From: an uncultured Acidobacteriia bacterium
Lineage (GTDB): Bacteria; Acidobacteriota; Terriglobia; Bryobacterales; Bryobacteraceae
Assembly (NCBI GenBank): GCA_903881085.1
Contig: CAIRSA010000352.1
Span: 1 to 64,000, forward strand
Direction: 5' to 3'
DNA length: 64,000 bases
The notes beneath the pieces were generated by a model, which saw only the letters and a program-made list of their open reading frames with translations, made no database searches and was not told the DNA's origin. Of this stretch, positions 1 to 64,000 are shown one piece after another; position 1 is the first letter of the stretch; every line of letters starts with the position of its first letter. A program made the translations under genes and the position numbers.

Positions 1-116
1 TCAAACGCTCAGGCATGTTCTGGACGCTGCGCGGGGCCAACGCTATCATAGCCCTTCGCTGCACAACCCTTAATAACCGTTTCGAGGATTACTGGGTTGA
101 CCGGCGCGCTGCTTGA
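1..116 (+). CDS. ISKra4-family transposase, C-terminal end (cut by window edge)
   Basis: The reading frame that opens at base 3 and stops at TGA 114-116 encodes about 37 residues containing KRSGMFWTLRGANAIIALRC, followed by a RFEDYW-like tail. This is the usual C-terminus of ISKra4-family transposases, which catalyse insertion sequence transposition. Only the tail is visible because the rest lies left of the window, so I cannot tell whether the element is intact. The short stretch after the stop may include the right end of the element, but no terminal repeat can be verified without the other end. The IS leads into a region with other broken genes. Confidence 0.75.
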   Translation, partial: KRSGMFWTLRGANAIIALRCTTLNNRFEDYWVDRRAA

Positions 117-606
117 TCCCAACTTTTATGTCGCGCACCCCATCAGGATGGCCCGCGGAACGGCGGCCAGGACTCTGTTGCGTGGGGCGTGTCGGTTCGT
201 TCTGCAACGCGTGGATACCCCGCGTTCTCCATATCCCGTCATGGATACGGCCGCTCCTACGGGACGCTCTGCCGAAATGCCGGTGCCGCGGTGATTGCGA
301 AGTTGATGGCCCAAGGCCTTGCATTCAGGGGTAAGATCGTCATTGAAGGCCGCAGTGGCAAGGAAGCCAAGATCGCTATCTACCAAACCGTCCGTGAGCA
401 GCACGGCAAACCATTCCTCGTGAATGAGACCATACCCGGCAGCCCCACGAGATACCGCCCGCAATGCGAGTCACCCGGCAGGTGAGGAGCACGTTGTATG
501 CAACCGATGCTAAATGTTAGAGATAGCTTTTCCAGATGCGTTCAACTGCTCCTTCTCGGATTACGGAGACCCCCAAACTCCGAGCGCCGTGGGGAAAACA
601 AGGAAA
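117..606. other. Intergenic stretch after the IS, no recognisable gene
   Basis: Several overlapping open frames of about 60-110 codons occur on both strands (for example 126-464 minus and 189-485 plus). None has a recognisable motif or a convincing Shine-Dalgarno site, and they overlap one another. The stretch may hold the IS end and decayed sequence. The only clear signal is an AAGGA-like element just before the GH28 start at 607. Confidence 0.4.
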
Positions 607-2088
607 ATGAGATCCACTAGACGCAGTTTTCTCCTCTCAGCCGCTGCGGCGCCAGCCTTCGCGGCCCCATTCAACGCCGTCGACTACGGCGCAGTTGGCG
701 ATGGCAAGACTCTCAACACCAAAGCGATCCAGGCGGCGATTGACGCCTGCCACGCCTCGGGCGGAGGCCGCGTGGTGCTCTCGCGCGGCACGTTCCTTAC
801 TGGCACAATCCGCCTGAAAAGCCACGTTACGCTCTTCATCGACGCTGGGGCGCGGCTTCTGGGCAGCCCCAATATCGCCGACTACCCTAAAGACGCCGGC
901 GTCTGCGATTGGTCCCCGAAATTCAATTGGGGCAGGGAACTTACTGGTTCGCTGGTGTACGCGGAAAACGCCGAGGACATCGGCATCGAAGGCGGCGGCA
1001 CGATCGACGGCTCCCAAGGCGCGGGCAAGCTCCGCTCCTTCCCCAACCCCGGCGATGCGGAAAAGCGCCGCCCCATGATGGTGCGCTTCCGCGATTGCAC
1101 CAACGTTCATGTCAGAGACATCACGCTGACTAATCCTGCGTCCTTCACGACGTTCTTTGTCGCCTGCCGCGACATGTCGTTCGATCACATTCGCGTGCGC
1201 AGTCGCGCCACCGGCAACGGCGACGGCCTGGATTTCGACGGCTGCGAGCGCGTGCGCATCTCCAACTGCGACTTCATTACAGGCGACGACGCCATCGGTC
1301 TGAAGACGTTCCTCCCGGGCAAGCCGTGCGCCGATTTCGTCATCACGAATTGCGTGCTCAGTTCCGCCTGGGCTGCCATCCGGCTTGGCCCGGAGTCGTT
1401 TTCCGATATGCGCAACATCGTCGTGTCCAACTGCATCTTCCGCGATTGCCGCGACGGCTTCAAGATCCAATCCGGCGAAGGCGCGGTGATCGAGCAGATC
1501 TCCGCCACCAACATCCTGATGGAGAACGTGCTGCGTCCATTCTTTGTCACGCTCAACCGGTTCGGCATGAGCAAGCACGCGCCGCCCGGCCGCACGCCCA
1601 TCGGTAAGCTGCGCGATCTCCACTTCAGCGGCATCCGCGCGGTGGTTCCTCGCAACCCCACCGGAAAAGGTTTGGATCAGCCCTGCGTGGCGTTTGTGGG
1701 CTACCCGGGCCACTCCATCGAGAATGTGAGCATCACGGATTTCGATCTCACCATGCCCGGCGGTGGCACTCGCGAGCAGGCCGCGCGCGCGGACGTCCCC
1801 GAACTGCTCGACGAGGTGAAGCGCTATCCGGAGGCCGACAGCTTCGCCGGGGAACTGCCCGCATCGTGCATTTACCTGCGGCACGTGCGCGGCTTTCGGC
1901 TCACGCAGTCCCGCCTCGCCACCGCCGCGCCAGATGCGCGGGCCTTCCTCGCTGGAGACGATCTCGACGACATCTCGCTCACCAGCGTCACTGGCTGGGC
2001 CATTTCAAATGACGTGGAACTCACGCAGTTTTCCAAGGCTACCGAGGTTTCGCTCGTCGGCAGCCGGATCCGGCGAGTCTCGCGGTAG
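607..2088 (+). CDS. Secreted glycoside hydrolase family 28 (polygalacturonase-like)
   Basis: A 493-residue protein predicted to cleave pectin-type or related galacturonide/rhamnose linkages outside the cytoplasm. The N-terminus has a short twin-arginine-like signal (TRRSFLLS at 4-11, ending near AFA at 17-19). It is followed by the NAVDYGAVGDG segment typical of GH28 beta-helix enzymes. The catalytic region is visible as GNGDGLDFDG (203-212) and GDDAIGLK (226-233), matching the NTDGxD and GDD motifs with their acidic residues. Short beta-helix turns recur through the middle. The frame is open from 514, but ATG 607 has an AAGGA upstream and places the signal peptide at the N-terminus. The exact substrate cannot be told from sequence. 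Confidence 0.88.
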   Translation: MRSTRRSFLLSAAAAPAFAAPFNAVDYGAVGDGKTLNTKAIQAAIDACHASGGGRVVLSRGTFLTGTIRLKSHVTLFIDAGARLLGSPNIADYPKDAGVCDWSPKFNWGRELTGSLVYAENAEDIGIEGGGTIDGSQGAGKLRSFPNPGDAEKRRPMMVRFRDCTNVHVRDITLTNPASFTTFFVACRDMSFDHIRVRSRATGNGDGLDFDGCERVRISNCDFITGDDAIGLKTFLPGKPCADFVITNCVLSSAWAAIRLGPESFSDMRNIVVSNCIFRDCRDGFKIQSGEGAVIEQISATNILMENVLRPFFVTLNRFGMSKHAPPGRTPIGKLRDLHFSGIRAVVPRNPTGKGLDQPCVAFVGYPGHSIENVSITDFDLTMPGGGTREQAARADVPELLDEVKRYPEADSFAGELPASCIYLRHVRGFRLTQSRLATAAPDARAFLAGDDLDDISLTSVTGWAISNDVELTQFSKATEVSLVGSRIRRVSR

Positions 2089-2125
2089 TCTATTTTTGGC
2101 TTGGTTCCAAGGTGATAGTCTTGAA

Positions 2126-2435
2126 ATGCGTATGCCGTCAAAGGAAGAAATCAGGGAACAACTGAGCCGCATCGCGGCGAGTACGGCGTTCTGCCGCTCG
2201 GACCGTATCACCTCATTTTTTGCGATTCACGGTGGAAGAGACGCTGGCCGGGAGGGAAGCCGAAATAAAAGAATGCCGGATCGCCACTGATGTGTTCGAT
2301 CGGCGCGAGTCCTCTTTGTTGGATGTCCTTACGTTCCGGCGGACTCCGGTCAAGTCGTACGCCAGGATCTTCCGTATCGCGAAGGGTTGCTGCAGATTGA
2401 ACTCACTGGCGCGGGCCGGACCGTGCGCAAAATGA
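2126..2435 (+). pseudogene. Frameshifted N-terminal remnant of a transcriptional/cyclase-type regulator
   Basis: From ATG 2126 the frame encodes MRMPSKEEIREQLSRIAAS and continues to ITSFF. The expected continuation LRFTVEETLAGREAEIKE is then found in the next frame (from about 2217). This matches the N-terminal domain seen in many acidobacterial TPR/adenylate-cyclase-type regulators (EQLxRIxxSxxFxxSxRLxxFLRFxVExTLxG). The shift lies at a run of six T (2216-2221), where five would restore the frame. After VFDRRESS the homology fades and no C-terminal domain follows. I read this as a decayed fragment. A single-base assembly error could explain the shift, but not the missing C-terminus. Confidence 0.6.
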
Positions 2436-2503
2436 TCATTAATGGACGAGAGGCCCACACCGCCTCTGGACACCAGGATTTGAAGATCGACGTGGCACCG
2501 TAG
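2318..2503 (+). pseudogene. C-terminal fragment of an unidentified protein, joined to the regulator remnant
   Basis: A third frame, overlapping the regulator remnant and ending at TAG 2501-2503, encodes about 61 residues including GLLQIELTGAGRTVRKMII and NGREAH. This reads like the C-terminal beta-sandwich of a secreted glycosidase, but the family cannot be named. It has no start codon or upstream domain, so it looks like the end of a deleted gene. The junction with the regulator N-terminus near 2300-2320 suggests a deletion that removed the middle of two genes. Confidence 0.4.
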
Positions 2504-2559
2504 GGTGAAGATGAAGCATACAGCCTCTCACCTTCGCGATAGAGAAAAGAGGATACAAA

Positions 2560-3960
2560 ATGGAATCACTAAACCGCAGGCGGCTCTTAACAATTGCCGG
2601 AGTCGGTGCTCCCTTATTGGGCGGCGGCGAAGTGTCGGCACAGAACGATGTGCGGACCACCATCGAACGGGAAATACGGCGGACCAAGCCCGACTACGTT
2701 GCCTACGTTCCCGGTCACTGGGATGGCTCGACGCACGACTCACTGAACGAGCACTTCCTGGTCTTCGATGGTCCTGACCAATCGTTGATGGCTATCTGGA
2801 CCCAGTCCGACGGCGCATCTGGTGGCGCGAGCCGGCAGAAGAACCGTATCAGGTTTTCCCGCTCCACCGATGAAGGGGTGACCTGGGAGAAGCCGAGCCA
2901 CGTTGCCGGACCAAGGTCGGTTGACGATCCGGCGCCGATGACCAGTTGGGCGTTTCCGATGGTTGCGAAATCAGGCCGGATCTATGTGATCTTCAACCAG
3001 AACGATGGGCAGAAGGCGTGGATTCAAATGCATACCGGAACTATGGCCGGTGTCTACAGCGATGATGGTGGACGTACCTGGTCGCGCCCACAACAAATGG
3101 CCATGCCGGCCAGTCCGCACGACGACCCCGCCGGAAAAGTGCCCCCGGAGTGGATTGTGTGGCAGCGTCCCATGCGGGACCTGAGCGGCGGCTATTTCGC
3201 TGGGTATACCCGATGGTTGCATCCGGCGAGAGCACGCTGGAAAAAGATCGAGGCGTGGACACAGATCGAGTCCGTAGTAGAGTTCATGCGTTTCGAAAAT
3301 GTGGATGCCAATCCCGAGCCGCGTGACCTCAAGATTCGTTATTCGGCTTGGGGAGACAAGGCGTTGCGAGTGCCTTACTATCGCGATCCGTTGCTCAGCA
3401 TCGCCCAGGAGCCAAGCCTGGTTCGTCTTCCCGACAAGCGCCTGTTCTGTGCGATGCGCTCCAATAGCGGCTATCTTTGGTACAGCCTTTCTAAGGACGA
3501 TGGCAGGAACTGGTGCAATACGCGGCCATTGTTGCGACGAGACTTCGGCGAGCCGCTCCTTCATCCCGTCAGTTGCAGCCCGATCTATCAGATGGCGGAT
3601 GGCCGATACTTACTTTTTCATCACAACCATCGGGGCGATTTTGAAACTAGGCCTGAGAAGACTTATGGCCCACGAGCCCCGTCCTGTCTGGTAGTGGGTG
3701 AGTTCCGGCCAGACGCGGACCAACCCATCTGGTTTAGCGAGTCGAAACAGTTGATGGACCTGGACAATATGGCGGTGAATGGGCTGCCGGTGTCGCCTCA
3801 GAATCCGATGAACTCCGGCTTGAGCCTCTACTCGAGCTTCACTACGCGTCGCGGGAACAATGTCCTTTGGTACCCGGAGCGGAAGTTCTTCCTGTTGGGC
3901 AAGAAGATCGATGCGGGTTTTCTGGCTGGGTTGAGCGTCCCTGGAGATCAAAGGCCGTGA
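2560..3960 (+). CDS. Secreted sialidase-like BNR-repeat protein
   Basis: A 466-residue protein with an N-terminal signal (NRRRLLTIAGVGAPLL, residues 5-20, ending near VSA). Three Asp-box/BNR repeats are visible: STDEGVTW (102-109), SDDGGRTW (167-174) and SKDDGRNW (311-318). These mark a six-bladed sialidase-type beta-propeller (exo-alpha-sialidase superfamily). The EPSLVRLPDKRLFCAMRS segment before the third box fits such enzymes. Members hydrolyse terminal sugars, but many bacterial relatives have unknown substrates. It lies 56 bp after a gene graveyard and could be the surviving member of a former degradation cluster. A Tat route is plausible from the RRR motif but not certain. Confidence 0.75.
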   Translation: MESLNRRRLLTIAGVGAPLLGGGEVSAQNDVRTTIEREIRRTKPDYVAYVPGHWDGSTHDSLNEHFLVFDGPDQSLMAIWTQSDGASGGASRQKNRIRFSRSTDEGVTWEKPSHVAGPRSVDDPAPMTSWAFPMVAKSGRIYVIFNQNDGQKAWIQMHTGTMAGVYSDDGGRTWSRPQQMAMPASPHDDPAGKVPPEWIVWQRPMRDLSGGYFAGYTRWLHPARARWKKIEAWTQIESVVEFMRFENVDANPEPRDLKIRYSAWGDKALRVPYYRDPLLSIAQEPSLVRLPDKRLFCAMRSNSGYLWYSLSKDDGRNWCNTRPLLRRDFGEPLLHPVSCSPIYQMADGRYLLFHHNHRGDFETRPEKTYGPRAPSCLVVGEFRPDADQPIWFSESKQLMDLDNMAVNGLPVSPQNPMNSGLSLYSSFTTRRGNNVLWYPERKFFLLGKKIDAGFLAGLSVPGDQRP

Positions 3961-3991
3961 TGAACGAACAGGTTCAAGGGCCGCCGCGCTG

Positions 3992-4227
3992 CTAAAAAGA
4001 TCAGCTTCAGGGCCACTTGCAACTGCCGAGGCGAATTCTGCTGCGCCGTAATCACGCCGAACGACGTCAAGCCCGTCTGCGCTCCCGGGGCGGCGAACTG
4101 CACGCGGTTCAGCGCGTTGAACGCCTCGCCGTGAACTGGGCTATCAGCTTCTCGCCGATCGGGATAGCCTTGATCAACGACAGGTCGGCGTTGCTGATTC
4201 CATGGTCAAAGATGTCGTTGAAGGCTC
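3992..4227 (-). pseudogene. C-terminal stub of a TonB-dependent receptor, cut off at an IS
   Basis: On the minus strand, starting at the IS boundary, the sequence reads GAFNDIFDHGISNADLSLIK then AIPIGEKL. After a frame change it continues as GEAFNALNRVQFAAPGAQTG and ends in RQLQVALKLIF. This is the classic C-terminus of Oar-like TonB receptors (final beta-strands with terminal Phe). Two lesions are visible: the frame change near 4120-4130, and one extra T in the run just before the expected stop (3994-3998). The rest of the receptor is absent. It was either disrupted by the IS at about 4228 or lost in an associated deletion. Confidence 0.7.
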
Positions 4228-4240
4228 CACGGTAAATTTG
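4228..4240. repeat. Putative terminal inverted repeat, left end of the DruA-ISAs1 element
   Basis: CACGGTAAATTTG, matching the opposite end (6129-6141, complement CAGGGTGAATTCG) at 10 of 13 positions. The end was assigned from this match and from where receptor homology stops. Confidence 0.5.
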
Positions 4241-4243
4241 TTC

Positions 4244-4972
4244 TCACTTGGTGGCCGCTCGTGTTGAGTTTCGAGTCATGCGCAGATAATCGAAGACGAG
4301 GCGGGTATTGAAACTCAGTTTGCGCATCATTTCGGCGATGGATTGGTACGGTTTCTGAAACGACTTAAGGATGCCCACTGCAAAGCGGCGTAGGCGGGTG
4401 ATGTTCTCCGGGCCGAAGCCGGTACGGATTCGGCTTCGGTCCTCGTCGTAATTCCAGTCGATGATGTAATGCACGCTTTCAATGCTCCAATGCCCGCGGT
4501 TGACCGCCAGTACGCGTTCGGGAGAAGCCTCTTGCGGCGTGCGGCTCGTGATCCCGAGTACGGTTTCATCGGTTTGCTCGCCGGTCTTTTTATTCACCGA
4601 TTCGCGCTCGATCAGAAAGACCTGCCCTACATGCGGGAAGTCGAGGTAGCCATTGAGCGCGGTGCTGCACCAAATTCGCCGCGTTTCGATGCGGCCATGA
4701 TCTGGCGGAGTTACCTCGACGAAGTCAGGCGCGGCGCGCTTCTCAAACAGCAAGGCGATATCGCATTCCAACCCCGGTTGGTTGCCCTTGACCGTGAAAT
4801 GATAATGAGCTTTCTGCTCGACCACGTAGTTGGCTATTGCGCGCTGGGTGAGCAGGGCGTCGGCGATGATGTCCTTACCTGCAATCCCGCAGGTCTCAAG
4901 CAGTGGAATCGCCATGCCGATTTCATTGGTCCGCTTTTGGTCCTCGCTGCCTGCCACAGGCAAAGTACCTAC
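4244..4972 (-). CDS. ISAs1 transposase, C-terminal half (reached by -1 frameshift)
   Basis: This frame encodes the C-terminal 242 residues of the transposase, from VGTLPVAG onward. It contains the second and third catalytic acids: IIADALLTQ (Asp about 396 of the fusion) and HWSIESVHYIIDW (Glu about 523). Between them are the usual ISAs1 segments HYHFTVKGNQP and DHGRIETRR. It has no plausible start of its own: the same frame runs open upstream to 5164 but encodes no family sequence there. The half reads smoothly onto the N-terminal half if the ribosome slips back one base at the A-run ending at 4972, giving SYAQKK-VGTLP as in uninterrupted relatives. It ends 16 bp from the proposed IS end. Confidence 0.8.
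   Translation of the reverse strand, partial: VGTLPVAGSEDQKRTNEIGMAIPLLETCGIAGKDIIADALLTQRAIANYVVEQKAHYHFTVKGNQPGLECDIALLFEKRAAPDFVEVTPPDHGRIETRRIWCSTALNGYLDFPHVGQVFLIERESVNKKTGEQTDETVLGITSRTPQEASPERVLAVNRGHWSIESVHYIIDWNYDEDRSRIRTGFGPENITRLRRFAVGILKSFQKPYQSIAEMMRKLSFNTRLVFDYLRMTRNSTRAATK
4948..4962 (-). promoter_or_regulatory. Hairpin downstream of the slippery site (frameshift stimulator)
   Basis: On the minus strand TGCCTG-TGG-CAGGCA forms a perfect six-pair GC-rich stem with a three-base loop. It begins nine bases after the A AAA AAG heptamer, at the upper end of the spacing usual for stimulators of -1 frameshifting in bacterial IS elements and dnaX. Confidence 0.65.
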
Positions 4973-6045
4973 TTTTTTTGGGCGTAGCTGCGTTTCGACT
5001 CGTGCCCGATGGCGCTCAGGATGTGGGTCTGATGCCCCTCCTCGTCGAGGGCATTCTTCATTGTCTTGCCATCTATCGCCAGCGCCTTGTCTTGCGCTCC
5101 CCACGCCTGATTCCATGCATTGAGCCCCCCGTCCAGCACTCCCGGCTCGATGCGTACCAGGCAATCTCGAATCACAGATTCGCTGGGAACGATATAGCGT
5201 CCGTTCTCACGCCGGCAGTCAAAACGTTCGCGCGCCTGCGGCCCCAACTCATCGGCCCAATTGGAGATCGCTTTGTAGCCGCGCATGCCGCACAGGATAG
5301 CACCCGCCGCGATGCTCAGCACCGTCGACAGGCGATGACGCCTCCCCTGGCTGCGGCGAGGATCGGGAATGGACTTGAAACACTGCGGCAGCAGGCGCAT
5401 CTGTGCGGCATTGAGCATGATCTTAGACTCTCCTGTCAGGTGAAAACGATCCCGGTTGGGGTGGGTCAGTTGCGCGCGTGCATCGCCACACAGGGGGCGC
5501 ACAAAAATCCGCTTGGGTCCTTCGGCTTGCGCGCTGTAGCCTTCCCTGGTGCGCCGATAGCCTTGGGTCAGGCCCAGTTCCTGCCAGTTGGCCGCCCGAT
5601 ACACGCCGCCGTAAAAGCGCTGTGGGTCGACGAAAGTCTCAAGCAGCAACAGCGGATGGCCGAACCGGGTGCGCCAATCGGCATCCGCACGCCGTTCGGT
5701 CTGCGACAACACCCGCGAGCCGATATTCGGTTGATTCCAGCCGGGCAGGATCAGGAAGCGGCTGTTGTTGGCGATCAGATTCAGACGGCCGTACTGCGAG
5801 CGGAAGTCCCAGCCGATCCAGCGATCGCGCACACCGCATTTCAACGCCGCCGCCGATAGGCTCAATTGCGCCACCCACTGCTGGCGCCACGTCGCCACAT
5901 ACCATACCGTCTGGCCGATCTTGGCCAGCTCGCCAAGATAGTGGTGGCTCGCCATCTGCTCTTGATAGCGCGCTTCCTCGCTTCGTTCTACGGGGCGCAC
6001 CAGGATTTCCTTCAGCGCTACGCTTGTGAATGCTGTTAATTCCAT
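4969..6045 (-). CDS. DruA (DUF4338) domain fused to the N-terminal half of an ISAs1 transposase
   Basis: 358 residues before the in-frame TAG at 4969. Residues about 25-195 form a DUF4338 domain, the family of the Druantia defence protein DruA. Typical segments are HHYLGELAKIGQTVWYV, RDRWIGWD (73-80), NNSRFLILPG (93-102) and the GHPLLLLETFVDPQRFYG and AANWQELGLTQG stretches. From about 222 the ISAs1 transposase begins (SIPDPRRSQGRRHRL, SNWADELG), with the first catalytic Asp in LAIDGKTMK (Asp 325). With the downstream half the product would be about 600 residues with a D325-D396-E523 triad. The stop codon directly follows a slippery heptamer, so this ORF alone would give a protein lacking two of the three catalytic acids. 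Confidence 0.85.
   Translation of the reverse strand: MELTAFTSVALKEILVRPVERSEEARYQEQMASHHYLGELAKIGQTVWYVATWRQQWVAQLSLSAAALKCGVRDRWIGWDFRSQYGRLNLIANNSRFLILPGWNQPNIGSRVLSQTERRADADWRTRFGHPLLLLETFVDPQRFYGGVYRAANWQELGLTQGYRRTREGYSAQAEGPKRIFVRPLCGDARAQLTHPNRDRFHLTGESKIMLNAAQMRLLPQCFKSIPDPRRSQGRRHRLSTVLSIAAGAILCGMRGYKAISNWADELGPQARERFDCRRENGRYIVPSESVIRDCLVRIEPGVLDGGLNAWNQAWGAQDKALAIDGKTMKNALDEEGHQTHILSAIGHESKRSYAQKK
4972..4978 (-). promoter_or_regulatory. A AAA AAG slippery heptamer with adjacent TAG stop
   Basis: The minus strand reads C-AAAAAAA-G-TAG. In the upstream frame the codons are CAA AAA AAG TAG, which fits the X XXY YYZ pattern of the efficient bacterial -1 slippery site A_AAA_AAG. Slipping back one base continues into GTA GGT ACT TTG, the frame of the transposase C-terminal half. 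Confidence 0.7.
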
Positions 6046-6128
6046 TCCCTACTTTTATAGCAGGAATTTTCCGCTTTGTCCACCTTTTGGGGTTAAAGCA
6101 TAGAGCCTGTGTGGATTGTGACGTAGCG

Positions 6129-6141
6129 CGAATTCACCCTG
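6129..6141. repeat. Putative terminal inverted repeat, right end of the DruA-ISAs1 element
   Basis: Read on the minus strand from 6141 this is CAGGGTGAATTCG, the match to the left end at 4228-4240. It lies upstream of the transposase start at 6045, as expected for the promoter-side end. Confidence 0.5.
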
Positions 6142-6187
6142 GCTGGTCTGCCCTCGTGCCTGGCGCTTCGATACAATGATGTCTACC

Positions 6188-6955
6188 ATGGCAAACGATA
6201 CTTCCCGCCGCGGGCTGCTGCTCGCATCCCTTTCAGCTGTTGCGGCTCGCACTGTTTTCGCCCAACAGACAGGCTACGTACCCAAGCAAAGTGACCGCCC
6301 AGAAAAGATCGAAGGCGACGAGCCCGGCTTCAAAAGCATGTTCGATGGCAAGACGCTCAATGGCTGGGAGGGCGATCCGAAATACTGGCGAGTCAACGAC
6401 GGCTTGATGACGGGCGAGATCACGCCGGAGACCATCATCAAGAGCAACACCTTCATCATCTGGAAGGGCGGGGAACAGGAAGACTTCGAATTGAAGGTGG
6501 ACTTCCGTATCACCGAAGGTGGCAACAGCGGCGTCAACTATCGAAGTGTCGTGGTGGAAGATAAGGTCACACCTTCGAATAAGTTCGCCATGCGCGGTTA
6601 TCAATGCGATATCGATGGCAAGAAGCGCTACACGGGCAATAACTACGAAGAGAAGGGCCGTCTGTTTCTGGCCGAACGCGGCGACGTAACGCATGTCACC
6701 GGAACACGCAAGCCCGTGCTGCTTGGCCGGACCGGTGACAACAAAGAACTGGCCAATTTCGTTACCGACGGATGGAACTCCGTGCATCTGATTGCGCGTG
6801 GCAATACGTCTTCGCATACCATCAACGGACATCTGATGTGCATGGTGATTGACGACGATCCGAACCGGCTGAAAAAGGGCTTAATCGGCGTGCAGGTGCA
6901 CGTTGGGCCGCCGATGAGAGTGGAATACAGGAACTGGCGTATCAAACAGATGTAG
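6188..6955 (+). CDS. Secreted DUF1080 / 3-keto-disaccharide hydrolase-domain protein
   Basis: About 255 residues. The N-terminus is a twin-arginine-type signal (SRRGLLLASLSAVAARTVFA). One DUF1080 domain follows, with the hallmark FKSMFDGKTLNGWEGDPKYW opening, LKVDFRI, GGNSGVNYRS and a C-terminal VHVGPPMRVEYRNWRIK. DUF1080 proteins adopt a concanavalin-like jelly roll, and some hydrolyse 3-keto-glycosides made by Gfo/Idh/MocA dehydrogenases, which are abundant in this window. Three in-frame ATGs exist (6176, 6179, 6188). I chose 6188 because a TACAAT -10-like box at 6172-6177 would overlap the earlier ones and give a leaderless or near-leaderless mRNA. The IS end is only 46 bp upstream, so it may have replaced the native promoter. 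Confidence 0.88.
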   Translation: MANDTSRRGLLLASLSAVAARTVFAQQTGYVPKQSDRPEKIEGDEPGFKSMFDGKTLNGWEGDPKYWRVNDGLMTGEITPETIIKSNTFIIWKGGEQEDFELKVDFRITEGGNSGVNYRSVVVEDKVTPSNKFAMRGYQCDIDGKKRYTGNNYEEKGRLFLAERGDVTHVTGTRKPVLLGRTGDNKELANFVTDGWNSVHLIARGNTSSHTINGHLMCMVIDDDPNRLKKGLIGVQVHVGPPMRVEYRNWRIKQM

Positions 6956-6956
6956 G

Positions 6957-9581
6957 GTGGAAGAATCAACGGTGGGTCCATCCTGGCAAGACATCGAGAA
7001 CGCGTTTGACAAGGCCGCCGAACTGGATGGTGAAGCGCGCGCGGAATTCCTGCGGTCGATTGCCGATCCGGCTTTGCGTCAGGAAGTGGAATCGCTGTTT
7101 GCCGCAGAGGAGCGTGGCGGCACAACATTGAGCGGCATGGTAAGCGACGTGGCTGCAACCATTGACGATGAAAGCGTCAAGCTCAAGTCGGTGGGTCCAT
7201 GGAGCATCTTGCGTTTGTTGGCATCCGGCGGCATGGGGGCGGTCTATCTTGCCGAACGGCAGGGCGAAGGGTTCAGCCAGAAGGCCGCGTTAAAACTGCT
7301 GCTGCGGGGATTCGAAGGCCGCTTCTTTGTGTCGCGTTTCCGCCAGGAGCGGCGGATTTTAGCGACGCTGGATCATCCTCATATCGCGCGTCTGCTGGAT
7401 GGCGGCACGGCCGACGATGGGCGGCCTTATCTCGCACTGGAGTTCATCGATGGGCCAAGCATTACGGAGTTTTGCAAGGACCTGTCCACCGAGCGCCGCT
7501 TGGAGCTTTTTCTCGACGTCTGCAATGCGGTGGAACATGCCCATCAAAGGATGGTGATCCATCGCGATCTGAAGCCATCCAATATTCTGGTGAATCGCGA
7601 AGGTCAGGTGAAGCTGCTGGACTTCGGGATCGCGAAGATGCTGGACTCCGAAACGTCGGGCGCGAGTGTGGCGCTGACTGGCACGGGAGTCAAACTTATG
7701 ACGCCCGACTACGCCGCGCCCGAGCAGATACGTGGCGAGACGATCACCACGGCCACGGACGTTTATTGCCTGGGGCTGGTGTTGCATGAATTGCTGACTG
7801 GACGAAAGCCGTTGCCGCTGCCCAAGGATGCGCCGCTGGAAGCCGCACGCATCATCTGCGAGCGGGATCCGGAACCGGCCGGCATGTCGCCCGATATCGA
7901 TGCGGTGATTCTCAAATGCCTGCGAAAGGAGCCCGCCGCTCGCTACGCTGCGGTTTCCGGTTTGCGTGAAGACCTGGAGCGCGTGTTGCGTGGCGACGCA
8001 GTCACAGCGTATCGCGGGGCGTGGACTTACCGCGCGGTGCGATGGATTCGCCGGTATCGATGGGGCGTTGGGGCGGTGGCTTTATTGCTGATTGCGATTG
8101 GCGGCGGCGTGGCTTCCACCGCACGGGAGGCGCGCATCGCACAACGGCGGTATGAAGATGTTCGCGAGTTGGCGCGCACTGTGATTTTCGATGTGTACGA
8201 TCAGGTCGAAATGTTGCCCGCGGCAACGAAGGCCCGCGAAACCATTGTGAATACCGCTTTGCGATACCTGGAGGGGATGCGCTCGGACGCGCAAAGCGAT
8301 CCTGGTCTGGCGATGGAGTTAGCCGCGGCCTATGTGAAAGTCGGTGATGTTCTGGGATATCCGCGGATGGCCAATCTGGGGCGGATGAAAGAAGCCGTGG
8401 AGAGCTTTGAGAAAGCCAAGGTACTCTACTGGAGTGTTGCCGCGCGCGAACCATTGCGGCCCGGCGTGAATGGCGGCCTGGGGCGAGTGGCCGCTCGCTT
8501 TGCGGCGGTCGCAAACACACAACAGCGGCTTGCCGAAGCGCTGCGATTGAGCGATGAGGCGGAGCGGTACGAAGCTGCGGAATATGCAGTCAGCGGCAAG
8601 AAGGACTTGGACCTGTTGGTTCATGTGGATCATGAGCGGTTTCTGGTTGCAAGTTTTCAACAGGACGCCGCAGGGTCTCGACAGCGGTGCCTGGAACTGC
8701 TCGGACATGGCGAGGAATTGGACCGCCGTCATTCCGACGCGAATAGCCGCTACTGGGTCTCGTGCGCGCGAGGACAGGCTATTCTTGCCGATGCTTACGC
8801 CGGCGAGCCGACAGCTGCCGTGAAAGCGATGCTCTCCCATCTGGTGGCTATCGAGCGTGAGGTAGCCAAAGAAGATGCCCACCTCTGGCTCAAATCCGAC
8901 CTTACGTTTTATGAAGCTGCCTTGGTTAATTTGTATTCGGGGCTGACGGTTCCCTCTGCCGGGAATCCCGCTGAAGCCGTGCGCGTCGCAGACGCCAGGC
9001 GGTTGCGACCGAAGTCCAGGCAAGCCGCGGATAGAGCTGACCTGCGAGTCCGCACGATTGAAGTGATGCAGCAGTGCGTTGAGTTGCCTGCCAGAAGTTA
9101 CGTGGATGCTGCCGCCGGCTTCAGGGAGTTCCTCTCCATCCGCCACGAGATTCATGAGTTGGAGAGCCGTGGACATTCCGACGTCTTTGACGATTCCGAT
9201 TATCTGCTGCTGAGCGTCGGAGGAGTGCGGGCATTGCGGCTGCTGGGCAGGCGGGAGGAGGCCGCGGCACAGGCGCAAACGGGATTGAAGCGAGTGGAAG
9301 CACTCAAGGAAGGCGACGAGTCGCCGCATGTCGCGCATGGGGAAAACGTGCTTCGCTTTGAGCAGGCTCTGCTTGGAATCGATATCGGGGGAGCGGTTCA
9401 AAAGGCAGTGCGCGTTCAGAAGTCATGGCCTTTGTCGCTGTTACTGAAGGGCGACGTGGTGAAGATCCTGGCGCTGAGCGGGGCGCGCGCCGAAGCGGCG
9501 AAGGTGCTTGCCAGTATGCCAGCCTGCGAATACCGGCGCAGGCTGGAGAGCGAATTCAGAAAAAACAAATTTTTTGATTGA
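6957..9581 (+). CDS. Membrane Ser/Thr protein kinase with TPR-like C-terminal region (kinase 1)
   Basis: 874 residues starting at GTG 6957, one base after the DUF1080 stop. The N-terminal 80 residues are a helical segment common to this kinase class (PSWQDIENAFDKAAELDGEAR). The kinase domain is complete: Gly loop LASGGMGAVY (88-97), Lys in AALKLL (113), IHRDLKPSN (201-209), LDFGIAK (221-227) and YAAPEQ (252-257). A single membrane helix follows at about 369-387 (WGVGAVALLLIAIGGGVAS), then about 480 residues of helical TPR-like sequence presumably outside the membrane. The paralogue at 9838 is closely similar along its whole length. A microprotein gene follows 81 bp downstream. The activating signal is unknown; the tail is the likely sensor. 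Confidence 0.93.
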   Translation: MEESTVGPSWQDIENAFDKAAELDGEARAEFLRSIADPALRQEVESLFAAEERGGTTLSGMVSDVAATIDDESVKLKSVGPWSILRLLASGGMGAVYLAERQGEGFSQKAALKLLLRGFEGRFFVSRFRQERRILATLDHPHIARLLDGGTADDGRPYLALEFIDGPSITEFCKDLSTERRLELFLDVCNAVEHAHQRMVIHRDLKPSNILVNREGQVKLLDFGIAKMLDSETSGASVALTGTGVKLMTPDYAAPEQIRGETITTATDVYCLGLVLHELLTGRKPLPLPKDAPLEAARIICERDPEPAGMSPDIDAVILKCLRKEPAARYAAVSGLREDLERVLRGDAVTAYRGAWTYRAVRWIRRYRWGVGAVALLLIAIGGGVASTAREARIAQRRYEDVRELARTVIFDVYDQVEMLPAATKARETIVNTALRYLEGMRSDAQSDPGLAMELAAAYVKVGDVLGYPRMANLGRMKEAVESFEKAKVLYWSVAAREPLRPGVNGGLGRVAARFAAVANTQQRLAEALRLSDEAERYEAAEYAVSGKKDLDLLVHVDHERFLVASFQQDAAGSRQRCLELLGHGEELDRRHSDANSRYWVSCARGQAILADAYAGEPTAAVKAMLSHLVAIEREVAKEDAHLWLKSDLTFYEAALVNLYSGLTVPSAGNPAEAVRVADARRLRPKSRQAADRADLRVRTIEVMQQCVELPARSYVDAAAGFREFLSIRHEIHELESRGHSDVFDDSDYLLLSVGGVRALRLLGRREEAAAQAQTGLKRVEALKEGDESPHVAHGENVLRFEQALLGIDIGGAVQKAVRVQKSWPLSLLLKGDVVKILALSGARAEAAKVLASMPACEYRRRLESEFRKNKFFD

Positions 9582-9583
9582 GA

Positions 9584-9617
9584 GTGATCAATTTGACCGT
9601 TCCATTTCGAATGTACT
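9584..9617 (+). promoter_or_regulatory. Conserved upstream block of NHNQ peptide gene 1 (GTGATC-N22-TGTACT)
   Basis: GTGATC at 9584-9589, exactly 22 bases, then TGTACT at 9612-9617, followed by CGTGTAGGCGG and a GGCGGCG/CGCTGCC hairpin before the Shine-Dalgarno. The same arrangement precedes the other three NHNQ genes. It begins three bases after the kinase stop codon. It could be a promoter read by an ECF-type sigma factor or a conserved RNA leader. Confidence 0.5.
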
Positions 9618-9662
9618 CGTGTAGGCGGCGGGAAACGCTGCCGCAATCAAAGGAGACTCGAA

Positions 9663-9728
9663 ATGAAAACGAAGACCAAAATGACTGCCGGCGCATTGAC
9701 CCCGAACCACAATCAAACCAGCCGCTAA
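9663..9728 (+). CDS. NHNQ microprotein 1 (single unit, 21 residues)
   Basis: Begins MKTKTKMTAGAL and ends TPNHNQTSR; TAA at 9726-9728. The start has a strong Shine-Dalgarno (AAAGGAGA, about 8 bases upstream). Seventeen of 21 residues match microprotein 2 at 12530, and the core AGxLxxNHNQ recurs in the two longer peptides at 57.8 and 58.9 kb. The peptide is basic at the N-terminus and has no secretion signal or membrane helix. It sits between two kinase genes and, with microprotein 2, upstream of an ECF sigma gene. I do not recognise the family and assign no function. Possible roles are a regulatory ligand or inhibitor of the kinase/sigma pair, or a precursor of a modified peptide. Confidence 0.7.
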   Translation: MKTKTKMTAGALTPNHNQTSR

Positions 9729-9745
9729 TTAAGATTTCAATCATC

Positions 9746-9782
9746 GGGGAAGCCGCGGTTGTACGGCAACCGCGGCTTCCCC
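9746..9782 (+). terminator. Perfect 16-bp hairpin between microprotein 1 and kinase 2
   Basis: GGGGAAGCCGCGGTTG (9746-9761), loop TACGG, then its exact complement (9767-9782). The stem is very stable. No long T tract follows on the plus strand (GTGTTCATTTGC), so it may be a weak terminator, a processing site or an mRNA stabiliser that sets the ratio of microprotein to kinase 2. Confidence 0.55.
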
Positions 9783-9837
9783 GTGTTCATTTGCGGTCAA
9801 CGCACTTGATCGATAGTGTACAAATCGGCTAAATTGA

Positions 9838-12450
9838 ATGCCTGTGACCCCATCCTGGCAGGAGATAGACGCCGCGTTTGTGCGGGCCGCCAATCTGGAA
9901 GGCGAAGCGCGCGCAGCGTTTCTTGATTCACTTGCGGATGCAACATTGCGGCGGGAAGTGGAAGCGTTGCTTGAGGCCGATGGCGATGCCGCGGGCCTGC
10001 TCACCGGTCTGGTGGGAGATGCCGCCGCGGCACTCGACGACGTTGACACTTTGGAGTTTGTCGGTGCATGGAAAATTCTACGGCCGCTGGCCGCAGGCGG
10101 GATGGGAACTGTCTACCTTGCGGAACGTGAGGGCGAAGGCTTTCGCCAAAAAGCCGCGCTGAAACTTTTGCGGCGCGGATTTGACAGCCGGTTTTTCGTA
10201 TCGCGCTTTCGCCAGGAGAGGCGCATTCTTGCTTCGCTTGAGCATCCACACATCGCCCACCTGTTGGATGGCGGCACGGCTGCCGACGGACGGCCCTATC
10301 TTGCGCTGGAATTCGTTGACGGCCAATCCATCACATCCTACTGTGCGGAGCTGCCGCAGGAGCAGCGCGTCCGCCTCTTCCTCGATGTTTGCTTCGCGGT
10401 GGATCACGCTCACCAGCGCATGGTGATTCACCGCGACATCAAGCCATCCAACATACTGGTGAATCGCGAGGGCCAGGTGAAACTGCTGGATTTCGGCATC
10501 GCTAAAATGCTGGATGCCGGGAGTTCCGACGAAAGCGTTGCCCTCACCGGTACCGGCGTGAAACTGATGACTCCGGAATACGCTGCGCCTGAGCAGGTGC
10601 GCGGCGGGACCATCACTGCCGCGACGGATGTCTATTGCCTGGGCCTTGTCCTTTATGAAGTGCTCACCGGGCGTAAGCCTTTGGCCTTGCCCGCGGACGC
10701 GCCACTGGAGGCAGCGCGGCTGATCTGCGAGCAGGAACCGGCGGCGACCGGTTTGCCGCCGGATCTTGACGCCGTGGTTCGCAAGTGCCTGCGCAAGGAG
10801 CCCTCCTCAAGATACTCCGTTGTGGCCGGATTAAGCGCAGACCTGGAGCGGGTGCTGCGTGGCGACGCGGTCTCAGCTTATCGCGGGGCCTTTAGTTATC
10901 GCGCAGGGAAGTGGCTGCGGCGCTATCGCTGGGGCGTGGCTGCAGCGGTGCTGGTGTTGCTTGCCGTTGGGGGCGGCGTGTTCGCAACGGCCCGCCAGGC
11001 GCGCATCGCGCAGAAGCGTTATGAGGACGTGCGCCGGCTTGCGCGCACCGTGATCTTCGATGTGTACGATCAGGTGGAGATGCTGCCCGCGGCGACCAAA
11101 GCGCGAGAGACCATCGTGAATACGGCGCTCGAGTATCTGCAGGGACTCAGCGTTGATGCACGTGACGATCCAGGATTGGCCATGGAACTGGCAGCAGCCT
11201 ATGTAAAGGTTGGCGATGTTTTAGGTTACCCACGCATGCCGAATCTTGGGCGGCTCAAAGAGGCGGTGGGGAGCTTTCAAAAGGCCAGGACTTTGTATAA
11301 TAGCGTTGCGGTGCAGCAGCCAGGCAGGCCTGGCGTCAGGCGAGGACTGGCCCGTATCTCCGCACGAATGGCCGCGGTTGCAAATAACCAGCAACAACTG
11401 GACGAAGCCATGCGCCTGGTTGAGGAAGCGGAGCGGTTGGAAAGGCAGGAATCCGCTGGAGACGCCAATCGGGATTGGGATCTGCTTGTGCATCTGGATT
11501 ATGAACGCGTGGTAGCAGCGGGATTTCGAGAAGACGCCGCCGATCACCGCTCGCGACTGGCGGAGTTGGGTAGAGACGCGGCCGAACTGTATCGAATTCG
11601 TCCTGACGAAAACAGCCGGTATTGGATTTCCCTCGTGCGGCGCCAGACCATTTTGTCGAACGCGTTTTCCGGCGAGCCGTCGCTTGCTTTTCAGCAGCTT
11701 CTTCCGGAACTGGCAGTGATGAAGAGAGAAGTTTCCGCGGAAAACATTCATCCGTGGCTGAAATCCGATCTGCTTTACTATAACGCCAATTTGACGTACT
11801 TCCTTTCGGGCTTGACCTTTCCATCTGCTGGACGGCCGGCTGACGCCGTCCGGGTTGCCGATGGCGGCGGCGTGGTTCCATCTACCATTCAGTCCTCCGA
11901 TCGGGCGGACTTGCGCCTGCGAGTGCATGATTTAATGCGGCGATGCGGTGTGCTGCCGGCCAGGGCGTTCTTAGATGCCAAGGCGGCGCTTGGTGAGTTC
12001 GTGGCTATACGGCAAGCCATGGACGAGTTGAAACGTTCCGGCAATTCCGATGCGTTTGACGATGTGGATTATTTGCAACTGGCAGTGGGCGGCGTTCGAT
12101 CCTTGCGCTTGTTGGGGCGAAAGGACGAGGCTGCCATCGAAGCGGTGAAGGGTTTGGCGCAGTTGGAGTCATTGAAGGAAGATGCGAAATCGCCTCAAGT
12201 GGTGCATTGCGAAAACGTGCTTCGATTTGAACAGGCACTGCTTGGTATCGATATTCAGACTGCTGTGCAACGGGCCCGCCTGGTTCAGTTGTTCTGGCCG
12301 TTTGCTCTTTTGCTGAAAGGCGACGTCATCAAGATCCTTTCCATCAGCGGAGAGCGGACCGAGGCGCAGAAGGTCCTGGAAAGCCTGCCGGCGTGTGAGT
12401 ACCACCGCCGGCTGGAGCAGGAATTTAAAAGCAACAAATTTTTAGATTAG
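9838..12450 (+). CDS. Membrane Ser/Thr protein kinase with TPR-like C-terminal region (kinase 2)
   Basis: 870 residues, a tandem paralogue of kinase 1 (6957). It shows the Gly loop LAAGGMGTVYLAE, AALKLL lysine, IHRDIKPSN, LDFGIAK and YAAPEQ motifs, a single helix WGVAAAVLVLLAVGGGVFA, and the shared RTVIFDVYDQVEMLPAATKA segment after the membrane. The ends also match (NKFFD in kinase 1, NKFLD in kinase 2), and the 80 bases after each stop are alike, so the duplicated unit was kinase plus microprotein leader. ATG 9838 aligns with the kinase 1 start region; no clear Shine-Dalgarno is seen. It probably phosphorylates a cytoplasmic partner in response to an external signal, with the neighbouring ECF sigma gene a candidate target system. 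Confidence 0.93.
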   Translation: MPVTPSWQEIDAAFVRAANLEGEARAAFLDSLADATLRREVEALLEADGDAAGLLTGLVGDAAAALDDVDTLEFVGAWKILRPLAAGGMGTVYLAEREGEGFRQKAALKLLRRGFDSRFFVSRFRQERRILASLEHPHIAHLLDGGTAADGRPYLALEFVDGQSITSYCAELPQEQRVRLFLDVCFAVDHAHQRMVIHRDIKPSNILVNREGQVKLLDFGIAKMLDAGSSDESVALTGTGVKLMTPEYAAPEQVRGGTITAATDVYCLGLVLYEVLTGRKPLALPADAPLEAARLICEQEPAATGLPPDLDAVVRKCLRKEPSSRYSVVAGLSADLERVLRGDAVSAYRGAFSYRAGKWLRRYRWGVAAAVLVLLAVGGGVFATARQARIAQKRYEDVRRLARTVIFDVYDQVEMLPAATKARETIVNTALEYLQGLSVDARDDPGLAMELAAAYVKVGDVLGYPRMPNLGRLKEAVGSFQKARTLYNSVAVQQPGRPGVRRGLARISARMAAVANNQQQLDEAMRLVEEAERLERQESAGDANRDWDLLVHLDYERVVAAGFREDAADHRSRLAELGRDAAELYRIRPDENSRYWISLVRRQTILSNAFSGEPSLAFQQLLPELAVMKREVSAENIHPWLKSDLLYYNANLTYFLSGLTFPSAGRPADAVRVADGGGVVPSTIQSSDRADLRLRVHDLMRRCGVLPARAFLDAKAALGEFVAIRQAMDELKRSGNSDAFDDVDYLQLAVGGVRSLRLLGRKDEAAIEAVKGLAQLESLKEDAKSPQVVHCENVLRFEQALLGIDIQTAVQRARLVQLFWPFALLLKGDVIKILSISGERTEAQKVLESLPACEYHRRLEQEFKSNKFLD

Positions 12451-12451
12451 C

Positions 12452-12485
12452 GTGATCAATTCCAGCGGCCGATTTCGAATGTGTA
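12452..12485 (+). promoter_or_regulatory. Conserved upstream block of NHNQ peptide gene 2 (GTGATC-N22-TGTGTA)
   Basis: GTGATC 12452-12457, 22 bases, TGTGTA 12480-12485, then GGTGAAGGCGG and a GGCGGCG-GGATA-CGCTGCC hairpin. It has the same order and spacing as the other three copies. Confidence 0.5.
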
Positions 12486-12529
12486 GGTGAAGGCGGCGGG
12501 ATACGCTGCCGAACAAAAGGAGAATCGAA

Positions 12530-12595
12530 ATGAAAACCAAAACGAACATGACCGCCGGCGCTTTGACCCCGAACCACAACCAATCGGTTCGCTAA
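12530..12595 (+). CDS. NHNQ microprotein 2 (single unit, 21 residues)
   Basis: Starts MKTKTNMTAGAL and ends TPNHNQSVR, TAA 12593-12595, with an AAAAGGAG Shine-Dalgarno eight bases before the ATG. The ECF sigma gene starts only three bases after the stop and has no Shine-Dalgarno of its own, so translation of the sigma factor is probably coupled to that of this peptide. This makes the microprotein an obligatory upstream cistron of the sigma gene. Family and function are unknown to me; see the copies at 9663, 57754 and 58857. Confidence 0.7.
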   Translation: MKTKTNMTAGALTPNHNQSVR

Positions 12596-12598
12596 TTC

Positions 12599-13174
12599 GT
12601 GGCGCCCAACTTGAATACAGGCGAAGTGACCAGCCTGCTGGTCCAGTGGCGCTCGGGTGACGTTGAAGTCCCTGAGCGCCTCATGCCGTTGTTGTATGCG
12701 GAACTTCGTAAGATCGCTTCCTCCCACCTTCGCCGGTCCCAAGGCTATAACACTCTCCAACCGACTGCCCTCATTCACGAGGCATGGCTGCGCCTGGCAG
12801 ATCAAACGCAAGTGAATGCTTCTGACCGCATCCATTTTTTCGGCATCTGCTCGCGGCTCATGCGGTTAATCCTGGTGGATAACCTGCGCCAGAAAAATGC
12901 GGGAAAGCGCGGCGGCGGCCTGGGCAATGTTCCGCTGAACGAGGCGGTTGCGGGCGCCAAGCAACAGGGCCGGGATGTGGAAGCGCTGCATATGGCGCTC
13001 GAAGCCCTGGAAAAGATCGATACGCGCAAAGCACAGATCGTTGAACTGCGCTATTTCGGCGGCCTGACCGCTGAGGAGATCTCGCAGCACCTGAACATCG
13101 GCACGGCAACCATCACACGGGATTTACGCACTGCGCAAGCGTGGCTGGCGCGCGAACTTGGCGCAACTCGTTAA
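12599..13174 (+). CDS. ECF RNA polymerase sigma factor (X6/TIGR02999 type)
   Basis: 191 residues from GTG 12599. Region 2 is visible as LLYAELRKIASSHLRRSQGYNTLQPTALIHEAWLRL and the FFGICSRLMRLILVDNLR stretch. Region 4 follows near the C-terminus (IVELRYFGGLTAEEISQHLNIGTATITRDLRTAQAWLAREL) with its helix-turn-helix. Sigma factors of this class are frequently encoded beside Ser/Thr kinases in Acidobacteria and Planctomycetes and usually lack a classic anti-sigma gene, as here. It lies three bases behind microprotein 2 and is likely expressed by translational coupling. The candidate target is the GTGAKC-N22-TGT block shared by the microprotein genes, which is inference. Confidence 0.92.
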   Translation: MAPNLNTGEVTSLLVQWRSGDVEVPERLMPLLYAELRKIASSHLRRSQGYNTLQPTALIHEAWLRLADQTQVNASDRIHFFGICSRLMRLILVDNLRQKNAGKRGGGLGNVPLNEAVAGAKQQGRDVEALHMALEALEKIDTRKAQIVELRYFGGLTAEEISQHLNIGTATITRDLRTAQAWLARELGATR

Positions 13175-13189
13175 GCGATAATAGGCTGC

Positions 13190-14212
13190 ATGCGAACCAA
13201 GTGGTTACTGAGTTTTTGCCTGCTTTCGGCGGGCGCATTGAGCGCGGCTTCGCGCAATCTGGAGATCTATTGGATCGATGCCGAGGGCGGCGCTGCAACA
13301 TTGATCGTGTCGCCAAGCGGCCAATCGATGCTGGTCGATACGGCGAATCGAACGTCCGATGATCGAGACGCCAGGCGCATTTTCGCCGCGGCGGAAAAAG
13401 CCGGGCTGAAGCAGATCGATATTCTTCTGACAACCCACTATCATGGCGATCACATGGGCGCAATGCCTGCGCTGGTGAAGTTGATTCCGATCAAGATGTA
13501 TATGGACCACGGGCCGTCGATTGAATTATCGCGGCCAAACGTGGCGGCAGCCTATAAGGCCTACGAAGAGCAGACCGCCGGTCATCGCAAAGTGCTGAAG
13601 CCAGGCGACCGCATTCCGCTGAAGGGTGTGGAAATCACTACCCTGATGTCCGCCGGCGAAGCGATTGCTCAAACGATGAAAGGCGCGGGCGCGAAGAACC
13701 TGGCCTGCGCCGATTTCAAGGAGCACAATGGCGAGCCCGATCCCGACAATGACATGAGTGTCGGCTTCCTGCTGAAGTTCGGCAAGTTCAAGTTCATCGA
13801 TATGGGCGATCTGACGTGGAACTTCGAGAAGAAGGCTGTTTGCCCGGAAAATCGCATTGGCACTGTGGATGTCTACCAGACTACGCACCATGGTCTGGAC
13901 CGCTCTAATTCGCCGCAGTTTGTGTGGGCCATTCAGCCGAAGGTGGCGGTGATGAATAACGGGCCGCGCAAGGGCGGGCAGCCGAGCGTGTTTGAGACGC
14001 TGCGCAAATCACCGGGGCTGGAAGACATCTGGCAGGGCCACCTGGCATTGCTCACTCCGAAGGAGATCAATACCGGCGAGCAGATGATTGCCAACCTGGA
14101 ACCTACAGCGGAATGCAAGGGCAATCTGTTGAAGCTCTCCGTGGCGCCAGATGGCAAATATACAATGACCAACTTGCGCACTGGCTTCAGCAAATCCTAC
14201 CAATCGAAATAG
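13190..14212 (+). CDS. Secreted metallo-beta-lactamase-fold hydrolase (ComEC/Rec2-like) 1
   Basis: 340 residues with a lipobox-free signal peptide (MRTKWLLSFCLLSAGALSA). The metal site THYHGDHMG (HxHxDH) is present, then DMGDLTW and TTHHG for the later metal ligands. The opening IYWIDAEGGAATLIVSPSGQ is typical of ComEC C-terminal-like MBL proteins found alone in Acidobacteria. Substrate unknown; possibly a phosphodiester or lactone hydrolysed in the periplasm. A GATAAT box at 13177-13182 lies seven bases before the ATG, so transcription could start at or near the start codon. A paralogue is encoded at 14763-15767 on the other strand, on the far side of the fasciclin gene. Confidence 0.85.
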   Translation: MRTKWLLSFCLLSAGALSAASRNLEIYWIDAEGGAATLIVSPSGQSMLVDTANRTSDDRDARRIFAAAEKAGLKQIDILLTTHYHGDHMGAMPALVKLIPIKMYMDHGPSIELSRPNVAAAYKAYEEQTAGHRKVLKPGDRIPLKGVEITTLMSAGEAIAQTMKGAGAKNLACADFKEHNGEPDPDNDMSVGFLLKFGKFKFIDMGDLTWNFEKKAVCPENRIGTVDVYQTTHHGLDRSNSPQFVWAIQPKVAVMNNGPRKGGQPSVFETLRKSPGLEDIWQGHLALLTPKEINTGEQMIANLEPTAECKGNLLKLSVAPDGKYTMTNLRTGFSKSYQSK

Positions 14213-14251
14213 AGCAAAGAATAACGCCTTTTCTCAAAGACCTTCATCCAA

Positions 14252-14283
14252 GTAAGTGAGCCGGAAGAGATCGGTTCACTTAC
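14252..14283 (+). promoter_or_regulatory. Near-perfect dyad in the leader of the fasciclin gene
   Basis: GTAAGTGAGCCG (14252-14263), eight-base loop, CGGTTCACTTAC (14272-14283): 12 pairs with one G-T wobble. It lies just upstream of the GGAG Shine-Dalgarno (about 14288) and ATG 14300. It could be an operator for a dimeric repressor or an mRNA hairpin; no T tract follows. Confidence 0.5.
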
Positions 14284-14299
14284 CTCTGGAGATTCAAAA

Positions 14300-14761
14300 A
14301 TGAAAAAATCGTTGTCCTTACTTGTGAGTATTGCTGCGTTATCACTGACCGCTTCGGCTGCCGACATTGTGGATACAGCCGTATCCGCCGGTAGCTTTAC
14401 TACCCTGGTGGCTGCCGTAAAGGCCGCCGGATTGGTCGATACCCTGAAGGGCGCTGGCCCGTTTACCGTATTCGCCCCCACCGATGAAGCATTCGCCAAG
14501 TTGCCCGCGGGCGCCGTGGAAGGCCTGCTGAAAGATCCTGAAGCGCTGAAGAAGATCCTGACCTACCACGTGGTTTCCGGCAAGGTGATGGCCGCCGATG
14601 TAGTGAAAATGAAGAGCGCTGCCACCGTAGAAGGCCAGTCCGTACAAATCATGGCAGAGGGCGGCAAGGTCATGATCAACAACGCCACGGTAGTGAAGGC
14701 TGATATCGCTTGCGATAACGGTGTGATCCATGTGATCGACACCGTCATCATGCCGAAATAG
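14300..14761 (+). CDS. Secreted fasciclin-domain protein
   Basis: 153 residues with a cleavable signal ([20 protein letters not shown]) and one FAS1 domain. It contains the H1 box [33 protein letters not shown], and the C-terminal H2-type [15 protein letters not shown]1 proteins mediate adhesion to surfaces, matrix or other cells. The gene has a good GGAG Shine-Dalgarno and a 12-bp dyad in its leader, suggesting its own regulation. It is close to the usual length for single-domain bacterial FAS1 proteins. Confidence 0.93.
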
Positions 14762-14762
14762 C

Positions 14763-15767
14763 TTAGTACGACTTACTAAGTTGATTCCGGTTGTTGCGCA
14801 CGGTGAACGTGCCATCTGGACGTGCGGTAACTTCGATAGCGAATCCCTGATCATTGTCCGGGGAGGGATTGGCTATCAAGTTACCCACGGTGTTGTGATC
14901 TTTGCCCGCTTCGTTCGAAAAATGTAACTGCCACAGCCCTTCCAGATCAGGCGATGACTTGATCGCTTTCAACGCTTTAATAGACCCACCCTTATCCGCG
15001 CCATTGTTCATGATCGCCACCTTCGGATGCAATGCATGCACTATCGCCTCGCTTCCTGAGGTTGCCGTTCCGTGATGCGTTGTCATGTACAGATCCACTT
15101 TTCCCAACAAATTCGTCGGGCAAGCAAGTTCCAACTCCTGATTCCAAAACAAATCGCCCAGATCTGCGATGCGCAGCTTGCCGAAGGTGATGATCATCGC
15201 CAGCGATTTGGCGTTCTCACCTTCATCGGGCGGCAACGGTTTGACGCTCTCGCAAGCAGCGTTCGGCTTCCCGGCATCATCCAGCAGCGGGTTGGAGATC
15301 GTCTGACCGGCGCTGGCCACTACTTCCACCAGCACACCCGCCAGCGGAATCTTATCGCCAACCTTCAGCGCTTTGCGTTGATATTTCGTGCGAAGCGCGC
15401 GGTAGGGCTCATAGACAGCAATGGTCTTCTGATTCTGCTTGTCGATCGCATCTCCGTGATCGTAGATCTTGCCGATGGGCATCTTCTCCGCCAGCTGTGC
15501 CACGCCACCAGCGTGGTCGCCGTGATAGTGGGTGACCACAAGATGGTCGATCTTCTTCACTCCGGCCGAGTTGGCGGCGGCCACGATGCGCTTGGCATCG
15601 CGGCCGTCATTCCCCGCATAACCCGTGTCGATGAGCATCGATTCGCCTGATGGCGAGACATACAACGTTGATTTTCCGCCCTCAACATCGATGGCAATGA
15701 TGCGCAGATTTTGCGCGGATAGCGCAGTCGCGCTGAGCGCGAGCAATGCAAGGCTTCGAAATTTCAT
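14763..15767 (-). CDS. Secreted metallo-beta-lactamase-fold hydrolase (ComEC/Rec2-like) 2
   Basis: 334 residues, paralogue of 13190-14212. Signal MKFRSLALLALSATALSAQ, then IIAIDVEGGKSTLYVSPSGE, TGYAGNDGRDAKR and the metal motif THYHGDHAGG, with DLGDLFW and TTHHGTA downstream. Both paralogues share a C-terminal TVRNNRNQLSKSY or TNLRTGFSKSY ending. It converges with the fasciclin gene, one base apart, and starts three bases after a decayed TonB receptor tail. The ancestral arrangement may have placed it next to a receptor. Substrate unknown. Confidence 0.85.
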   Translation of the reverse strand: MKFRSLALLALSATALSAQNLRIIAIDVEGGKSTLYVSPSGESMLIDTGYAGNDGRDAKRIVAAANSAGVKKIDHLVVTHYHGDHAGGVAQLAEKMPIGKIYDHGDAIDKQNQKTIAVYEPYRALRTKYQRKALKVGDKIPLAGVLVEVVASAGQTISNPLLDDAGKPNAACESVKPLPPDEGENAKSLAMIITFGKLRIADLGDLFWNQELELACPTNLLGKVDLYMTTHHGTATSGSEAIVHALHPKVAIMNNGADKGGSIKALKAIKSSPDLEGLWQLHFSNEAGKDHNTVGNLIANPSPDNDQGFAIEVTARPDGTFTVRNNRNQLSKSY

Positions 15768-15769
15768 AG

Positions 15770-15817
15770 CTAGAAAATTAGTTTAGCGCCAAATTGCAGT
15801 TGGCGTGGTGGAAGCTT
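15770..15817 (-). pseudogene. Vestige of a TonB-dependent receptor C-terminus
   Basis: Sixteen codons on the minus strand read KLPPRQLQFGAKLIF and stop at 15770-15772. This is the standard final beta-strand of acidobacterial TonB receptors (compare RQLQVALKLIF in the stub at 3992). Nothing upstream in any frame continues the match, so only the last strand survives. Confidence 0.45.
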
Positions 15818-15924
15818 GCGATTTACGGCCACCCTAGTCGCCCACCAGCAGGATGCATGAGCACTGCAATCAAATCGAAGCGTGAACCATGTTGTCAAGA
15901 CTGAGCGATAAATCGTGCACATCC

Positions 15925-15954
15925 TTGCCGTCGTCCATTTGCGATCAGTATAAT
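15925..15954 (+). promoter_or_regulatory. Sigma70-type promoter of the Gfo/Idh/MocA gene
   Basis: TTGCCG (15925-15930), 18-base spacer, TATAAT (15949-15954). The start codon at 15989 leaves a leader of about 28 bases. Confidence 0.6.
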
Positions 15955-15988
15955 TCATACGACAAGACTCATTGCGAAACCAGGACAT

Positions 15989-17485
15989 ATGGACAACAAT
16001 CGATTTTCTCGACGATATTTCTTCTACGGCAGCCTGCTGGCAGGCGCGGTTCCTGCAGGCGGCTTTGGCAGCACCCCATCACTGAAGGCGATGGGCTTCA
16101 AGTCCGTGTTGGACAAACTGAACATCGCCGGTATCGGCGTGGGCAGCCGCGGAGGGGCCGATCTGGTCCCCATGTCCGTCAGCGAAAACATCGTCACGCT
16201 GTGCGATGTCAACTACACTTACGCGGCGAAGACGTTCGATCGTTACCCGAAGGCTACCAAATACAAAGATTTTCGCAAGATGTTCGACGCCGAAGCGAAG
16301 AACATTGACGGCGTGGTGATCGGTACGCCCGATCACTCCCACACGCCGGTGGCGCTGGCCGCCTTGCAGTTGGGCAAGCATGTATATTGCGAGAAACCGC
16401 TTACTCGTACTGTTTGGGAAGCGCGTCTGCTGCGCGACGCGGCCCACAAATACAAGGTCGCCACGCAGATGGGCAACCAGGGTTTTTCACATGAAGGCAC
16501 TCGCACCTGCGCGGAGATTCTGTGGTCCGGCGAAATTGGCCAGGTGAAAGAAGTGCACGCCTGGACCGGCGGCATCTATGGTGGACGTCCGAAGTTCGAT
16601 GGCCCGCCGCCCACTCATCCCATCCCGGAAGGCCTGGATTGGGACCTATGGCTAACCACTGCCGAAAACCGATCTTACAACGAAGACATGTTCAAACGCT
16701 GGCGCGCATGGATCGATTTCAGCGGCGGTGGATCATTGGGCGATTGGATCGTTCACTGCCTCGGTCCGGCGCATCTAGCGTTGCAATTGCATCTGGCGCC
16801 GCCCACCAGCGTGGAATGCGTGACGGTCACAGGCGTGAATCAGTGGCTGTGGCCTGAGAGTTCGCACATCCGCTATGAGTTCCCCGAACGCGGCGGCATG
16901 CCTCCTGTGACAATCAATGTCTATCAGAACATGCGCGGCGATGCGAAGTATCCCGATGGCATGATGGAAGGAGAGCGGCTCTTCCCGCCCTCAAATAATC
17001 TGGCCGAACGCGGTCGCAATGCGCCGCCTGAGCCGGGTTCCAAGGGCCGTCCTTACACGGTGCAGACAACCGAGACAAAGGGATCCGCCAAGCCGGCGAC
17101 GGAGCAGGATGCCAAGCGTCACCCCGGTAACGGCTCGCTGTTTGTGGGCAGCAACGGCTACATGGCGACTACTTCGCGCGGTGAAGGCGTGTGGCTGCTG
17201 CCATCGGCGCGCTGGGCCGAATACAAACTGCCGCCGCAGATTCTGCCGCGCTCGGTGAACCATCAGCAGGACTGGGTGCGGTCGGTGAAGGGCGGCGTTG
17301 TTGGCTGCTCGAACTTCGATATCGCAGTGCCTTATATTGAATGGCTGGTGCTAGGCGCTGTTTCGTTGCGCGTACCGAATAAGAAGCTGATGTGGGACGC
17401 CAAGAAAATGGAGTTTACCAACAGCCCACAGGCCAACGCGTTCCTCCGTCCCAATATCCGCAAGGGTTGGACGTTGAAGCTATAA
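15989..17485 (+). CDS. Secreted Gfo/Idh/MocA-family oxidoreductase 1
   Basis: 498 residues with a Tat-type signal (FSRRYFFYGSLLAGA). The NAD(P)-binding Rossmann motif is IAGIGVGSRGG, followed by VIGTPDHSHTPVALAALQLGKHVYCEKPL, where the EKP lysine is the catalytic/nicotinamide-contacting residue. The C-terminal half matches the long Gfo/Idh/MocA type with an additional domain (HPIPEGLDWDLW, GSLGDWIVHCLGPAH). Such periplasmic enzymes oxidise sugars or sugar-like compounds with tightly bound cofactor. The next gene starts four bases after its stop and is likely co-transcribed from the promoter at 15925. Confidence 0.92.
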   Translation: MDNNRFSRRYFFYGSLLAGAVPAGGFGSTPSLKAMGFKSVLDKLNIAGIGVGSRGGADLVPMSVSENIVTLCDVNYTYAAKTFDRYPKATKYKDFRKMFDAEAKNIDGVVIGTPDHSHTPVALAALQLGKHVYCEKPLTRTVWEARLLRDAAHKYKVATQMGNQGFSHEGTRTCAEILWSGEIGQVKEVHAWTGGIYGGRPKFDGPPPTHPIPEGLDWDLWLTTAENRSYNEDMFKRWRAWIDFSGGGSLGDWIVHCLGPAHLALQLHLAPPTSVECVTVTGVNQWLWPESSHIRYEFPERGGMPPVTINVYQNMRGDAKYPDGMMEGERLFPPSNNLAERGRNAPPEPGSKGRPYTVQTTETKGSAKPATEQDAKRHPGNGSLFVGSNGYMATTSRGEGVWLLPSARWAEYKLPPQILPRSVNHQQDWVRSVKGGVVGCSNFDIAVPYIEWLVLGAVSLRVPNKKLMWDAKKMEFTNSPQANAFLRPNIRKGWTLKL

Positions 17486-17489
17486 GCCT

Positions 17490-18842
17490 ATGCGCTGTTT
17501 TTTGCTTCTCGCATTCTCGGCCGCGTTGAGCGCGGCCGAGCGTCCCATAATCGCTGATTATGCTGCCCTTCTTCAGGAATCAAAGCCTCGGGCCGATGGC
17601 CTGCGCCACGTAGATACGCCTGCGTCCATAGCGGCGTTGAAGGCACTGCACGCCAACATGCACTTCTATTTGATGCGCAATCAGATGGATTGGGACGACA
17701 TGTCAAAGGAGTTTCTTCCTGCCGCGGCAGAGGCCGGCATTGATGTGTTTCCGTATCTGGTTCCACCGACGGAATGCCCCGACCCATGTAAGCTGCCTTT
17801 TGGTGCGGACTATCCGCAAATAGCCATTGAAATCGCCAAGCTGTCTTTGCGCTACCCGAATTTGAAGGGTCTCGCGATTGACGATTTCGTTTATAACGTG
17901 AAGCTCTACACACCGGAATATGTCGCCCACCTGCGCAACGCTGCGCGCGAGATCAATCCGAAATTCAAGTTCTATCCGTTGCTGTACTGGCGCTCCATGC
18001 AGCCGGCGTTTCTAGATAAGTACGCCGCGTCGATCGATGGCGTGATCTTTGCGTATCGCGATGAGCCAACTATCAACACCACGCGCAACGGATCACTGAG
18101 GGCGCAATTGGATGCTACGGAAGCGATGATGCGTGAGCGATCGAAGGATCTGGTGCTGATGATCTATGCCGCGCCTCTGGGTCACATTCCATTGCCGCCG
18201 GGCGCGGACTACGTGCGCGACTGCCTCGCGATGGGCCTGGCGGATGCGCGTGGCGGCAAACTCGCAGGTGTGGTGACTTACAGTTTGTCAAAGACGCGCC
18301 AACCCTCGCCCCCGGCCGGCAACTACGCACGCAATGGCGTGGGCCGTCTGTCGATACTTGCTTCCGGCAGTGGCATTCCTGCCGGCAGTTATGGCGAACT
18401 CTCGTCGCGAATTTCCGTCACTGCGGGTGCACCGGTGTTGAAGTTCTGGAAGACCGGAGTGTGCCGGAATCTGCCTGCGGGCAACTACTTCATGCAGGTG
18501 TTGATCGACGATGCCGTGGCCTGGGAACAAGATGTTTCGACGCTGGAGCAGAAGGTCTGGAAGCAGGAACGGGTGGAACTTCCTGCAGCACTATTCGCAG
18601 GCAAGAGCACGGCGACGTTGCGGTTGCGTCTGGCGTTGAAACGAAATTATGGAAATGTGGTTCTGATAGGCATGGACGATCTGGAGGTAGAAGGCTTCAC
18701 CATTGCCGATCCGGGCTTCGAAGACCAGGCGGCATGGACTGCTACTCAGACCGCGCCTGCATTTCTGCCACTGGTGCAGTTGTTCGAGGCCAACAGGTTG
18801 CCGCGCATGTTTGACGCCGTCAGTGAAGTCTACCGGCAGTAG
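17490..18842 (+). CDS. Secreted protein of unknown function, probable TIM-barrel plus C-terminal beta domain
   Basis: 450 residues with a signal peptide (MRCFLLLAFSAALSAAE). Residues about 20-270 look like a beta/alpha barrel: ADYAALLQ, MHFYLMRNQMDWDD, GIDVFPYLVPP, LKGLAIDDFVYN (a possible catalytic Asp pair), FYPLLYWRS and GVIFAYRDE. Residues about 310-450 look like a beta-sandwich of the carbohydrate-binding kind (GNYFMQVLIDDAVAWEQDV). I do not recognise a named family; putative glycoside hydrolases of the DUF4434/DUF4015 type have a similar layout. It follows the oxidoreductase by four bases, which suggests a shared sugar pathway. Confidence 0.75.
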   Translation: MRCFLLLAFSAALSAAERPIIADYAALLQESKPRADGLRHVDTPASIAALKALHANMHFYLMRNQMDWDDMSKEFLPAAAEAGIDVFPYLVPPTECPDPCKLPFGADYPQIAIEIAKLSLRYPNLKGLAIDDFVYNVKLYTPEYVAHLRNAAREINPKFKFYPLLYWRSMQPAFLDKYAASIDGVIFAYRDEPTINTTRNGSLRAQLDATEAMMRERSKDLVLMIYAAPLGHIPLPPGADYVRDCLAMGLADARGGKLAGVVTYSLSKTRQPSPPAGNYARNGVGRLSILASGSGIPAGSYGELSSRISVTAGAPVLKFWKTGVCRNLPAGNYFMQVLIDDAVAWEQDVSTLEQKVWKQERVELPAALFAGKSTATLRLRLALKRNYGNVVLIGMDDLEVEGFTIADPGFEDQAAWTATQTAPAFLPLVQLFEANRLPRMFDAVSEVYRQ

Positions 18843-21500
18843 CTAGCGGTAAGTGATCCACATCGGGCTGGCCCACACCAGCTCGCCATCGCTCTGTTCG
18901 CCCCGCACATAGTAGTAACTGGTCTTGCCCTTTTGAGCAGCAGTGTCTTTCCATTCGAAAGCCACGTTCTTCGCGTTGGGCGAGATCGAGTAGACATACT
19001 CGCCATCCTTTATGATGTGCACCTTCGCGAAGGCTGCCATGCCCTGCAGCTTCACCGAAATGGCAGGCGGTGCGGTGACCGAAAACTCTTCGCCCATAAA
19101 GTGCGAGCCGCAACTCACGTCGGCCAGGATGTTGTCCGTCGCCCCGTAAACACGGCGCTTGCGGAAAGCTTCCATAATGCCTTCGCGAGTTGGAGAGGTC
19201 ACCCACAGATTGCAGTACGACATGTGCGTGGATGTATGATCGCTTGAAGCCTGGAACCCAAGCCGGTAGCCCATCTTCAGTGCCAATGAAATGAAGCCCA
19301 GCGGCCGCCATCCGCCGATGGAGTCTTCGGCAGTGTTGGTTCTGGGCGCGCCTGGCATCTCGTAGTTTTGCCGGTCACCCTGATAGATCTCAACAACAGG
19401 CTCCAATTGCGGATCGTTGTCGCGCCAGTCTGTTCCCATGTCGGTGCCCGATGTGTGCGATGCCACGACGCCTCCGAAGCCGCGCACGTAGCGATACAAC
19501 ATCTGAGTGTCTGGCGCGGGTGCTGTGGGCGAATCGGGCTGTGTTACGGGTAGCCGTGGCAGCGGGCGAATGCCGCGCCTCGGAAAGACCACGTTGCGAT
19601 GGCCTTCAGGGTACGCCACGCTGCGCTCATAAACGAACATCGGTACGTAGCTCGAATCCAGATGATACGCGTCAGTCAGCTTCTGGACGGTCCACCATGG
19701 ATATTCGCGACCCTGGCCGTTGTCGTGATCGCAGCATCCGCCCCAGTCCATCGAAGCCGCGTCAATCATGTATCGATACGCATCGATCAGCGGGCCGTCG
19801 CGGCCGTGGCCGGATAGTTCGGTATGGCGATGAAACTCGCCGCGCATCAACTGCAGCGTCTTTCCGCCGACGGTTGTTCGTGTATCGCGCATCACCTTAA
19901 TTTGCTCGCGCTCGCGCAACGCGTCGGCATCGGGCGGGGCCGGCATCTGCGCGGTCTCAGGCTTCAACGCGTCGTTTGTGGGATTTGCTTTAACGCCCCA
20001 CTCCACTGCATAGAGATCGTTGTGAATGCCTTTCGGCAGCCCGTCCGCTTCTTCCTTTGCCGCCTGTTTTTGCTTCTCCTCTTTTGTGGCTAGCGGTGGC
20101 ATCATTCGCCGGTGATCGGTAATCGTAATCGCCAACATCGTGCCTTCCGATACGGAAGCAACGGCTGGCCTGACATCAACGTAATTCAGACTAGCCGGCA
20201 AATCAACGGGCGTCTGCCAGCCGGTTCCATCGAAAGCGATCATCTGCTGGTTCCATGCATTGCCCATGTCAGAACGGCCAGTGAGCGGCTTGCGATAGAG
20301 CAGGTAGATTGCCCCGGAAGGATCAGCAGCGATGCGCGGAAAGCTGATAAGGGGCAGGTTCGGATTCCCAGTCACCGCGTTGGCGGGGCGTCGCGATGCC
20401 AGGCCGGGATCCGGTTGAATTACAGCTTTCCTCTTTGCGTTCGCTGGTGCGCCACCGCCGATCAACTGGCGCAAGTCTCCAGGGACGGCCATCGGCTGCG
20501 TACCTTGGAAACATTTCACCTGCAAAGTGTGGTCCTGATACAAGGCGACTCCGGTGCTCTCATACGCGCCGAAATCCTTGCCCCACTTGGCAGCCGATGC
20601 TTCGTATGCCACCCACAGCCGGCTCGATCTATCGTAAGCAATCGACGCGCGTGCTTCAAAGTTCTGACTCGCAACAACCGGCACCGGCGCCTCCATGCGA
20701 ATGCCGCCGTCCATGCGCACGCGCCGGAAATATACATCGTAATCACCTTTGTCGTAGGTGTCCCATGCGATGGCAACTTCGCCATTTGGCGCGGCGGCAA
20801 TCGATGGATCCCAATCGCTGCGTGGAGAGAACGACACGATTTGCTCCTTGGTGAAGCCTGCGTCCTGCTGTACTGCCGTCAGGATTTCCAAATTGCGATT
20901 GCGGAATCCTTGCCATGCCACCCATACGTGGCCCTTGGTATCGGTGGTGGCAACAGGGTTGAGGTCCGTACCAACGTCCGTTGTAATGCGTGTTTCCGCG
21001 CCCCATTTGCCGCTTTGCTGTGGCCGGGCATAGATATCGAAGTTGCCGCTCTTATTGGCCGCCCAGAACACCCACACCTGCCCTTTTCCATCGACAGCAA
21101 CAGCCGTGCGAAGTACATCCTGCTTAGCGGCAGATACTGACACCGGCTCGCTCCAGGTACGTTTTGATTTCGAGTAAGTAAGCAGGAAGACCTGGTCGCC
21201 GCCGGTTTCGCGCGCCAGATATTCGAAGCTTGCCGGCGCCTTATCGAACTTCGTGCGCTGCTCGGCCGCGCGGTCGGAGTGGAGAAACCGCACGTAGGCG
21301 ACATAAACAAAATCGGCGCTCTGCGCTATCGCTGGATAGTCGTGGTCTTCCATGCTATGTGTCAGCTGCACAAATGCAGGTGCGTCCACGCCTGAAGCGG
21401 GCATGGTGGTCTGGCCTGGCACTGGCGATTGCGACAGCGAGGCAACGATCATCGTCAGTAATCCGCCGACTACCAATGCAATCCCGCTTCGTGTTTTCAT
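18843..21500 (-). CDS. Large exported protein: beta-propeller-like N-terminus with C-terminal PHP-type metal-dependent domain
   Basis: 885 residues with an N-terminal signal/anchor (GIALVVGGLLTMIVASL). Residues about 45-330 show repeated strands such as GQVWVFWAANKSGNFDIYAR, GHVWVAWQGFRNRNLEI and GEVAIAWDTYDKGDYDVYFR, which look like blades of a propeller. From about 560 a PHP-type domain begins: GEFHRHTELS (HxH motif), DWGGCCDHDN, VVASHTSGTDMG and SSDHTSTH, giving a set of His/Asp metal ligands. PHP proteins are phosphoesterases or amidohydrolase-like enzymes, and the exported location points to an extracellular ester or sugar substrate. It lies 33 bases downstream of a TonB receptor on the same strand and probably belongs to that uptake unit. 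Confidence 0.75.
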   Translation of the reverse strand: MKTRSGIALVVGGLLTMIVASLSQSPVPGQTTMPASGVDAPAFVQLTHSMEDHDYPAIAQSADFVYVAYVRFLHSDRAAEQRTKFDKAPASFEYLARETGGDQVFLLTYSKSKRTWSEPVSVSAAKQDVLRTAVAVDGKGQVWVFWAANKSGNFDIYARPQQSGKWGAETRITTDVGTDLNPVATTDTKGHVWVAWQGFRNRNLEILTAVQQDAGFTKEQIVSFSPRSDWDPSIAAAPNGEVAIAWDTYDKGDYDVYFRRVRMDGGIRMEAPVPVVASQNFEARASIAYDRSSRLWVAYEASAAKWGKDFGAYESTGVALYQDHTLQVKCFQGTQPMAVPGDLRQLIGGGAPANAKRKAVIQPDPGLASRRPANAVTGNPNLPLISFPRIAADPSGAIYLLYRKPLTGRSDMGNAWNQQMIAFDGTGWQTPVDLPASLNYVDVRPAVASVSEGTMLAITITDHRRMMPPLATKEEKQKQAAKEEADGLPKGIHNDLYAVEWGVKANPTNDALKPETAQMPAPPDADALREREQIKVMRDTRTTVGGKTLQLMRGEFHRHTELSGHGRDGPLIDAYRYMIDAASMDWGGCCDHDNGQGREYPWWTVQKLTDAYHLDSSYVPMFVYERSVAYPEGHRNVVFPRRGIRPLPRLPVTQPDSPTAPAPDTQMLYRYVRGFGGVVASHTSGTDMGTDWRDNDPQLEPVVEIYQGDRQNYEMPGAPRTNTAEDSIGGWRPLGFISLALKMGYRLGFQASSDHTSTHMSYCNLWVTSPTREGIMEAFRKRRVYGATDNILADVSCGSHFMGEEFSVTAPPAISVKLQGMAAFAKVHIIKDGEYVYSISPNAKNVAFEWKDTAAQKGKTSYYYVRGEQSDGELVWASPMWITYR

Positions 21501-21533
21501 GTTCCGTTCACCTCTTGCAGTCGTGGTGGCTGG

Positions 21534-24500
21534 CTAAAAATCGAAGCGCACCGCGAACTGCGCCTCACGCATATCTTTGACGACGGTGTTGATCGAGCCC
21601 ACGGTGTTCACATTTGAGATATTGGGATCGGGCTTGCCGTAGTTGGGATGGTTGAAGGCATTGAACATCTCGACGCGAAAGGTCAGCCGTCTCCGGTCGC
21701 CGAATACAGGAACAGTCTTGGACAGGCTTGCATCGGCGCCGTTCAGGCCGGGGCCAACCAGAATATTTCGGCCGGCGTTGCCAAAGCAGGATGCGTTGTG
21801 ATTCGGGCCGCAGGTTACCGGCGGCGTCGCAAACGCGTTCTGATTGAACCAGTGGTCGGAGCTGCGCTGGTCAGCCGGCAGATTCGCCGGCTGGCCATAG
21901 ACATACATGGGCCGAGTGTTGGCCAGGCCTGTGTTGTTAATGGTCGGCGTGAATCTTATGCCTGAATATCTCGACCACACTCCGGAGAGCCGCCAGCCTC
22001 CCGCGATGGCATCCACCCAACGTGGGGCGCTCGAAAGCAAGGCTTTTCCCTGGCCAAATGGCAACTCCCACATCGCGTTCATGTGGAAAGTGTGACGCCG
22101 CACGTAATCGCTATCGGAACGATCGCGTCCCAGATTTTCGACATCGAGCGCACTGACATTCAATGCCGTGCCGACGTTATCAAGTCCCTTGGCCCATGTC
22201 CAATTGAAGTCCACCAGCACGCCCTTGCTGAGGTGGCGGCGGAAGACGGTCTGCATCGAATGATAGATCGACGTCGCATCTGTTGTGCGCTCGCTGATGG
22301 CAACAGTCCCGTAGATGCCTTGATACCTGCGCAACTGCGCTCCTGTTACCGGATCAATATATGGGCCGTTAGCGTCTTTGGCTCGAAACAGATGCGTTCC
22401 CTTGTTGCCGATATACGCCAGGCTGAGCGTTGAGCCCCAACCAATTTCGCGTTCCATGGTGAGGTTCCACTGTTGATTGCTAGGCAACTTCCAATCCCGC
22501 TCCAGGCCGCCAGGGGCAACCGTCGCTGTGCCCTTACTACCAAACGGATTCTGCATGGTGATTGATGGCGTACCGCCCGTAATCGTCTGCGTGAAATTGA
22601 ACGTGCCTGCAAACGGCGGGTTGATGGCGATGATCTGTTCCATGTTCTGGATCGGATAGCGATTGTAGAAAATCCCATAACCTCCGCGCATCACAAACTG
22701 GCGACTGCCGGGCAGGCGCAATGCGAAGCCGAACCGCGGACCCCAGTTATTCAGCCTGGTATCAAGCAACGAGCGAGAGGGATAGTTGGCCTGTTTATCG
22801 CTCACCAGGGGAAACTTCCAATTGCCCTTGCCATCGGAAAGATTCGCCACGATTACGGGAGAGAAATAAGCGGATGGCAGCACGCCGTTATCCGATGCCA
22901 CCACGATGGCGCCTGTCGAGGGATCGAACTCGGAGAGGCGGTTATGGTCTTCCGTCGGGTTGAGCAGCAGTTCATGGCGAAGGCCCAAGCTTAGAGTAAG
23001 CCGCGGCAGCACGCGCCAATCGTCTTGCACATAGCTGCCCAGTTCATGCTGGCGCAATGTGATCGATCCCATCAACGGCACCTGTTGCGCGGATGCCGGC
23101 AGGCCAAGCATAAAATCGGCGAACGAGTAAGATGTCGACGCAACACCGGTGCTCCCATTGAATGTGAGCAAACCGCTGGCGCCCGGTTGCAACAGCGAAG
23201 GCAGAATCTGGTGGCGATAATCGAGGCCAATCTTGATGGTGTGATTGCCGCGCACCCAACTGAAGGTCTCGCCGATGTTGATCGTCTTGCTCCCCTGGTT
23301 CTGCGCCGCTTCTCCGTAGTTGATGTTTGGCCCGTAATTCAGCATCGTAAATGCATCGTTGCCTGCGAATGAGATTTTAGGAATGGGCTGGCTGATGCTC
23401 CCTACTGGTGCGAAGCCCACGATTCCCAAGGAATCCGTAGTCGGCAGGCCGCCTGCCATGTACGCAGTCACGCCGTGGAAATCAGAGAAGCCCATGCGTA
23501 GTTCGTTGACGATGGCACTGGTGATTAGTGTGGTCCAGGTGAGGCTGGCATTGTCGACGGCATTACGTTGCTGCGTGCCGCTGGCGTTAGCCGTCACGCT
23601 GGGGCTGAAGCCTTCCGATTCGGTTTGTGTGAACCGGAATGACAGTGAATTGTTTCGCGGCAGTGTGTAGTCGGCGCGGATCGTGAACTGATCGGATGTG
23701 TTTGTCAGGCTTGAATTGGTGCCAAAGTTATTGGCCACGCCCGGCCGGTTGGGTGCCTGCCAGTAGGGGTGCAGGCCAAGTGCAATGGCGTTGATGCGCG
23801 AGGCCGGCAGCAGATTTCCGGCGAATGGCGTGCGCGCCGACGAAAGTGGATCGCGAATCGTAATGTTGCGTGTCAGCAGCGAAGAAAAATCGCCGTTCCA
23901 GAATGAGGCAGAGGGCATGGTGGCAACGATGGATGTGCCTTGGTCCTGGCGGTTGCCTTCGTAATTCACAAAAAAGAAGGCTTTGTTTTTGATTACTGGT
24001 CCACCCAGCGATCCGCCGAATTGATTGCGTTCGAAAGGTGGAATCACGCCGGCAGCAAACGGGCTCAACGCTTGCCACAAGTTGCCGCGATTGTATTCGA
24101 AAAGGCTGCCATGAAATTGGTTGGTGCCACTTCGCGTGACGACCGACACCTGCGATCCGGCCTGCCCATACTCCGCTGTGGCGACGCCTGAGGTGACTTT
24201 GAATTCACGTATGGTATCGACGGAGACTCCCGCTGCCGATGTTCGTACGAAGGGGTTCGTATTCGGAGTACCGTCGAGTACGTAGTCATTGCCATAGGCG
24301 CGATTGCCGTTCACCGCCACCCCGCCGAAGTCACCGCCAGGATATACGTTTTCAACCGCGCCCGCGGCCAGATTCACCAGTTGATTGAAGTCCCGTGCGT
24401 TCAACGGCAGACTTTGAATCTGTTCGGTGACCATGGTGGTCTGCACGGATGGCGATTCAGATACCGTTGCTCCTGTAGCATTCACCACAAGAGTTTCCCG

Positions 24501-24827
24501 CTGTGCGGCCATCACTTCCAGCTGTGCGTCGCGGCGCAGGATCGCCTGCAGTCCGACTTCGACTCCTTCGAATCGCTCCCCTCGAAACCCGCCCGCTTCG
24601 ATTAGAATCGAATATGTTCCGACAGCCAGAGGGTAGAGCACATATTGACCTTCGCCGTTGGTGTTTACTGCCAGAACGCTGCCATTTTCGGAATTGAGGG
24701 TGCGAATCTTAGCGCCTTGAATCACTGCGCCGTGTGCGTCCGTAACAACTCCGGATACTCGGCCAGCCGATGTTTGGGCTGTCAAAGACAGCGCGGTCAT
24801 GAATAGCGATGCAACGAAGCATTTCAC
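21534..24827 (-). CDS. TonB-dependent receptor, Oar-like (receptor 1)
   Basis: 1097 residues. A signal peptide (MKCFVASLFMTALSLTAQ) is followed by a carboxypeptidase-regulatory-like domain (GRVSGVVTDAHGAVIQGAKI, about 20-105). Next comes the plug, with QSLPLNARDFNQLVNLAAG, VNGNRAYGNDYVLDGTPN and VTRSGTNQFHGSLFEYNRG, then a long beta-barrel ending in REAQFAVRFDF with terminal Phe. These outer-membrane receptors take up large or scarce substrates, often oligosaccharides or peptides, using TonB energy. No TonB box is obvious at the N-terminus, as is usual for this subgroup. It lies upstream of the PHP/propeller gene on the same strand and 34 bases after the isomerase gene. Confidence 0.95.
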   Translation of the reverse strand: MKCFVASLFMTALSLTAQTSAGRVSGVVTDAHGAVIQGAKIRTLNSENGSVLAVNTNGEGQYVLYPLAVGTYSILIEAGGFRGERFEGVEVGLQAILRRDAQLEVMAAQRETLVVNATGATVSESPSVQTTMVTEQIQSLPLNARDFNQLVNLAAGAVENVYPGGDFGGVAVNGNRAYGNDYVLDGTPNTNPFVRTSAAGVSVDTIREFKVTSGVATAEYGQAGSQVSVVTRSGTNQFHGSLFEYNRGNLWQALSPFAAGVIPPFERNQFGGSLGGPVIKNKAFFFVNYEGNRQDQGTSIVATMPSASFWNGDFSSLLTRNITIRDPLSSARTPFAGNLLPASRINAIALGLHPYWQAPNRPGVANNFGTNSSLTNTSDQFTIRADYTLPRNNSLSFRFTQTESEGFSPSVTANASGTQQRNAVDNASLTWTTLITSAIVNELRMGFSDFHGVTAYMAGGLPTTDSLGIVGFAPVGSISQPIPKISFAGNDAFTMLNYGPNINYGEAAQNQGSKTINIGETFSWVRGNHTIKIGLDYRHQILPSLLQPGASGLLTFNGSTGVASTSYSFADFMLGLPASAQQVPLMGSITLRQHELGSYVQDDWRVLPRLTLSLGLRHELLLNPTEDHNRLSEFDPSTGAIVVASDNGVLPSAYFSPVIVANLSDGKGNWKFPLVSDKQANYPSRSLLDTRLNNWGPRFGFALRLPGSRQFVMRGGYGIFYNRYPIQNMEQIIAINPPFAGTFNFTQTITGGTPSITMQNPFGSKGTATVAPGGLERDWKLPSNQQWNLTMEREIGWGSTLSLAYIGNKGTHLFRAKDANGPYIDPVTGAQLRRYQGIYGTVAISERTTDATSIYHSMQTVFRRHLSKGVLVDFNWTWAKGLDNVGTALNVSALDVENLGRDRSDSDYVRRHTFHMNAMWELPFGQGKALLSSAPRWVDAIAGGWRLSGVWSRYSGIRFTPTINNTGLANTRPMYVYGQPANLPADQRSSDHWFNQNAFATPPVTCGPNHNASCFGNAGRNILVGPGLNGADASLSKTVPVFGDRRRLTFRVEMFNAFNHPNYGKPDPNISNVNTVGSINTVVKDMREAQFAVRFDF

Positions 24828-24861
24828 AATGGGGCGATTCTATCACAGCCCATCGCTGAAG

Positions 24862-25710
24862 TTAGATTCCAAACAGCTTCCTCAGATACTTGCGGTCCGG
24901 GCCCACCGCAGCCGTATTCCCGCCTTGGGGGCCGCCACCCTCTTCAACGATCAGCCAGCCGGCCCAGGCTGCTTTCTTCACTTCGGCCGCGAGTTCTACA
25001 AAATCGAAATCACCTTCGCCAAGTGGAACCTGGCCGCTGGCGTTTTTGCCTCGAAAGGTTTTGATGTGGCAGCCGAAGATGCGCTTCGAATGCTTCGCCA
25101 TGAATTCCGCCGGATTCCCGCCGCCCAGATAACCGTGGCCCGCGTCCATCAGAAAATCCACCAACTCCGAGCTGGTGTACTTCGCCAAACCCTCAATTTC
25201 TGCATTGTGATTGGCGAACTCCGGATTGTGATTGTGATAAGCGAGACGAATTCCGTGTGCCCGGCACTGCTTGCCGAAGGCTTCGAGCGCAGTAGCCTTG
25301 GCGCGCAGAGCGGGCTCTTCGAATTTCCCGTCAGGTGCAAGACCAGCGCCACTCATCACTACGGCGTCAACACCCAGCGACTGCAAGCCGGCCAGTGTTT
25401 CCGGAAATGCTTCCGGCTTCGACTCCGCCATCGAAGTATGCGCGCCGACGAAGCGCACGCCGGTCTTTTCGATTTCTTTGCGTGCTTCGACCGCACGCCC
25501 GAATTGCCCGCGCACGAAGCGCTGATTGCATTCAAAGCCGGTGTAGCCAAGCTCGCGCATCTTTTCAAGCGCCGCCAACAGGGCAGGGAAATCGCCGGGC
25601 TTCAGCGGGAAGCCATTAGCCTGGCATCCAGCTTTTGGTTGTGGGGTTTGGGAAAAGGCCATCGCCGGGGCAATGGCCTTCAACAGGGTCCTGCGCGTGA
25701 AAGCAAACAC
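24862..25710 (-). CDS. Sugar phosphate isomerase/epimerase-like TIM barrel, exported
   Basis: 282 residues of the xylose-isomerase-like (AP endonuclease 2) superfamily. Segments typical of the fold are LGYTGFECNQRF, HGIRLAYHNHNPEF, VDFLMDAGHGYLGGG, FGCHIKTFRG and PLGEGDFDF. The metal ligands are suggested by the Glu/His/Asp positions in GFE, YHNHN, DAGH and EEGG. The N-terminus FTRRTLLKAIAPAMAFS is a Tat-type signal, so the protein probably works in the periplasm with Gfo/Idh/MocA enzymes. GTG 25710 directly follows the stop of the upstream TonB receptor, indicating a tight operon. Confidence 0.87.
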   Translation of the reverse strand: MFAFTRRTLLKAIAPAMAFSQTPQPKAGCQANGFPLKPGDFPALLAALEKMRELGYTGFECNQRFVRGQFGRAVEARKEIEKTGVRFVGAHTSMAESKPEAFPETLAGLQSLGVDAVVMSGAGLAPDGKFEEPALRAKATALEAFGKQCRAHGIRLAYHNHNPEFANHNAEIEGLAKYTSSELVDFLMDAGHGYLGGGNPAEFMAKHSKRIFGCHIKTFRGKNASGQVPLGEGDFDFVELAAEVKKAAWAGWLIVEEGGGPQGGNTAAVGPDRKYLRKLFGI

Positions 25711-28700
25711 CTAGAACTCCAACCGCAACTTCACCTGCATCTGTCGTGGGCGGATTCCGAATCCGCCGAACGAACTTTGCAGCGTGACGATGCCGTCGGA
25801 TCCAGGTGTATTCAACCCCTGCACATTAAAAATGTTGAACACATCTCCGTACAGATTCAGTCGCACTTTTTCGGCCAGGCGGAAGCTCTTCATGACGCTG
25901 GCGTCGGCGGTCCAGTTAAACGGGCCAAGGCGGTACTGCTGGCGAAACGGGTGCAAGCCTGTGTCCATCGCTACCAGTTGGGAGGAAGGCTGTCCGGTGT
26001 TGATATCCTTCACCACGATGGTGAGGTTATTGGTGTCCCAATTGGATGAATTGGGTGCTCCTGGCTGACCGCCAACTGGCCAGGGATTGATCGGCTGTTG
26101 CACAGGGGTAAGGTTGGTAGGCAGACCAAACACGCCGTTGCGCATGCCATTGGCGTTGTAGCTTGCTACGTTGCGAGGCGAGACATAGCCGTTGTAGTAG
26201 TAGTAACCCTGGTAGCAGCGCTCGTCGCTAGCGGTTTTTGCCGTGGCTGGAGTGGAGCGGCAATCAAGAATGGGGTATTGCTTGCCATAGACCTGGAAGT
26301 CGCTGGTTGCGCCCCACCAGTTGGTGGGCATGGCGAACCAGGTGCTCGCGACGGTGCCGGTGCCGGAGAGGCGCCATCCGCCGAGGGCGTTATCGGCCCA
26401 CTTGGGAATGCTGCGGCCGAACTTCTTGCCACGGCCCAGGGGGAGGTCATAGTTCCAGTTCCAGCGCGTGCGGTGCTTGGGAATGGCGGTGTCGCGCTGC
26501 AGATTGATGAAGCGGTTGAGTGCGTCAAAGTCAGTAGGCACGGTGCCGGGGATGAAGTTTTCGGGGACCAGGCCGCCGCCATCGCGGAAGGTGTTGCCTG
26601 CCAGCCGGAAGGAGTTGGTCATGGTGTGGAAGAACTGGAAGCCCAGGCCATTAGTGAAGCGGCGTTCAAATTCCAGCGTGAAGGTGTTGGTGAAGATCTT
26701 GCCCGTTTTCTGAAGCAGGTTGACCGTGTTGTAGGCCTTTTGATCATAGGGGCGGCGGGCCTGACCTGAGAAGGTCCCGGTGGGGTAGGTAGTGCCCTGC
26801 GTGACGAGCCACACGTAGTTACTCTGCTGCGGGTTGATGTTGTTCAACTGATCGGCATGGAATCCGGAGCGGCCGGTGTATCGGATGCGGAAGACGTTGC
26901 GGTCTTTGATGGGCTTTTCCAGCGTGGCGTTCCATTCGTGGATATTCATGGAGATGAGGTCGCCCATGGCTGTCACGTTCTGTCCGCGTCCGATGGAGGC
27001 CGGGTTGTTGAGGTCTATCATATTCGGGTCATTCGAATTGAGCCCTGCAATGTACTTGGGAGGGTTGCGCAATAACCAGCTGGGGTTACCATCCGGGGAG
27101 TAAGTGGCGCTGTTGGGGTTGTACTGATAGGTGGTGCGGAAGGGGATGGCGCTTGAGTATTGGGCCAGCAGAGAGCGCATTGGGATCGGCGAATAGTAAA
27201 TGCCGTAGCCGCCGCGGATAACGAAGCTTTTGGCTCCATCGAGTGCGCGGTAAGCAACTCCAGCTCGCGGGCCCATGTCATGCATGTTTGCGGGGAAGAT
27301 GTTCTGCTTCATGCCGGCCTGATCTGTGGTTTCGAACTTCACATCGAGCGACTGGTAGGCGGCGATAAGCTTGGGCGTGGTGGCACCGATTTGGTAGTAG
27401 TAATCGAGCGGCTTGGGGAGCACGATGGCGTGATCCTTGATGCTAAATGTGTTGAGCAGATACTTTTCGTCGGTGAGCGAGGGGTTTAGATCCCAACGCA
27501 GACCCATGGTAAGGGTTAGCCGGGAGGTGGCCTTCCAGTTGTCCTGAATGTAGAGGCCGTAGTTGCGGTCGGTGACGTAAAAGAAGCCGCGCTTGAGGCC
27601 GACGTTGTAGTTGGCGGCGTAACCGAGGAAGAAGTTGGCCGCGTCATTGCCAGTCAGCGTTACGACTTGCGGTGCGCTGTCTGTACCGCCGGTGGGGCTT
27701 TGCAGCGCCGTGGCCAAACTGTTGTAGTTAGTGTAGCCGGAGATCTGCCCCTGGTCAGGCAGCAGCGTCTGTTTTTCGCGGTGATAGCGCCAGCCGAACT
27801 GTATGTTGTGAGTGGTTTTGATCCACGTGTAGTTCTGTTCCCAGTTGTCAACCATTGTGCGCAGTTGACGCCTGTTGTCGCCTTCGATGTAGTTCATGAA
27901 GCCTACGTTTTGAATATCGGGCCAACCGATTTCGCCAAATGCATTGGGGAGCCCAAGAACCTTGGCCCAGTCCTGCTGCGTGACGCCATCGACCGTCTTT
28001 GAAGTCTGGGCGGTTCGGTTTCCAGTGGTCTCCACAAACAAGCTGGGCGAGAACATGTGGGTCCAACTGAACGAGCCTGAGAGCGCATCCATCAGCAGAA
28101 AAGTGACGTTGGCATCCTGGCCAATGGTTGGAGCGCCGGTCGCTCCGCCCGTACCCTGGAAGTTCGTGTGCAAATTGCCGCCGTTGAATTTGATAAAGAT
28201 GTTATCGCTGTTTGAAAATCGGTGATCGAGGCGAACCGACGTCGGATTGTTGCTCTGATTCGGCAAGCCATTGGTTGGCGTGGCATATTTCAGGTTGGTT
28301 GTTACCAGCGGGTTTGTTGTATCGTTCGGCATCGGCGTGATGCCGTAGACATACTTCGCAAGCGGGCTGATGCGGTTGATTGGAATCGTATTGTTGTTGA
28401 AGGGCAGGCGCGTTGTGTAGTGGCGCGTGGCGCTGGATGATTGGATGGCGCCAGTGAGTGGATCGTATAAGGTGATGAAGCGGCCTGCGCTATCGTAGAG
28501 TTGTGAGAAGTCGCCGCCGCGCATTGCTGCCGTGGGCACGGTGAAGTCTTTGCTCAAGCCCTGGCGCAGTTCCTGGCCTTCGCGCGTGAAAAGGAAAAAG
28601 GTGCGGTTATGGCCGTCATACCACTTCCTCCCATTCACGCCGAAGGTTGGCAGCACCACGGGACCGCCCACGGAACCCCCGAATTCATTGCGGATCAGCT

Positions 28701-29523
28701 TGGGTGTTTGATAGGGAAGCGCAGGATTGAAGCTAATGTCCTGGCGGGCGCGGGCGATACCGAAGCCGTTGTTACGAATGGTTTCAAAGAGAGCAAAGCG
28801 ATAGGCGTTGGTGCCGCTGCGTGAACTGACGATGACCGATGCTGGCGCCGAATACTTGGCGTTAGCGGTCGAGGTTTCCACGCGCACTTCTCCTACACTT
28901 TCCAGGCTGGCCAAATTCATCGAGCCGCCGAATTCGCGGTTGTTCGACGATGCGCCGTCCTGGACGTAGTTCGTTGAATAGACCATCATGCCTGAGGTGC
29001 GAACGCCGCCGTTCACGTCGATCACCTGCTCCACGCCAGGCGTCACGTCGGAGATCAGCGTATTCATGTCGCGCCCGTTGATGGGGAGGTCCTGAATGCG
29101 CTTCTGGTCAAGCGTGGTTGAATCAGTGGGGTCGGTGGTGGTTACTAGTGGAATCGTCTCAGTAACCATGATTGTTTCGGTCACCTGGCCGACTGAAAGC
29201 ACTGGCGCTATGTCGGCCGCGCGGCCGGTTTCAAGCACCAGTTCGCCTTCCCAAGCCTTCATGCCGGCGCCTTCCACGCGGACCTTGTAGCGGCCGATCT
29301 TGATGGGAGGTGTTGCAAAAAAGCCTTCGTGGTTGGTGGACGTGGTTGTGGCCGTGCCCGATTCCACAAGCGTGATGACTACTTTTGCATTTGGGATGGC
29401 AAGTCCGCTTGTGTCTTTGACGACGCCTTGAATGGTGCCTCCGCCTGCGACAGATTGGGCAAAGGATGGGATCGCGCACAACGCTACTGTCAGCGCGAGC
29501 AACATGGCATAAAACCGTTTCAT
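25711..29523 (-). CDS. TonB-dependent receptor, Oar-like (receptor 2)
   Basis: 1270 residues, the longest protein in the window. Signal MKRFYAMLLALTVALCAIPSFAQ; carboxypeptidase-regulatory-like domain GTIQGVVKDTSGLAIPNAKV; plug with RIQDLPINGRDMNTLISDVTPG and SRSGTNAYRFALFETIRNNG. The barrel ends RPRQMQVKLRLEF. The internal CRSTPATAKTASDERC loop is an unusual Cys pair. It heads a minus-strand operon: receptor 2, isomerase (0 bases apart), receptor 1 (34 bases), PHP/propeller protein (33 bases). A CGACTC-GGT-GAGTCG dyad sits 13 bases before the start codon. Confidence 0.95.
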   Translation of the reverse strand: MKRFYAMLLALTVALCAIPSFAQSVAGGGTIQGVVKDTSGLAIPNAKVVITLVESGTATTTSTNHEGFFATPPIKIGRYKVRVEGAGMKAWEGELVLETGRAADIAPVLSVGQVTETIMVTETIPLVTTTDPTDSTTLDQKRIQDLPINGRDMNTLISDVTPGVEQVIDVNGGVRTSGMMVYSTNYVQDGASSNNREFGGSMNLASLESVGEVRVETSTANAKYSAPASVIVSSRSGTNAYRFALFETIRNNGFGIARARQDISFNPALPYQTPKLIRNEFGGSVGGPVVLPTFGVNGRKWYDGHNRTFFLFTREGQELRQGLSKDFTVPTAAMRGGDFSQLYDSAGRFITLYDPLTGAIQSSSATRHYTTRLPFNNNTIPINRISPLAKYVYGITPMPNDTTNPLVTTNLKYATPTNGLPNQSNNPTSVRLDHRFSNSDNIFIKFNGGNLHTNFQGTGGATGAPTIGQDANVTFLLMDALSGSFSWTHMFSPSLFVETTGNRTAQTSKTVDGVTQQDWAKVLGLPNAFGEIGWPDIQNVGFMNYIEGDNRRQLRTMVDNWEQNYTWIKTTHNIQFGWRYHREKQTLLPDQGQISGYTNYNSLATALQSPTGGTDSAPQVVTLTGNDAANFFLGYAANYNVGLKRGFFYVTDRNYGLYIQDNWKATSRLTLTMGLRWDLNPSLTDEKYLLNTFSIKDHAIVLPKPLDYYYQIGATTPKLIAAYQSLDVKFETTDQAGMKQNIFPANMHDMGPRAGVAYRALDGAKSFVIRGGYGIYYSPIPMRSLLAQYSSAIPFRTTYQYNPNSATYSPDGNPSWLLRNPPKYIAGLNSNDPNMIDLNNPASIGRGQNVTAMGDLISMNIHEWNATLEKPIKDRNVFRIRYTGRSGFHADQLNNINPQQSNYVWLVTQGTTYPTGTFSGQARRPYDQKAYNTVNLLQKTGKIFTNTFTLEFERRFTNGLGFQFFHTMTNSFRLAGNTFRDGGGLVPENFIPGTVPTDFDALNRFINLQRDTAIPKHRTRWNWNYDLPLGRGKKFGRSIPKWADNALGGWRLSGTGTVASTWFAMPTNWWGATSDFQVYGKQYPILDCRSTPATAKTASDERCYQGYYYYNGYVSPRNVASYNANGMRNGVFGLPTNLTPVQQPINPWPVGGQPGAPNSSNWDTNNLTIVVKDINTGQPSSQLVAMDTGLHPFRQQYRLGPFNWTADASVMKSFRLAEKVRLNLYGDVFNIFNVQGLNTPGSDGIVTLQSSFGGFGIRPRQMQVKLRLEF

Positions 29524-29535
29524 ATGGACTCCTGT

Positions 29536-29550
29536 CGACTCGGTGAGTCG
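29536..29550 (-). promoter_or_regulatory. Short perfect dyad in the leader of TonB receptor 2
   Basis: CGACTC-GGT-GAGTCG, six pairs with a three-base loop, 12 bases upstream of the ATG at 29523. It could be an operator or an RNA hairpin affecting ribosome access; it overlaps the region where a Shine-Dalgarno (AGGAG at about 29528-29532) lies. Confidence 0.35.
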
Positions 29551-29625
29551 GACTAATCTCTTTGAAACGAATTTTATAAAAGTTGCCTACGTAAAATCAA
29601 GGCATTCCCGGAGCGGTGAGGAGGG

Positions 29626-29647
29626 CGGCAGCGAACGGCCGCTGCCG
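29626..29647 (-). terminator. GC-rich hairpin after the Gfo/Idh/MocA pair
   Basis: CGGCAGCG (29626-29633), six-base loop, CGCTGCCG (29640-29647), ten bases beyond the stop of the minus-strand oxidoreductase. No T tract follows, so termination strength is uncertain. Confidence 0.4.
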
Positions 29648-29656
29648 CGGTTGATT

Positions 29657-30577
29657 CTACAACTGAATACGCTTCTTTTCGCGCGTGCTTTCGTACACGG
29701 CGCAAGAGATTTCCACCGATTTATAGCCATCAATGGCGGCTACGGCAGGTTTGCCGCCGCTCAGTACTGCATCGACAAACAGACGGTCTTCCTCGCGGAA
29801 GCCCCATTTATCATGCATGTCGAGCCGGTAGAAGCTCTCGCTTTGAGTGAGTTGCCCAAGGCCCAGGCAGTATTTGATCTCTTCCATCTCCAAAGTCTCA
29901 ATGGTTGAGTAACTGCTGAAGACCTCCATGCGCTCGTACGGGAAATACCAACTACAATCGGCCGAAGTGACGAATGTGGCCCACATGCCACTTACGAATT
30001 CCACCATCATTGAGAAGTCATTCGGGCCGCTGAGCCGCGCATCGAGCGAGCCGATGTCGCCGAACTGAAAGCGCATCATGTCGAAGAAATGAATCGGTGT
30101 CTCAAACAGGAATCCGCCGGTTACGGACTCGTCGCCAGTCCACACTGGATTCAATAACTCGCCGCGGTTCATCTTCATATGCGCGGTGTGTGCGGGCGCG
30201 TTTGCGGTCAACTCTTTCACGCGCTTGTATACGTTGGCGAAGCGCCGGTTGTGGCCCACTTGAAAGACCTTGTCTGTCTTTTCGGCCACATCCAGCAGCA
30301 TCTTCGCGTCTTCCATGGTGGTTGCGAACGGCTTTTCGCAGAAGACGTGCTTGCCCGCTTTCACCGCAGCCGCGGCAAGCCGAGAGTGATGCGTGTTGGG
30401 GGCGGTAATGTACACTGCGTCCACCGCTTCCACCATCTGGTCGAAGTCCTGCGTGGTGCCGCGCGCGGGGTCGGTATCGAAGATCGATACAACCTCCACG
30501 CGGTCGTCTCTCTTTAAGTTCGCTTGGTGAACGCCGGCAATAAAGCCATTGCCCGCGAAGCCGATTTTCAATTTCAT
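29657..30577 (-). CDS. Gfo/Idh/MocA-family oxidoreductase 2
   Basis: 306 residues with a Rossmann motif near the N-terminus (IGFAGNGFIAGVH) and VYITAPNTHHSRLAAAAVKAGKHVFCEKPF, with the EKP lysine. The C-terminal alpha/beta domain contains GGFLFETPIHFFDMMRFQFG, with the His of the GxxxExxxHxxD region. There is no signal peptide, so it is cytoplasmic. It presumably oxidises a sugar, inositol or related polyol with NAD(P). I start at ATG 30577, which overlaps the upstream stop in an ATGA junction; a GTG four codons earlier is possible. It is translationally coupled to oxidoreductase 3. Confidence 0.92.
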   Translation of the reverse strand: MKLKIGFAGNGFIAGVHQANLKRDDRVEVVSIFDTDPARGTTQDFDQMVEAVDAVYITAPNTHHSRLAAAAVKAGKHVFCEKPFATTMEDAKMLLDVAEKTDKVFQVGHNRRFANVYKRVKELTANAPAHTAHMKMNRGELLNPVWTGDESVTGGFLFETPIHFFDMMRFQFGDIGSLDARLSGPNDFSMMVEFVSGMWATFVTSADCSWYFPYERMEVFSSYSTIETLEMEEIKYCLGLGQLTQSESFYRLDMHDKWGFREEDRLFVDAVLSGGKPAVAAIDGYKSVEISCAVYESTREKKRIQL

Positions 30578-31608
30578 AATGTCACCCACTGGCGCGATGC
30601 GCTCGATGCCAGCGCGGCGTCAAGCACCTTCTGGCAGCGTACGCCATCTTCGAGCGAAGGTGCCTGCGAGACACCCATCTTCACACTTTCAGTGAACTGA
30701 TAGGCCTGATCGAAGCGATAGCCCCAGCGCTTATCGATGGCACTAATATCGCGCGGCGAACCAGCCAGCTTGAGGAACTCCGCTGGCACCTCGATGCGGC
30801 TCATCAGTTTTGCCGGGTCCTTGGCATCTTCGCCGAGGCTGACCATCAGGCCCCACGGATCTTGCAATGAAAACGCCGCGCTGCCTTCGGTGCCGTAGAT
30901 TTCCACGAACATCTCTTCCGTGATCGCCGCGCCGCGACCGGTCGCCACGCGCGAAATCTCAAACGTGCCGCTGGCGCCATTCTCCATATCGGCCAGAAAG
31001 CTGATCCAGTCATCCACGTCGGAATTCGGGTCTTCGCGGAAGATACGGTCCGTCGCCGTCAACGCCTTGATGTCGCCCAGCAGGAACTGCACAATGTGAA
31101 TCACGTGGCTGCCGATGTCGGCCAGCACGCCCGAGCCGGCGAACTTCTTTTCACTGCGCCAACCCATCAGATGGCCGGAGAGCGCCATGAGGTAAGCGGC
31201 GCGCACGGTGCGGATCTTGCCCAGCGCGCCGTCATCCAACAGCTTCTTCAAATACTGCACGGCGGGTGCGAAGCGGTAGGTGTAGGCCGCCATGTGCACC
31301 TTGCCCGATGCCGTCGCTGCATCTAACATCGTTTGTGCCTCTGCTGCATTCAATGCCAGAGGCTTTTCGCAGAGCACGTGCTTGCCCGCTTCAAACGCCT
31401 CTCGCACAATCTGGGAATGCGTGTGGTTGGGTGTCGCCACCACAACCGCGTCGATATCTTTGCGCGAGAGCACCTCGCGATAGTCGGCGACGTCGTGTTT
31501 TCCATCGACGTCGCAGATGGTTGCAATCTCAACTCCGGGGATCAGGCGGAAACCCGGAATATGTATGCCTTGTGCGGCGCCGCCAGCGCCAATGATTCCT
31601 ATTTTCAT
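30574..31608 (-). CDS. Gfo/Idh/MocA-family oxidoreductase 3
   Basis: 344 residues: GIIGAGGAAQGIHIPG Rossmann motif, VVVATPNHTHSQIVREAFEAGKHVLCEKPL with EKP lysine, and GSGVLADIGSHVIHIVQFLLG in the second domain. Cytoplasmic, with no signal. It is the first gene of a two-gene operon with oxidoreductase 2 (ATGA overlap). Pairs of this kind often interconvert sugar intermediates through 3-keto forms, which is consistent with the DUF1080 and isomerase genes elsewhere in the window, but the substrate is not indicated by the sequence. Confidence 0.92.
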   Translation of the reverse strand: MKIGIIGAGGAAQGIHIPGFRLIPGVEIATICDVDGKHDVADYREVLSRKDIDAVVVATPNHTHSQIVREAFEAGKHVLCEKPLALNAAEAQTMLDAATASGKVHMAAYTYRFAPAVQYLKKLLDDGALGKIRTVRAAYLMALSGHLMGWRSEKKFAGSGVLADIGSHVIHIVQFLLGDIKALTATDRIFREDPNSDVDDWISFLADMENGASGTFEISRVATGRGAAITEEMFVEIYGTEGSAAFSLQDPWGLMVSLGEDAKDPAKLMSRIEVPAEFLKLAGSPRDISAIDKRWGYRFDQAYQFTESVKMGVSQAPSLEDGVRCQKVLDAALASSASRQWVTL

Positions 31609-31655
31609 GGTGAACTATGCATTATACCGGGATGCTTGTTACATTGGAAGATTGC

Positions 31656-32552
31656 ATGCATATTAATGAAATCTTCGCCCGTGAGCCTCTGACGTTCTCG
31701 TTTGAGTTTTTTCCGCCCAAGGATGAGGACGCAGCTCCCTTCCAGGCGATGGTGTCCGATCTGGCGTCGCTCGATCCGTCGTTTGTATCGGTGACCTATG
31801 GCGCAGGCGGCAAGGCTCGCCGCAAAACGCATGAGACCGTCGTCAAGCTGAAGGCCGAAAACAATTTGGAACCCGTGGCCCACTTGACGCTGGTCTGCCA
31901 TAGCAAGGACGAGATCCGCGAGATCCTCACCAACTATGCGATGGAATCGATCGGCAATCTGATGGTCTTGGGCGGCGATCCGCCGCGCGACATGCCCAAT
32001 CACGACCGTTCGCAGGACGCGTTTCGCTACGCCGCGCAGCTGGTGCATTACGTGAAGGAGTTCAACGCGCTGGGCATCCATCCGCACAAGGATGGCTTCG
32101 GCATCGGCGTTGCGGGCTTTCCGGAAGGCCATCCCGGCACGCCGAACCGCCTGAAGGAGATGCAGCATCTGAAGGCGAAAGTGGATGCCGGTGCGGACTA
32201 CATTTGCACGCAGCTGTTCTTCGATAACGCCGAGTTCTACGACTTCCGCGAGCGCTGCGAGCTGGAAGGCATCAAGGTACCGATCGTTGCCGGCATCATG
32301 CCTGTTGTATCGAAGCCGAACATGGAACGCATGGCCGAACTATCGGGCGGCACTCGCTATCCGGCGAAGTTGTTGAAGTCTGTCCGTGCGTGCTCAAACA
32401 ACGCCGAAGTAAAGGAAGTCGGCATCGCGTGGGCGATTGACCAATGCCGCGATCTGCTGAAGAACGGTGTCTCGGGCATTCACTTTTATACGCTGAACCA
32501 GTCCGACGCGACGCGCCAGGTGATGCGGCGTTTGGGCATCCACTCGCGCTAA
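31656..32552 (+). CDS. metF: 5,10-methylenetetrahydrofolate reductase
   Basis: 298 residues from ATG 31656. The FAD enzyme reduces 5,10-methylene-THF to 5-methyl-THF for methionine synthesis. The characteristic N-terminus EPLTFSFEFFPPKDEDAAPF is present. It is followed by PSFVSVTYGAGGKAR, NLMVLGGDPPRD, FGIGVAGFPEGHPGTPN and GADYICTQLFFDNAEFYDFRERC, all typical MetF motifs. Length is normal. The frame is open from 31617 with further ATGs at 31617 and 31632; 31656 has GGAAG six bases upstream and starts the conserved domain at the expected place. It is divergent from oxidoreductase 3 with less than 50 bp between. Confidence 0.96.
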   Translation: MHINEIFAREPLTFSFEFFPPKDEDAAPFQAMVSDLASLDPSFVSVTYGAGGKARRKTHETVVKLKAENNLEPVAHLTLVCHSKDEIREILTNYAMESIGNLMVLGGDPPRDMPNHDRSQDAFRYAAQLVHYVKEFNALGIHPHKDGFGIGVAGFPEGHPGTPNRLKEMQHLKAKVDAGADYICTQLFFDNAEFYDFRERCELEGIKVPIVAGIMPVVSKPNMERMAELSGGTRYPAKLLKSVRACSNNAEVKEVGIAWAIDQCRDLLKNGVSGIHFYTLNQSDATRQVMRRLGIHSR

Positions 32553-32602
32553 TTGGACGCTGAGGCTCTCTCGTAGGCTTATCATGTAATTAGGGTAAGA
32601 AT

Positions 32603-32836
32603 ATGGCAAACCTAGACTGGTCACAATGTCCCGCTGTCGAGAGTATCCCCGGCAAAGTCAGCGGTGCCTGGGTATTTCGTGGCACGCGGATGCCGGTTCA
32701 ATCCGTATTTGAAAACCTTGAGGCCGGAATGTCGCTTGATGAGATCACCGACGTTTTCGACGTGACGCCGGAGGAAGTAAAAGCCGTATTGCGCTTTGCC
32801 AGCGAGAGCCTTGCGAAAGAGCCCGTGTTTGGCTGA
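32603..32836 (+). CDS. DUF433 antitoxin
   Basis: 77 residues with the DUF433 signature VFRGTRMPVQSVFENLEAGMSLDEITDVF and TPEEVKAVLRFASE. These small helix-turn-helix proteins are antitoxins paired with DUF5615 PIN-like toxins. The stop TGA (32834-32836) shares its last base with the ATG of the next gene, which is typical of a toxin-antitoxin operon. The antitoxin probably binds its own promoter; a TAATTAGG stretch lies just upstream of the start. Confidence 0.88.
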   Translation: MANLDWSQCPAVESIPGKVSGAWVFRGTRMPVQSVFENLEAGMSLDEITDVFDVTPEEVKAVLRFASESLAKEPVFG

Positions 32837-33165
32837 TGAAAATCCTATTTGACAACGGGACTCCGAAACCAATTGCGCGGAGTCTCCCTGGCCACGAAAT
32901 CGCCTTTGCCCGGAAAATCGGCTGGCACGAATTGATAAACGGCGAGTTGATTCGGCGGGCCGAGAACGCAGGGTACGATGTTCTCCTGAGCGATGACAAA
33001 AACATACGCTACCAACAGGATCTTTCAAGCAGAAAAATTGCGCTTGTTATTCTCAGCAATCAGCAGTGGCCAGTCGTAAAGCATCATCTGGATAAGATTG
33101 TTGCTGCTGTGAATGCGGCAACAGCCGGGAGCTTTGCCGAAGTGGATATCCCATTTCTCGACTAG
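32836..33165 (+). CDS. DUF5615 PIN-like toxin
   Basis: 109 residues of the DUF5615 (Mut7-C-like PIN) family. The N-terminal MKILFDNGTP holds the first acidic residue, GHEIAFARKIGWHELINGELIRRAENAGYDVLLSDDKNIRYQQ carries the acidic cluster (SDDKN), and IALVILS is the closing strand. Such proteins are predicted ribonucleases neutralised by the DUF433 partner immediately upstream. Overlap with the antitoxin gene is one base. Confidence 0.87.
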   Translation: MKILFDNGTPKPIARSLPGHEIAFARKIGWHELINGELIRRAENAGYDVLLSDDKNIRYQQDLSSRKIALVILSNQQWPVVKHHLDKIVAAVNAATAGSFAEVDIPFLD

Positions 33166-33174
33166 CTCCGATAC

Positions 33175-33648
33175 TTACGGCAGCGTCGCGATGGGCAGCC
33201 GGCCTCTCGCCGCCCAGCTTGAATAGACCACGCACGTCTCGATGCGCATCACGTCCTTATCGGAGGTGAAATAGGCATCCGCGACATCGCGCAGATGCCG
33301 CGTGTCACGCAGTGCTACATACACAAATACGTCGAAGGGTCCGGTCACCACATGGATCTCTCGCACCTCCACTGCCTTCTTGATACGTCGGACAAACGCC
33401 TCGACAGCGGTCCGGCTATGCCGCCTGAGTTCCACCTGGATGATCGCTTCCATCCTTAGGCCGAGCAGAGCCAGGTCAACGTCGGCGTGAGCCCCCTTCA
33501 GCAGCCCAGTCGCCCGTAAATGCTTCAAGCGCTCGTGACAGGACGATGGCGCCAGCCCCACCGCCGCAGCCAACTCTTTATTCGACAGACGCGCATTCTC
33601 CGTCAGCAGGCGTAGTATTTCGAAGGAGATTCGGTCTATGGGTGTCAT
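33175..33648 (-). CDS. Lrp/AsnC-family transcriptional regulator
   Basis: 157 residues from ATG 33648. N-terminal winged helix (DRISFEILRLLTENARLSNKELAAAVGLAPSSCHERLKHLRATGLL), then the RAM/effector domain (MEAIIQVELRRHSR, VTGPFDVFVYVALRD). It senses an amino acid and regulates neighbouring genes. It diverges from an EamA exporter with 62 bp between the start codons, the classic arrangement for an Lrp protein that controls an amino-acid exporter. The frame stays open further upstream but the family starts at this ATG. Confidence 0.93.
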   Translation of the reverse strand: MTPIDRISFEILRLLTENARLSNKELAAAVGLAPSSCHERLKHLRATGLLKGAHADVDLALLGLRMEAIIQVELRRHSRTAVEAFVRRIKKAVEVREIHVVTGPFDVFVYVALRDTRHLRDVADAYFTSDKDVMRIETCVVYSSWAARGRLPIATLP

Positions 33649-33710
33649 TTCGAGAGTATAACGAATTGAATTCGATTGCGCCGAACAGCGTGGACCGGTA
33701 CGCTGGAACA

Positions 33711-34595
33711 ATGGCAACCACATCACGGATGCGGATTCTTTTGTGCCTGCTGGCGACCTGGCTCATATGGGGATCCACTTACCTGGCGATTAAGTTCGCG
33801 CTGGTGAGCTTGCCGCCCTTCATTCAGATGGGCAGCCGGTTCCTTGTGGCGGGCCTCGCCGTCTTGCTCTGGGCGCGCTGGCAAAAGGCGCCGTGGCCTA
33901 CACAAACTGAGTGGCGTAACGCCGCAATCATTGGTGCGTTGATGATGGTTTGCGGTATGGGCACAACTGCCTTTGCCGAACAAACGATCGCCTCCAGTCT
34001 TGTCGTAGTCTTTGTTGCCTGTGCGCCGATGCTCATGGTGCTGTTCAGCCGGCTGTTTGGCGTGCGGACAGATGCATTCGAATTATCCGGAATCGCCGTC
34101 GGCTTTATCGGCGTTCTGCTGCTGGTGCGTGGACAGGGCTTCTCGGCATCGCCAATTGGATTGGCAGCCATGTGCGTCTCTGTTACTGGTTGGACCGTGG
34201 GCAGCGTTCTGAGCAGGCACCGGTTCCCACTCGCACCAGGAGCCATGGGGTACGCCAGCGAGATGTTGTGCGGCAGCGTTTTATTGTCACTTGTTGCCCT
34301 CATACGTGGTGAGACTCTGCAGTGGCCTCTGCTTCCCTCGGCAGTGTTTGCCTGGGGCTATCTCGTGGTCTTCGGCTCATTGATCGCCTTCAATGCATAC
34401 ATGTTTCTGTTGTCGCAAGTGCGGCCGGCCACGGCGTCCAGCTACACGCTGGTCTGCCCCGTGATTGGTTTGGCGCTTGGTTCCACCCTCGCGGGAGAGA
34501 CGCTGAGCAGGAGTGAGTGGGCGGCCAGTGGTGTGATGCTTTCGGGCGTTGTTCTGGTGCTTTGGGGCGCGAGCCGCCGGCAAGCTCAGAAGTAG
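33711..34595 (+). CDS. EamA/DMT-family transporter (probable metabolite or amino-acid exporter)
   Basis: 294 residues with about ten membrane helices and two EamA repeats. The first helix is LLCLLATWLIWGSTYLAIKFAL, with the WGSxxxAIK motif, followed by GLAVLLWARW, MMVCGMGTTAFAEQTIASSLVVVFVACAPM and the second repeat near LAAMCVSVTGWTVGSVLS. The C-terminus is short and hydrophilic (SRRQAQK). Controlled most likely by the divergent Lrp gene. ATG 33711 is used because the open frame upstream overlaps the Lrp coding region. Confidence 0.93.
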   Translation: MATTSRMRILLCLLATWLIWGSTYLAIKFALVSLPPFIQMGSRFLVAGLAVLLWARWQKAPWPTQTEWRNAAIIGALMMVCGMGTTAFAEQTIASSLVVVFVACAPMLMVLFSRLFGVRTDAFELSGIAVGFIGVLLLVRGQGFSASPIGLAAMCVSVTGWTVGSVLSRHRFPLAPGAMGYASEMLCGSVLLSLVALIRGETLQWPLLPSAVFAWGYLVVFGSLIAFNAYMFLLSQVRPATASSYTLVCPVIGLALGSTLAGETLSRSEWAASGVMLSGVVLVLWGASRRQAQK

Positions 34596-34609
34596 ATATT
34601 CTTTATGGC

Positions 34610-35680
34610 CTATTTGCACCCGGTCAAGCCGCTCATCGAAACAACCCAACATCCGGCGGCCGTGTTCTTGTTCACTTCAACGCCGTTCCAATTGATGGTG
34701 GCTCCAGTCCACGGCCGCGGCAGTTGCACCACGAACTCGCCGACTGCCCGCGAGATCACCAGCAGTTCCTTTGAATCCGGGAAGTATTCTGCTTGAATTC
34801 GTGCCGAGAGCGGCTCTTCGCGCTTGGCAATCTTCGCCGTAGTCTCAATACGCACGCGCTGCTTACCGCGCTGCACCGTCAAAGTAACTTCGCGGTCCTC
34901 ATTCAGCCGCGCGATCAGCTGTTCGTAAGCGTTGTGCTCGTTTACTTCTTTCCCATTCACGGCCAAAATGCGGTCGCCCATCTTCAGCGGCCCCACTGGC
35001 TTTGTGATTTCAAGGTCAGGCGTGTAGGCGAAATTGCCGATCGCCAATGACACCTGCGGCCCCGAACTGATGCGCGTTGTGCCCAGTGCCTGATTCATCA
35101 TTCGCATATCGAATTTCGTAATCTGCAAATAGTAGCACCGCGTGAACGCCTGATTGCCCGTTTCGCAATCCACCTTCGCGGGCATCGGCAGTTGCTCCTG
35201 CTTCTCCACAAATTCAATCGCTTCCTTCTCTGACTTCGCTTCCAACTTCGGAATCAGCGCCCCGTTGCCTGAGAAAATCTTGTTTGTCGCGATGGCCAGC
35301 TTCACATCGCCTCCCATCCACGCCGCCGCTGCCCATACGTCAGGCAGGCGCGAAACGCCAAACGTAACAAACTGCGATTCGCCTAATAAGTACACGCGGC
35401 TGAAGTTCACGTTGGTGCGCTTGGCGGCGTCGCTCAGCATCACTTCCACCATCTTGATGCCCAGATCGCTCAACGCGTCCACTTGTGGAGCCAGCGTCAT
35501 CCAATCGGCGGGAACAGCCCAGCGCTCTGGTTTGGAATCGAGAATGACAGCCACCGGCGCATTGGGCGGCGCCTTCGAATAGCGATAAACATATTCTTTG
35601 CCAAGTGCAGAAACCTTGGCTTCCTGCAGCGTTTCCGCTGAGGCTGAAATTGCGAATGCGAGCAGAAGAAGGAGTCTCAT
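34610..35680 (-). CDS. Exported PDZ-domain protein of unknown function
   Basis: 356 residues with a signal peptide (MRLLLLLAFAISASAE). The middle contains the segments PVAVILDSKPERWAVP and FSRVYLLGESQFVTFGVSRLPDVWAAAAWMGGD, resembling an esterase-like alpha/beta fold without a clear catalytic triad. A PDZ domain is recognisable at about 235-285 (PVGPLKMGDRILAVNGKEVNEHNAYEQLI). The last part is beta-rich and holds one Cys pair (GCWVVSMSGLTGC). Its start overlaps the stop of the 100-residue gene upstream, so the two are probably one operon. No known family name. Confidence 0.7.
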   Translation of the reverse strand: MRLLLLLAFAISASAETLQEAKVSALGKEYVYRYSKAPPNAPVAVILDSKPERWAVPADWMTLAPQVDALSDLGIKMVEVMLSDAAKRTNVNFSRVYLLGESQFVTFGVSRLPDVWAAAAWMGGDVKLAIATNKIFSGNGALIPKLEAKSEKEAIEFVEKQEQLPMPAKVDCETGNQAFTRCYYLQITKFDMRMMNQALGTTRISSGPQVSLAIGNFAYTPDLEITKPVGPLKMGDRILAVNGKEVNEHNAYEQLIARLNEDREVTLTVQRGKQRVRIETTAKIAKREEPLSARIQAEYFPDSKELLVISRAVGEFVVQLPRPWTGATINWNGVEVNKNTAAGCWVVSMSGLTGCK

Positions 35681-35982
35681 TAGGCGCGTTTCATGCGGCT
35701 TCGGATCCGCTTCACCACTTTTTCAATCTCATCCAGCTTTTTCAAATTGTCGAGCGAAAGAATATAGCGGTCGCTCTTCTCCAGCCCGATTCGCAGCTCC
35801 TCGGATAGGCGCATCAGTTCGGTCGCGTCTTTCAACGATTTTTCGTGATCCGCCTTCAGCAAGCCCTCCTTCTGTTGGTTGAGCGTGGGGATGCGATTGA
35901 TCTCGTCCTGCTCAGCCGATCGCGTTTGGGCAAAGAAAATCGCACTGGCCAGCAGTGCGAGCGGAAGGATACTGGCTCTCAT
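35680..35982 (-). CDS. Small exported helical protein
   Basis: 100 residues with a signal peptide (MRASILPLALLASAIFFAQT) and a mature part that is almost entirely charged helix, probably coiled-coil (KEGLLKADHEKSLKDATELM, LKKLDEIEKVVKRIRSRMK). It overlaps the PDZ-protein gene by one base (TAATG). A periplasmic partner of that protein is plausible. No family recognised. Confidence 0.65.
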   Translation of the reverse strand: MRASILPLALLASAIFFAQTRSAEQDEINRIPTLNQQKEGLLKADHEKSLKDATELMRLSEELRIGLEKSDRYILSLDNLKKLDEIEKVVKRIRSRMKRA

Positions 35983-36002
35983 ATTGTTATCATAGACTCA
36001 TA

Positions 36003-37307
36003 ATGACGGAAGTGAATCTCGGCCTCATCGGCCTGGGTAACGTTGGCTCAGGCACACTGGCCATCCTGGCGGAAAACGCCGCCCAAATATCGCAGAAATT
36101 AGGGTTTGATCTCAAACTGAAAATCGTATGCAGCCGCTCAGTTGCGTCGAAAGAGTTGCCCGCGGTCTTCGCGGAGATTGAGCGGACCACGGATTGGCGC
36201 AGGGTCGTCTCGCATCCGGAAGTGGACATCGTCGCCGAATTGGTTGGCGGGACCACTATCGCCAGCGAGATTCTTGAGACGGCATTTGCCAACAAGAAAT
36301 CGGTGGTAACTGCGAACAAAGAGTTGATGGCGCTTCGTGGCGCGGAACTGTGGGACAAGGCCATTGCATGCGGCGCAAACCTCGCGATGGAAGCCAGCGT
36401 GGCCGGCGGAATCCCGATCCATTCCGTGTTGCGCGAAGGTATCTCGGGCGATCGCGTGTCCGCGCTGTTGGGCATTCTGAACGGCACCAGTAACTACATT
36501 CTGACCGAGATCGAACAGCACGGTACGGAGTTCGATGTCGTCCTGGCCGAAGCGCAGCGCTTGGGCTACGCCGAGGCAGACCCGAGTGCCGACATCGATG
36601 GCTTTGACGCGCGCTCGAAGCTGGCGATTCTTTCCGCCCTGGCATTTGGTGAACGCATCACGCCGTCCGACATCTTCACCGAAGGCATCCGCCGCATTAC
36701 GCCGTTTGATTTCCAATATGCCGACCGCCTGGGCCATACAATTCGTCTGGTCTGCGGCGCGCGCCAGACTCCAGACGGTCTGATCCTCTCAGTGCGGCCT
36801 GCGCTGATTCCCAAAGCCACCATTCTCGCCAGCGTGCAAGGCGCCTACAATGCGGTTTGGGTGCGTGGACATTATGGTGCCGATACGTTTTATTACGGCC
36901 GCGGCGCTGGCCCCTCGCCCACGGGCGTAGCCGTCGTAAGTGACCTGATGCGCGTTGCGCGCGAGATTCGCAGCGGCAGTCCACAGCGCGTATCGCCCTT
37001 CGCGCATGAGCGGTTGGGTGAATACAAACCCATATCGGTAACGCTACAAAAGCGCGCCTACTATCTGCGCTTCCGCGTTGACGACTGTCCGGGCATCATC
37101 GCCTCACTGGCCCGCATCCTGGCCGAGAAGCACATCAGCCTCGATGCGGTTTTGCAACTGCCCTGCGATACGAAACGCAATCTGCCGTTCGTGATCACGG
37201 TGGAGCCGACTACGGAGCAATCGATCCGCGATGCCGTGGTCGAAATGTCGAAACTGGAATTTCTGGTGGAGCCCCCGTTGGCGCTGCCCATGGAGACCTC
37301 ACTATGA
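36003..37307 (+). CDS. hom: Homoserine dehydrogenase
   Basis: 434 residues. NAD(P)-binding motif LGLIGLGNVGSGTL at the N-terminus; the homoserine dehydrogenase core with VVTANKELMA (catalytic Lys), EASVAGGIPIH, ILNGTSNYILTEIE and GYAEADPSADIDGFDARSKLAIL. An ACT domain covers about the last 75 residues (AYYLRFRVDDCPGIIASLARILAEKHI), suited to allosteric inhibition by threonine. It converts aspartate semialdehyde to homoserine for threonine and methionine synthesis. ATG 36003 lies nine bases after a TATCAT box (35988-35993), suggesting a nearly leaderless transcript. The methyltransferase start overlaps its stop (ATGA). Confidence 0.96.
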   Translation: MTEVNLGLIGLGNVGSGTLAILAENAAQISQKLGFDLKLKIVCSRSVASKELPAVFAEIERTTDWRRVVSHPEVDIVAELVGGTTIASEILETAFANKKSVVTANKELMALRGAELWDKAIACGANLAMEASVAGGIPIHSVLREGISGDRVSALLGILNGTSNYILTEIEQHGTEFDVVLAEAQRLGYAEADPSADIDGFDARSKLAILSALAFGERITPSDIFTEGIRRITPFDFQYADRLGHTIRLVCGARQTPDGLILSVRPALIPKATILASVQGAYNAVWVRGHYGADTFYYGRGAGPSPTGVAVVSDLMRVAREIRSGSPQRVSPFAHERLGEYKPISVTLQKRAYYLRFRVDDCPGIIASLARILAEKHISLDAVLQLPCDTKRNLPFVITVEPTTEQSIRDAVVEMSKLEFLVEPPLALPMETSL

Positions 37308-37966
37308 AACGTTACCTGAGCATTTTGCTGTTCGCTTCGGCCGCCTTCGCGCAGGTTGCAAAGGAAGCCAACACAACTTATCAGACAGAGCAGGGCCGCT
37401 CGACCGTTGCCGCGGGCCTCGATGGCCCGGAGCGCGATTCGCGCCAGAAGCCAAAGGAACTGATCGCCGCCCTCGGCATCACGAAAAGCATGACTGTGGC
37501 TGACGTTGGCACCGGCGTGGGCTACATGCTTCCCTACCTTTCCGCCGCCGCCAGTTCGGTGATTGCCGAAGACATCTTCCCTGATTTTCTTGCCAAAGCC
37601 AAGGAAAAGGCCAAATCCGCGAACCTCAAAAACGTGCTCTTCGTGCATGGCCAGGAAGACAATCCGAAACTGGGCAAGGGCGTGGATCTGGTGCTGATTC
37701 TCGATGTGTATCATCACTTCGATTTCCCCGACAAGATGCTCAGCAATCTCGCCGCATCGTTGAACCCCGGCGGGCGGGTGGCGATTGTCGATTACTATAA
37801 GCGCAAGGGCGCGATGGGCGGCAAGGATTCCACTCGCGCACTGACCCACATTCGCCTGGATGAGGCTGACGTGGTGAAAGAGATCGAGGGGTTCGGTTAC
37901 AAGCTGGTTTCGTCAAAGCCATTTCTGCCTGACGTGCAATATCTCGCTATTTTTGAGAAGAAGTAG
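37304..37966 (+). CDS. SAM-dependent methyltransferase with signal peptide
   Basis: 220 residues. An N-terminal signal (MKRYLSILLFASAAFAQ) is followed by a class I methyltransferase domain: VADVGTGVGYMLPYL (SAM-binding motif I), VIAEDIF, VDLVLILDVYHHF and LNPGGRVAIVDYY. Similar secreted methyltransferases occur in Acidobacteria, but the substrate is unknown. Translationally coupled to hom by ATGA. Its 3' end overlaps by 20 bp with the convergent glycosyltransferase gene. Confidence 0.85.
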   Translation: MKRYLSILLFASAAFAQVAKEANTTYQTEQGRSTVAAGLDGPERDSRQKPKELIAALGITKSMTVADVGTGVGYMLPYLSAAASSVIAEDIFPDFLAKAKEKAKSANLKNVLFVHGQEDNPKLGKGVDLVLILDVYHHFDFPDKMLSNLAASLNPGGRVAIVDYYKRKGAMGGKDSTRALTHIRLDEADVVKEIEGFGYKLVSSKPFLPDVQYLAIFEKK

Positions 37967-39626
37967 GCTTCCGCAAGTCGTAAACGTAAATGGAGTAGCC
38001 CACCTTAGCGGTGGGCTTCAATTCCCGCAGCCACGCGAAGGACTCTGGCGGCACATACACGCCTTGCAGCACCGTAGCGCTTACCGCCAGTACACATGTT
38101 TCGGATAGCTTATTTTTGTCTGGAACCTGAAGTAGTTCATCCACGCCGATTTTGTAATAGGCAGTATCGGCAGTCCCCAGAGCACAAAAACACACCTTGT
38201 CGATCCCGTGCGAATCCATGTATACCTTCAGCTTCTTGAGGTCCTGTCCCCAGTCGATGTTGGAATCCACCAGATACTTCGGCCCGTTTCCAGGGCCGCC
38301 GACCAGTACATTGAAGAACGCCAGGTAGTGGGGATAAATCGAAAGCGATTCAATGGCAAGTGCCAACGCGAGCGCGCCGACCCATAGAAGGCGCATGGAC
38401 GCGATCATGCTGCTTACAAGCAGAAACAGGAACGGATACAGCGGTAGTAAGTGCCGCTCCCCGGTATTGATATGCGTACTTAAGCAGAAAGGCAGATACG
38501 CCACAATCGGAACCAGCAGCATCCATTGCAGGCGAATGGGCCGGGCTCTTGAATAGACTGCCATACCGATCGCCAACAAGATAGCCAGCAAGGTCGCAAC
38601 GGGTGTCTTTACAAAGAACGCGACAGGAAAGTAATACCACCAGCCGCTCGTCGAATGCATGCCCCATAAATAGGCGTCATGACCTTCTTCGTTGTGCTCA
38701 GCCAGCCGCATCAGACCGCTAACCAGTGGATTCGGCCGCATGCCGGTGTGTGACCCTATCCAATAGGCCACGCGGCCGGGCGCTGTTGCCTTGTTAACAG
38801 TATCACGCAACAGCACTGTTTCCGGGTGCGCCAACCGTTGCGAGTGCGTCATGGGAATCAGCGCCTTTGCCTCTGGCCCGTAACAAAGCGCCAGCGCCAG
38901 AGATGCCGTTACGCATACGGCGGCCAGCGAATAGACTAGTCTTGCGAATCCTCGCCAGTGCAGCAGATACAAAACCAGCAGGGCAGGGAACAGAAAGATC
39001 GCGGAAAACTTGGTCGCGCAGGCCAGTCCGGCAAGCGCTCCAGTCAGCACCATGCGCCACCAACGAGGGCTCTCCAGATAGCCGATCCATGCGATTACGG
39101 TAAGAAAGCTCAGCAGTGTGAGCAGCATGTCGTTCTTCAAATACCGGCCATACGCGATCACGTTAGGGTCAAGACTGAATAGCGCCATGGCAAGCAACGC
39201 AACGCGCGCGCCCAGGCGGCGCTCACTCCACAACGCGATCGACACCGCCAAAATGACAGTCCATAGAATCGCCGTAGATCGCGCGGCCAATAGAATGGTA
39301 TCCGCAGGCACTGCGTTGTGATAAAGAAACGCCCCGCCGAACTCCATGTCTTTGTGTTCACGCCACGAGGGATCATCAGTCGGCAGACTCGCCCCTAGAG
39401 CCATCAGCGGCAACGCCGCCAGGACCTTCGCTAGCGGAGGATGTTCCGGCTGGATGCTGTACTGGCCGGTCTTGAGAAATGCATATCCGCCTGAGAGTTC
39501 AATGGCTTCGTCGAAGGTCTGCGTCTCGCCACGAATGGAAAGAAACTGTACGCTTGCCAGCAGAAGCGCGAGTAACGATACGCCCGCGTAAAAGTATCGC
39601 GGACGGGGCGGCGTGCTGTCTGGCAT
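37947..39626 (-). CDS. Glycosyltransferase family 39-type integral membrane protein (PMT/ArnT-like)
   Basis: 559 residues with about 11 membrane helices. The catalytic-loop region reads GETQTFDEAIELSGGYAFLKTGQYSIQPEHPPLAKVL, with the Asp-Glu of GT39/PMT enzymes. The C-terminal part has YLVDSNIDWGQDLKKLKVYMDSHG, typical of this acidobacterial subgroup. Such enzymes transfer sugar from polyprenyl phosphate to lipid or protein at the outer face of the membrane. The 3' end overlaps the methyltransferase gene by 20 bp. Confidence 0.87.
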   Translation of the reverse strand: MPDSTPPRPRYFYAGVSLLALLLASVQFLSIRGETQTFDEAIELSGGYAFLKTGQYSIQPEHPPLAKVLAALPLMALGASLPTDDPSWREHKDMEFGGAFLYHNAVPADTILLAARSTAILWTVILAVSIALWSERRLGARVALLAMALFSLDPNVIAYGRYLKNDMLLTLLSFLTVIAWIGYLESPRWWRMVLTGALAGLACATKFSAIFLFPALLVLYLLHWRGFARLVYSLAAVCVTASLALALCYGPEAKALIPMTHSQRLAHPETVLLRDTVNKATAPGRVAYWIGSHTGMRPNPLVSGLMRLAEHNEEGHDAYLWGMHSTSGWWYYFPVAFFVKTPVATLLAILLAIGMAVYSRARPIRLQWMLLVPIVAYLPFCLSTHINTGERHLLPLYPFLFLLVSSMIASMRLLWVGALALALAIESLSIYPHYLAFFNVLVGGPGNGPKYLVDSNIDWGQDLKKLKVYMDSHGIDKVCFCALGTADTAYYKIGVDELLQVPDKNKLSETCVLAVSATVLQGVYVPPESFAWLRELKPTAKVGYSIYVYDLRKPTSSQK

Positions 39627-39713
39627 TATCGCATCGTAGCATCAAAGCAAACCCTCAATAAAGCAGGCCATTCTGCGCTATCATCAAACTTTGCAAGGAC
39701 TCCGATTCCGACC

Positions 39714-41144
39714 ATGATCCCAGCGGTGATTGCGGCGGCCGGCCGCGGCTCTCGCGCCTACCCCAAGACCTCTCGAATGCCCAAAGTTCTGCTGGAATTC
39801 AGCGGCAAATCGCTGATCGCCCGCAACATCGAATTGTTGCGCGATCAGATGGGCATCACCGATATCACCATAATCGATGGCTATCTGAAAGAGCAGATCC
39901 GCGCGGCGTTGGGCGACGGGTCTCGCTTGGGCGTGAAGCTGCGGTATGTAACCTGCCCCGAACCTGACAAAGGTCTTGCCGTTGGTCTTCTCTCCGTTCG
40001 AGACTTGATGAACAACGGACCGTTTGTGCTGTTGCTGGGCGACGAATTATACTTGAATACCAACCATCGCGACCTGCGCCCCGATGGTTCCGCGGTTTGT
40101 GGTCTGATGCACGTCGACGATCTTCACTTAATCAAGAAGAACTATAGTGTCGACATTCATGATGGCGCCATCTGCCAATTGATTGAGAAGCCGGAGACCG
40201 TGCCCAACGATTTGCTCGGTTGCGGCACGTTCGTCTTCACGCCAGAGATTTTCGCGGCCATCGACGCCACGCCGCCCTCGGCGCGTTCAGGCCGTGTGGA
40301 ATTGATCGACGCCATTGACCGGCTGGCCCGCTCCGGCCCCGTCGTCAAGCCTTTCATGCTGGAGGGCTCGTACTTCAACATCAACTCCATTGACGACTAC
40401 AACTACGCCCAGTTCCGTTTTCGCGAGGCCGATTTTGCCAGCCGCCGCATCAGCATTGTGATCCCAGCCTACAACGAAGAATCGTCGATCGCCCATGTGG
40501 TGCGCGACTTTCTGCCGCATGCCGCGGAGGTTCTGGTTGTGAACAACTCATCGCGCGATCGCACGGCCGAAGTTGCGGCAGCAGCCGGGGCCCGCGTCGT
40601 CAACGTCAGCCTGACCGGTTACGGCGATACGATCCGCCACGGGTTGGACGTAGCGATCGGAGACATCCTCGTGGTGGTGGAAGCGGACTTTTCCTTCCGT
40701 GCCCGCGATCTGAGCAAACTGCTGGAATACCTGAAAGACGCCGATATGGTGATCGGCACCCGCACCACGCGCGAACTGGTAGAGCAGGGAACCAACATGC
40801 GCGGCCCGGTGCGCTGGGGTAATGTGCTTGTGGCGAAGATGGTGGAGGTGATGTGGTGGGGCCAGCAGCCGCGCTTCACTGATGTGGGCTGCACTTACCG
40901 TGTATTGTGGCGCGAGACCTATCGGGCCATCCGGCCGCTGCTTCACGGCGTTGGGCCCGAGCTGTCGCCTGAGATGATGATCGCCGCGCTGCGCGCCCGC
41001 AAACGGATCATTGAGGTGCCGGTCTCGTATCATCGCCGCATCGGTGGTGAGTCGAAACACTCGGCCAATTATTACCGTATCTCCCGCACAGCCCTGCGTA
41101 TGCTGAAGACGATTTTCCGGCACTTTTTCTCCTCCGACGCATAG
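39714..41144 (+). CDS. Fusion of a nucleotidyltransferase and a family 2 glycosyltransferase
   Basis: 476 residues. Residues about 1-235 are a sugar-1-phosphate nucleotidyltransferase-type domain (IPAVIAAAGRGSRAYPKTSRMPKVLLE with the G-rich loop and Lys, LLLGDELY with the metal-binding Asp, GSYFNINSIDDY). Residues about 243-470 are a dolichyl-phosphate-mannose synthase-type GT2 domain (SIVIPAYNEESSIAHVV, VVVEADFSFRARD as the D-x-D-like site, TDVGCTYRVLW, EVPVSYHRRIGGESKHS). One protein would thus both activate a sugar and transfer it, probably to a lipid carrier. It follows the GT39-type gene, which could use that lipid-linked sugar, pointing to one glycosylation module. Confidence 0.88.
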   Translation: MIPAVIAAAGRGSRAYPKTSRMPKVLLEFSGKSLIARNIELLRDQMGITDITIIDGYLKEQIRAALGDGSRLGVKLRYVTCPEPDKGLAVGLLSVRDLMNNGPFVLLLGDELYLNTNHRDLRPDGSAVCGLMHVDDLHLIKKNYSVDIHDGAICQLIEKPETVPNDLLGCGTFVFTPEIFAAIDATPPSARSGRVELIDAIDRLARSGPVVKPFMLEGSYFNINSIDDYNYAQFRFREADFASRRISIVIPAYNEESSIAHVVRDFLPHAAEVLVVNNSSRDRTAEVAAAAGARVVNVSLTGYGDTIRHGLDVAIGDILVVVEADFSFRARDLSKLLEYLKDADMVIGTRTTRELVEQGTNMRGPVRWGNVLVAKMVEVMWWGQQPRFTDVGCTYRVLWRETYRAIRPLLHGVGPELSPEMMIAALRARKRIIEVPVSYHRRIGGESKHSANYYRISRTALRMLKTIFRHFFSSDA

Positions 41145-41159
41145 TCGCCGACGGCCCCT

Positions 41160-41188
41160 TTGTATTCCCGCGTCGCGGAGTATAGAAT
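41160..41188 (+). promoter_or_regulatory. Promoter of TonB receptor 3, giving a leaderless transcript
   Basis: TTGTAT (41160-41165), 17-base spacer, TAGAAT (41183-41188). The start codon at 41196 is seven bases beyond the -10 box, about where transcription would begin. Confidence 0.5.
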
Positions 41189-41195
41189 AACCCCA

Positions 41196-44100
41196 ATGCT
41201 GCTATTCACCCGCCTCTCCATTTGCCTTCTGGCAATTCCGCTGCTTTCCGCGCAGGATGCCCGCGGCCGCATTGCAGGCCGTGTCCTGGATCCAAGCGGA
41301 GTTGCTGTTCCCCGGGCAACCGTGGACGCAACGGAATCGACAACCGGTGTAAAGATCGCCGTGACATCCAACGAGGGCGGCTCGTATGAACTGCCTTACT
41401 TGATCCCCGGCACCTATTCCATCGCGGTAACTTCGCCTGGTTTCAAAACCTATTCGCGCACCGGAATCGAAGTGCGTGTTGGCGACCGTCTCACTCTCGA
41501 TGTTGCGCTGACCCTCGGCCAGGTGAATGAATCGGTGACGGTGACTCAGCAGGTTTCGCTGGTGGATGCGTCATCCGCGAATCTTGGGCAAGTGACCGAC
41601 ACGCGCCGCTTAACTGATCTTCCACTGCCCGCGGGAAACACGCTTACCGTCGCGGAGTTCGCGCCCGGAGTAACGTACCTTGGCCAGCCGAACCATCCTA
41701 GCCTGGGAATCGGTGCGGTGGAGATCGTCTCAAACATGTCGGTGAACGGGACGCGCTCAGGGAATACGGAGTACACCATCGACGGCACACCGAGTATGAC
41801 CGGCAGCATGCCGTCCTACTCACCTCCGACCGAGATGGTGGCCGAAGTGAAAGTTCAAACTGCAATGTACGATGCAGGCACGGGCCGCGTCCCCGGTGGT
41901 AACGTCAACATTGTGTTGCGCACTGGCGGCAACCAACTGCATGGCGCCATTCAGTGGTTTCACACCAATCAGCACCTGGAAGCGCTCACCTTGTTCGGCC
42001 GTCAGTTCTTGTACAATCCGGCAACCGGGCCGCTCACCGATGCCAAACGGCAGTCGATCAATCCGCTGAACATTTTGAATCGCTACGGCCTTACCCTGAC
42101 TGGCCCGGTTGTGCTGCCAAAGCTCTATGACGGCCACAACCGTACGTTCTGGGCGTTTGGCTTTGAAGGACTCAGCCGGCCAGTTGTAACGCTCGGAAGC
42201 GCCGTTACCGTTCCCACCGCACTGGAACGAAAGGGAGACTTTTCCAACCTGCTGGCGGTCGGCGCCAACTACCAGATCTACGACCCCTCAACCATCGCAC
42301 CCGCCACGACTGGCCGTTTTTCGCGCCAGCCTTTCGCCGGAAATGTGATCCCCGCCAGCCGCCTGAATCCGCTTGCTCTCGGCCTTCTCAAATATTGGCC
42401 CGATTCGAACTTGCCTGGGAACATTGATGGCGTCAATAATTTTGTGCCGGAGACCAGCCAGGCGAATCGCCAGAAGAACCTCGTCGGCAAGGTGGATCAT
42501 AACTTCAGTGATCGCCACCGCGCGTTCACGCGCTACAACTACGGCTCTCAGGACTACATCGCCAACCCAATCGTCGGGACTTTGACCAACGTGCCAGATC
42601 GTTGGCGGCACAGCCATGGTGCAGTGATCGATGACGTCTACGTCATTTCTCCTTCGTTGATTACCAACGCGCGTATCGGCTTCACCCGGTACAACCAATC
42701 AAACACGCCGGAACTCGCCGGATTCGATCTCACATCGTTGGGCTTTTCCTCATCGCTCAGCAATGCCATCGATCCGCGTGCGCGCCAGTTTCCAACTCTG
42801 AACGTGGCTGGCTATCAATCCCTGGGCGGCGCCGCCAACAACAACGCTGTAACCAATTACTACACAGCCTCCAACGACGTAACTTGGACAAAAGGCCCGG
42901 CGATATTCCGGTTTGGTGCCGAGTACCGCCTGTTTCGCTCGAATAACTACGCACTCGGCGGACAAAATCCAACCTTCGCTTTCAACTCCACTTACACCAA
43001 CGGTCCTTTGGATAACGCTGCAGCCTCTCCGATAGGCCAGGGCCTGGCTTCGTTGTTGTTGGGCATTCCGTCCGGTGGTTCCATCAGCTACGCCGATTCC
43101 TACGCAGATCAGTCTTATACCTACGCCTTCTTCGCGCAAACCGACTGGCGCCTGAATCGCCGCCTGACCGTCAACGCCGGTATTCGCTACGATTACGATG
43201 GCCCGATCACCGAGCGCTATAACCGCAGCGTGAAGGGCTTTGACTTCGCCTCTGCCAGCCCAATCGCCTCGCAGGTGTTGGCCAACTATGCAAAGAGTCC
43301 TATCCCCGAGGTTCCCGTAAGTCAGTTTCACGTGAACGGCGGAGTAACGTTCGCCGGCATCAACGGACAGCCCAGGCAGTTGTGGGATAGCTCTGCGCTG
43401 AACTTTGCGCCGCGCATCGGCCTTGCCTGGGAAGTGGTGCCCGGGACGGTGATCCGCACCGGCTATGGCCTCTTCTACATTCCGCAAGGCGTCGATCGCA
43501 CCGCCGTGAACCAGGCCGGCTTTACAGCCAGTACAACCCTCACCCCCTCGAATGATAATGGCCAGCATTTCATCGCAACACTCGCTAATCCGTTTCCCAA
43601 CGGCTTTAATCAGCCACTTGGCGCGAATGGCGGCTTGCTGACCGGTCTGGGACAGGGCGTCAGCGCCTTCCCGCCCAACCTGAAAAGCTCATACACGCAA
43701 CGCTGGAGCTTTGGCATTCAACGCCAGCTTCCGAAGCGGATCTTCCTTGATGTTTCGTACGTAGCGACTCGTGCAACTCGGCTGGCTGTCGCCCGCCAGA
43801 ATGACCCGGTGCCGGCTTCGTATTATTCACGGCTCGCGGTTCGCGACACACAGACAATTAACTTCCTCACCGCGGCCGTCAGCAATCCTTTTTACCCGCT
43901 GTTGCCTGGCACCAGTCTTTCCAACGCAACGGTGCAGCGGCAACAGCTCCTGCGGCCCGACCCTCAGTTCACCAGTGTTCTGATCAACGATCCGGTGGGT
44001 TATTCCTGGTATCACGCCATGCAGGTGCTTGCAGAAAAGCGCATGAGTCATGGATTTACGGCGCAGTTCAACTGGTCGTGGTCGAAATACATGGAAGCCA

Positions 44101-44687
44101 CCTCATTCAGTAACGATACCGACCCGCGTCCGGAACGGGTAATTTCCGACCTTGACCACACCCACGTGCTGCACTTCAGCGGCATCTACGAACTGCCCTT
44201 TGGACGCGGCAAATCGTTGCTCGCGCATTCGAACAAATTCGTTCAGGCCGTGGTTGGCGGCTGGCAGGCTCAGGCCACCTGGCAATACTTCACTGGGGCA
44301 CCGTTGGGGTTTGGCAACGCGTTATTGACCGGCTCGATCAAGGATATTGCGCTCCCTTCCGATCAACAGTTGATCGCCAAGTGGTTTAACACCGCGGCGT
44401 TTGACACCAAATCAGGTGACCAGCTGTCGTGGAACATCCAGACCCTGTCAACGCGATTCTCCAGCGTTCGCGGGCCCGGCGTGGACATGTGGAACATCTC
44501 CGGCGTGAAAAAGTTCTCAATCAACGAGCGGATCAAGATGCAGTTCCGCGCGGAGTTTTTGAACGCGCTGAACCATACGAATCTCGCCGGTCCCAACACG
44601 ACGCCCACCAGCAGCGCATTCGGGAGCATTACCGCGGCCAACTCGCAACCCCGGTTCATTCACCTGGCATTGAAAATGACGTTTTAA
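41196..44687 (+). CDS. TonB-dependent receptor, Oar-like (receptor 3)
   Basis: 1163 residues from ATG 41196. Signal MLLFTRLSICLLAIPLLSAQ; carboxypeptidase-regulatory-like domain (RIAGRVLDPSGVAVPRATVD); plug with RRLTDLPLPAGNTLTVAEFAPG and VNGTRSGNTEYTIDGTPSM; barrel ending FIHLALKMTF. The structure is the same as receptor 1. A promoter immediately upstream suggests it is transcribed alone. No substrate-specific partner gene is adjacent; a tRNA gene follows. Confidence 0.95.
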   Translation: MLLFTRLSICLLAIPLLSAQDARGRIAGRVLDPSGVAVPRATVDATESTTGVKIAVTSNEGGSYELPYLIPGTYSIAVTSPGFKTYSRTGIEVRVGDRLTLDVALTLGQVNESVTVTQQVSLVDASSANLGQVTDTRRLTDLPLPAGNTLTVAEFAPGVTYLGQPNHPSLGIGAVEIVSNMSVNGTRSGNTEYTIDGTPSMTGSMPSYSPPTEMVAEVKVQTAMYDAGTGRVPGGNVNIVLRTGGNQLHGAIQWFHTNQHLEALTLFGRQFLYNPATGPLTDAKRQSINPLNILNRYGLTLTGPVVLPKLYDGHNRTFWAFGFEGLSRPVVTLGSAVTVPTALERKGDFSNLLAVGANYQIYDPSTIAPATTGRFSRQPFAGNVIPASRLNPLALGLLKYWPDSNLPGNIDGVNNFVPETSQANRQKNLVGKVDHNFSDRHRAFTRYNYGSQDYIANPIVGTLTNVPDRWRHSHGAVIDDVYVISPSLITNARIGFTRYNQSNTPELAGFDLTSLGFSSSLSNAIDPRARQFPTLNVAGYQSLGGAANNNAVTNYYTASNDVTWTKGPAIFRFGAEYRLFRSNNYALGGQNPTFAFNSTYTNGPLDNAAASPIGQGLASLLLGIPSGGSISYADSYADQSYTYAFFAQTDWRLNRRLTVNAGIRYDYDGPITERYNRSVKGFDFASASPIASQVLANYAKSPIPEVPVSQFHVNGGVTFAGINGQPRQLWDSSALNFAPRIGLAWEVVPGTVIRTGYGLFYIPQGVDRTAVNQAGFTASTTLTPSNDNGQHFIATLANPFPNGFNQPLGANGGLLTGLGQGVSAFPPNLKSSYTQRWSFGIQRQLPKRIFLDVSYVATRATRLAVARQNDPVPASYYSRLAVRDTQTINFLTAAVSNPFYPLLPGTSLSNATVQRQQLLRPDPQFTSVLINDPVGYSWYHAMQVLAEKRMSHGFTAQFNWSWSKYMEATSFSNDTDPRPERVISDLDHTHVLHFSGIYELPFGRGKSLLAHSNKFVQAVVGGWQAQATWQYFTGAPLGFGNALLTGSIKDIALPSDQQLIAKWFNTAAFDTKSGDQLSWNIQTLSTRFSSVRGPGVDMWNISGVKKFSINERIKMQFRAEFLNALNHTNLAGPNTTPTSSAFGSITAANSQPRFIHLALKMTF

Positions 44688-44702
44688 TATTTCGCAAACA
44701 CT

Positions 44703-44731
44703 TTGCGTGGGGCTTTAAGTAATGCTAAACT
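44703..44731 (+). promoter_or_regulatory. Promoter of the tRNA-Ser gene
   Basis: TTGCGT (44703-44708), 17-base spacer, TAAACT (44726-44731), 22 bases before the mature tRNA 5' end. Confidence 0.55.
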
Positions 44732-44753
44732 GCTTAAAGACCCACTCTCGTGC

Positions 44754-44845
44754 GGAGAGGTGGCTGAGTGGTCTAAAGCAGCGGTTTGCTAAACCGTCGT
44801 ACTGGGAAACCGGTACCGGGAGTTCGAATCTCCCCCTCTCCGCCA
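44754..44845 (+). tRNA. tRNA-Ser (GCU)
   Basis: 92 nucleotides including an encoded CCA. The acceptor stem GGAGAGG pairs with CCTCTCC. The anticodon arm GCGGT-TTGCTAA-ACCGT carries GCT at the anticodon position. A long variable arm (TACTGGGAAACCGGTA) and the T arm with GTTCGAATC are present. The type II structure and GCU anticodon identify serine, reading AGC/AGU codons. Confidence 0.97.
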
Positions 44846-44870
44846 GTTCCGATCCCCTCTTCTGCTTCAG

Positions 44871-45077
44871 CTAATCAAATATACCCTTGCCCGTTCTCCA
44901 CAGTTCGGTCTTGTGCGCACGTTCTGTCTCAAACGTCCGATCCTCTTTAGCGGAAAACACGAAGGTGTAGCCGCATTCGCACTCTTTTCGTCCCTTTACG
45001 GGCCACGCGCTCGTCTCGTGCCCACGGCTGCACCACGGACAATTGGTCATTTCTGTTTTGATTTCACTCGGTGTCAT
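44871..45077 (-). CDS. Small zinc-ribbon protein
   Basis: 68 residues from ATG 45077 (GGAG Shine-Dalgarno about seven bases upstream; the frame continues to a TTG at 45110). Four cysteines lie in CPWC and CECG, spaced as in a zinc ribbon. The C-terminal part is charged and helical. Function unknown; such ribbons bind nucleic acid or protein. It converges with the tRNA-Ser gene. Confidence 0.6.
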   Translation of the reverse strand: MTPSEIKTEMTNCPWCSRGHETSAWPVKGRKECECGYTFVFSAKEDRTFETERAHKTELWRTGKGIFD

Positions 45078-45110
45078 TTGCTCTCCATCGATGCTAGTAT
45101 TTTCCTGCAA

Positions 45111-45430
45111 CTCCTGCGTTGAGGAAGTAGCTCGAATCTGGCTTCCTGTCAGAAACGGGATCGCCTAAATCTATGATAAACTTTTCCAGGCGAATGTAAA
45201 AGACTAAAAGATCAAAAAGTCTGATATTGCTCGCGAGCATTGCCCCTCGCTGCTTCACCGGCATGGCCAGATTATCACGGGTTTTTTTATGGAAACCCGA
45301 AACCGGACATTTCTACTTTGCCAGCAGGCGGACATTTCTATTTTGCCTTGACAGGGATGCGGCCGCGCTTGCACCCAGAACCTGCCTGTAATAAAATCAA
45401 GTGCACAGTTCTCCTGAAAGTTGACTCCTT
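45111..45430. other. Intergenic remnant with IS21-like terminal repeats
   Basis: No gene is seen. A CGGGTTT/AAACCCG dyad surrounds a T-rich loop at about 45277-45300. Two near-identical 19-base direct repeats follow at 45304-45347. Repeated terminal motifs of this kind are found at the ends of IS21-family elements, so this may be the footprint of a lost IS. The stretch ends with the leader of the cytochrome gene. Confidence 0.4.
45304..45347 (+). repeat. Pair of 19-base direct repeats, CGGACATTTCTAYTTTGCC
   Basis: Copies at 45304-45322 and 45329-45347 differ at one base. They resemble the multiple short repeats inside IS21-type ends. No transposase gene lies nearby. Confidence 0.6.
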
Positions 45431-46393
45431 ATGAACAAAAAACTGCTCAATGCATTATTGGGTCTGTGGCTTGCTTCCTCAGCCACACTCTCGCTCAACG
45501 CGCAACAACTCCTCGATCAAGAAAGCCAGAACAAGATAGCCAAAGGCTATCAGGTCGCTCCGGTTCCACTCAACGCGACCGGCAAGGACCCCAATTTGTT
45601 AGGGTATGGCAGTTATCTCGTCAACGTCGTCGGCGAGTGCAACGGATGCCACTCTGGCGGTCCGCAGTCGGAATACATGCCGAACGGGAATCCGTATCTG
45701 AAGCAGTATCCCAAAGTGAATCCAGCCACCTACCTTGGTGGCGGCCGTGATTTCGGCGCCTTCCCCGATCCTGCCGGCCCCTTTCCGCACATCGTTTCCC
45801 GCAACCTGACGCCAGACAAAACGGGACTTCCCATGGGCGGCGATACACTGCAGGCCTTTTTCAATACGATCAGGACCGGCATGGATATGGACAAGAAGCA
45901 TCCCACCTGCCAGGGCAAGCCCGACGGCAAGTGCCTTCCCGCGCCCTTTGCAGGCGATCTGCTGCAGATTATGCCTTGGCCGGCTTATCAGAACATGACC
46001 GATCTGGATCTGACCGCCATCTACACGTATCTGAGTGCAATTCCATGTATTGAAGACGACCCTAAGGCTACGGTAAAGCGCTGCGGAGCCCCAGGTTCCA
46101 CAACCCCAGGTCCGGCCACCACCGCCGTGGCTGGCCCGAAGAACAGCAATGTGTTTGCCCGTCAGATCCAGTTGGATGGTACCCAGTCCATCAGTTCCGA
46201 CGGAAAGCCGTTGACGTTTGCCTGGACGATTCCCTCCGGAAGCCCGGCGGCATCCATTCAAAATGCAAACACCGCGACGCCCTTGGTGCAGCTAGTGTCC
46301 GGACGCGGCATATACTCGTTCCTGTTGACGGTTACCGATTCCGCCGGCAAGACTGCCACCGATACCGCAACCGTGAATTTCCTGGGTAATTAA
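45431..46393 (+). CDS. Secreted c-type cytochrome with a C-terminal PKD-like domain
   Basis: 320 residues with a signal peptide (MNKKLLNALLGLWLASSATLSLNA). One heme-binding motif CNGCH (about 70-74) and a possible axial Met in the GDLLQIMPWPAYQNMTDLDLTAIYTYLSAIP segment typical of class I cytochrome c domains. Residues about 235-318 form a PKD/Ig-like domain (IQLDGTQSISSDGKPLTFAWTIPSG), which often contacts sugars or surfaces. The fusion suggests an electron carrier held to the cell envelope. Its 3' end overlaps the convergent receptor gene by four bases. Confidence 0.88.
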   Translation: MNKKLLNALLGLWLASSATLSLNAQQLLDQESQNKIAKGYQVAPVPLNATGKDPNLLGYGSYLVNVVGECNGCHSGGPQSEYMPNGNPYLKQYPKVNPATYLGGGRDFGAFPDPAGPFPHIVSRNLTPDKTGLPMGGDTLQAFFNTIRTGMDMDKKHPTCQGKPDGKCLPAPFAGDLLQIMPWPAYQNMTDLDLTAIYTYLSAIPCIEDDPKATVKRCGAPGSTTPGPATTAVAGPKNSNVFARQIQLDGTQSISSDGKPLTFAWTIPSGSPAASIQNANTATPLVQLVSGRGIYSFLLTVTDSAGKTATDTATVNFLGN

Positions 46394-48966
46394 AACACAA
46401 ACCCCAGCACCACCTGATACGATCTCGGCGGCACGAAATGCGTGCCGCTGAAGGTCGACAGGAAGTTGTACAACGCCACTTTGTTCGTAATATTCGACAC
46501 CGTGAACTTCAGAATCGTGCGGTAGTGTTCCTTGTGCAGTAAGTTGTCCGTTCCCACCCCGAGATCGAACAGATTGCGCGGCGCCACTCGTGAAGGATGG
46601 GAATCCGCATCGAGTGTACCTGCGGGTGGAATCGCCAGTCGCGTTGCTCCGTAATTACTCGACATGCAGTTCGTGATTCGTTGATTGATTGACGGCAACT
46701 GGTTGCCGCAATAGAAACCGATGGCCGCTTGCTGAGCGCCGGAAAGCGCCAGCGCGTCTTCCAGGCTTCCCACTGCTCCTGCGATCAACCCGCTGTCATA
46801 GCGCCAGGTGAAGGCAGCCCACGGACCATTTGCGCCCTTTTGATAGCGCAATTGGGTGGTCTGCTGGAATGCCTGATCGTGATCAATGCGGAACACGGAA
46901 TTGCTGACTCCGGAATTGAATATCAACCCGCCCGTTTCCGGCCCGAAGTAGCGCGCGCGTGTGTGCCCCATTGTTGTGATCCACTGGAAACCTTTGATGT
47001 TGAGCGAAGCGATGCGTGCCGAAACGCCATCGATCTTCGATTTCTTCCACTGAATCGGGAACTGAATCGGTGTGTTGAACAACGTATCGAAGTCATAAGC
47101 CCCAGTGGTGAACTTCCAGAAGTAATCTGCGTCGAACATCAGATGCTTGGTGATGGTCTGTTGCAGCCCGGCGTTGAATTGATTGCGAGTTCCGGGAACA
47201 AGCGCCACTGACTGTCCGCCAAACACATTCGTCGCCAATCCCCCAACGCCCGTTCCGCTCGATAGAATCAGGTTCTCGTTGTAAGGGGTCTCAAAGGTGC
47301 GTGAATAAGCCGCTCGCAGCACCGTGCCGGTCGACTTCATCAGGTACGACAGCCCAAACCGCGGCTGCACCCCATTGTTACTGGTCAGCCCGTCGTAATG
47401 ATCGAAGCGCAGGCCCGCCTGCACCTGCAAATCGCCGAACTTGATCGAGTCCTGAATGTAAGTCGAAGCCTGGTTGATGTTCTGCGCCCCGGTAAATTGG
47501 AACAGCTTGCCTCCGCGCGTAAGATCGTACGGCACCAGGCCAGGTAGCAGATCGAAATTGCGTACAGCGCCGTTCTTGGCACAGTCCCTGGGATTCGCCA
47601 CGTTGGGAAGTTGCAGCGGGTCTCCGTTGTTATTTAGGCAGACCGGATTGAACGCATAGTCGGTCAACCCCATGCTGAAATTCTCATGCAGGCGCGTTTG
47701 CATCGCTTGCACGCCAACTTTGATGTTATGGCGTCCATGGACGTACGAGATGTCGGCCTTGGCGCCCCAGTTACTCAGCGACCTTTGTTGCGCCAGCGTC
47801 GCCGGTGTATCGGCAAAGACGTCGCGGCTGGGTGTATAGTTCACCCTGTCGGCGCGGAAGAACGGAGTTACCGTAAACAAGACGCTGGAACTGAACGTAT
47901 GCTGATAGCCGGGCGCGACGTTGAAGCTGGTGATGCGCTGACGCTGGTCCTGCGTCAACTGGTCGTAAGTATTCGGAATCTGGAACCAGTTGCGCGCGCT
48001 GAACAGATTCAGGTGAATCGCATCCTTGCCGGAGGGCTGATAATCGAACCGGTCAAACACCGTGAAGTTGTTCCCGATGGCATGGATCGGTGTGTACTCG
48101 GGCGTGTCCAGAAACCGGCCGGATCGCAGCACGTTCGCAGCAATGAAATTGCCAACTTTCGCCGTGCCGAATGAGAGAGTCGATTCTTCGGCGTAGGTGC
48201 CAAATGAACCCCACTGTCCGAGCACGCTGCCATTCAGCTTCTGCCCCAGCCCGGACCGGGTAACCGCGTTGATCACCAGACTGGTCTTGTCGCCGAACTC
48301 TGCCGGCGGAGCGCCGGTAATCAGTTCCATCGATTGAATGGCGTTCAACGGAATCTGCGTCGAAAACTGCTTGCTCTGCTGATCGTTCACCGGTTGGCCG
48401 TCAATGGAAAAGCTGGTCTGTGCATGGTCGCCCAGCGGGTGAAAGAAGCCGTTCGAATCAGAGGCCACTGCGCCGCTGTTCATTGCGATGGCGTCACTCA
48501 ATCCAGCACCGGGCGAGGAGATCGGCAGCTTGTCCATGGACTTCATATCTACGTCGTTGTGTGCGTAAGAAACGTTTTCCAGCACATCGCTGCCCGCTGC
48601 TTCCACAGTCACGGAGGTTTTGTTTTCGGCGATCTCCAGCTTGATTTTCAAATCCATCGGTACCGTGCTTCGAATACTCAAATCCTTAGTGAACTTGGTG
48701 AAGCCCTGCGCGGTTGCTTCCAGATGGTATGAGTTGGGGGGGACGTTGGTGAAGCGGAATGTACCAGAAGCGTCGATGGCGACCTTCTGCGAGTAGTTCG
48801 TCAGGCGGTTGGATAAGGAGACGATCGCATCGGGGATAACGGCGCCGGAAGCATCGGTAAGCATGCCTGTGACCGTGCCTGCGTTGCCCAACGATTGGCC
48901 AAAACCCTGTTCCATGCAACCGGACAGTGCGAAGGCCAGGCACACACAACAGGCAATTCTATTCAT
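46390..48966 (-). CDS. TonB-dependent receptor with carboxypeptidase-regulatory N-terminus (receptor 4)
   Basis: 858 residues, shorter than the three Oar-like receptors. The signal has a lipobox-like LALSGCMEQG at about 12-21, unusual for an outer-membrane barrel. Carboxypeptidase-regulatory domain (GTVTGMLTDASGAVIPDAIV) about 28-115; plug with MKSMDKLPISSPGAGLSDAIAM and FSIDGQPVNDQQSKQF; barrel ending RSYQVVLGFVF. The C-terminal Phe and overall layout support an outer-membrane transporter, possibly for iron chelates or oligosaccharides. Transcribed alone on the minus strand. Confidence 0.92.
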   Translation of the reverse strand: MNRIACCVCLAFALSGCMEQGFGQSLGNAGTVTGMLTDASGAVIPDAIVSLSNRLTNYSQKVAIDASGTFRFTNVPPNSYHLEATAQGFTKFTKDLSIRSTVPMDLKIKLEIAENKTSVTVEAAGSDVLENVSYAHNDVDMKSMDKLPISSPGAGLSDAIAMNSGAVASDSNGFFHPLGDHAQTSFSIDGQPVNDQQSKQFSTQIPLNAIQSMELITGAPPAEFGDKTSLVINAVTRSGLGQKLNGSVLGQWGSFGTYAEESTLSFGTAKVGNFIAANVLRSGRFLDTPEYTPIHAIGNNFTVFDRFDYQPSGKDAIHLNLFSARNWFQIPNTYDQLTQDQRQRITSFNVAPGYQHTFSSSVLFTVTPFFRADRVNYTPSRDVFADTPATLAQQRSLSNWGAKADISYVHGRHNIKVGVQAMQTRLHENFSMGLTDYAFNPVCLNNNGDPLQLPNVANPRDCAKNGAVRNFDLLPGLVPYDLTRGGKLFQFTGAQNINQASTYIQDSIKFGDLQVQAGLRFDHYDGLTSNNGVQPRFGLSYLMKSTGTVLRAAYSRTFETPYNENLILSSGTGVGGLATNVFGGQSVALVPGTRNQFNAGLQQTITKHLMFDADYFWKFTTGAYDFDTLFNTPIQFPIQWKKSKIDGVSARIASLNIKGFQWITTMGHTRARYFGPETGGLIFNSGVSNSVFRIDHDQAFQQTTQLRYQKGANGPWAAFTWRYDSGLIAGAVGSLEDALALSGAQQAAIGFYCGNQLPSINQRITNCMSSNYGATRLAIPPAGTLDADSHPSRVAPRNLFDLGVGTDNLLHKEHYRTILKFTVSNITNKVALYNFLSTFSGTHFVPPRSYQVVLGFVF

Positions 48967-49069
48967 GCACTCATTATTCGGCGAATGGTCAAGTTTCCCT
49001 ATCGCTTTGTGGCCTGCGGGTTTGTATTTCCGATGAGCGGGATAATTCGACCCGTTAGCGGGTTGGCGC

Positions 49070-49825
49070 TTACCAGCTCAAAAGGTCGCGAACGCTGCTC
49101 GCCAGGCGCTTGCTGACCACGATTTCCAGCCCGTTACTCATGGTTAGCATCCAGCGCTGGCTGGTGATGGCGCTCATCTTCCGTACGTGGTCCATGTTCA
49201 CCAGGGCACTGCGGTGGATGCGACGGAAGTTGCTCGCCGCCAGCCGCTCTTCAATGGCGCGCAGGGTCTGCGTCGCCAGATATTTCCGCTTGGCCGTTAC
49301 GATCCACACCAACTCACCTTCGGACTGGAAGGCCAGAATCTCGTCCGCGTTCAGCAGCACGTACTCCTCGCCATCGCGGCCGACGATTTTGCGCATCCGC
49401 GCGGCTGCCGGCTCCACATGTGCCTCCTGCACTTGCACCAACTGCTCAGCGACTTTGCCCGGGTCGCCCAGAAATCGGCGAGCCCGCCCGACCGCTTCGC
49501 GCAGCCGGTCCGGGCTAATCGGTTTCAATAAATAGTCCAGTGCTCCCGCATCCAAGGCCTGGATCGCGTACTGATCGTAGGCTGTCACGAAAATAACAAT
49601 GGGGAGATGCGTCCCCTGGCGGATGCGCCTTGCTACCTCAATGCCGGAATACTCAGGCATCTGCAGGTCGAGGAAGACTACGTCGGGCTTCAGGTTCAGG
49701 ATCTTGGCCAGGGCCGATGATCCGTTGTCCGCTTCGTCCAGGACGGTGACGCCTCCTGCCGCTTCCAACTCCTCCCGGAGCACTTTGCGGGCAATCGGTT
49801 CGTCGTCGACAATCAGCGCAGTCAT
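49070..49825 (-). CDS. LytTR-family response regulator
   Basis: 251 residues. Receiver domain about 1-120 with the acidic pair in IVDDEP, the phosphorylated Asp in VVFLDLQMPEYSG (about 52), Thr in FVTAYD and Lys in LLKPIS. LytTR DNA-binding domain about 145-245 (RDGEEYVLLNADEILAFQSEGELVW, NFRRIHRSALVNMDHV). It regulates genes in response to an unseen histidine kinase; no kinase gene is adjacent, so it is an orphan here. Confidence 0.94.
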   Translation of the reverse strand: MTALIVDDEPIARKVLREELEAAGGVTVLDEADNGSSALAKILNLKPDVVFLDLQMPEYSGIEVARRIRQGTHLPIVIFVTAYDQYAIQALDAGALDYLLKPISPDRLREAVGRARRFLGDPGKVAEQLVQVQEAHVEPAAARMRKIVGRDGEEYVLLNADEILAFQSEGELVWIVTAKRKYLATQTLRAIEERLAASNFRRIHRSALVNMDHVRKMSAITSQRWMLTMSNGLEIVVSKRLASSVRDLLSW

Positions 49826-49860
49826 TCCTCTTGCATTCTAACCTGCTGAGGCATTCCGCG

Positions 49861-50805
49861 TTACTTCTCCCGCAGCGTTTTCTCGAAGTAATCAATCGTC
49901 AAGCGGAGCCCCTCGCTGAGCGGTACAGCTGGCTGCCAATCGAGTTTCGCTTTCGCAAGTGCAATATCGGGCTGCCTTTGAACGGGGTCGTCCTGAGGCA
50001 GCGGCATCCTGACAATCTCCGACCTCGAACCCGTCTGCGCAATCACCAGCTCGGCCAACTCCCGGATCGTGAATTCGACGGGATTGCCAATGTTAATGGG
50101 ACCGGTCAATCCCTCCGTATTCATCAGTCTCCAGATGCCTTCGAGTAAGTCGGAAACGTAACAAAAGGAGCGTGTCTGCGTTCCTTCGCCGTAAATTGTG
50201 ATAGGTTCATTGCGCAGCGCCTGCACGATAAAATTGCTAACTACGCGGCCATCGTTTACTGACATTCTTGGGCCGTACGTGTTGAAGATGCGGACAATGC
50301 GGATGTCGACTCCGTTTTGCCGATGGTAATCCATCATCAGGGTTTCGGAGACCCGCTTGCCTTCGTCATAGCAACTGCGAATGCCGATGGGATTGACGTG
50401 CCCCCAATAATCTTCCCGCTGAGGATGCACCTTGGGATCGCCGTAGACCTCCGAGGTGGAGGCCTGTAGAACTCGCGCTCGAACGCGCTTGGCCATCCCG
50501 AGCATATTGATGACACCGATTACACTCGTCTTGACCGTTTTAACAGGGTTGTACTGGTAATGAACAGGCGACGCCGGGCAAGCCATATTGTAAATCTGGT
50601 CAACCTCAAGCAGGATGGGATTGACAATGTCGTGCCTAACGATCTCAAATCGCGGATTGTCGAGCAAATGAGCCACATTCGCTTTCGATCCGGTAAAGAA
50701 GTTATCGAGGCAAATCACCTCGTCTCCTCGCGCGATCAACTTGTCACAGAGGTGGCTACCCAGAAACCCGGCGCCCCCGGTTACTAATACGCGGTTTGCG
50801 TTCAT
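49861..50805 (-). CDS. uxs: UDP-glucuronate decarboxylase (UDP-xylose synthase), SDR family
   Basis: 314 residues from ATG 50805. N-terminal NAD motif [31 protein letters not shown], the region [14 protein letters not shown], and the catalytic SCYDEGKR (Tyr and Lys of the YxxxK motif). [10 protein letters not shown] and [15 protein letters not shown] are typical of Uxs/ArnA-like decarboxylases. It makes UDP-xylose from UDP-glucuronate. The divergent gene, a UDP-glucose dehydrogenase, makes that substrate. An in-frame extension upstream to 50898 exists but lacks homology. Confidence 0.93.
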
Positions 50806-50886
50806 CGTTGTATTATTTTTGCACAAGAAGCATAACGGCGACAAAGCTTGGAATCGTAAAAGATTCGTTTGGTTTGGCTTAAGAAT

Positions 50887-50916
50887 TTGGCTTGGCAAGG
50901 GGCCGAAAGCTATAAT
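50887..50916 (+). promoter_or_regulatory. Promoter of the UDP-glucose dehydrogenase gene
   Basis: TTGGCT (50887-50892), 18-base spacer, TATAAT (50911-50916). ATG 50925 is eight bases past the -10 box, so the mRNA is probably leaderless. Confidence 0.6.
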
Positions 50917-50924
50917 GGGACTTC

Positions 50925-52307
50925 ATGAAAATCATTGTTGCCGGAACCGGATTCGTAGGTATCACCCATGCTGCCGTTTGTTCGGAATATGGGCACGAGG
51001 TCTATGCTTACGATATCGATTCAGAAAAGATTGCAGCGTATGAATCGAAGCAGCGGGATCGCATTAACCACTATGTGAATGAAGCTGGGCTGGCCGAAAT
51101 CATAGCCGAGAATATGGGCCGGTCGCTGTTTTTTGTGAACAATTTGGCGCCAGTAATCGAAGGCACGGAAGCCATCTTCCTTTGCTTGCCCACCCCACCC
51201 AAGCCGAACGGCTCCTCGGATCTAAGCTTTTACTTCAAAGCTCTTGAGGATCTGTCGACGCTGCTGGCAAACCGGAAGGATCAACGGCGCGTTCTTCTGA
51301 TCAATAAGAGTACCGTTCCGGTGGGAACGGCGCGGCAGTTGGAGCGATTCCTCCAAGATCGCGGCGTAACGAATTTCGGCATCGCATCGAATCCTGAATT
51401 CCTGCCGGAAGGCGATGCGGTCGAAAAATCGCGCCGGCCGGACCGGATCGTTGTAGGCGCGGACACCGAGGAGGATTTCGGCATCTGCCGGCGGGTCTAT
51501 TCCCAGTTTGTGAACCATGTCCGCATTCAGTACCTGGAAACGACTCCGGAAACTGCCGAATCAATCAAGTACGTAAGCAATACGCTGCTGCTCACCTACA
51601 TATCCTTTTGGAATGGAGTGGGCGCTCGAATCGGGGAGACCTTCCCGAACGTCCGAATGGAGGATATGAAGCGCGGCGTAACATCCGACGGCCGGATCAG
51701 CACATGGGGCTCTTATGTTTCGAATGGGGCCGGCGGGTCCTGCTTCGGAAAAGACATTCGCTCACTGATCTATCAATTGAAGAGTCGCAGCCAATCGGCG
51801 GATCTGCTGGAATCGGTATACAGGATTAACGAATATCAAAAGAGCTACCTGGTTGATCGCGGAGAAAGCGAGGCGGGCTTTTCCTTTAATCAGAAAACGG
51901 TGGCGCTGCTGGGCTTGTCGTTTAAGAAAAAGACGAATGACATGCGGGATTCCTCCTCGTTGAAGGTGGTTGAAAGCCTGCTCGCCAAAGGCGTGCGGGA
52001 GATTCGCGCCTACGATCCGATGGCGATTTCAGAGGCTAGACGGTATTTTGATACGAACCTGAACCACCTGTTCGAAAGGATCAGTTATCACGACTCTGTT
52101 GTAGAGGCTCTCAAGGGGTGCGAGTGCGTGTTTGTCTCCACCGACTGGGAAGAATTCCGCGGTCTTTCGCACACGATTGAGACGCATGTCCGGCCGGGTA
52201 GCCTGATTCTCGACGGGCGCCGCATGATCCCCGATTTTCAGCATTTGGTGAAGGCGGGGTATCACTATCTTGCCGTTGGCTCGCCACATATTGCACCTGG
52301 GGAATAA
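50925..52307 (+). CDS. ugd: UDP-glucose 6-dehydrogenase
   Basis: 460 residues. The N-terminal Rossmann motif is IVAGTGFVGITHAAVCSEYG; the central region has NKSTVPVGTAR, NPEFLPEGDAVEKSRRPDRIVVG, the catalytic Cys in GGSCFGKDIR and the C-terminal VALLGLSFKKKTNDMRDSSSLKV. It oxidises UDP-glucose to UDP-glucuronate with NAD. Divergent from the UDP-xylose synthase gene with 119 bp between, so together they form a short UDP-xylose pathway for surface polysaccharides. Confidence 0.96.
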   Translation: MKIIVAGTGFVGITHAAVCSEYGHEVYAYDIDSEKIAAYESKQRDRINHYVNEAGLAEIIAENMGRSLFFVNNLAPVIEGTEAIFLCLPTPPKPNGSSDLSFYFKALEDLSTLLANRKDQRRVLLINKSTVPVGTARQLERFLQDRGVTNFGIASNPEFLPEGDAVEKSRRPDRIVVGADTEEDFGICRRVYSQFVNHVRIQYLETTPETAESIKYVSNTLLLTYISFWNGVGARIGETFPNVRMEDMKRGVTSDGRISTWGSYVSNGAGGSCFGKDIRSLIYQLKSRSQSADLLESVYRINEYQKSYLVDRGESEAGFSFNQKTVALLGLSFKKKTNDMRDSSSLKVVESLLAKGVREIRAYDPMAISEARRYFDTNLNHLFERISYHDSVVEALKGCECVFVSTDWEEFRGLSHTIETHVRPGSLILDGRRMIPDFQHLVKAGYHYLAVGSPHIAPGE

Positions 52308-52327
52308 CGCGCGGTAATTGTACAGAT

Positions 52328-52438
52328 GTAGGCAGAATGGCATTCCGCGGCCGAGTGGCACTCGGCCCTTTCCGAGCATTCGCCTGCGCTTTGACAGAGC
52401 CGAGTACCACTCGGCTGCAGATTGCCAATCTGCCCTAC
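52328..52438. repeat. Compound palindromic repeat (outer inverted repeat with two internal hairpins)
   Basis: The outer arms GTAGGCAGAATGGCATTC and GATTGCCAATCTGCCCTAC pair imperfectly. Inside are two hairpins, GGCCGAGTGGCACTCGGCC (52349-52367) and AGCCGAGTACCACTCGGCT (52398-52416), which themselves resemble each other. The element could fold like a cloverleaf. It sits between ugd and the convergent PHP gene, so it may also act as a bidirectional terminator. Elements with such arms are probably dispersed in the genome. Confidence 0.65.
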
Positions 52439-52445
52439 GGCGGCG

Positions 52446-53300
52446 CTAAGCCACCGCGGCCACTGGCGCCAACTCCCGCCCTTCGCTCAGCCGCTGCGAC
52501 CATACCGAAGCAAAGCGCGCTTCATGCAGAAAGTTCACCACGGCAACCACCGGCAACCCCAGCAAAAACGGCATCAACGGCAGGGTCCACGGCTGTTCCC
52601 GCAACAGGCTCATGGCAATGCTAAATACGTCCTTGGTTACGCGCAGGCCGTCACCGGTTACTCCGTGCACTTTGCCGCGGCCTGCGCGCAGACCGTCCAG
52701 AAATTCAGTGCGCGTGGTTGCGCCGGCAACTTCCGTCCACACCGATCCGAGCGATGCCATGGCATGGGAGTCGCTGCCGCCCGTGACGCCTTTGCCGAGA
52801 CTTGCCGCGAGGGCCGCTGCTGCCTGATTTGCCGACGGTATCATCGCCCCGTTGCGCGTCTCCCACAGAGGGAAATGCCGCTCGAACCAGTCGAAGTCGG
52901 CAAGCTCGCGACGTCCGGTCAAGCCGGAAAAGATATGGTTTACGCCGAATAAGAGTTGTTGCTCGTTCAGATAGGCCAGCAACGCAGCGACATCGTTGCG
53001 GCGTCGCTGCGTTTCAAGGTGCTGGCGCTCATTCAGATCGTAAACGGAAACATGCGCCTCCGTACCGCTGGGGAGCTCAATGCTCACTTCCACGCTGGTA
53101 AAATAGTCATCGAACTGGCCGAGCTCTTCCATCGATCCGATGGAATCGTGGTCGGTGATTGTCACAAGCTTCATCCCCATGGATTTCAACTTGCGATAAA
53201 CCTGCAAGGGCTGGTTGTAGCATTCCTTGCAGAAAGTTTTCGCTACTGGAACGGTGCAGTAGCCCGAGTGCGTAGTATGAACGTGCAAATCGCATCGCAT
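52446..53300 (-). CDS. PHP-domain metal-dependent phosphoesterase
   Basis: 284 residues beginning MRCDLHVHTTHSG, the HxH motif of PHP proteins, with TITDHDSIGSMEEL, VEVSIELPSGTEAHVSVYDL, FGVNHIF and GGSDSHAMASLG as later metal ligands. A membrane-type segment lies near the C-terminus (LPLMPFLLGLPVVAVVNFL). Such enzymes hydrolyse phosphoesters (for example nucleotides or histidinol phosphate type). ATG 53300 is used; a GTG two codons earlier is possible. Confidence 0.87.
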   Translation of the reverse strand: MRCDLHVHTTHSGYCTVPVAKTFCKECYNQPLQVYRKLKSMGMKLVTITDHDSIGSMEELGQFDDYFTSVEVSIELPSGTEAHVSVYDLNERQHLETQRRRNDVAALLAYLNEQQLLFGVNHIFSGLTGRRELADFDWFERHFPLWETRNGAMIPSANQAAAALAASLGKGVTGGSDSHAMASLGSVWTEVAGATTRTEFLDGLRAGRGKVHGVTGDGLRVTKDVFSIAMSLLREQPWTLPLMPFLLGLPVVAVVNFLHEARFASVWSQRLSEGRELAPVAAVA

Positions 53301-53353
53301 ACCCACTATTAACGCCTTAAGCGGTTACAGTTGGATGAACGTTCAAAAAACAT

Positions 53354-55141
53354 TTATATACTATTTTGTTTGTATCCGTATCGGCGCAGCATCGCCGCGT
53401 CCGACTTGTCCAGGTCCACTACGATCAACCCATCCAACACGTTGGAAAATTGCGCGTCCACCGTGAAATCGAGCACCACTCCGCCCATTTTGCTGTATTG
53501 GCGCAGCAACACTGGTATGCCGCGCTGGTCGCCTTCCAGATCCGACACTACATTTGAAAGTCCATCCAGCGAATCGATCATCTCTGACACGCTGTCCAGG
53601 TGATCCTTAAAATGCGGCTTCACGCGGAACGGATTCCGCGGTTTGACGAAGCTTCGCAATGGATGATTCTTGGCTTTGCGGTGCAGGAAGTCGACAACCA
53701 GCCGCCGCGAGGCCGGCGTAAAGTCACTGCTGATGCTCACCGCTCCAAACAGTTTGGTGTGGTCGGGCTGCATCTGCAGGTAAGCCAGTATTCCGCGCCA
53801 CAACAACAAAAGAGGACCGTATTGTTTTTGGTAAGCCGGCGCTACAAATGACCGGCCCAGTTCCACCGCCGGCCCCAGCTTGTCGAAAAACTCCTGTTTG
53901 AAGTGGAACAGCGTGTTTGTATACAGACCGGACTTGCCAAATTTCTTCAGCAGGTCAGTGGTGCGCGCCAGGCGATAGCCGCCCGCTACTTCGCTTTTCT
54001 CGCGATTCCACAGAATCAAGTGGTCGTACTTCATGTCGAACCAGTCCAGATCCACGCGTCGGCCGGTGCCTTCTCCTACCTCGCGAAATGTGGTCTCGCG
54101 CAACCGGCCGACTTCGGTCAGCACTGCGGGAATTTCGCGAGCCTTGGCCAAAAACACCATCAATGGTCCAGCCTGGGCCACAATGCTCGAAGGCTTCAGC
54201 GTTTCCACTTCGCTTCTCATTGTGGAAATGTCCGTGGCCGAAACCACTGCGGTCTGAAACTTTTGTGCCTTCGCCGGTTCTGGTTTTCCTCGATAGCCCA
54301 GGGCATAGGTCCTGGCGCGCAGATACTCCATTGCGCGCCCGGAATCCCCGATCGAGGCGAGTTCTTCCGGCCCGATGGGACAGCCGATGCGCATACGCAC
54401 GCTGGTCCCCATCTTGTTCGCCAATTCGGCGGGCATGCGTAGGGTGCGCAGCGAAGGGTGGATCATTCCGGCAAGGTAAAAGGGCAGGGAATTGTTCCCT
54501 TCGAAATACAGCGGGACCACCGTCGCACCAGACTTCTTCGCCAGCCGCGCCGCGCAATCATTCCACGTCTGGTCAACAATGCTGCCTTGCTTCCAGTCCC
54601 AACTGGAAACGGTGCCCGAGGGAAACATCGCCATCAGGCCCTGCTTTTTCGTCAGCCATTGAACGGCTTCACCCAACGGGCGGATGTTTTTACGCGCGGC
54701 GTCCTTGCCGCTGAGAATGTCGACGAAGATCATGGTTTGATGCAACTGAGGCACCATGCCCAGCAGCGCATTCGCCATTACTTTTACGTCGGGCCGCACG
54801 CGCGGCAGTTCGGCGCATAGAATCAAACCTTCCAGCAAACCAAAGGGGTGATTGGCCACCACCAGCACCGGGCCGGTCTTGGGAATACGCGCCAGATCGG
54901 CATCGGCCAGGGCATACGTAATGTTCAGCGCTTGCAGTGCAACCCTTGAAAATTCCTGTACGTCCTGCCCGGACGCACTAATCCGGTTGTAGATGCTTTC
55001 AATCCGGTCAATGGACAAAATCTTCTTGGTCAAGCCACGGGCTTTCACTGGAAGCCAGGGGGCACGGTCCCCTTCGAAAAGGATGTCGGACAGCGTTTGC
55101 GTACTATTTTGCATCATCTGCTGGCAGAGTAACTGATTCAA
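53354..55141 (-). CDS. Bifunctional acyltransferase: PlsC-like domain fused to an OlsB/hemolysin-type GNAT domain
   Basis: 595 residues. Residues about 80-270 are a lysophospholipid-acyltransferase-type domain with NHPFGLLEG in place of the usual HxxxxD box, as in OlsA-type enzymes. Other segments are MFPSGTVSSW (substrate-binding FPEGTR-like) and VVPLYFEGN. Residues about 325-560 match the OlsB/hemolysin acyltransferase fold (LRETTFREVGEG, DLDWFDMKYDHLILWNREKSEVAGGYRL). This layout is that of the ornithine-lipid synthase OlsF, so a role in membrane aminolipid synthesis is likely. TTG 55141 has an AGGGA Shine-Dalgarno; ATG 55117 is an alternative. Confidence 0.82.
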   Translation of the reverse strand: MNQLLCQQMMQNSTQTLSDILFEGDRAPWLPVKARGLTKKILSIDRIESIYNRISASGQDVQEFSRVALQALNITYALADADLARIPKTGPVLVVANHPFGLLEGLILCAELPRVRPDVKVMANALLGMVPQLHQTMIFVDILSGKDAARKNIRPLGEAVQWLTKKQGLMAMFPSGTVSSWDWKQGSIVDQTWNDCAARLAKKSGATVVPLYFEGNNSLPFYLAGMIHPSLRTLRMPAELANKMGTSVRMRIGCPIGPEELASIGDSGRAMEYLRARTYALGYRGKPEPAKAQKFQTAVVSATDISTMRSEVETLKPSSIVAQAGPLMVFLAKAREIPAVLTEVGRLRETTFREVGEGTGRRVDLDWFDMKYDHLILWNREKSEVAGGYRLARTTDLLKKFGKSGLYTNTLFHFKQEFFDKLGPAVELGRSFVAPAYQKQYGPLLLLWRGILAYLQMQPDHTKLFGAVSISSDFTPASRRLVVDFLHRKAKNHPLRSFVKPRNPFRVKPHFKDHLDSVSEMIDSLDGLSNVVSDLEGDQRGIPVLLRQYSKMGGVVLDFTVDAQFSNVLDGLIVVDLDKSDAAMLRRYGYKQNSI

Positions 55142-55295
55142 GTGAATTCCCTACGACAGTTCCGTGAAAGCCGTGTTTCAATGCGGTCAAGCCTCTGAAT
55201 CCAGCATTGCTTGCGGTTTATTCCCGCAAGGGTAGGATAGGCAATTGGCCTGTCCAGCGCCCATTCCAAATGCGTTACTATAGTGGTCTCAAACT

Positions 55296-56318
55296 ATGAA
55301 ACTCGCCGTCGTTGGATTGGGCTTCATGGGTAGCACCCATTTGAAGGCCTACCGCAATATCCCTGGAGTGGAACTGTTCGCCGTTTCGAGCGATGATCCA
55401 GTGAAACTCACTGGAGATCTGAGCCAGATTCAAGGCAATCTCGGCGGACCCGGAGAATCCTTCGACTTCTCCAATGTCCGCAAATACAAAGACTATCATG
55501 AGGTCTGTGCAGACCCGGATGTGGAAGCCGTCGACCTTTGCCTGCCCACCGATCTGCACGCACCCGCCGCTATCGCCGCGCTCAACACAGGCAAACACGT
55601 GCTCGTCGAAAAGCCCATGGCTATTGACGCTGCCGATTGTGATGCCATGCTCGCCGCGGCTGAAAAGTCAGGCAAGACGTTGATGGTTGCGCAGGTGCTT
55701 CGCTTCATCCCGAGCTACGTGGCGCTGCGCGAACTGCTCCGCGGCGGCACGCTCGGCCCCGTACGGTCCGCCCTCTTCCGCCGCCGCTGCGCCGCGCCTG
55801 GGTGGAGCAAGTGGCTGGGCGATCCCAAACGTGGCGGAGGCGGCGTCTTCGATCTGTTGATCCACGATATCGACATGGTGCTGCATCTGTTCGGCCAGCC
55901 AGAAGAAGTCTCTGCCACTGGTTATGTAGACCTTTCGAACGGCATCGATCATCTGACGGCTAACCTGTATTATCCGGACATCGATGGCGCCGTAACGGTC
56001 ACCGGCGGCTGGCATCATCGCAAGGCCTATCCGTTCAGCATGGAATACACAGTGGTCACGCAAAACGGAACCGTCGATTATAGCTCTGCAGGCCGCGCCA
56101 CCACGTTATTCAACGCTGAAGGCGAAGAGACCTCGGTCAAGCAACCTACCCGAGACGGTTTCGAAGCCGAGCTGGACTACTTCGTATCCAGTTGCATTTC
56201 CGGCAAGCCGCCGGTTGATTGTCCGCCGCGCGAATCCGCCGCCGCGGTTGCATTGACGCAAGCATTAGTCGATCTGAGAAAAGATAAGGGAGCGAAATCC
56301 AAATGGAAATCGGTGTAA
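55296..56318 (+). CDS. Gfo/Idh/MocA-family oxidoreductase 4
   Basis: 340 residues. Rossmann motif AVVGLGFMGSTHLKAYRNIPG; VDLCLPTDLHAPAAIAALNTGKHVLVEKPMA with the EKP lysine; second domain with GGGGVFDLLIHDIDMVLHLFG. It has the size and motifs of inositol or UDP-sugar dehydrogenase-type members. The isomerase gene overlaps it by 16 bp and the SRPBCC gene follows, forming one operon. A TACTAT box 15 bases before the ATG may be its -10 element. Confidence 0.92.
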   Translation: MKLAVVGLGFMGSTHLKAYRNIPGVELFAVSSDDPVKLTGDLSQIQGNLGGPGESFDFSNVRKYKDYHEVCADPDVEAVDLCLPTDLHAPAAIAALNTGKHVLVEKPMAIDAADCDAMLAAAEKSGKTLMVAQVLRFIPSYVALRELLRGGTLGPVRSALFRRRCAAPGWSKWLGDPKRGGGGVFDLLIHDIDMVLHLFGQPEEVSATGYVDLSNGIDHLTANLYYPDIDGAVTVTGGWHHRKAYPFSMEYTVVTQNGTVDYSSAGRATTLFNAEGEETSVKQPTRDGFEAELDYFVSSCISGKPPVDCPPRESAAAVALTQALVDLRKDKGAKSKWKSV

Positions 56319-57112
56319 TGATGTGGGCCGGCCGCGACAGCGTGGCCGAAATGAAGTCTCTTGGCGCGGTCTGCGGCCAGCTTGGAATCGGAGGCGACTA
56401 CGACCTCAGCGGCGCAGCCGAGACATGGAAGAAGGAGCTGGACGATCACAATTTCCCGATCGTTACGGTATTCTGCGCCTATAACGGCGAAAACTATGCG
56501 GACATCCCCACTGTGCAGCGCACCGTTGGTTTCATCCCGCCTGCCACTCGTGCGGAACGCGAGGCGCGCACTATCGAAGTCAGCGATTTCGCAGGCAAGC
56601 TCGGCGTCGCCAGCGTCGCCTGCCATATCGGTTTCGTGCCTGAAGACATGACCGACCCCGACTACATCGCCGTGCGCGAAATGGTTCGCCGCATCTGCGA
56701 CCATGCCGCAAAATACGGCCAGAGCTTCGTGCTCGAAACCGGCCAGGAACCGGCCGAGACCCTGCTCCACTTCTTCAAGGATGTGGACCGCGCAAACCTC
56801 GGCATCAACTTCGACCCGGCCAACATGATTCTCTACGGCACGGGCGATCCCATCGAAGCGCTGATGGTTTTGGGCAAGCATGTCCTCTCTGTTCACGCCA
56901 AGGATGGCGACTGGCCTTCGAAAGATGTGCCCGGCTCGCTCGGCACCGAACGTCCGCTGGGACAGGGCTCGGTTGGCATGGATCGTTTTGTTGCTACGTT
57001 ACGCGAGATCGGCTTCGCTGGTTCGCTCAATATTGAGCGCGAAGTGGAAAGCCAGACGCAGCGCATCGCCGACATGAAGATGGGTGCGGAACTTCTCAGC
57101 AAATTGATATGA
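56303..57112 (+). CDS. Sugar phosphate isomerase/epimerase (xylose-isomerase-like TIM barrel)
   Basis: 269 residues, cytoplasmic. Typical segments are VSDFAGKLGVASVACHIGFVPED, FVLETGQEPAETLLHFFKDVD, LGINFDPANMILYGTGDPIEALMVLGKHVLSVHAKDG and GMDRFVATLREIGFAGSLNIERE, with Glu, Asp, His and Glu positioned for a divalent metal. It overlaps the oxidoreductase gene by 16 bp, so they probably act on the same sugar or inositol pathway. Confidence 0.93.
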   Translation: MEIGVMMWAGRDSVAEMKSLGAVCGQLGIGGDYDLSGAAETWKKELDDHNFPIVTVFCAYNGENYADIPTVQRTVGFIPPATRAEREARTIEVSDFAGKLGVASVACHIGFVPEDMTDPDYIAVREMVRRICDHAAKYGQSFVLETGQEPAETLLHFFKDVDRANLGINFDPANMILYGTGDPIEALMVLGKHVLSVHAKDGDWPSKDVPGSLGTERPLGQGSVGMDRFVATLREIGFAGSLNIEREVESQTQRIADMKMGAELLSKLI

Positions 57113-57597
57113 TCTGGCTGCTCGCAGGCCTGACGGCCGTGATCGCGGCCGTCGCTATCGTCGCGCTGGTCGGCATGCAACTGCCGCCCCAGCACGTCGT
57201 CTCGCGCGCGCGCCGGTATCCGGTTTCGATCGATGCGGTGTGGGATGTCGTCAGCGATGTGTTGGGGGCGGCTGCCTGGCGGACGGATCTGAAGGCGGTG
57301 GAGCCGGTGGATTTGGACCACTGGCGTGAAGTGAGTACACGCGGCCGGTCGATTCTTTATGAGCGAGTCGAGGCGCATGCCCCGGCTCGCCTGATTGTCC
57401 GCATCGCCGATCCCGATCTGCCGTTTTCGGGCTCCTGGACGTTCGAAATCAGTGAAGATGGATCGGACGCCGCCTGGCTCACCATCAGCGAAAAAGGCAC
57501 AGTTCGCAACCCTGTCTTTCGCTTTCTCTCACGCTACCTGTTCTCGCAAACCAAATCGCTCGACACCTACCTCGACTCGCTGGAAAAAAGGCTTTGA
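57109..57597 (+). CDS. SRPBCC (START/Bet v1-like) protein with N-terminal membrane helix
   Basis: 162 residues. The first 22 residues are a hydrophobic helix (IWLLAGLTAVIAAVAIVALVG). The rest matches the SRPBCC fold (YPVSIDAVWDVVSDVLGAAAWRTDLKAVE, WTFEISEDGSDAAWLTISEKG). Such domains bind lipids or hydrophobic ligands. Start overlaps the isomerase stop (ATGA), so it is co-translated with the oxidoreductase/isomerase pair. Confidence 0.8.
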   Translation: MIWLLAGLTAVIAAVAIVALVGMQLPPQHVVSRARRYPVSIDAVWDVVSDVLGAAAWRTDLKAVEPVDLDHWREVSTRGRSILYERVEAHAPARLIVRIADPDLPFSGSWTFEISEDGSDAAWLTISEKGTVRNPVFRFLSRYLFSQTKSLDTYLDSLEKRL

Positions 57598-57612
57598 AAA
57601 TTAGAATTCGCA

Positions 57613-57679
57613 CAGGCGAATCGCCTACGCCACCCACGGAAGCGCCGTGTTTTCAAGGGTGGGGCGGGCGATTCGCCTG
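57613..57679. repeat. Palindromic repeat with long loop (CAGGCGAATCGCC arms)
   Basis: CAGGCGAATCGCC (57613-57625) is the exact complement of GGCGATTCGCCTG (57667-57679), with further partial pairing (CACCC/GGGTG) inside. It resembles REP-type intergenic elements. It lies after the SRPBCC operon and could end its transcript. Confidence 0.6.
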
Positions 57680-57744
57680 CCCTATTTTCGGTTGAACCGA
57701 TAATTTCGTACCTTTGAATTGCGTGGTGGTGCGAAAACCACAAA

Positions 57745-57760
57745 CCTATAAGTTTATAGG
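57745..57760 (-). terminator. Short perfect hairpin over the stop codon of NHNQ microprotein 3
   Basis: CCTATAA-(2 bases)-TTATAGG, seven pairs, overlapping the TAA stop. On the minus strand it is followed by a T-rich TTTGTGGTTTT. It is a weak intrinsic terminator candidate. Confidence 0.4.
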
Positions 57761-57879
57761 GCGCTTTGGTTGTGGTTTTGGTGCATGCCGCCGGCCTTCA
57801 CCGCGCTCTTCACTGCGATCCCGCACTGATTGTGGTTGTACGCAACGCTGCCAGCCTTAACTTTGCTAGTGATTTTCAT
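57754..57879 (-). CDS. NHNQ microprotein 3 (two units, 41 residues)
   Basis: Starts MKITSKVKAG and contains two copies of a 20-residue unit: VKAGSVAYNHNQ...VKSA, then VKAGGMHQNHNQSAL at the end. It has an AAAGGA Shine-Dalgarno eight bases before the ATG. The unit is the same as in microproteins 1, 2 and 4. One Cys follows the first NHNQ. It has no signal sequence or membrane helix and is positively charged between the units. It lies divergently upstream of the ECF sigma gene (58017). Function unknown to me. Confidence 0.65.
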   Translation of the reverse strand: MKITSKVKAGSVAYNHNQCGIAVKSAVKAGGMHQNHNQSAL

Positions 57880-57931
57880 AATTTTGTCCTTTCCCTTTTT
57901 CATTTTCGGCGGCTTAATTTCCGCCTTCACT

Positions 57932-57965
57932 TATACACACACCAACCGCCACGAAAACAGCTCAC
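57932..57965 (-). promoter_or_regulatory. Conserved upstream block of NHNQ peptide gene 3 (GTGAGC-N22-TGTATA)
   Basis: On the minus strand GTGAGC (57965-57960), exactly 22 bases, TGTATA (57937-57932), then AGTGAAGGCGG and the GGCGG-AAATTAAG-CCGCC hairpin. It is nearly the same as block 4 at 59095-59128. Confidence 0.5.
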
Positions 57966-58016
57966 GAGCCCCAGAACTTTTTTTGAAGCAGCTCTGCTAC
58001 ACTACAGATCACGCTC

Positions 58017-58583
58017 ATGACACCACCCCCAGCCGGCGACATCACCGTCATCCTCCAACGCTGGGACACAGACCGCGACTCAGCCATCGAAGCCCTGACT
58101 CCCATCGTCTATGGCGAACTTCACAAGATCGCCGCCAGCTTCCTGCGCCGCCAAAGCCCCGGCCACACGCTCCAGCCTACCGCGCTGATTAACGAAGCCT
58201 ACATGCGCCTGGTGAAGCAGGACGAAGCCAGCCTTACTGATCGCAGCCACTTCTACGCCCTGGCCGCCCGCATGATGCGCCAGATTCTGCTCAACGCCGC
58301 CCGCGACAATCGCGCCCAGAAGCGCGGTTCGGGCAACGTGGTTCAACTGGATGGCAATGTGGAAATCGGCGAGGCAGGACACAATCTGGATTTCATGGCG
58401 CTGAATGAGGCATTGGAAAAGCTCCAGGTGCACAACGCCAGAATGGCTCAAGTGGTGGAGTTGCGCTTCTTCGGAGGCCTGCAATTGGACGAGATCGCGG
58501 CGTCGCTTTCGATAGGGCTCGCTACGGTGAAGCGTGATCTCACGTTAGGGCAGGCTTACTTGCGGAATGTGTTGACGGGTTGA
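58017..58583 (+). CDS. ECF RNA polymerase sigma factor (X6/TIGR02999 type) 2
   Basis: 188 residues. Region 2: VYGELHKIAASFLRRQSPGHTLQPTALINEAYMRLVK and the FYALAARMMRQILLNAARDN stretch. Region 4: VVELRFFGGLQLDEIAASLSIGLATVKRDLTLGQAYLRNVL with its helix-turn-helix. Similar along its length to the ECF gene at 12599. It lies between two minus-strand microprotein genes, divergent from one and convergent with the other, and ends 0.6 kb from the kinase. The closest candidate targets are the GTGAKC-N22-TGT blocks on both sides. No anti-sigma gene is next to it. Confidence 0.93.
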   Translation: MTPPPAGDITVILQRWDTDRDSAIEALTPIVYGELHKIAASFLRRQSPGHTLQPTALINEAYMRLVKQDEASLTDRSHFYALAARMMRQILLNAARDNRAQKRGSGNVVQLDGNVEIGEAGHNLDFMALNEALEKLQVHNARMAQVVELRFFGGLQLDEIAASLSIGLATVKRDLTLGQAYLRNVLTG

Positions 58584-58661
58584 TTGTTGCGACCTGAGAG
58601 GGGCAAGCCACGCAGAAAACGCGTCATCTGGGTTGGCAAAAAACAGGCTGACGAAACCAAA

Positions 58662-58732
58662 GCCGCCACAGCGTGGCGAGATTTGGCCCTAACCTATTGA
58701 TTCTAGGTCCAAGAGCCGCCACAGCGTGGCGG
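58662..58732 (+). terminator. Duplicated hairpin after the ECF sigma gene
   Basis: The 17-base GCCGCCACAGCGTGGCG occurs twice (58662-58678 and 58715-58731). In the second copy CCGCCAC pairs with GTGGCGG (58716-58732) and is followed by TTTGCCTTTTT, a good intrinsic terminator for the plus-strand ECF transcript. On the minus strand the same hairpins lie beyond microprotein 4. Confidence 0.65.
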
Positions 58733-58856
58733 TTTGCCTTTTTCGAAGGGTGAGGCGATGCGCAAGCTAGTGCTTAAGCCCGCTGACGCAACCCACCGCG
58801 CCCAGGCGATGGGTCATTTGAATAGCAATCGCTCCATCCGTCCTGAAGCGAAAGGC

Positions 58857-59042
58857 TTACCTGCTCGACTGGTTGTGGTTAACCATGAGGCCGCCCGCCT
58901 TCACCGCGCTTTTCACGGCAATCCCGTTCTGGTTGTGGTTAACCGAGAGACCGCCCGCCTTGACCGCGCTCTTCACAACGATTCCGCTCTGGTTGTGTTG
59001 CGCCGAGAGCCCGCCGGCCTTCACTTTGCTGATAATCTTCAT
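58857..59042 (-). CDS. NHNQ microprotein 4 (three units, 61 residues)
   Basis: Starts MKIISKVKAGGLSAQHNQ and has three 20-residue units: VKAGGLSAQHNQ, VKAGGLSVNHNQ and VKAGGLMVNHNQ, separated by SGIVVKSA and NGIAVKSA linkers, ending SSR. The frame is open to 59093, but ATG 59042 has an AAGGA-type Shine-Dalgarno and matches the MKI start of microprotein 3. It lies 122 bp downstream of the kinase stop, in the same direction. Units are separated by short linkers, so the gene looks expandable, as in multi-core precursor peptides. The GG before each L is a possible cleavage point (inference). No maturation enzyme is visible nearby. Confidence 0.68.
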   Translation of the reverse strand: MKIISKVKAGGLSAQHNQSGIVVKSAVKAGGLSVNHNQNGIAVKSAVKAGGLMVNHNQSSR

Positions 59043-59094
59043 GGTGTTTTCCTTGTCCTTTTTGGTTTCCGGCGGCTTAATTTCCGCCTTCACT

Positions 59095-59128
59095 TAGACA
59101 CACCCCATCGCACAATCAAACGGCTCAC
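59095..59128 (-). promoter_or_regulatory. Conserved upstream block of NHNQ peptide gene 4 (GTGAGC-N22-TGTCTA)
   Basis: On the minus strand GTGAGC (59128-59123), 22 bases, TGTCTA (59100-59095), then AGTGAAGGCGG and GGCGG-AAATTAAG-CCGCC. It is 36 bases beyond the kinase stop, parallel to the placement after kinases 1 and 2. Confidence 0.5.
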
Positions 59129-59164
59129 GGCATCGAAAGATTTTTTCAAATTTCTTATCCGATC

Positions 59165-61810
59165 TTAGTTTCGGGCAGGTGTAGCGGCGATGCGTGCCGC
59201 CAACGCCGCCTCTTCCCTCCGCACGTAGTCGTTCTGCTCCGGATGGTCAGTCCACAGTTTGGCCGCTGCGGCGAACCATCGACCAGCCTTCGCCGCGTCG
59301 CCGCTTCTGCGCCAGTGCACCCCCAGCCGCTCCCGAATCCTCGCCAGCGGAATTACGCTCGTCAGTTCCTTCGGATTCGCAGCGTAGATTCCCGCAGCAA
59401 CGCTTTGCGCCTCCGTCAGGAATGTCTCCGCAGCGGCGGGCTCGTGCGTGGCTACCGCGGCATCTGCGGCGGCAAGCAGGATCAGCGCCAGGCTCGCCAA
59501 CTCATCCTGATTTTTCGGGTCTTTGGACAGCACCACGCGCTCGCCCCGCAGCGCCTCGTCGGCTTGCGCTCGCGCTTCAGCGGCATGACCGTAAAACAAT
59601 AATGCCTCAGCGTATCTGCGCAGCGCACGGTTGCGCCTGGAAAGCACCAGAAAGCTCTTTCTGCCCGCCGCGATCAGTTCGTCGAATATCGCCACGGATT
59701 CACGCGCGCTGGCCACAGCCGCCTTGGGGTCCAAATATTTCAAAGGCATCGACAGTCGTAACTTCGCAATCGCCAAACTGAAACGTGCTGATTGATCCTT
59801 CGCATCTCGGTCCACCATGCGTTGCACACCATCCAGATATTGCCGCGCGTACACGGCCGAGCGCGCTGGATCATTCAGGTGCGGTGCGGAATCGTCGAAC
59901 CACGCGCGTGACTGGTCCTGCCCCAACAGGGCTAAGCCGCGCAGAGCTGCCGGATTGAAAGGTTCTTTCCGCAAAACCTCTTCGTGAAGCGCTTGCGCGT
60001 CATCGAACGCTTGCAATGCTTCGCGCAATTGACCGGTTGCCGCCGCCGAGGATCCAAACTCATTTCGGGACAGAGCCGCCACATATAGGTTCTGTACATT
60101 GCGCGTTTTTGCCACAAGCTCGCTTGTAATCGCATCGCACTTCCGGAACCGCTCCAGCGCCAGCGTAAAATGGCTGGGCTCCACCGCCACTTGTCCTAGC
60201 ACGCACCATGCGTCGGCCACTTCTCGCTCGTTCGCTCCACTCAGGTGCTGCAAGCCTGCTTCAGCCATTCGCTCAGCTTCGACAAGATTTCCGGCCCGCA
60301 GCAGCAGATGGGCGAAATCCACTTCGAACACCCCCAGCGCATTCTGTTGGGCGGGCTCTTTTGCCGCAATGCGTTCATAGATCGCCGCCGCCTTGCGGTA
60401 ACTCGCAATCGCCTCTTCCGTCTTGCCCAGACTTGGCCGCGTTGGATAACCCTGCGCATCACCGACTTTGCGGTACGCCGCCGCCAACTCTTTTTGCAGG
60501 CCTAAATCGCCTTCCGCACTTTTTGACAGATTGTCCAGATACTCCACCGCCGTGCCCACCATCTTCGCGCGCACCGCAGTCGTGCCTTGCAGTTTCGCCA
60601 GATCGTCCGTGTAGTCGAACACGAAGCTATGTGCAAGCCGCCGCACCTGTTCGAACCGCTCATTGGAGATGCGTGCCTGCCGCAGCGCAACGGCCGCGCC
60701 ACCGGCGATGGCAACCATCACCGCAGCCGCAGCGCCCAATGCCAGCGCGTTGCGACGTACAAACCTGCTTGCCCGATAGCTGAACGAATCACCGCGCGCG
60801 AGAACCGGCCTATGATCCATGCTGCGTCGCACGTCTTCGGCGAACTGCTCCACCGAAGCATACCGCCGCGCCGGTTCCTTGCGCATGGCCATCAGCAGGA
60901 TGTTGTCCAGATCCTTGCCCAGCCCCGGTGGCGCAGGCTCCGTCAGGCACACGGCATTGTGAATATCCATCGGCGCCAGCGTCGGCACGTTGTATGGACG
61001 CTGCCCGGTCAGCATTTCGTAAAGATTCACACCCAACGAATAGACGTCGCATGCCGTGGTGATCGCTTCGCCGCGTACCTGCTCCGGACTCGCGTAGTCA
61101 GGCGTGAACGCGATCATGCCGGTCATTGTGCGTTGTGCGTTCTCGACCAGCAGTTTCGCGATGCCAAAGTCGAGCAGCTTCGGCGTGCCGTCCTTGGTCA
61201 CCATGATATTCGCAGGCTTCAGATCCCGGTGCACAATCAGGTTCCGGTGCGCCTGCGCCACTGCGTCAGCCACCGCCAGAAACAGTTCGAGCTTTTTACG
61301 CAATGGCCAGCCCTCTGTTGCCGCGGTAAGCGGCAGGCCGTCCACATATTCCATTACCAGATAAGGCGCGCCGTTCGCCGTCTGGCCGCCATCCAGCAGC
61401 CGCGCGATGTTGGGGTGCTCCAGGCCAGCCAGAATCTGCCGCTCCATGACAAAGCGTTCTCGCGCGGCATCGCTATCCATTTCCCACTTTACGATCTTGA
61501 TCGCAACGCGTTGGTGAAAGTTGCCGTCGTCACGCACCGCTTCGAATACCGTGCCCTGGCCGCCGTTACCCAGCCGCCGCACCACGCTATATGGGCCGAT
61601 GCGTTCCACCGTTGTTACTGCCACCGCGGCGGTTTCGATAATTGAAGTCAGGATGGCTGCGCTATCGCCGGTGTCATCCAGAAGCTTCGTCAATTCCGAC
61701 CGCACTACCGGGTCCGCAATCGCCGCCACTAAGGCTGCGCGCTCCGCGGGCGGCAACTCATACATCGCATCGTATTGCTCTTCGACTTCGCGCCACTGCT
61801 CTTCGGTCAC
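59165..61810 (-). CDS. Membrane Ser/Thr protein kinase with TPR-like C-terminal region (kinase 3)
   Basis: 881 residues from GTG 61810. The N-terminal helical segment is MTEEQWREVEEQYDAMYELPPAERAAL in two parts. The kinase domain shows LGNGGQGTVFEA (Gly loop), VAIKIVK (Lys), VHRDLKPANI, LDFGIAKLL and YASPEQVRG. A membrane helix (ALALGAAAAVMVAIAGGAAVAL) and a long TPR-like tail follow. It has the same layout as kinases 1 and 2 but is only distantly similar, so the linkage with NHNQ genes and an ECF gene is not simply a recent copy. Its start overlaps the DUF429 stop (GTGA). Confidence 0.93.
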   Translation of the reverse strand: MTEEQWREVEEQYDAMYELPPAERAALVAAIADPVVRSELTKLLDDTGDSAAILTSIIETAAVAVTTVERIGPYSVVRRLGNGGQGTVFEAVRDDGNFHQRVAIKIVKWEMDSDAARERFVMERQILAGLEHPNIARLLDGGQTANGAPYLVMEYVDGLPLTAATEGWPLRKKLELFLAVADAVAQAHRNLIVHRDLKPANIMVTKDGTPKLLDFGIAKLLVENAQRTMTGMIAFTPDYASPEQVRGEAITTACDVYSLGVNLYEMLTGQRPYNVPTLAPMDIHNAVCLTEPAPPGLGKDLDNILLMAMRKEPARRYASVEQFAEDVRRSMDHRPVLARGDSFSYRASRFVRRNALALGAAAAVMVAIAGGAAVALRQARISNERFEQVRRLAHSFVFDYTDDLAKLQGTTAVRAKMVGTAVEYLDNLSKSAEGDLGLQKELAAAYRKVGDAQGYPTRPSLGKTEEAIASYRKAAAIYERIAAKEPAQQNALGVFEVDFAHLLLRAGNLVEAERMAEAGLQHLSGANEREVADAWCVLGQVAVEPSHFTLALERFRKCDAITSELVAKTRNVQNLYVAALSRNEFGSSAAATGQLREALQAFDDAQALHEEVLRKEPFNPAALRGLALLGQDQSRAWFDDSAPHLNDPARSAVYARQYLDGVQRMVDRDAKDQSARFSLAIAKLRLSMPLKYLDPKAAVASARESVAIFDELIAAGRKSFLVLSRRNRALRRYAEALLFYGHAAEARAQADEALRGERVVLSKDPKNQDELASLALILLAAADAAVATHEPAAAETFLTEAQSVAAGIYAANPKELTSVIPLARIRERLGVHWRRSGDAAKAGRWFAAAAKLWTDHPEQNDYVRREEAALAARIAATPARN

Positions 61811-62499
61811 GGTCCCATCAGCTTAGCATGCGTGCAGGTCACGATCTCCATCCGCAGCCCGCGCGCGTCGAACTCAGGCTCGGCGGGAATCAGCCGCGCC
61901 TGCCCCAACGCGAATTCTCGCGCCACCCACGCCACTGCCAGCGCGTCCAAAATATCGTCGGGCTTGGCCGCCAGCTTTGTCTCCGTCCATTCGATTGGCA
62001 GCAAGCGCCGCCGCTCTGCGAAGCCCTCATGCGTTGACTTGCGATGCTCCGCCGGCCGCCCAGCCAACATCGTAAAGCACAGCTCTGGATGCACCTCAAT
62101 CACTCGCCGCTGCAATTCTGGCGTAATCAACTCGTCAATTTCCCGGATTTTCGAGAATAAAAAATAGGATTGCTTGGAAATCCCTTTGCCGCACAACTTG
62201 CGCGATTCCGCCAGCGCTTCGTGATAATCCACGAATCCCAGAAGGCGCCGGTCCGGTGCGCTGAAGATGCTGCTCGCCCGCCGACCCAACTCACGCCGGG
62301 CGAGAACATCGCACGCTCGCGGCGCGCAGCCGCCGAGGCCGATCGGCATGTCCACTCCTATCACCCTGGCATCTTCATAACACGCTAAAACCTCGCAAAA
62401 ATGGGCATGTACTGCCAGCGTGGCCGTCAGCGCCTGGCAATCGAGCCGCGCGGCTACCCAGCCGCCTTTGCAACCGTCAACCCCAATGACGGTCTGAAT
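61807..62499 (-). CDS. DUF429 domain protein, start codon uncertain
   Basis: DUF429 (RNase H-like fold) protein. The family N-terminus VIGVDGCKGGWVAARLD is encoded at 62488-62438 and continues in the same frame into VIGVDMPIGL and the rest. Later segments include FSAPDRRLLGFVDYHEAL, VHPELCFTMLAGRP and KPDDILDALAVAWVAREFA. The first ordinary start codon in frame is GTG 62364, which would remove the N-terminal strand. Upstream to the stop no ATG, GTG or TTG exists; ATT 62499 is the nearest candidate. I report the longer version. The stop overlaps the kinase GTG. Function of DUF429 is not established; some members are nuclease-like. Confidence 0.72.
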   Translation of the reverse strand: MQTVIGVDGCKGGWVAARLDCQALTATLAVHAHFCEVLACYEDARVIGVDMPIGLGGCAPRACDVLARRELGRRASSIFSAPDRRLLGFVDYHEALAESRKLCGKGISKQSYFLFSKIREIDELITPELQRRVIEVHPELCFTMLAGRPAEHRKSTHEGFAERRRLLPIEWTETKLAAKPDDILDALAVAWVAREFALGQARLIPAEPEFDARGLRMEIVTCTHAKLMGP

Positions 62500-62517
62500 G
62501 TTAGCATTAGACTTTCG

Positions 62518-63324
62518 ATGCAGGAACTTTACCTCCCTCTACACGACTGCACGTTGCATGTGCGGCACCGCTTTGCCGGCCATGGCCGTCCGACGATTCT
62601 ATTCATCCACGGGCTCGGCGAATCCGGTCTCTGTTTCGAAGATGCCTTCAAGCAGACCGCGCTCGATGATTTCAATCTGCTCGTGCCCGATCTCGCCGGC
62701 TACGGCCGCAGTTCGTCGGCCGCCTCATATTCCTTCCACGCCCAACTCGACCGCATCCGCCGCCTTGTCGATCATTTTTACACGGAGCCGCTACACGTCG
62801 TCGGTCACTCGCTCGGTTCCGACCTTGCCATTCTCGCCTGCCAGTCCGTGGTTCCACAAGCCGCCAGTCTAACCATCCTGGAAGGCCACCTGACCTTCTC
62901 TGGCGTCTTCATCGCCAACCGGGCCGTCGCCGCATACGAACGGGGCGAATTCGATGAATGGTGGACTCACGGCTTTCGCGACACCATTGTCTATGAGCAG
63001 TGGGGCGCCCACTCGCTGGCCACCCGCGGCTATTACGCTTCGCTCCGTTTCGCCCGTCCGCAGGCGATGCTCGAAAACTCGCTGGAACTGGTCCGCCGCC
63101 GCGAATTCGGCGACGTCTACTGCGCGCTGACCATGCCGAAACTGTTCTGTTATGGCTCGCAAAGCGTCACCGAGCCGACGCTCGAATTTCTCGCCGCCCA
63201 CAACCTAGAGAGCCGCAAATTCGAGGGCGCGCATTGGTTCATGCTTGACCAACCGTCGGAGTTCTACCAGTCGCTCGCAGCCTTTCTCGCCGCCGCTTCT
63301 CCGCTTCAACCTCACGGTTCTTAG
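62518..63324 (+). CDS. Alpha/beta hydrolase
   Basis: 268 residues from ATG 62518. Oxyanion region LFIHGLGESG, nucleophile GHSLGSD with Ser, acid in the strand near KLFCYGSQSVTEP, and the catalytic His in FEGAHWFMLDQP. A cytoplasmic esterase or lyase of the alpha/beta-hydrolase fold; substrate unknown. Its start is only 18 bp from the presumed DUF429 start on the other strand. The 3' end overlaps the DUF2277 gene by 86 bp in convergent orientation. Confidence 0.9.
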   Translation: MQELYLPLHDCTLHVRHRFAGHGRPTILFIHGLGESGLCFEDAFKQTALDDFNLLVPDLAGYGRSSSAASYSFHAQLDRIRRLVDHFYTEPLHVVGHSLGSDLAILACQSVVPQAASLTILEGHLTFSGVFIANRAVAAYERGEFDEWWTHGFRDTIVYEQWGAHSLATRGYYASLRFARPQAMLENSLELVRRREFGDVYCALTMPKLFCYGSQSVTEPTLEFLAAHNLESRKFEGAHWFMLDQPSEFYQSLAAFLAAASPLQPHGS

Positions 63325-63529
63325 GCGGGCCGCCGGATTCCAACTCGGCCAACAAGCGCGCCGATACTTCGGTAACCGCGTCCACCGCGGCGAGGAACGG
63401 CGCTTCGTTCGCCTTCGAGGGCTTGGTGAAGCCGCTGATCTTGCGCACAAACTGCAACGACGCAGCGCGAATCTCCTCCTCCGTCACCGGCGGATCGAAA
63501 TGAAAAAGTGGCTTAATGCTACGGCACAT
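63239..63529 (-). CDS. DUF2277 family protein
   Basis: 96 residues starting MCRSIKPLFHFDPPVTEEEI, followed by RAASLQFVRKISGFTKPSKANEAPF, the family signature of DUF2277. Function not established; members are small cytoplasmic proteins often in Actinobacteria and Acidobacteria. The C-terminal tail (EAEKRRRERLRATGR) is basic. Overlaps the 3' end of the hydrolase by 86 bp. Confidence 0.9.
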   Translation of the reverse strand: MCRSIKPLFHFDPPVTEEEIRAASLQFVRKISGFTKPSKANEAPFLAAVDAVTEVSARLLAELESGGPPKNREVEAEKRRRERLRATGRTPTVGQA

Positions 63530-63579
63530 ATCTGTACGAGTATGGCTGAAGTTTTGAGGAACTCGCCAGCCCTTCTATT

Positions 63580-63706
63580 CTTGGTGTTCTTTGCGTCGTG
63601 GCGCCTTGGCGCGAGAATGTTTTCGTTCGTAGTGTGCCCGTGATAGCCCGGTTCAGTCCAGCGACGATTTTTCACGCGAAGGCGCCAAGACGCAAAGAAC
63701 ACCAAG
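63580..63706. repeat. Long inverted repeat (CTTGGTGTTCTTTGCGTC arms)
   Basis: The 18-base arm CTTGGTGTTCTTTGCGTC (63580-63597) is the exact complement of 63689-63706. Pairing continues imperfectly through TGGCGCCTTGGCGCGAGAA on the left and TTCACGCGAAGGCGCCAA on the right. The loop is about 50 bases and holds no gene. It is a palindromic dispersed-element candidate and fills most of the gap before the fucosidase gene. Confidence 0.6.
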
Positions 63707-63784
63707 CGAAGCGTCCACTCGCCATTGAAGAACTCATCCACGCACTCACGATTTTGGTAAAGTGGCATCCAGGGAGCATTATTT

Positions 63785-64000
63785 GTGATCAACAGCATTC
63801 TTTCAGTCTTACTGCTATTATTTTCAGTTAACGTTTTCGCCGCCGAATCCGCCGCCGAACGTGACGCCCGTATGCAATGGTGGCGCGAAGCCCGCTTCGG
63901 TATGTTCGTTCATTGGGGGCTATACTCCGGCCTGGCCGGTACGTGGGACGGAAAACCCGTCGCCACCAAAGGCGGTATGGAATGGATCCAGCAGCGCGTC
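63785..64000 (+). CDS. Alpha-L-fucosidase, GH29, N-terminal part (runs off the window)
   Basis: 72 codons from GTG 63785 to the window end. Signal peptide ([20 protein letters not shown]), then [22 protein letters not shown], the hallmark start of GH29 alpha-L-fucosidases, and KGGMEWIQ. It would remove terminal fucose from glycans outside the cytoplasm. The AGGGAG Shine-Dalgarno nine bases upstream supports GTG. The rest of the gene lies to the right. Confidence 0.87.

Follow-up and report, generated by a model that had tools for sequence, protein, structure and literature searches.

The ComABCDE and Blp circuits of streptococci are built from a small double-glycine precursor, a C39 ABC exporter, an HlyD-like accessory protein, a receptor kinase and a transcription factor. 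Double-glycine leaders processed by C39 peptidases are about 15-30 residues in length and end in G-[GAS]; the known ones are longer than about 10 residues. The precursors of the NHLP/NHLM export system carry a long nitrile-hydratase or Nif11 leader, and curli CsgA, which is secreted, consists of Asn/Gln-containing repeats of about 20 residues. Acidobacteria are abundant, little-studied soil bacteria, in which the inputs and outputs of kinase/ECF systems are largely unknown. ECF43 sigma factors pair with cognate receptor kinases, namely EcfP-PknT and EcfK-PknS (PMC8999054, PMC13147305), and EcfP/PknT responds to polymyxin (PMC8999054).

Here a 64,000-nucleotide stretch of DNA from an uncultured acidobacterium (termed the window; positions are counted from its first nucleotide) is analyzed together with the rest of its genome and with related genomes. 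A string of peptide, exporter, promoter element, sigma factor and kinase makes the question of kinase/ECF inputs and outputs testable.

A family of short cationic repeat peptides

The family members in the window, together with an inverted repeat that follows one of them, are:

9663..9728, + strand: peptide gene 1, one unit, MKTKTKMTAGALTPNHNQTSR (ORF translation and profile match)
12530..12595, + strand: peptide gene 2, one unit, MKTKTNMTAGALTPNHNQSVR (ORF translation and profile match)
57754..57879, - strand: two-unit peptide gene, MKITSKVKAGSVAYNHNQ..VKAGGMHQNHNQSAL (profile match, E 2.9e-21)
58857..59042, - strand: three-unit peptide gene (profile match, E 1.8e-20)
9746..9782, + strand: terminator-like inverted repeat of 16 bp, no T run, just 3' of peptide gene 1 (read from sequence)

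The initial annotation of this DNA had singled out the first two as tiny ORFs with Shine-Dalgarno sites, related to two longer genes and belonging to no recognized family. The coordinates and translations of both ORFs are verified, AAGGAG lies upstream of each, and the longer genes were found where they had been placed, with two and three units respectively. The two short peptides share 18 of their 21 residues (86%), not 17 as had been stated, and the three that differ occupy positions that are variable family-wide. That the family is unfamiliar is borne out: Pfam yields matches to the peptides only below its cut-offs (best E 0.085), NCBIfam no model at E<=10, and PHROGs weak matches only (best E 0.0016, to an entry of unknown function), and no counterpart of the NHNQ family was found in the literature, judging by titles, family strings and topics.

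That these ORFs did not arise by chance, as had also been argued, follows from a profile search of the window's own genome, whose matches reach E 2.4e-22; ORF 1 scores E 7.9e-7 and ORF 2 E 5.1e-7 against the own-genome profile, of which both are also rows. A comparison of synonymous with nonsynonymous change between the two gives dN 0.086 and dS 1.14 (dN/dS ~0.08, by NG86 over 21 codons; YN00 returned no value). Moreover, the codons for N, H and Q vary where the residues themselves are conserved, which is not the pattern of a nucleotide-level repeat free of codon constraint. Chance ORFs and a DNA repeat are rejected on the basis of profile E-values, codon variation and dN/dS. The two ORFs thus genuinely belong to a so far undescribed family of short cationic repeat peptides from soil Acidobacteria; the label '21-residue microprotein' describes a real gene, but one in which the family's repeat unit occurs only once.

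The family unit comprises about 20 residues, [KR][ST]x(V/I/L)[KR]AG-(variable)-NHN[Q/E/T], and 78 different peptides, each containing between 1 and 16 NHN-type cores, are encoded in the loci retrieved. One-unit and multi-unit precursors have in common a constant N-terminal half, M-x-x-K-[ST]-x-(V/I/L)-K-A-G, and an NHN[Q/E/T] tail, the distance from M to Gly being 10 residues in 55 of the 78. Net charge (K+R minus D+E) is positive in all 78, with a median of +7. The variable stretch takes 164 distinct sequences among 194 units. Ser (95) or Thr (98) occupies its site in 193 of 194 units, with K/R immediately before it in 187 and immediately before AG in 173--counts obtained with a unit filter that demanded at least four out of six optional features, each of these residues counting as one.

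The profile search of related genomes for which the initial annotation had called finds matches in 22 of 237 genomes of the same bacterial family. Across the phylum, 3 of 396 genomes match at E<=0.01, the own genome included; the other two matches were taken as chance, one lacking an NHN frame by pattern and one being a poor match. An origin from mobile elements or phages was likewise considered and rejected: a five-unit peptide used as query has no plasmid match, and 72 pattern matches in viral contigs include no confirmed relative, PHROG matches being weak.

Kinases, sigma factors and promoter-like elements

The peptide genes of the window are accompanied by the following features:

6957..9581, + strand: Hanks-type Ser/Thr kinase 1, 874 aa, N-terminal kinase domain (PF00069, E 3.4e-41)
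9838..12450, + strand: Hanks-type Ser/Thr kinase 2, 870 aa, kinase domain 81-330 (PF00069, E 1.3e-40)
12599..13174, + strand: ECF sigma factor of 191 aa whose ECF43 phosphosite position reads QPTA (PF07638, E 2.7e-46)
58017..58583, + strand: second ECF sigma factor, between the two repeat genes, on the opposite strand (PF07638, E 9.9e-44)
59165..61810, - strand: third Ser/Thr kinase, 881 aa, encoded on the strand of the three-unit gene and upstream of it (PF00069, E 1.2e-43)
9583..9618, + strand: ECF-type promoter-like element; block 1 9583-9594, 14-nt spacer, block 2 9609-9618 (score 17.9)
12451..12486, + strand: ECF-type promoter-like element before peptide gene 2 and the ECF gene (score 18.3)
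57931..57966, - strand: ECF-type promoter-like element of the two-unit gene (score 15.8)
59096..59129, - strand: ECF-type promoter-like element of the three-unit gene (score 14.8)
9624..9642, + strand: 5' leader stem-loop GGCGGCG-loop-CGCTGCC, peptide gene 1 (folding z -1.76, stem length p 0.12)
12492..12510, + strand: 5' leader stem-loop GGCGGCG-loop-CGCTGCC, peptide gene 2 (folding z -1.83, stem length p 0.13)

As had been annotated, ORF 1 is flanked by two Ser/Thr kinases, and ORF 2 ends 3 bases before the ECF gene, which starts with GTG, matches PF07638 and has no visible Shine-Dalgarno site. With 66.5% identity over 869 aa between the two kinases, a kinase-peptide module appears to have been duplicated in tandem, in which case the shared neighborhood of the two window copies is not independent evidence by itself. 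The earlier case for a functional peptide is supported by the profile matches, the ECF neighbors and dN/dS. In kinase 2 a hydropathy maximum at 367-385 is followed by a long C-terminal part; the C-terminal part of the third kinase matches TPR weakly (TPR_12, E 3.9e-6, below cut-off).

The tie to kinase/ECF genes that had been claimed extends beyond the window: of the 25 peptide genes or pieces of such genes that the own genome contains, 20 have an ECF gene within 5 kb, as against an expected chance of about 5% per peptide gene. Kinase/ECF pairs do not need the peptide, since 44 of the 57 ECF hits in that genome have no peptide gene within 5 kb. For 26 of 53 loci the retrieved stretch contains no ECF or kinase gene. 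Relatives consisting of the N-terminal half only (L097, L099) also adjoin kinases, as expected if the two halves have separate roles.

By motif and kinase adjacency, the neighboring ECF factors are predicted to be of the phosphorylation-activated ECF43 type: the gene adjoins a Hanks-type kinase gene in the window and at many related loci, the acidic DAED motif of sigma2.2 is absent, and a phosphosite Thr is present in 25 of 29 factors, D/E being absent from motif positions 1 and 4. The ECF relative at locus L135 corresponds to TIGR02999 in NCBIfam (211 bits; cut-off 126).

Promoter scores come from a bipartite matrix trained on 18 own-genome genes, a training set to which all four window elements belong. 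Applied to 40 genes from other genomes--which include near relatives and genes within arrays, and so are not 40 independent tests--it attains a shuffle p<=0.05 upstream of 17 and fails for 23. At a score of at least 15 the matrix finds 21 sites in 1.1 Mb of strand sequence from other genomes, and 5 of them sit 40-130 nt before a peptide gene. On these grounds the peptide genes are likely to belong to an ECF regulon. The test of 5' leader stems is mixed: folding z falls below -1.64 in 21 of 57 leaders (mean z -1.17) and stem length beats shuffles in only 7 of 57, the shuffles preserving mononucleotides only.

A C39 exporter and a TPR partner

In 10 loci from 10 genomes (L117, L120, L127, L128, L129, L132, L133, L135, L144 and L155) the peptide gene comes first in a same-strand string that also contains HlyD and a C39-peptidase ABC exporter; in L132 an array of peptide genes lies directly upstream of HlyD. 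Pfam identifies the C39 peptidase domain in L135 (PF03412) and in the exporter of the own genome, which is encoded in trans to the peptides, on contig C577. The exporter occurs in 17 of 22 peptide genomes and in 35 of 237 overall (Fisher 2e-12); a stricter peptide set gives 15 of 19 (4e-11), and counting by genus 13 of 14 versus 16 of 76 (5e-11). Among the 35 exporter-bearing genomes, 8 have a peptide gene within the exporter string and 18 have no peptide detected anywhere; no peptide lies beside the exporter in 20 of the 28 exporter stretches inspected, the own genome's included, and no exporter was detected in 5 of the 22 peptide genomes (three candidates being scored per genome). A promoter-like element is found 64 nt upstream of HlyD in L127; only 5 of 22 HlyD starts tested have one above shuffles, and that of the own genome does not (p 0.36).

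Given this association, the peptide is probably exported. Of the traits of C39-processed peptides, a linked C39-peptidase ABC exporter is present in the 10 loci above; the constant half, at about 10 residues, falls outside the double-glycine leader definition (about 15-30 residues, G-[GAS]), and the residue after Gly is not limited to G/A/S, being R or K in L133, L144 and L155 and also V.

An all-TPR protein often occurs in the same peptide-HlyD-C39 strings. It has 14 ORF matches in 782 kb, 8 of them no more than 1.5 kb from one of the listed peptides, in some cases on the other strand. A Pfam scan covered 67 of 154 neighbors, known kinase, ECF, HlyD, C39 and other genes having been excluded by hand; among the 25 commonest of its 90 Pfam families TPR families alone are present in more than 2 of the 67, and none is a modification enzyme, of which a rare one could be missed.

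The exporter, the TPR partner and the promoter-like element shared with other genomes lay outside the view of the initial annotation; they alter the probable role of the peptide.

The role of the peptide and its relation to known systems

The explanation favored here, with slightly less than even confidence, is that the window ORFs encode precursors of exported cationic peptides within a receptor-kinase/ECF-sigma regulon that includes an autoinduction loop. A kinase-activated ECF factor would transcribe the peptide genes, and the C39 exporter (in trans in the own genome) would secrete their products. The exporter may also cut after the conserved Ala-Gly, releasing from one-unit genes a peptide of about 11 residues, xLxxNHN[Q/T]xxR; such a cut is plausible, though falling just short of probable. 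Outside the cytoplasm the peptide would most likely act on the C-terminal domain of the neighboring receptor kinase, thereby closing a positive loop, i.e., a ComABCDE-like autoinduction circuit with a Hanks kinase and an ECF factor as its components. That self-signaling is the main role is put forward tentatively, the balance tilting against it; the presence of at least two cores in 42 of the 78 peptides fits a pheromone less well. In its fullest form, which is somewhat unlikely, the proposal is one of Gram-negative self-sensing: C39-cut peptides would bind paired Hanks kinases, which would phosphorylate ECF43-type factors that re-transcribe peptide, exporter and receptor, with the ten-residue K[ST]xVKAG serving as cutting signal in one-unit or tandem precursors and peptide variants defining about a dozen parallel channels per genome.

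These peptides might instead form an antimicrobial, bacteriocin-like arsenal, in which cationic variants leave through one C39 exporter to act on competitors and envelope stress sensed by the ECF/kinase system is the trigger. The net positive charge of every peptide, the diversity of the variable stretch and the arrays of variants before the exporter in L132 and L133 suit this idea, which is nevertheless unlikely: no immunity-like gene stands out, TPR families alone recurring among the neighbors scanned, and the conserved parts are hydrophilic and Asn/Gln-rich, as most membrane-active peptides are not. The polymyxin response of the ECF43 system EcfP/PknT speaks in its favor (PMC8999054). A structural role, in which multi-unit forms would be secreted beta-solenoid or amyloid-like fibers and one-unit peptides intermolecularly stacking subunits, is suggested by an AlphaFold2 model of a 14-unit own-genome protein (mean pLDDT 82, pTM 0.76), where a strand pattern is predicted once per unit, and by its weak structural neighbors tapirin (best E 0.031) and CsgA (E 0.38). 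Yet for repeat sequences AlphaFold2 is reported to predict beta-solenoids that are confident and at the same time unrealistic (PMC11795689); a first model from a more diverged repeat alignment reached only pLDDT 56, too poor for use; neither model has a PDB match at E<=0.001; and the variable stretch and the many one-unit genes are left unexplained, so that this role too is improbable.

The nearly invariant Ser/Thr with its basic flanks (K/R before it and before AG) and the close linkage to kinase genes would also fit an intracellular substrate that is phosphorylated at that residue, or a pseudosubstrate tuning kinase/ECF activity. This is decidedly unlikely, inasmuch as it does not account for the exporter linkage, the N-terminal half could equally be an exporter recognition sequence, and the L132 peptides have no related kinase in the retrieved 19 kb. 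Finally, the 3-base gap between peptide gene 2 and an ECF start with no visible Shine-Dalgarno site recalls a leader ORF, i.e., an attenuator or translational coupling device whose peptide is itself functionless; the fact that peptide gene 1 is flanked by two kinases and has a promoter-like element of its own as well as a following inverted repeat, the dN/dS of ~0.08, and multi-unit paralogues such as that at 10866-11423 of L010, which some 500 bases separate from the next gene called, make this extremely improbable.

If exported, autoinducing precursors are indeed involved, they would possibly represent a new kind of bacterial peptide signal, and the rules for C39-exported peptides would widen, because the presumed signal is just ten residues long and recurs within multi-unit precursors.

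With curli CsgA the family shares Asn/Gln-containing repeats of about 20 residues but not the repeat motif, and the structural match (E 0.38) is not significant. Like the FxSxx-COOH/HaaA RiPP systems (NF040586, NF041717), it has an all-TPR protein near short precursors; three such proteins score 137-156 bits against the NF040586 cut-off of 300, and, as a difference, radical SAM is absent among the 25 commonest Pfam families of the 67 neighbors. Two ABC proteins and HlyD recall the NHLP/NHLM system, and the L135 C39 ABC protein has TIGR03796 as its best NCBIfam model; scores in L135 lie far below the curated cut-offs (TIGR03796, 164.9/853.3 bits; TIGR03797, second ABC, 121.3/709.4; TIGR03794, HlyD, 61/156.2), and NHNQ-family precursors, unlike those of NHLP/NHLM, are without a long nitrile-hydratase or Nif11 leader. 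With ComABCDE/Blp are shared a small precursor, a C39 ABC exporter with an HlyD-like protein, a membrane receptor kinase and a transcription factor; here, however, the places of histidine kinase and response regulator are taken by a Hanks Ser/Thr kinase and an ECF sigma factor, the constant N-terminal half has only about 10 residues ending in AG, precursors may be multi-unit, and the signaling role is putative. As in EcfP-PknT and EcfK-PknS, a Hanks kinase is adjacent and a phosphosite Thr replaces the acidic DAED motif; whereas the outputs reported for those systems are polymyxin resistance and type VI secretion (PMC8999054, PMC13147305), here peptide genes adjoin and, in several genomes, a peptide exporter as well.

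A family of repeat-unit peptides

Both of the tiny open reading frames proposed by the initial annotation are present in the window as claimed, and the peptides that they encode share 18 of 21 residues, rather than the 17 first reported. The features concerned are:

9663-9728: peptide gene 1, flanked by kinases 1 and 2
9746-9782: 16-bp inverted repeat without a T run, directly 3' of peptide gene 1
12530-12595: peptide gene 2, ahead of an ECF sigma gene

Given the inverted repeat behind it, peptide gene 1 may form its own short transcription unit. The two frames are part of a tandem duplication, the flanking kinases being 66.5% identical over 869 residues. When the two intergenic stretches are aligned, the conserved blocks include GTGATCAATT, ATTTCGAATGT and both stem-loop arms, as well as the peptide frame and its Shine-Dalgarno site. 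For the peptide frames, dN is 0.086 and dS 1.14 (NG86; rough values, based on 21 codons).

An initial search of the source genome, an assembly of 11.9 Mb in 588 contigs with 98.6% completeness and 5.4% contamination, turned up further copies. The profile derived from these copies has 80 matches at E≤1, of which many share a gene or overlap. Reading of the frames revealed tandem units of about 20 residues, each with a constant N-terminal half ending in AG, a variable stretch and an NHN[Q/E/T] core. The source genome contains 25 peptide genes or gene pieces on 15 contigs, among which the contig-end pieces C266/C152 and C120/C463 may be halves of single genes. The final, pattern-based list from the fetched loci comprises 78 distinct peptides, each with 1 to 16 NHN-type cores (a single core in 36); net charge (K+R minus D+E) is positive in all 78 (median +7), and 40 end in Arg.

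Residue counts are based on the 194 units that pass a filter of at least four of six features. These conserve a Ser or Thr (193 units), Lys or Arg preceding it (187), Gly (186) and Ala before this Gly (180), together with the first Asn (189), His (194) and second Asn (182) of the core, the last position of which is Gln in 164 and Glu in 25. The stretch from Gly to NHN is 4 or 5 residues long in 173 units and occurs as 164 distinct sequences.

Variant cores occur in other families of the class (NHNE at locus L132; NHNT at L133 and L134) and, as NHNT, within the window's own family (L144 and L155). On contig C553 of the source genome (L151; 9972 and 9315, minus strand), NHVE replaces NHNQ in multi-unit peptides, which adjoin a divergent ECF-kinase pair. 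At L122 (9727-11758, plus strand), four peptide genes encode units with a CPxxxC-type stretch inserted between AG and NHN (e.g., KICPLRACGGTDGEDPNHNQ), suggesting disulphide or metal-binding variants. What short open reading frames at L097, L098 and L099 have in common with the family is confined to the N-terminal half, MK[TI]K[TS]NVKAG, their second half being unrelated; a kinase gene adjoins two of these three (L097 and L099).

Profile A4 matches at least 22 of 237 family genomes at E≤0.005 and, in a class-level search, at least 14 of 399; profile A1 matches at least 3 of 396 phylum genomes at E≤0.01, the source genome among them. All three are minimum counts, since only a limited number of candidates was scored in each genome. 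One degenerate pattern, scanned against a collection of 84,980 species, yielded two confirmed loci. Both are labelled Acidobacteria, and one (Candidatus Sulfopaludibacter, Bryobacterales) agrees in match position and contig number with a genome in our set, G540.

AlphaFold2 modelled a mixed repeat alignment poorly (pLDDT 56) and a 14-unit protein of the source genome as solenoid-like, with one strand pattern per unit (pLDDT 82, pTM 0.76). The latter model should carry less weight, because AlphaFold2 is reported (PMC11795689) to yield confident but unrealistic solenoids for repeats, and because comparison with the PDB gave no match passing E 0.001 for either model.

Association with an exporter

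At ten loci, from ten genomes and nine genera, a peptide gene lies upstream of and on the same strand as genes for HlyD and a C39-peptidase ABC protein, within one gene string; it is either next to them or separated from them by TPR, ECF and kinase genes. An all-TPR protein recurs among the neighbours. Queried with the L135 exporter (three candidates scored per genome), 35 of 237 family genomes gave a match. Of these 35, 28 were inspected: a peptide gene lies inside the exporter string in 8 of the 35 genomes, and none lies beside the exporter in 20 of the 28 inspected stretches. The single exporter match of the source genome, on contig C577, is one of these 20, no peptide gene having been found beside it. 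The exporter is present in 17 of 22 peptide genomes (Fisher 2e-12), and in 15 of 19 for a stricter peptide set. Because genomes of the same genus are not independent, co-occurrence was also counted per genus: the exporter occurs in 13 of 14 peptide genera versus 16 of 76, the genera themselves still being related.

At L132 (8844-10310, minus strand) one- and two-unit NHNE peptide genes, differing in their variable stretches, directly precede the HlyD and C39 exporter genes. At L133 an array of one-unit genes encloses a secreted-looking protein (9812-10369, plus strand) that has no Pfam match at E≤1e-4 and whose C-terminal residues are cupredoxin-like.

A promoter-like element and leader

Upstream stretches share CGTGATCnATTT, a gap of about 13 nt and then CGCCnTA, situated 75-90 nt ahead of the start codon for most of the 18 source-genome genes used in training; a stem-loop, whose sequence changes between genes, often follows. 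A matrix trained on these 18 genes was tested on 40 genes of other genomes, with shuffle p≤0.05 in 17 and p≤0.01 in 13. Within 1.1 Mb of strand sequence from other genomes, 21 sites score at least 15: five of them precede peptide genes, and one precedes HlyD of L127 by 64 nt. Five of 22 tested HlyD starts have the element at p≤0.05, that of L132 being the element ahead of a peptide gene; the source genome's HlyD has none above shuffles (p 0.36). In folding stability the leaders exceed their shuffles on average (mean z -1.17, with z below -1.64 for 21 of 57), but stem length gives a weak result, with 7 of 57 beating shuffles. At L141 (4153, plus strand), a second peptide gene, with CTCTPPCLNHNQ and its own promoter-like element ahead, is absent from the listed profile matches.

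Kinase and ECF sigma neighbours and a candidate circuit

An ECF or kinase gene was found in 27 of 53 fetched loci by tblastn (queries: the window's ECF and kinase, and an exporter pair). In the source genome, PF07638 matches lie within 5 kb of 20, and within 1 kb of 13, of the 25 peptide genes or pieces; its 57 such matches yield per-gene expectations of about 5% and 1%, respectively.

If the peptides were exported under the control of an ECF/kinase circuit, this would account for their linkage to the exporter, for the promoter element, for the interleaving with kinase and ECF genes, and for the constant first and variable second halves. From these sequence patterns this is our preferred but tentative reading, to which we give slightly less than an even chance. 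Much of the same evidence would also fit peptides that serve as antimicrobials, that assemble into a secreted fibre, or that are substrates of the kinases. If the exported peptides of the preferred reading were cleaved after Ala-Gly, then the window genes would yield ALTPNHNQTSR and ALTPNHNQSVR; the simplest way to close the loop would be for the peptide to be the neighbouring kinase's own signal.

A kinase domain is present in the window's kinases; kinase 2 also has a long C-terminal part and a probable membrane helix. For comparison, PMC13147305 places the kinase domain of PknS in the cytoplasm and its TPRs in the periplasm, and assigns EcfK to ECF43. EcfP, according to PMC8999054, lacks the DAED motif and is activated by threonine phosphorylation in the polymyxin response. 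Among 29 ECF matches in the fetched loci, 25 have Thr at the EcfP-type phosphosite position, and in all 29 the residues at DAED-motif positions 1 and 4 are non-acidic.
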